Assembly: GCA_945787425.1 (NCBI GenBank)
Contig: CALZHO010000018.1
Location: 1-11,027 of the forward strand
Reading direction: 5' to 3'
Origin: an uncultured Bacteroidales bacterium
Lineage (GTDB): Bacteria; Bacteroidota; Bacteroidia; Bacteroidales; Paludibacteraceae
Length of the DNA: 11,027 nt
The position numbers were made by a program, and so were the translations under genes. The notes under the pieces were generated by a model. That model saw only the letters and a list, made by a program, of their open reading frames with translations, had not been told where the DNA came from and did no database searches. Every line of letters starts with the position of its first letter. The stretch's first letter is position 1. Positions 1 to 11,027 of this stretch are shown in pieces.

Positions 1-373
1 CATGGATATAGAGCAGACTGGGGGCGTCGTAATCCACTTTGATCGTAGCTGGCACGCGTAGCATATAGTCTTTGGCATACGCCACCGCTTCTGGTGTGGC
101 ATCGCGCAATACCTCCAACATATACTCGGACTTACCGACCGTAGCACCCAACGCAATCGCGATAGGCAATCCCGTCATGCCCGTGTTGGGAATACCCACT
201 GCCAAGGCGTTCTTATAGACATTCTTTGACAGATAAACTGTTATCTCGTCTGGCTCTACGCCTAATAGTTCTTTAGCGCGTGCCACGCACAATGCCACGG
301 CAATCGGTTCTGTACAACCGATTGCAGGGATGACCTCTGAGCGGAGCAGATGAAGGAGTTCGGAGTTAGTCAT
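1..373 (-). CDS. cyuA: L-cysteine desulfidase, CyuA/UPF0597 (YhaM) family, N-terminal part only
   Basis: The first 124 codons of a gene that continues beyond the left edge; full-length members are roughly 430 residues. The family breaks L-cysteine down to pyruvate, ammonia and sulfide in the cytoplasm using a [4Fe-4S] cluster. The assignment rests on the family hallmark VIPAIGCTEPIAVAL at residues 14-28, whose Cys20 is the expected cluster ligand. It is supported by the following pattern SKNVYKN (49-55), IPNTGMTGLP (61-70) and IAIALGATVG (71-80). The ATG at 371-373 overlaps the end of the GT2 gene by 8 bp, which suggests translational coupling. Its biochemical role is unrelated to the glycosyltransferases upstream. 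The related iron-sulfur L-serine dehydratase alpha subunit is the main alternative name, but the GCTEP motif favours CyuA. The C-terminal cluster-binding cysteines cannot be checked because they lie outside the window. Confidence 0.85.
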   Translation of the reverse strand, partial: MTNSELLHLLRSEVIPAIGCTEPIAVALCVARAKELLGVEPDEITVYLSKNVYKNALAVGIPNTGMTGLPIAIALGATVGKSEYMLEVLRDATPEAVAYAKDYMLRVPATIKVDYDAPSLLYIH

Positions 374-1097
374 ATCGTTTGAAGTGGAATTTTAGTCGGA
401 TGATAGTTAATAATACAATACACCAATGCTTGAATGTGGAGACATGGCGTAGTCGTTGTTGCAAAATATGGAAAAGTTGTTCCTCCTTTGTGCGATTGCG
501 TTTGGCAGTCGTAGAAAGGGGATTATATGTATAGTTATAGCCCGTATAGGGAACCTGAACGTATGTGGGATTGGTCTCCCAAAAATCCAATGAGAAAACC
601 ACATCCTCGTAAATCATTCCTTCGGGGAAAGTAAGAGCATATTGCGTGAAAATGCTGCTACGATACAATCGCATACACGGCGAAGTGAACTGATAGAAAT
701 AGCGAGGAAGTTTCTGCTCCATGATACAACCATCTGTGCCTACGCGCCTATAACCAATTTGCACGCAATCGTAGTTGGTAATATATGGTAGAAGGGTTTC
801 GTAGAAATCGTTGTCCAGATAGTCATCTGCATCTACGAATGAAATGTACTCACCTGTGGCATGTTGCAATCCGTTGTTGCGTGCGGCGCCTTGTCCTTGA
901 TTAGATTGTGTATGAATCTCAATACGAGTGTCTCGCTGGGCGAAATCTTGCGCTATGGATAGGCTGCTATCAGTAGAACCATCGTTGATGAGCAGGATTT
1001 GCAGATCGCGATATGTCTGGTGTATGATGGACTCAAGACACTGTGCCAAGTATTTCTCGGCATTGTAGATGGGTACTATGACGCTTATTTTTGCCAT
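366..1097 (-). CDS. Family 2 glycosyltransferase (GT-A fold)
   Basis: 243-aa cytoplasmic or membrane-associated glycosyltransferase that would transfer a sugar from a nucleotide-sugar donor onto a surface glycan; donor and acceptor cannot be read from sequence. The N-terminus SVIVPIYNAEKYL (5-17) is the classic GT2 opening. It is followed by NDGS (38-41), which helps bind the nucleotide, and DADD (89-92), which holds the DXD metal site. A later ED pair (164-165) sits where the catalytic base is expected. A hydrophobic, basic C-terminal stretch (about 225-240) may contact the membrane. I start at the ATG at 1097: the frame stays open upstream to 1205, but that extension lies inside the GT4 gene and lacks family similarity. 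The start overlaps the GT4 stop by 13 bp and the end overlaps the cyuA start by 8 bp. With the GT4 and deacetylase genes it forms a small glycan-assembly block. Confidence 0.9.
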   Translation of the reverse strand: MAKISVIVPIYNAEKYLAQCLESIIHQTYRDLQILLINDGSTDSSLSIAQDFAQRDTRIEIHTQSNQGQGAARNNGLQHATGEYISFVDADDYLDNDFYETLLPYITNYDCVQIGYRRVGTDGCIMEQKLPRYFYQFTSPCMRLYRSSIFTQYALTFPEGMIYEDVVFSLDFWETNPTYVQVPYTGYNYTYNPLSTTAKRNRTKEEQLFHILQQRLRHVSTFKHWCIVLLTIIRLKFHFKRYD

Positions 1098-2203
1098 GTC
1101 TGTACGCAATAGGTGAATAGTTGTTCGAATTGCTGGGCTTGTTTCTCGCGTGAGAACTGCTCTTTGTTGATTACCGCTTGGCGAGTAAAGCCATTTTGCT
1201 GCCATTCGTGGTATTTCTCAAGGATAAATGCTTTTATCTCATTGATTTCGGATGATGCTATTCCAGCGTTGGTTTGGTGGATCGTTTGTGCCAATAATCC
1301 ATTGTCGGAAGGAATGCAGAGTATGGGCTTCTCACAACCGAATGCTTCAAAAAACTTAGTAGTCATCATGCCTCTGGCATAGGGATTAGTCAGTACCAAA
1401 GCCATACTGCTACGGCGTAGTTCATCACCTACCTGATTCAGTGGAATAGGTTGGTAATCAGGAGTATGGATGTTCAATTCTACATTAGGCAGATTCAGTT
1501 CGCGAACGGCTTGCTCAATGAGTGCTGTGCTTTGGAATTCGTAGATTCGCCCAATGTATGATATACGGAAAGTGTCGGTAGGAATATCTTTGGCATAGAA
1601 TTGTGTAGGGTCGTATCCGTTGTAAATAAGATGTACGTTGCTATTGTATTGGCGGATAAAATCCACATGCCATGGCGATACTGTGGTTACAGCATTGGCC
1701 TTGCTTAGCACATGGTTGCGGCGGCGGATATTCACCCACTTGTACCAATGGCTAAATGGCTTTGCCCACCATTGGCGGTGGCTCTGGTATTGAGCGCCAG
1801 GCACTTGCTCATCCAAGTCGCGAATGTCGGTGATGAGGGGAATATTCTTTTCACGAGCGATGTCGTATGCGGCTCTCAGTGGGAAGGTGGAGAATGTTGT
1901 GCAGAAAACCATGTCAAAGTCCTGCTCCTTCACTTGCTCTTTCACCCATTGCGAGAACTGCCGATTACGCCAGTCCGTGAGCAATGACCATAGTGATTGC
2001 CATGCCCACTGCCACGTGTTGTGGTAGGCGATAGGTTTTTCTATAATCGGATAAGAATGTGGAAAATCAAACGGCTGAAACTGCTCCGTATATACAGCAA
2101 TCTGATGTCCCTGCCTCATGAGATAGTTGCACAAATAGCGCAGTCTCGGTGCGAATGAGGGTCTGCCAAAAGGGTCTGCTAATATGAGGATATTCAGTTT
2201 CAT
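1085..2203 (-). CDS. Family 4 glycosyltransferase (GT-B fold)
   Basis: 372-aa glycosyltransferase, probably acting on an envelope polysaccharide at the cytoplasmic face of the inner membrane; substrate unknown. The N-terminal Rossmann half begins NILILADPFGRPSFAPRLRY (4-23), with the glycine-poor donor loop typical of Bacteroidota GT4 enzymes. The C-terminal half contains ISYIGRIYEF (214-223) and the nucleotide-sugar-binding segment TTKFFEAFGCEKPILCIP (281-298), in which Glu286 matches the conserved glutamate of GT4 enzymes. A tryptophan-rich helix (64-86) could associate with membrane or acceptor lipid. I choose the ATG at 2203 because MKLNILIL is the usual beginning of the fold. The frame can be extended five codons to a TTG at 2218, but that would overlap the deacetylase stop and adds nothing conserved. 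The gap to the upstream gene is 11 bp, and the end overlaps the GT2 gene by 13 bp. Confidence 0.9.
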   Translation of the reverse strand: MKLNILILADPFGRPSFAPRLRYLCNYLMRQGHQIAVYTEQFQPFDFPHSYPIIEKPIAYHNTWQWAWQSLWSLLTDWRNRQFSQWVKEQVKEQDFDMVFCTTFSTFPLRAAYDIAREKNIPLITDIRDLDEQVPGAQYQSHRQWWAKPFSHWYKWVNIRRRNHVLSKANAVTTVSPWHVDFIRQYNSNVHLIYNGYDPTQFYAKDIPTDTFRISYIGRIYEFQSTALIEQAVRELNLPNVELNIHTPDYQPIPLNQVGDELRRSSMALVLTNPYARGMMTTKFFEAFGCEKPILCIPSDNGLLAQTIHQTNAGIASSEINEIKAFILEKYHEWQQNGFTRQAVINKEQFSREKQAQQFEQLFTYCVQTWQK

Positions 2204-2214
2204 TGCAGTGTCAA

Positions 2215-3447
2215 TCAATTCTCTACTAACATTTCCAGCAATTTAGGATATAAACTGCTATGGTATATGTTGCCTGTAGGGTTGCTGTTGTGCCAGAGTA
2301 GTACCACTTCGCCAGCGTTCTGATGCACTTTGTCAAACAATCGCTGACACTCGAAATATGCCTCATCCTCGCTGAGATTCATATAGTTACTGTTGCTCAG
2401 TGTGCAGTCCATGACTGTCAGTGGATGCAACGCTAAATCAGTGATTTGCATTGTCTTAGGATTAATCCAGCGCACAGGTCGTGTGGTCTGCAAACGGAAT
2501 CCTACTTGATCAGGGAACATCATCGTGAAGTCATCGGTTATGCCCATGTTTACCAACATTTGCATGTCATCTATTGAGCAACGAAGATAATGACTACGGT
2601 GGTACAAGTCCTTAATTTTTATAATATCTCCCTCCCTAACACTCTCTTTGTTCACCATATGTGTGAATACCACCACATTGGTCATCTTTCCACCATAGTA
2701 ACTCGAATGTAACCCAATCTTGGCACCGCTGTTTACTATCAACTGTTCTGCGGTTTCAAAATCTTTACCATCCAATTTGTATTGAGGATAATCGTACCCT
2801 TTGCCTTCTGTATCTTTGATAAAGTAAATACATTTAGCCCCTGCCACTTTCTTATCTTGCGCAATCAGCCATGAAAAGGTAAAAGCAGGGTCGTTGTGAA
2901 GATTCTTCAGCGAAGCCATCACTTTGCGCCATTGACCGCGCATGATGCCTCCTATCGCTCCGCGCCAATGGCGGTAATGGGCAACCGTATCTATATCGTG
3001 CGTCAAATAGATTTTGCTAAACGATGGGGTAGGCAATGGCAAATCCAACAGTTTCATCAGCATGCGCGCATACTCGTCCACCGTAGGAATCATCAGACGG
3101 TTATTCTGACCCAAAATCGAATACTTGGCCAAGAATCTTCCGTGCTCATCGCGCTGCGGGTTAATCAATTCCTCCGCCCGCGAAATAAAGAAGAAGGTAT
3201 TATAGACAATATCCGTGTGAATAATCCAAGTTGAATGTTCCGCGCCTTTCGCCTCTAATCTCTCGCCTTTCGCCTCACTAAGGTCGGGCAACACAATCTC
3301 TTTCCCCAACTGTCCATTAGGTACAATCACTACGCGGTAATGGCACCATTCTGCTTCATCAGCAGTATATCCTACTTGTTTGGCTGCATTTGCATTGCCG
3401 TACAGCAAGAATGTGATGATATATTCAATAATTTCGTCCATAATCAT
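2215..3447 (-). CDS. NodB-like polysaccharide deacetylase family protein
   Basis: 410-aa member of the Bacteroidota carbohydrate esterase 4-like proteins often found in surface-polysaccharide loci. The N-terminal ~140 residues form the variable leading domain and the remainder is the NodB-like barrel. Seen directly: THDID (149-153), which supplies the aspartates of the first deacetylase motif; GLHSSY (245-250), the histidine/serine metal motif; SHYLRCS (285-291); HPLTVMD (341-347); and LLWHNS (383-388). The motifs suggest removal of acyl groups from a glycan or glycolipid, but I cannot name the substrate. Two starts are possible: ATG 3447, which gives an ATGA overlap with the ABC-F stop, and ATG 3441 two codons later. 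Residues 57-69 (SEAKGERLEAKGA) are encoded by a short tandem repeat array and look like an insertion in a loop. Its position directly before GT4 and GT2 genes supports a glycan role. Confidence 0.8.
   Translation of the reverse strand: MIMDEIIEYIITFLLYGNANAAKQVGYTADEAEWCHYRVVIVPNGQLGKEIVLPDLSEAKGERLEAKGAEHSTWIIHTDIVYNTFFFISRAEELINPQRDEHGRFLAKYSILGQNNRLMIPTVDEYARMLMKLLDLPLPTPSFSKIYLTHDIDTVAHYRHWRGAIGGIMRGQWRKVMASLKNLHNDPAFTFSWLIAQDKKVAGAKCIYFIKDTEGKGYDYPQYKLDGKDFETAEQLIVNSGAKIGLHSSYYGGKMTNVVVFTHMVNKESVREGDIIKIKDLYHRSHYLRCSIDDMQMLVNMGITDDFTMMFPDQVGFRLQTTRPVRWINPKTMQITDLALHPLTVMDCTLSNSNYMNLSEDEAYFECQRLFDKVHQNAGEVVLLWHNSNPTGNIYHSSLYPKLLEMLVEN
3243..3274 (-). repeat. In-frame 7-nt tandem array inside the deacetylase gene
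   Basis: Read on the coding strand the units are GGCGAAA, GGCGAGA, GATTAGA, GGCGAAA, then a partial GGCGCG. They are translated as KGERLEAKG within residues 57-69 of the deacetylase. The same seven-residue pattern (KGERL, then K/E, V/A) is encoded by the longer array in rimO at 10585-10658, using related but different codons. No such low-complexity basic segment is expected at this point of the family, so it looks like an insertion. Confidence 0.8.
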
Positions 3448-5309
3448 TCTTCTTCGCTGAGTATTTCCCATTCGTAAAGGCGTTGTTCCATCTCGCGTTT
3501 GATATGCTCATAGCGTTGGAAATTCTCCGCCGTTTGTTGCGCTACATCTGTCAGCAGTGCTTCTATCTCTTGTTGTTCTTCTTCCAACTTCGCAATAGCT
3601 GCTTCCACATCGGCAATCTGTTTCTCTTTCTTGCGACGCGCTGCAGCGGCGGCTTTCTGTGCTGCATAATCCAACTTCGCAGAAGAACTCTCGCCTTTCG
3701 CCTCATCGCCTTTTCGCCTCATCGCTTCATCGCTCTTCCTCTCCAACTCCTGCAACGAGTCTATCCTTTTGCTGCGCAAGAAATCATAGATCCCGCCAAT
3801 GTGTTCTTTCACTTTACCACCACCAAACTCATACACCTTGTCCACCAGTCCGTCCAAGAAATCGCGGTCGTGGCTCACGCAGATCACGGTACCATTAAAC
3901 TCCTTCAATGCGGCTTTCAGCACATCCTTCGACTGCATATCAAGGTGGTTCGTGGGCTCATCAAGTATCAACAAGTTACATGGCTCCAGCAGCAAACGAA
4001 TCATCGCCAAACGACTTCTCTCGCCACCCGACAGCACTTTCACTTTCTTCTCCGAAGCCTCTCCTCCAAACATAAATGCACCCAAGATATTGCGTATCTG
4101 TGTGCGAATATCGCCCACCGCTACATTGTCAATCGTCTGGAATACAGTTAGTTCACCGTCCAACAATGCCGCTTGGTTCTGCGCAAAGTACCCAATCTTC
4201 ACGTTGTGTCCAATCTTCAGCATACCCATATAATCCAACTGCCCCATGATACAACGCACCAGTGTCGTCTTGCCTTCGCCGTTCTTACCTACAAATGCCA
4301 CTTTCTCGCCTCTGCGAATAGTGAAGGTCACATCTTGAAATACCGTATGCTCGCCAAAATCTTTGCGCAAATCTTCCACTATCACAGGGAAGTCGCCGCT
4401 GCGTGGTGCTGGCGGAAAACGCAAACTCAGTCGCGAGTTGTCCTCCAAATCCACCTCTAATCGCTCCAGTTTCTCCAGCTGCTTGATGCGCGACTGCACC
4501 TGCACCGCTTTGGTGGCCTTGTATCGGAAACGCTCAATAAACTCCTCTGTCTCTTGAATCATCTTCTGCTGATTCATATAGGCACGCACTTGCTGTTCGT
4601 GTCGCTCTTGGCGCAGTACCTTGAATTGCGAGTAGGAGGCGTTATAGTCGTATATCCTACCGAGCGTAATCTCAATCGTTCGAGTCGTCACATTGTCCAA
4701 AAAAGCGCGGTCGTGGCTCACTAATACCAACGCACTACCGTTGTTCTTGAGGAACTCCTCCAGCCATTGTATGGACTCTATGTCGAGGTGGTTGGTTGGC
4801 TCATCAAGGAGTAGTAGGTCAGGGTGTTGCAAGAGTATCTTCGCCAACTCTATACGCATACGCCATCCACCCGAGAACTCCGAACAAGGACGATCAAAAT
4901 CCTTCCTTTCAAATCCCAAACCGATAATAGTCCTATCCATCTCCGCGATAAAACGTGCCTCCTCGCCTGATATTCCTGCCTCTAAACTGTAGGCGCTTGC
5001 GCCGTTCTGTAGCGAAGCGTTTTCTAAAATATTGCTCTGAGCGATGACCCCCATCACATCCTCTCTCAGCGTCTTCCCGTCCACATGCATCATCACTTGT
5101 GGTAAGTAACCGATGGTCAGGTCGCCCATCTTGCTGATGCGACCCGATGTGGGAGTTTCCACTCCTGCCAACAATCGAAGCAGAGTCGTCTTACCCGCGC
5201 CGTTCTTGCCTACCAACGCCACTCTGTCGCGCGGGTTAATCAAAAAAGTAATATCGTCCAATATCGGACGCGACGAGTATTCTATGCTGAGATGTTCTAC
5301 GCTTATCAT
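3444..5309 (-). CDS. ABC-F family ATP-binding cassette protein (Uup/EttA-like, cytoplasmic)
   Basis: 621-aa soluble protein with two ATPase cassettes and no membrane segment. ABC-F proteins of this build act on the ribosome: they rescue or regulate stalled translation, and some protect against antibiotics. Cassette 1: Walker A GKNGAGKTT (34-42), signature FSGGWRMR (145-152), Walker B LLLLDEPTNHLD (165-176), SHD (198-200). The charged inter-cassette linker lies around 225-290, including FRYKATKAVQVQSRIKQLEK (261-280). Cassette 2: Walker A GKNGEGKTT (341-349), signature LSGGERSRL (426-434), Walker B LLILDEPTNHLD (446-457). A C-terminal coiled coil (about 550-612) resembles the Uup/YfmR-type tail. 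Both cassettes look catalytically intact. Residues 525-540 come from a tandem repeat array located between cassette 2 and the coiled coil. The ATG overlaps the uvrA stop as ATGA. A resistance role cannot be claimed from sequence. Confidence 0.92.
   Translation of the reverse strand: MISVEHLSIEYSSRPILDDITFLINPRDRVALVGKNGAGKTTLLRLLAGVETPTSGRISKMGDLTIGYLPQVMMHVDGKTLREDVMGVIAQSNILENASLQNGASAYSLEAGISGEEARFIAEMDRTIIGLGFERKDFDRPCSEFSGGWRMRIELAKILLQHPDLLLLDEPTNHLDIESIQWLEEFLKNNGSALVLVSHDRAFLDNVTTRTIEITLGRIYDYNASYSQFKVLRQERHEQQVRAYMNQQKMIQETEEFIERFRYKATKAVQVQSRIKQLEKLERLEVDLEDNSRLSLRFPPAPRSGDFPVIVEDLRKDFGEHTVFQDVTFTIRRGEKVAFVGKNGEGKTTLVRCIMGQLDYMGMLKIGHNVKIGYFAQNQAALLDGELTVFQTIDNVAVGDIRTQIRNILGAFMFGGEASEKKVKVLSGGERSRLAMIRLLLEPCNLLILDEPTNHLDMQSKDVLKAALKEFNGTVICVSHDRDFLDGLVDKVYEFGGGKVKEHIGGIYDFLRSKRIDSLQELERKSDEAMRRKGDEAKGESSSAKLDYAAQKAAAAARRKKEKQIADVEAAIAKLEEEQQEIEALLTDVAQQTAENFQRYEHIKREMEQRLYEWEILSEEE
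3688..3734 (-). repeat. In-frame 7/8-nt tandem array inside the ABC-F gene
   Basis: Coding-strand units are AGCGATGA twice, GGCGAAAA, GGCGATGA, GGCGAAA, GGCGAGAG. They encode SDEAMRRKGDEAKGE (residues 526-540), a hinge between the second ATPase cassette and the C-terminal coiled coil. Three identical GGCGATGA units in this register would read CGA-TGA and stop. The unit in that phase is GGCGAAAA instead, giving Arg-Lys. Confidence 0.85.
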
Positions 5310-8233
5310 ATAAAACTGTCTTTCAATTCGTTTAATGCTCTACCTGTATAACTATCCGCACACTCCATAATCTGCTCTGGCGTGCCTTCAGCCACTATCC
5401 TTCCTCCTTCATCGCCTCCCTCTGGTCCTAAATCTATAATATGGTCGGCTGCCAATATCACCGATGGATTATGCTCAATCACCAATACCGAGTGCCCTCT
5501 GCTAATCAACGCATTCAGAGCTTTCAACAGCACTGCCACGTCGTGGTGATGTAATCCCGTGGTGGGCTCATCGAAGATAAAGAGGGTAGGTGTTGCATTC
5601 TCTTGTGCCAAGAACGAGGCCAACTTCACGCGCTGACTCTCCCCACCTGACAAGGTACTACCTGATTGACCCAACTTCACATACCCTATACCTACATCCT
5701 GCAACGGACGCAACCTGTTGACAATCTTCTTACATGCCAAATCTTCGGAGAAGAATTCAATCGCCTGATTAACTGTCATCTCCAGCACATCGTAAATGCT
5801 CTTGTCGCGATACAGCACGTCCAGTACATCCTGCTTGAAGCGTTTACCCTTGCAGTGCTCGCACTCCAACACCACATCCGCCATAAACTGCATCTCAATC
5901 CGTATCGTTCCTTCACCTTGGCAGGCTTCGCACCTACCGCCTGGCGTGTTAAACGAGAAATGCGATGGCGTGAAGCCCATCTGTTTGCTCAATGGCTGCT
6001 CGGCATACAATTTGCGTATCTCGTCGTATGCTTTCAGATAGGTCACTGGGTTCGAACGCGACGATTTGGTTAATGGATTTTGATCCACAAACTCCACGTT
6101 ATGAATCAGTTGCAGACTACCTCTCAGACTGCCGAAGTCGCCCGTTCGTTCGGCTATACCGCCATAATGTTTCTTCAGCGCAGGGTAAAGTACCTTCGTA
6201 ATCAGCGATGATTTGCCGCTACCGCTCACACCCGTCACCACAGTCATTACATTCAGCGGGAAGCGAACATTGATATTCTTCAAATTGTTTTCTGTCGCAC
6301 CGATAACCTCTATATAGTTATTCCATTGGCGTCTATAAGGCGGAATAGAGTAGGTGAATTTCTCTATTTTCGGTGCGCCCGCATATACCAGTTCGCCGCC
6401 ATGGCGACCTGCTTTCGGACCAATCTCTATCGAATAATCCGCGGCTTTCTGTATCTCATCATCGTGCTCCACTACCACTATCGTATTGCCCAAATCGCGC
6501 AACTGCTTCAGCACATGTATCAGCCGTTGTGTATCCCTTGGATGCAAACCGATACTGGGTTCGTCCAATACGTACAACGAACCTACCAGACTACTACCCA
6601 GCGACTTAGCCAGATTGATTCGCTGTCCCTCGCCACCCGACAATGTGTTAGACATACGGCTGAGTGTCAAATACCCCAAGCCAACATCCTGCATAAACTG
6701 AAGCCGCGAACGAATCTCTGTTAAAAGAGGCTCAAAAGAAGAGAGATTTCCATCACCTCCCGTAGGGACAGCACTTTGCTCATCGGGCGACACTACGGCT
6801 GCTGTGTAGTCTTTAAACCATTCCGCTAACTGCGTAATCGGCATTTGACTAAGCTCCGTAATCGACTTTCCGCCTACCAGCACATACTCCGCCTCTTTCT
6901 TCAATCGCTTGCCAAGGCAGTCTGGACATATCGCCTTTCCGCGATAGCGACTGAGCATAACGCGATACTGTATCTTTGCGTATTGTTTGCTCTCCAATTC
7001 GTGGAAAAAGTCATTCAATCCGTGAAAATGTTCATTGCCAATCCACAGCAACTGCTTCTGTTCTGCTGTCAGTTCGTAGTAGGGCGTATGTATTGGAAAG
7101 TCAAACTTATCCGCTGCATAAATCAGTGCTTCGTTCCACAGACCCATTTTCTCGCCTTTCCAACATGCTATCGCTCCTTCGTATATCGTTTTCGTCTTGT
7201 CTGGAACGACCAAGTCGGGGTCTATACCAATTACATTGCCGTATCCACCGCAGGTAGGACAAGCTCCCAATGGACTATTGAAGTCAAACAGGTGCTCCGT
7301 CGGTTCCATAAACGTAATCCCGTCTGCCTCAAAGCGTTGCGAGAAGGTAATAATCTTAGATTCTCTTCCATCTTCAGGCGAAGCCGATCTACAGCCCGTA
7401 GGGCAATCGTCAGCGCAGCGATCTATATTTGGTCTCTCTATCACCAACTTGCACACCCCTTTTCCCTCAAAGAACGCTGTCTGCACTGAGTCTGCAAATC
7501 GGTTCAGCGTACTCTCTTCCCCATCGGTTATGACACGGTCAACCAGCAGATAGGTCAAATTTTCCTTCTCGGCAAGCGCAATGTTGGCACGTGCAGGTGT
7601 TGTTGAATGTGGTTCTTTATGTTGTTGGATGAAAATATCTCCGTTGTTTGTCAGCACTTGATTCAGTCGCAGCACTTCCCCTGTTCCATCTTCCTTGAAT
7701 TGGTACAAACGAGCAAAGCCCTGTTGCTGCCAAATACCCAATTGTTCCTCTATATTCTCCGCTACAATAGGCGACAATAGAAGCACTTTTGTCCCTGTCG
7801 GTTGTTTTCTTAGACACTCCACCACGTCATGTATGCTATGGCGTTTCACTTCCATTCCGCTCACAGGCGAGATGGTCTTGCCTGCTCGAGCAAAGAGCAG
7901 TTTGAGATACTCGTGTATCTCCGTCACCGTCCCCACGGTGCTTCGCGGGTTACGGTTGGTCACTTTCTGCTCAATGGCTATGGCTGGAGGTATGCCCTCT
8001 ATGAAGTCCACATCGGGTTTCTGCATACGTCCAAGGAACTGCCGTGCATACGAACTCAGACTCTCTACATAACGCCGTTGACCTTCGGCAAACAATGTGT
8101 CGAAGGCCAATGAAGACTTACCGCTACCGCTGACACCCGAGATAACGACCAACTTGTTGCGTGGAATATCTACGGTTATGTCTTTCAGATTATGCGTCCG
8201 TGCCCTGTGAATATGTATTACATCTTCGTTCAA
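5306..8233 (-). CDS. uvrA: UvrABC system protein A (excinuclease ABC subunit A)
   Basis: 975-aa DNA-damage sensor of nucleotide excision repair. The dimer loads UvrB onto lesions using two ABC ATPase modules. Visible elements: Walker A1 GVSGSGKSS (33-41); CPTCGG (325-330); CPDCLGKRLKKEA (436-448); signature LSGGEGQR (531-538) with LDEPSIGLH (556-564); Walker A2 GVSGSGKSS (668-676); C-terminal zinc finger C768/C771 and C791/C794; signature LSGGESQR (861-868) with FDEPTTGLH (887-895). The first CxxC of zinc module 1 is replaced by RFEADG (300-305), which I believe is usual in Bacteroidota. It is slightly longer than the usual ~940-950 residues because of two insertions (about 271-292 and 480-500). 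The only workable start is a TTG at 8233: an in-frame TAA lies five codons upstream and the next Met is residue 70. Its stop overlaps the ABC-F start (ATGA). Confidence 0.97.
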   Translation of the reverse strand: MNEDVIHIHRARTHNLKDITVDIPRNKLVVISGVSGSGKSSLAFDTLFAEGQRRYVESLSSYARQFLGRMQKPDVDFIEGIPPAIAIEQKVTNRNPRSTVGTVTEIHEYLKLLFARAGKTISPVSGMEVKRHSIHDVVECLRKQPTGTKVLLLSPIVAENIEEQLGIWQQQGFARLYQFKEDGTGEVLRLNQVLTNNGDIFIQQHKEPHSTTPARANIALAEKENLTYLLVDRVITDGEESTLNRFADSVQTAFFEGKGVCKLVIERPNIDRCADDCPTGCRSASPEDGRESKIITFSQRFEADGITFMEPTEHLFDFNSPLGACPTCGGYGNVIGIDPDLVVPDKTKTIYEGAIACWKGEKMGLWNEALIYAADKFDFPIHTPYYELTAEQKQLLWIGNEHFHGLNDFFHELESKQYAKIQYRVMLSRYRGKAICPDCLGKRLKKEAEYVLVGGKSITELSQMPITQLAEWFKDYTAAVVSPDEQSAVPTGGDGNLSSFEPLLTEIRSRLQFMQDVGLGYLTLSRMSNTLSGGEGQRINLAKSLGSSLVGSLYVLDEPSIGLHPRDTQRLIHVLKQLRDLGNTIVVVEHDDEIQKAADYSIEIGPKAGRHGGELVYAGAPKIEKFTYSIPPYRRQWNNYIEVIGATENNLKNINVRFPLNVMTVVTGVSGSGKSSLITKVLYPALKKHYGGIAERTGDFGSLRGSLQLIHNVEFVDQNPLTKSSRSNPVTYLKAYDEIRKLYAEQPLSKQMGFTPSHFSFNTPGGRCEACQGEGTIRIEMQFMADVVLECEHCKGKRFKQDVLDVLYRDKSIYDVLEMTVNQAIEFFSEDLACKKIVNRLRPLQDVGIGYVKLGQSGSTLSGGESQRVKLASFLAQENATPTLFIFDEPTTGLHHHDVAVLLKALNALISRGHSVLVIEHNPSVILAADHIIDLGPEGGDEGGRIVAEGTPEQIMECADSYTGRALNELKDSFI
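6734..6796 (-). other. Non-conserved insertion in uvrA containing a CCCGTAGGG hairpin
   Basis: Codes for residues about 480-500 of UvrA (VVSPDEQSAVPTGGDGNLSS), where homologues as I recall them have a shorter helical link before the LLTEIRSRLQF segment. At 6758-6768 the DNA reads TCCC-GTA-GGGA, a 4-bp stem with a 3-nt loop. The core CCCGTAGGG is shared with the other uvrA insertion and is read in the same frame, giving Pro-Thr-Gly both times. The insertion call depends on remembered family sequences, not an alignment. Confidence 0.45.
7358..7423 (-). other. Cysteine-rich insertion in uvrA made of short hairpins
   Basis: Codes for residues 271-292 of UvrA (DRCADDCPTGCRSASPEDGR plus two more), directly before FSQRFEADG. 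The DNA carries GGC-GAA-GCC (7377-7385), GCCC-GTA-GGGC (7394-7404) and CGC-A-GCG near 7414-7420. It also has a direct repeat CGATCTA at 7385-7391 and 7419-7425. This modular make-up, and the absence of a matching segment in UvrA sequences I remember, suggest an inserted element that happens to remain in frame. Confidence 0.5.
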
Positions 8234-8247
8234 ATATTCTTGCCTTT
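8231..8247 (-). promoter_or_regulatory. Probable translation start region of uvrA, with ribosome-binding bases supplied by the repeat array
   Basis: The uvrA start is a TTG at 8231-8233. Nine bases upstream is AAAGG (plus-strand CCTTT, 8243-8247), which is the last complete piece of the tandem array. It is the only Shine-Dalgarno-like stretch in range. Bacteroidota depend weakly on such sites, so its functional weight is uncertain, but the array now occupies the initiation region of a DNA repair gene. Confidence 0.4.
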
Positions 8248-8265
8248 AACCTTTAGCCTTTAACC
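8241..8265 (-). repeat. Intergenic 7-nt tandem array between the HU/LysM-like gene and uvrA
   Basis: Coding-strand units are GGTTAAA, GGCTAAA, GGTTAAA and a partial GGCA. The first G is also the last base of the upstream gene's TAG stop codon. All units are of the TTAAA/CTAAA kind, and the 25 bp contain a stop codon in every one of the six frames, unlike the arrays inside genes. It fills most of the 31-bp gap, which is the only gap of more than 11 bp in the window. Confidence 0.85.
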
Positions 8266-9356
8266 TACTTCTTCAAGTACTCCACCGCCAAACTATCCAC
8301 CAACGCTTTCAGTTCTGGGTTGTACAGATTGCGATACTCCTCGCTCAGCTCGGGGATACGAATCACCTGACCCTCACGCACATGTGCAGGATGTTTAATG
8401 AGGTCTCTATTCGCTTCGTAGATAAACACCCACAAGTCTTTTTGCGCATAATACTTGTACGCTATCCATGCCAATCGACTATCTTTCCCAACTCGCTCTA
8501 TACCAATGAAATTCACATACTCGCGTGGTTTCTCTGCCAATGTCAGTTCTTTCACCTCTTCCACTTCTTCAACTGCTAAAACTTCTTTCACTTCCTCCGT
8601 AATGGGTTGACAGTCTTTCATGCATTGCCACCATTGTATCAATGTCGCACGGAAATACACGCCCGTTCCCACGATACCGAATAGCAACAGTACACCAATC
8701 ACCCAGCACACCCATTTGTGGCACTTGCATGTTGGTTTTGCGATAGGTTCTGCGATAGGTTCTGCTTCTTCTGTAGGCTCCTCTGTAACTGCTTCCACAG
8801 GTTCCTCTGTTGGCTCCTCTTTAGGTTCTGGCATAGGTTCTATCGCTGGCTCTTCAATAGCTTCTTCTGCCTTCTCCTCTGGAACCTCTGGAACTTCTGG
8901 AACCTCTGGAACTTCTGGAACTTCTTCAACCTCCAAACTTGGTTTGGATACCGCTTGTCCTAATTCCGCTAAGATATCCACGATTTCATCGGCTTGTTCA
9001 CCCAGTTTGCGCATAGGGTCTGGATTGATTTCTGCCATCACGGCTTCTGTTATGGGCTGTTCCAAACGTTTTTCCACGCTCTCCTTGAGCATAGATTCTG
9101 CACTGAAGGTCAGTTTGTTGTATCCTTCAATCGTAAAGGTTTCGCCTGTGGCAATATTCACGCTTTTACGAGGTGCTACTGATTTGAGTGAAAAAGTTCC
9201 AATCCCTTTGATTTTCACTTGCTTATCTTCTTTCAAACCCTCTACTAATGCATCCAAAAGGGCATTGAGAAACTGTCCTGTTTCTTGTTCTGTCAGGTTG
9301 GCGGCTTGAGCTACTGCTTTGCGTAGTTCTACCCATGTCAGTTTATCATTAGCCAT
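8265..9356 (-). CDS. Membrane-anchored HU-family DNA-binding protein with a C-terminal LysM-like domain
   Basis: 363-aa protein with a striking layout. Residues 1-95 are an HU domain, with GIGTFSLKSVAPRKSVNIAT (51-70) covering the conserved core and DNA-gripping arm. Residues 140-207 are an acidic, Pro/Glu-rich linker with five VPE repeats. Residues 217-236 are a single hydrophobic membrane segment preceded by basic residues (KCHK), which predicts the HU end in the cytoplasm. A second acidic stretch spans 253-275. Residues 284-336 resemble a LysM-type fold: GKDSRLAWIAYKYY, then FIYEANRD, ending REGQVIRIPEL. LysM domains bind peptidoglycan, so the inferred role is a tether between the nucleoid and the cell wall. 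Cysteines cluster on both sides of the membrane (210, 212, 217; 245, 249). The ATG is 3 bp after the stop of a plain HU gene, a possible dimer partner. The LysM assignment is by pattern only. Confidence 0.82.
   Translation of the reverse strand: MANDKLTWVELRKAVAQAANLTEQETGQFLNALLDALVEGLKEDKQVKIKGIGTFSLKSVAPRKSVNIATGETFTIEGYNKLTFSAESMLKESVEKRLEQPITEAVMAEINPDPMRKLGEQADEIVDILAELGQAVSKPSLEVEEVPEVPEVPEVPEVPEEKAEEAIEEPAIEPMPEPKEEPTEEPVEAVTEEPTEEAEPIAEPIAKPTCKCHKWVCWVIGVLLLFGIVGTGVYFRATLIQWWQCMKDCQPITEEVKEVLAVEEVEEVKELTLAEKPREYVNFIGIERVGKDSRLAWIAYKYYAQKDLWVFIYEANRDLIKHPAHVREGQVIRIPELSEEYRNLYNPELKALVDSLAVEYLKK
8739..8762 (-). repeat. Two 12-bp direct repeats in the linker of the HU/LysM-like gene
   Basis: The plus-strand unit TGCGATAGGTTC occurs twice back to back. 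It encodes the repeated EPIA at residues 199-206, just before the membrane segment. It looks like recent slippage or duplication that lengthened the linker. Confidence 0.7.
8878..8925 (-). repeat. 9-bp tandem repeats encoding VPE units in the HU/LysM-like gene
   Basis: Five copies of plus-strand GGAAC(C/T)TCT. The C and T versions alternate in the first four copies, so the array may have grown in 18-bp steps. It encodes the VPEVPEVPE run at residues 146-160. Nine-bp units keep the frame whatever the copy number, so linker length is likely to vary between strains. Confidence 0.9.
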
Positions 9357-9359
9357 ACT

Positions 9360-9638
9360 TTAGATGTTTTTGAGTTGTTCTTTAATGCTTTGATTGGGCT
9401 TGAAAGTCAATTGCATTTTCTCTGGGATAGTTGTGCGTTCTTTTGTTTGTGGGTGTACTACTACACGAGCGTTTTTGCGTTTCATCTCCAGCGTACCAAA
9501 GTTTTGCAATTGTACACTCTTCCCTGCAAGTAATTCTTTTTGCAACACGGCCACAGTTGCATTCAGCAACTCTTCCGTGTGTGTCTTAGTCATGGAAGTG
9601 CTTGTCGCAATGTGTTGGATTAGTTCTTTTGTTTTCAT
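9360..9638 (-). CDS. HU-family histone-like DNA-binding protein
   Basis: 92-aa nucleoid protein of normal HU/IHF length. HU dimers bend and compact DNA through two beta arms. Seen here: an N-terminal helical dimerisation part with KELIQHIATSTSMTKTHTEE (4-23), the core LQNFGTLEMKRKNARVVVHP (44-63) matching the usual GxGTF-R-x-R-NP region, and TIPEKMQLTFKPNQSIKEQL (70-89) for the closing strand and helix. The ATG at 9638 overlaps the rimO stop as ATGA, and the stop lies 3 bp before the next HU gene. This suggests co-translation of a free and a membrane-bound HU, which could form mixed dimers. Which named HU or IHF subunit it equals cannot be decided from the sequence. Confidence 0.93.
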   Translation of the reverse strand: MKTKELIQHIATSTSMTKTHTEELLNATVAVLQKELLAGKSVQLQNFGTLEMKRKNARVVVHPQTKERTTIPEKMQLTFKPNQSIKEQLKNI

Positions 9639-11005
9639 AATTGTGCATAGAGGTCAAAGTCCTCTGATTTTATGATAGTTACCTCGTAATATTCTCCAAT
9701 TTTCAATTGCCTCATCGCCTCATCGCCTTCTCGCCTCATCGCCTCCTTCTCTATCAGTACCTCGCAATCCACTTCGGGCGAGTCATACTGCGTGCGTCCG
9801 ACGTAATATTCCTCTTCCTCTCTGTCTATCACCACGCGTTGTCTCGTGCCCACCATTTGGCTCAATATCTCCGCTGAAATCGACTGTTGTATGGCCATTA
9901 GTGTGTCCACGCGACGCTCTTTTTCTTCTTGTGGAATATCATCTTTGTAGTGCTTTGCCGCGAATGTTCCTTCTTCTTCGCTGTATGCAAATGCCCCCAT
10001 GCGTTCAAACTTCATCTCCTTCACCCACTCGCACAACTCGTTGAAGTCTTCTTCCGTCTCTCCTGGATGTCCCACCAGCAGGGTTGTGCGGATGCATATC
10101 CCAGGCACCTCGCGGCGTATGCGCGCTATCACTGCATCTTGCTCCTCGCGGGTGATGTGACGATGCATTTTCTGCAGCATATTGTCCGAACAATGTTGCA
10201 GAGCAATGTCCATATACTTGCAGACATTCTTATGCTTCGCCATCACAGGTAGCAGGTCGTATGGGAAATCTGTAGGGTAGGTGTAGTGCAATCGTATCCA
10301 CTCCACGCCTTCAATCTGTGCCATCTCATCCACCAACTGTGCCAATCTATGTTCGCCGTAAAGGTCTAATCCGTAACTGGATAAGTCTTGTGCTATCACA
10401 TTAAACTCCTTCACACCTTGCTCCACCAACCATCGCACCTCATCCAATACATCCTCCATCTTTCGCGATGTGAATCGCCCCGTAATCAACGGTATCGCGC
10501 AATACGAACAGTACCTGTTACACCCCTCTGCAATCTTCAGATACGCATAATGCTTCGGCGTAGTTAGTGCCCGCTCATATCCCTCACCTTTCACCTTTAA
10601 CCTTTCACCTTTCACCTTTAACCTTTCACCTTTCACCTTTAACTTTTCACCTTTCACCTCCTCCACGATCCCCATGTAATCAAACTTCCCAAACCACTTA
10701 TCCACTTCTGGAATCTCCGCAGGTAGTTCTTCTCTGTAGCGTTGCGACAGACACCCCATGACGTACAACTTGCGCAGTTTGCCTTGCGTTTTTCGCTCCG
10801 CAAATTGCAGTATCATTTCTATGCTTTCTTCTTTGGCATCGCCGATGAATCCGCAGGTATTGATGATAGCTATCTCGCCTTTGGGATTAGCCGAATCGTG
10901 TACACAGCGATATCCCGCCAATTCCAATTGGCGCATCAATCGCTCTGCATCCACCAAGTTCTTCGAGCAACCCAATGTGATTATGTCTATCTCACCTTTT
11001 CTCAT
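9635..11005 (-). CDS. rimO: Ribosomal protein S12 methylthiotransferase (radical SAM)
   Basis: 456-aa enzyme that adds a methylthio group to an aspartate of ribosomal protein S12, using two iron-sulfur clusters. The N-terminal domain has its three cluster cysteines in LGCSKNLVDAE (C13), NTCGF (C51) and MGCLSQRY (C85). The radical SAM cluster motif is CNRYCSYC (C162, C166, C169). The C-terminal TRAM domain starts near 385 with GTRQRVVIDREEEEYYVGRT. I start at ATG 11005 (MRKGEIDIITLGCSK). ATG 11014 and TTG 11020 are in frame too, and the frame is open to the window edge. Two repeat-encoded insertions interrupt it: residues 116-141 between the N-terminal and radical SAM domains, and about 421-433 inside the TRAM domain. 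All catalytic cysteines are intact, so the enzyme is probably active. The stop overlaps the HU start (ATGA). Confidence 0.96.
   Translation of the reverse strand: MRKGEIDIITLGCSKNLVDAERLMRQLELAGYRCVHDSANPKGEIAIINTCGFIGDAKEESIEMILQFAERKTQGKLRKLYVMGCLSQRYREELPAEIPEVDKWFGKFDYMGIVEEVKGEKLKVKGERLKVKGERLKVKGEGYERALTTPKHYAYLKIAEGCNRYCSYCAIPLITGRFTSRKMEDVLDEVRWLVEQGVKEFNVIAQDLSSYGLDLYGEHRLAQLVDEMAQIEGVEWIRLHYTYPTDFPYDLLPVMAKHKNVCKYMDIALQHCSDNMLQKMHRHITREEQDAVIARIRREVPGICIRTTLLVGHPGETEEDFNELCEWVKEMKFERMGAFAYSEEEGTFAAKHYKDDIPQEEKERRVDTLMAIQQSISAEILSQMVGTRQRVVIDREEEEYYVGRTQYDSPEVDCEVLIEKEAMRREGDEAMRQLKIGEYYEVTIIKSEDFDLYAQL
9709..9743 (-). repeat. In-frame 8-nt tandem array in the TRAM-domain part of rimO
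   Basis: Coding-strand units are GGCGATGA, GGCGAGAA, GGCGATGA, GGCGATGA and a partial GGC. They encode EAMRREGDEAMRQ, placed between EVLIEK and LKIGEYY, where other RimO proteins as I recall have only a few residues. The unit in the phase that would create CGA-TGA is the variant GGCGAGAA, so the frame stays open. Confidence 0.85.
10585..10658 (-). repeat. In-frame 7-nt tandem array in the interdomain linker of rimO
   Basis: Ten 7-nt units plus GGTG, 74 bp. On the coding strand the order is GGTGAAA, GGTGAAA, AGTTAAA, then GGTGAAA, GGTGAAA, GGTTAAA twice more, and a final GGTGAAA. Three units make 21 bp and seven residues (GERLKVK), giving three near-perfect protein repeats. They lie between FDYMGIVEE and YERALTTPKHYAYLKI, in the linker that joins the methylthiotransferase and radical SAM domains. 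Confidence 0.95.
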
Positions 11006-11027
11006 ATCTTCCATCTTCAAGCGCAGC

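Follow-up and report, generated by a model that had tools for sequence, protein, structure and literature searches.

The window considered here is a stretch of 11,027 nucleotides (G000:C18:1-11027) from a Bacteroidales assembly of 1.34 Mb that is 62% complete. It raises the question of how short tandem arrays of 7- or 8-nt units come to recur in several of its genes. The minus-strand genes encode two glycosyltransferase-like proteins, a VimE-like deacetylase, an ABC-F ATPase, UvrA, an HU/LysM protein, an HU protein and RimO. A preliminary description of this DNA had reported five arrays of related units, uniformly oriented relative to transcription. All five are present, on the same strand as every main gene (Table 1). 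The uniform orientation holds in the window but not generally, as the coding GGYKARA arrays found elsewhere comprised 43 sense and 26 antisense arrays. A self-match detector (score of at least 11) recovered four arrays in the window; applied to second-order Markov shuffles of the window, it found none in 295 of 300 and one in the other five, and codon shuffles of five window genes gave none in 298 of 300 and one in two. Four of the five arrays are far above chance, and the array at 3243-3276 is a degenerate exception (TRF score 33, 66% matches, self-match score only 6).

Table 1. Tandem arrays in the window and their positions relative to genes
Array	Position	Strand	Location
GGCGARA/GATTAGA, degenerate, four units	3243..3276	-	VimE-like deacetylase gene, near the start
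Octamer, GGCGATGA/GGCGAAAA	3698..3734	-	ABC-F ATPase gene, just ahead of the C-terminal domain match
GGTTAAA/GGCTAAA	8242..8266	-	Intergenic, between the HU/LysM gene and uvrA
Octamer, GGCGATGA/GGCGAGAA	9709..9745	-	Within the RimO TRAM-domain region (TRAM_2 match 390-460)
GGTGAAA/GGTTAAA type, ten units	10584..10659	-	rimO; codes for VKGEKLKVKGERLKVKGERLKVKGE, between the UPF0004 and radical-SAM domains

The RimO protein was identified with model TIGR01125 (441.9 bits, cut-off 356.95), with domain matches at residues 12-111 (UPF0004) and 163-333 (radical-SAM). The ABC-F gene scored 474.5 bits with the ABC-F model (cut-off 380), and its ABC_tran_CTD match (559-619) is below the cut-off of that domain. 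The VimE-like gene, with DUF7033 at residues 84-168, reached 313.5 bits with NF053580, under the cut-off of 440. Relatives either lack the ten-unit rimO array or carry a replacement sequence, and the RimO linker differs in sequence between species among 28 proteins of the genus (28 of 30 loci were kept in the alignment; L082 and L089 were dropped). At the second rimO site, DNA alignment revealed a CGGAAAT-like heptamer array in the relative G014 and GGCGAGA-like units in G025. G014, the sole relative compared at the next two sites, has a shorter version of the ABC-F array and no array at the VimE-like site. Among three relatives compared, the intergenic site is common to G025, in another unit order, and absent in G014 and G082. 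For the proteins compared (RimO linker and close-relative alignments), the arrays are indeed not ancestral conserved parts, as the preliminary description had presumed.

The arrays are dispersed far beyond the window. A search of its genome for two-unit GGYKAAA matches, proposed in the preliminary description, returned 54 against one for the reversed control, and GGCGADRA doublets numbered 19 against none. Three-unit GGYKAAA matches were found in 17 of 61 genomes (its own included), 15 of these being among the 37 genomes of the genus; with the reversed control, 8 of 61 gave hits, and these were far less numerous. Phylum-wide, 18 of 395 genomes matched (again including its own) against 10 for the reversed control, where two genomes had more than 20 matches each; these control matches may be other heptamer words. 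Matches heavy in the genus and sparse in the phylum indicate that the GGYKAAA word belongs mainly to this genus and crops up sporadically outside it. The suggestion of KGERLKVKG-like runs in other Bacteroidales proteins also proved correct, since arrays coding for KGERLKVKG were found there. At least 120 stretches in the genome collection contain one exact 23-mer of these arrays; among the 80 record titles listed, most are Bacteroidales, Bacteroidetes or Paludibacteraceae, 12 name Gamma- or Deltaproteobacteria, Wenzhouxiangella, Desulfobacterales, Syntrophorhabdaceae, Omnitrophota or Scalindua, and one more reads just “bacterium”. Most of these last 13 loci, with GC contents from 0.37 to 0.66, hold further heptamer arrays, some with other words, so that several of them are unlikely to be simple carry-over. 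Locus L351 is real phage DNA, with 13 arrays in 14.4 kb alongside terminase, capsid-protease and tape-measure genes.

Of 13 genomes, 12 carried period-7 self-match runs, at 2.5-25 per 100 kb, and G028 carried none; a first-order Markov control gave nearly none; the stretches of the window's own genome had been picked for arrays, the 20-kb pieces from the other genomes had not. Period 7 ranked first among eight tested periods in 11 of the 13 genomes, and G027 was richer at period 11. The 285 arrays collected fall into 114 unit classes of 1172 possible, led by GGTGAAA (25 arrays), AAAAATT (23) and AAAATTG (18). Many period-7/8 unit families, wider than GGYKAAA, thus coexist in the same genomes. 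The proposal of one spreading family under selection must be amended on this point: the units are dispersed and stop-making unit orders are missing in genes, but the families are many. Intergenic two-copy duplications outside arrays also exceeded a third-order Markov expectation at period 7 (38 vs 12) and period 8 (24 vs 4), with period 6 close to it (37 vs 36); periods 9 (7 vs 1), 11 (9 vs 0) and 4 (660 vs 427) were above the control as well. Some of these duplications may be decayed arrays.

The arrays have a preferred size. Four full units were counted in 160 of the 285 arrays and five in 29, and the same mode was seen in arrays without GG or CC in the unit (108 of 192). Coding arrays show a length peak at 31-33 nt (61 of 142), and intergenic arrays a weaker one (14 of 52 at 31-34 nt). 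At the lowest threshold, which admits chance doublets, two, three, four and five full units were found in 290, 123, 170 and 31 arrays, respectively; this second peak at four would not be expected if units were simply gained and lost geometrically. Several apparent regularities were dropped. Array boundaries are not fixed, start and end phases being merely uneven. The coding arrays of the window's genome had looked like 7n+2, suggesting a strict rule of n = 1 mod 3 units, which the sense coding arrays, with four units in 21 of 43 cases but three in 12, do not bear out. The impression, from the same arrays, that GGC is enriched in the last unit was abandoned too.

Array density was 43.3 per 100 kb in intergenic DNA vs 6.1 in coding DNA across 12 genomes, counted with the class “other” (66 of 206 arrays) set aside. 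Within genes, position and orientation are related: of 16 arrays in the first 35 residues, 10 are antisense and 5 sense, against 17 antisense and 44 sense among 70 elsewhere (Fisher p = 0.007), the remainder having too little purine bias for a strand call. Gene calls throughout this analysis are simple open-frame calls, not annotation.

Unit order inside genes follows the reading frame. The preliminary description had proposed that each coding array of the window carries, in each phase, only unit variants that avoid a stop codon, and this is right for the window's listed array units; the intergenic copy (8241-8265) does contain a stop in each of the six frames. The rule was then tabulated for 43 sense and 26 antisense coding GGYKARA arrays, none of them chosen by unit order, and for 28 intergenic arrays; set apart were the 61 of 158 arrays classed as “other”, any array that contained the search pattern and the 13 loci of other or unnamed phyla. 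Within the sense coding arrays, the fourth base of the unit is G in 62 units and T in none in the phase where T makes TAA. Where G could make TGA, it is T in 43, C in 2 and G in 4, and these four units carry C at the third base, so that no stop arises. The free phase has G in 47 units, T in 15 and A in 2 (rule over phases, p = 6e-23). Stops are impossible in an open frame, and the rule therefore reflects selection filtering arrays rather than a mechanism ordering units, and variant order inside open frames, offered earlier as evidence of selection, is in part a tautology. The contrast with the other two array classes is the informative part: an intergenic array placed in a random frame would be open in 12% of cases when read in sense and in 40% when read in antisense, and G stands at the fourth base of all units in 19 of 26 antisense coding arrays vs 2 of 43 sense ones. 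With these contrasts, the frame filter is well supported.

Closely related species differ at many array sites. Genomes G030 and G085 could be compared over 101 kb of shared sequence (92.1% identity), C2 being the one G030 contig that aligned. An orthologous site was available for 24 of 69 G030 arrays and 27 of 81 G085 arrays, the remaining 45 and 54 being left out. The 24 G030 arrays face the same array in 9 cases (3 changed in length), an array of unrelated units in 7, a partly shared array in 3, non-array sequence in 4 and a clean gap in 1. The corresponding figures for the 27 G085 arrays are 11 (4 changed in length), 7, 0, 4 and 5, one of the five gaps (146627) aligning doubtfully. At the octamer site at 145423 of G085, the two species differ by three units beside one resident unit, by gain or loss. 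The remaining differences are copy-number changes, gaps and different units. With regard to phase-variation repeats, the changes in array copy number were seen only between species, each represented by one genome.

From the observed dispersal, period, size, placement, frame filtering and between-species differences of the arrays, we infer, with a probability of roughly 0.55, that they are made by recurrent slippage or template switching in 7-8-nt steps, together with local spread and purifying selection; the step itself, the copying and the enzyme are the conjectural parts of this account. Arrays of 7- or 8-nt units, mostly four and about 32 nt in all, would arise repeatedly, and the process making them would act at the DNA level in steps of 7-8 nt; its likeliest form is slippage of replication, or a switch of template, in gap or translesion synthesis. 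New arrays would survive at permissive places such as intergenic gaps, domain linkers and N-terminal segments, and local copying would make a few unit words common within one genome. Purifying selection in genes would then retain only those unit orders and orientations that give an open frame and a tolerable peptide. Slippage alone leaves two observations unexplained, the recurrence of words at unrelated sites and the four-unit peak, and the excess of two-copy duplications at periods 9, 11 and 4 also counts against this account, as does the fact that no array birth was observed directly in the comparisons made. Loss of mismatch repair was rejected as a cause: MutS_I was found in 56 of 61 genomes, the 26 good ones all among them, so that such loss is not needed.

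Alternatively, finished blocks might be copied between places, by ectopic gene conversion, microhomology-mediated insertion or an unseen mobile element, rather than made locally. In favour of this, word use is skewed in a species-specific manner: GGTGAAA makes up 11 of 51 arrays in G015, and AAAAATT 15 of 66 in G085 against 1 of 52 in the closely related G030, although the stretches sampled were not the same. Several G015, G030 and G085 genes contain a near-identical block of 30-34 nt, some sites are occupied by an array in only one of G030 and G085, and the presence of the exact 23-mer in records of other phyla and of arrays in phage DNA (L351) points in the same direction. Against copying, the array listings, inspected by eye only, display no conserved flank beyond the unit, and the G085 octamer site resembles unit gain or loss beside a resident unit. 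As for MITE- or REP-like elements, neighbouring arrays in the genus were inverted in 1 of 10 pairs. We consider block copying possible, if rather unlikely.

It is also conceivable that array sites are permanent, the word at each being overwritten in situ by a different one. The arrays of unrelated units facing 7 of the 24 G030 sites (with 3 more partly shared) and 7 of the 27 G085 sites are what rewriting would produce, and facing arrays are sometimes equal in length (30/30, 27/27). At 67 hypervariable sites, however, arrays occurred in both species at 10, in G030 only at 10, in G085 only at 13 and in neither at 34, a co-occurrence only weakly above independent landing (p = 0.10; p = 0.04 at a looser cut). 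In-place rewriting was dropped as a proven mechanism on this weak excess, and we regard it as unlikely. With an array in at least one species at 33 of the 67 segments, arrays share in much of the short linker change between G030 and G085.

A more specific idea is that a Y-family polymerase of UmuC or DinB type writes four-unit heptamer arrays of about 32 nt during gap filling, with frame selection choosing among the products. No Y-family polymerase was found in the array-free G028 or in G011; G011 was predicted beforehand to be array-poor, and the composite pattern then gave one match (control, none). Genomes in which PF00817 was not found had a median of 5.6 pattern matches per Mb (13 genomes), against 22.7 where it was found (47 genomes; p = 0.00038, uncorrected for descent, and computed after two protein families had already been examined). 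The reversed control of this pattern also counts real arrays, and both were therefore summed. The association persisted at a completeness of at least 94% (p = 0.007). The genome of the window was omitted from this test, being 62% complete, with PF00817 not found and 36.6 matches per Mb. Exceptions ran both ways: 7 of the 13 genomes without a PF00817 match have at least 5 matches per Mb (37.6 in G022), and the figure is below 5 in 6 of the 47 with a match. A nearest-relative contrast could be drawn for 6 of those 13 genomes and favoured the link in 3, on which account the link was dropped as proof. Of three named Y-family proteins, two matched Pol V UmuC best (330.5 and 356.6 bits), below the curated cut-off of 431, and the third exceeded the DNA polymerase IV cut-off (426.9 vs 256 bits). 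A link between array abundance and Y-family polymerases is suggestive only, and such a polymerase as the writer is distinctly improbable. If it were true, bacteria and their phages would carry their own means of writing fresh linkers, cores of signal peptides and spacers between genes.

The repeats might instead be retained for a function, as linkers or peptides of the proteins or as selected regulatory sites. Arrays within the first 35 residues are more hydrophobic than others as well as more often antisense, and some may therefore serve in signal-peptide-like segments; orthologues, on the other hand, often have no array or another sequence at the same place, and the units fill intergenic DNA too, which makes this a very improbable general explanation. 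Least probable of all, to the point of being hardly credible, is a telomerase-like reverse transcriptase adding heptamers from a short RNA template: DRT10 shows that such chemistry exists in bacteria (PMC12632851) and RVT_1 (PF00078) matches occur in 5 of 16 genomes, including the array-rich G015 and G030, but RVT_1 was not found in the array-bearing G014 (98% complete) or the array-rich G035 (97%), and the unit vocabulary is highly varied within a single genome.

Dispersed heptanucleotide repeats are already known in other bacteria. Over-representation of heptanucleotides in bacteria had been reported by 2007, with slippage proposed (as cited in PMC4692102 and PMC4679880); for long SSRs and cyanobacterial heptanucleotides (Mrazek 2007 and a Calothrix report, as cited there), slippage with a 7-nt contact was suggested. 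Among the papers listed by word searches of one open-licence full-text library, none described the present arrays, and KGERLKV was unmentioned there. As in those long SSRs and cyanobacterial repeats (PMC4679880, PMC4692102), the 7-nt class is the commonest in most genomes and its taxonomic spread is sporadic; here, unlike there, each genome has many unit families, which are often intragenic, with variants sorted by frame and strong differences between close species. DRT10 likewise makes short tandem repeats of a set period (PMC12632851), but it requires a reverse transcriptase, and none was found in G014 or G035. Geobacter GGGACCG (PMC2700814) resembles the present arrays in having four heptamers, at 49 intergenic and intragenic places, and differs in being a single unit family, proposed as a regulatory element, where here there are many. 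TAACTGA of Beggiatoaceae, Cyanobacteria and some Bacteroidetes (PMC4679880) is also a heptamer found across phyla whose location is limited by in-unit stops; in the genome studied there, most copies of the unit sit immediately before start codons, and words one base away from it seldom form repeats, whereas here variants mix and are frame-sorted. Xanthomonas GGGAATC and Nostoc GGGGAYT (PMC4692102) share the dispersal, the four-unit preference and the non-coding excess. Their four units were tied to G-quadruplexes, which are not a general cause here, as the preference is also seen in the 192 of 285 arrays without GG or CC in the unit; the four-unit size rule lies outside that explanation. With many unrelated places occupied far over chance, denser intergenic occurrence and the four-unit preference of Xanthomonas, Nostoc and Geobacter, the arrays have the marks of dispersed heptanucleotide SSRs. 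They belong to a known, unexplained class of bacterial repeats that is here unusually rich and testable: with arrays in the hundreds, pairs of close species and relatives poor in arrays, the genus allows period, size, birth and loss to be measured.

Dense heptamer arrays occur in at least one phage, since the viral contig L351 carries 13 of them within 14.4 kb (positions 1-14413) together with terminase, capsid-protease and tape-measure genes. PHROGs matches were obtained for four of the eight open frames scanned, which came from three viral contigs. On viral contigs, 15 of 40 pairs of neighbouring arrays were inverted; the figure was 7 of 20 for loci from other phyla and 1 of 10 within the window's genus. 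Four arrays switch strand midway, giving a hairpin (see table).

The rimO linker, between the UPF0004 and radical-SAM domains, holds a GGTTAAA array remnant broken up by a palindromic segment in two relatives (L063 of G025 and L065 of G014). At L070 (G031), L078 (G006) and L085 (G079), it contains instead of tandem units a longer insert that encodes a related, RTRAFAFPIRKRTFLSED-like peptide; this insert may be another dispersed in-frame element. Separately, the RimO match of four genomes has one in-frame stop each. The 9-nt repeat of the HU/LysM gene, encoding an EVPEVPEVP run, is a codon-multiple repeat outside the 7/8-nt array family.

Features by location
Location	Feature
L122 (G015) 11427-11505	Signal-peptide-like N-terminus, two arrays
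L122 (G015) 12892-12970	Signal-peptide-like N-terminus, two arrays
L314 3882-4021	Strand-switching array
L322 421-537	Strand-switching array
L264 2863-2943	Strand-switching array
L211 3954-4080	Strand-switching array
G063:C21:4346-5662	RimO match, one stop
G066:C97:254-1561	RimO match, one stop
G073:C12:36220-37581	RimO match, one stop
G081:C95:3204-4499	RimO match, one stop
Window 8876-8933	9-nt repeat, HU/LysM gene

At locus L122 of genome G015, two N-termini resemble signal peptides composed of two arrays each, first a sense GGTGAAA array (KVKGERLKVKG) and then an antisense one of AAAATTG units (LSIFNFQFST).
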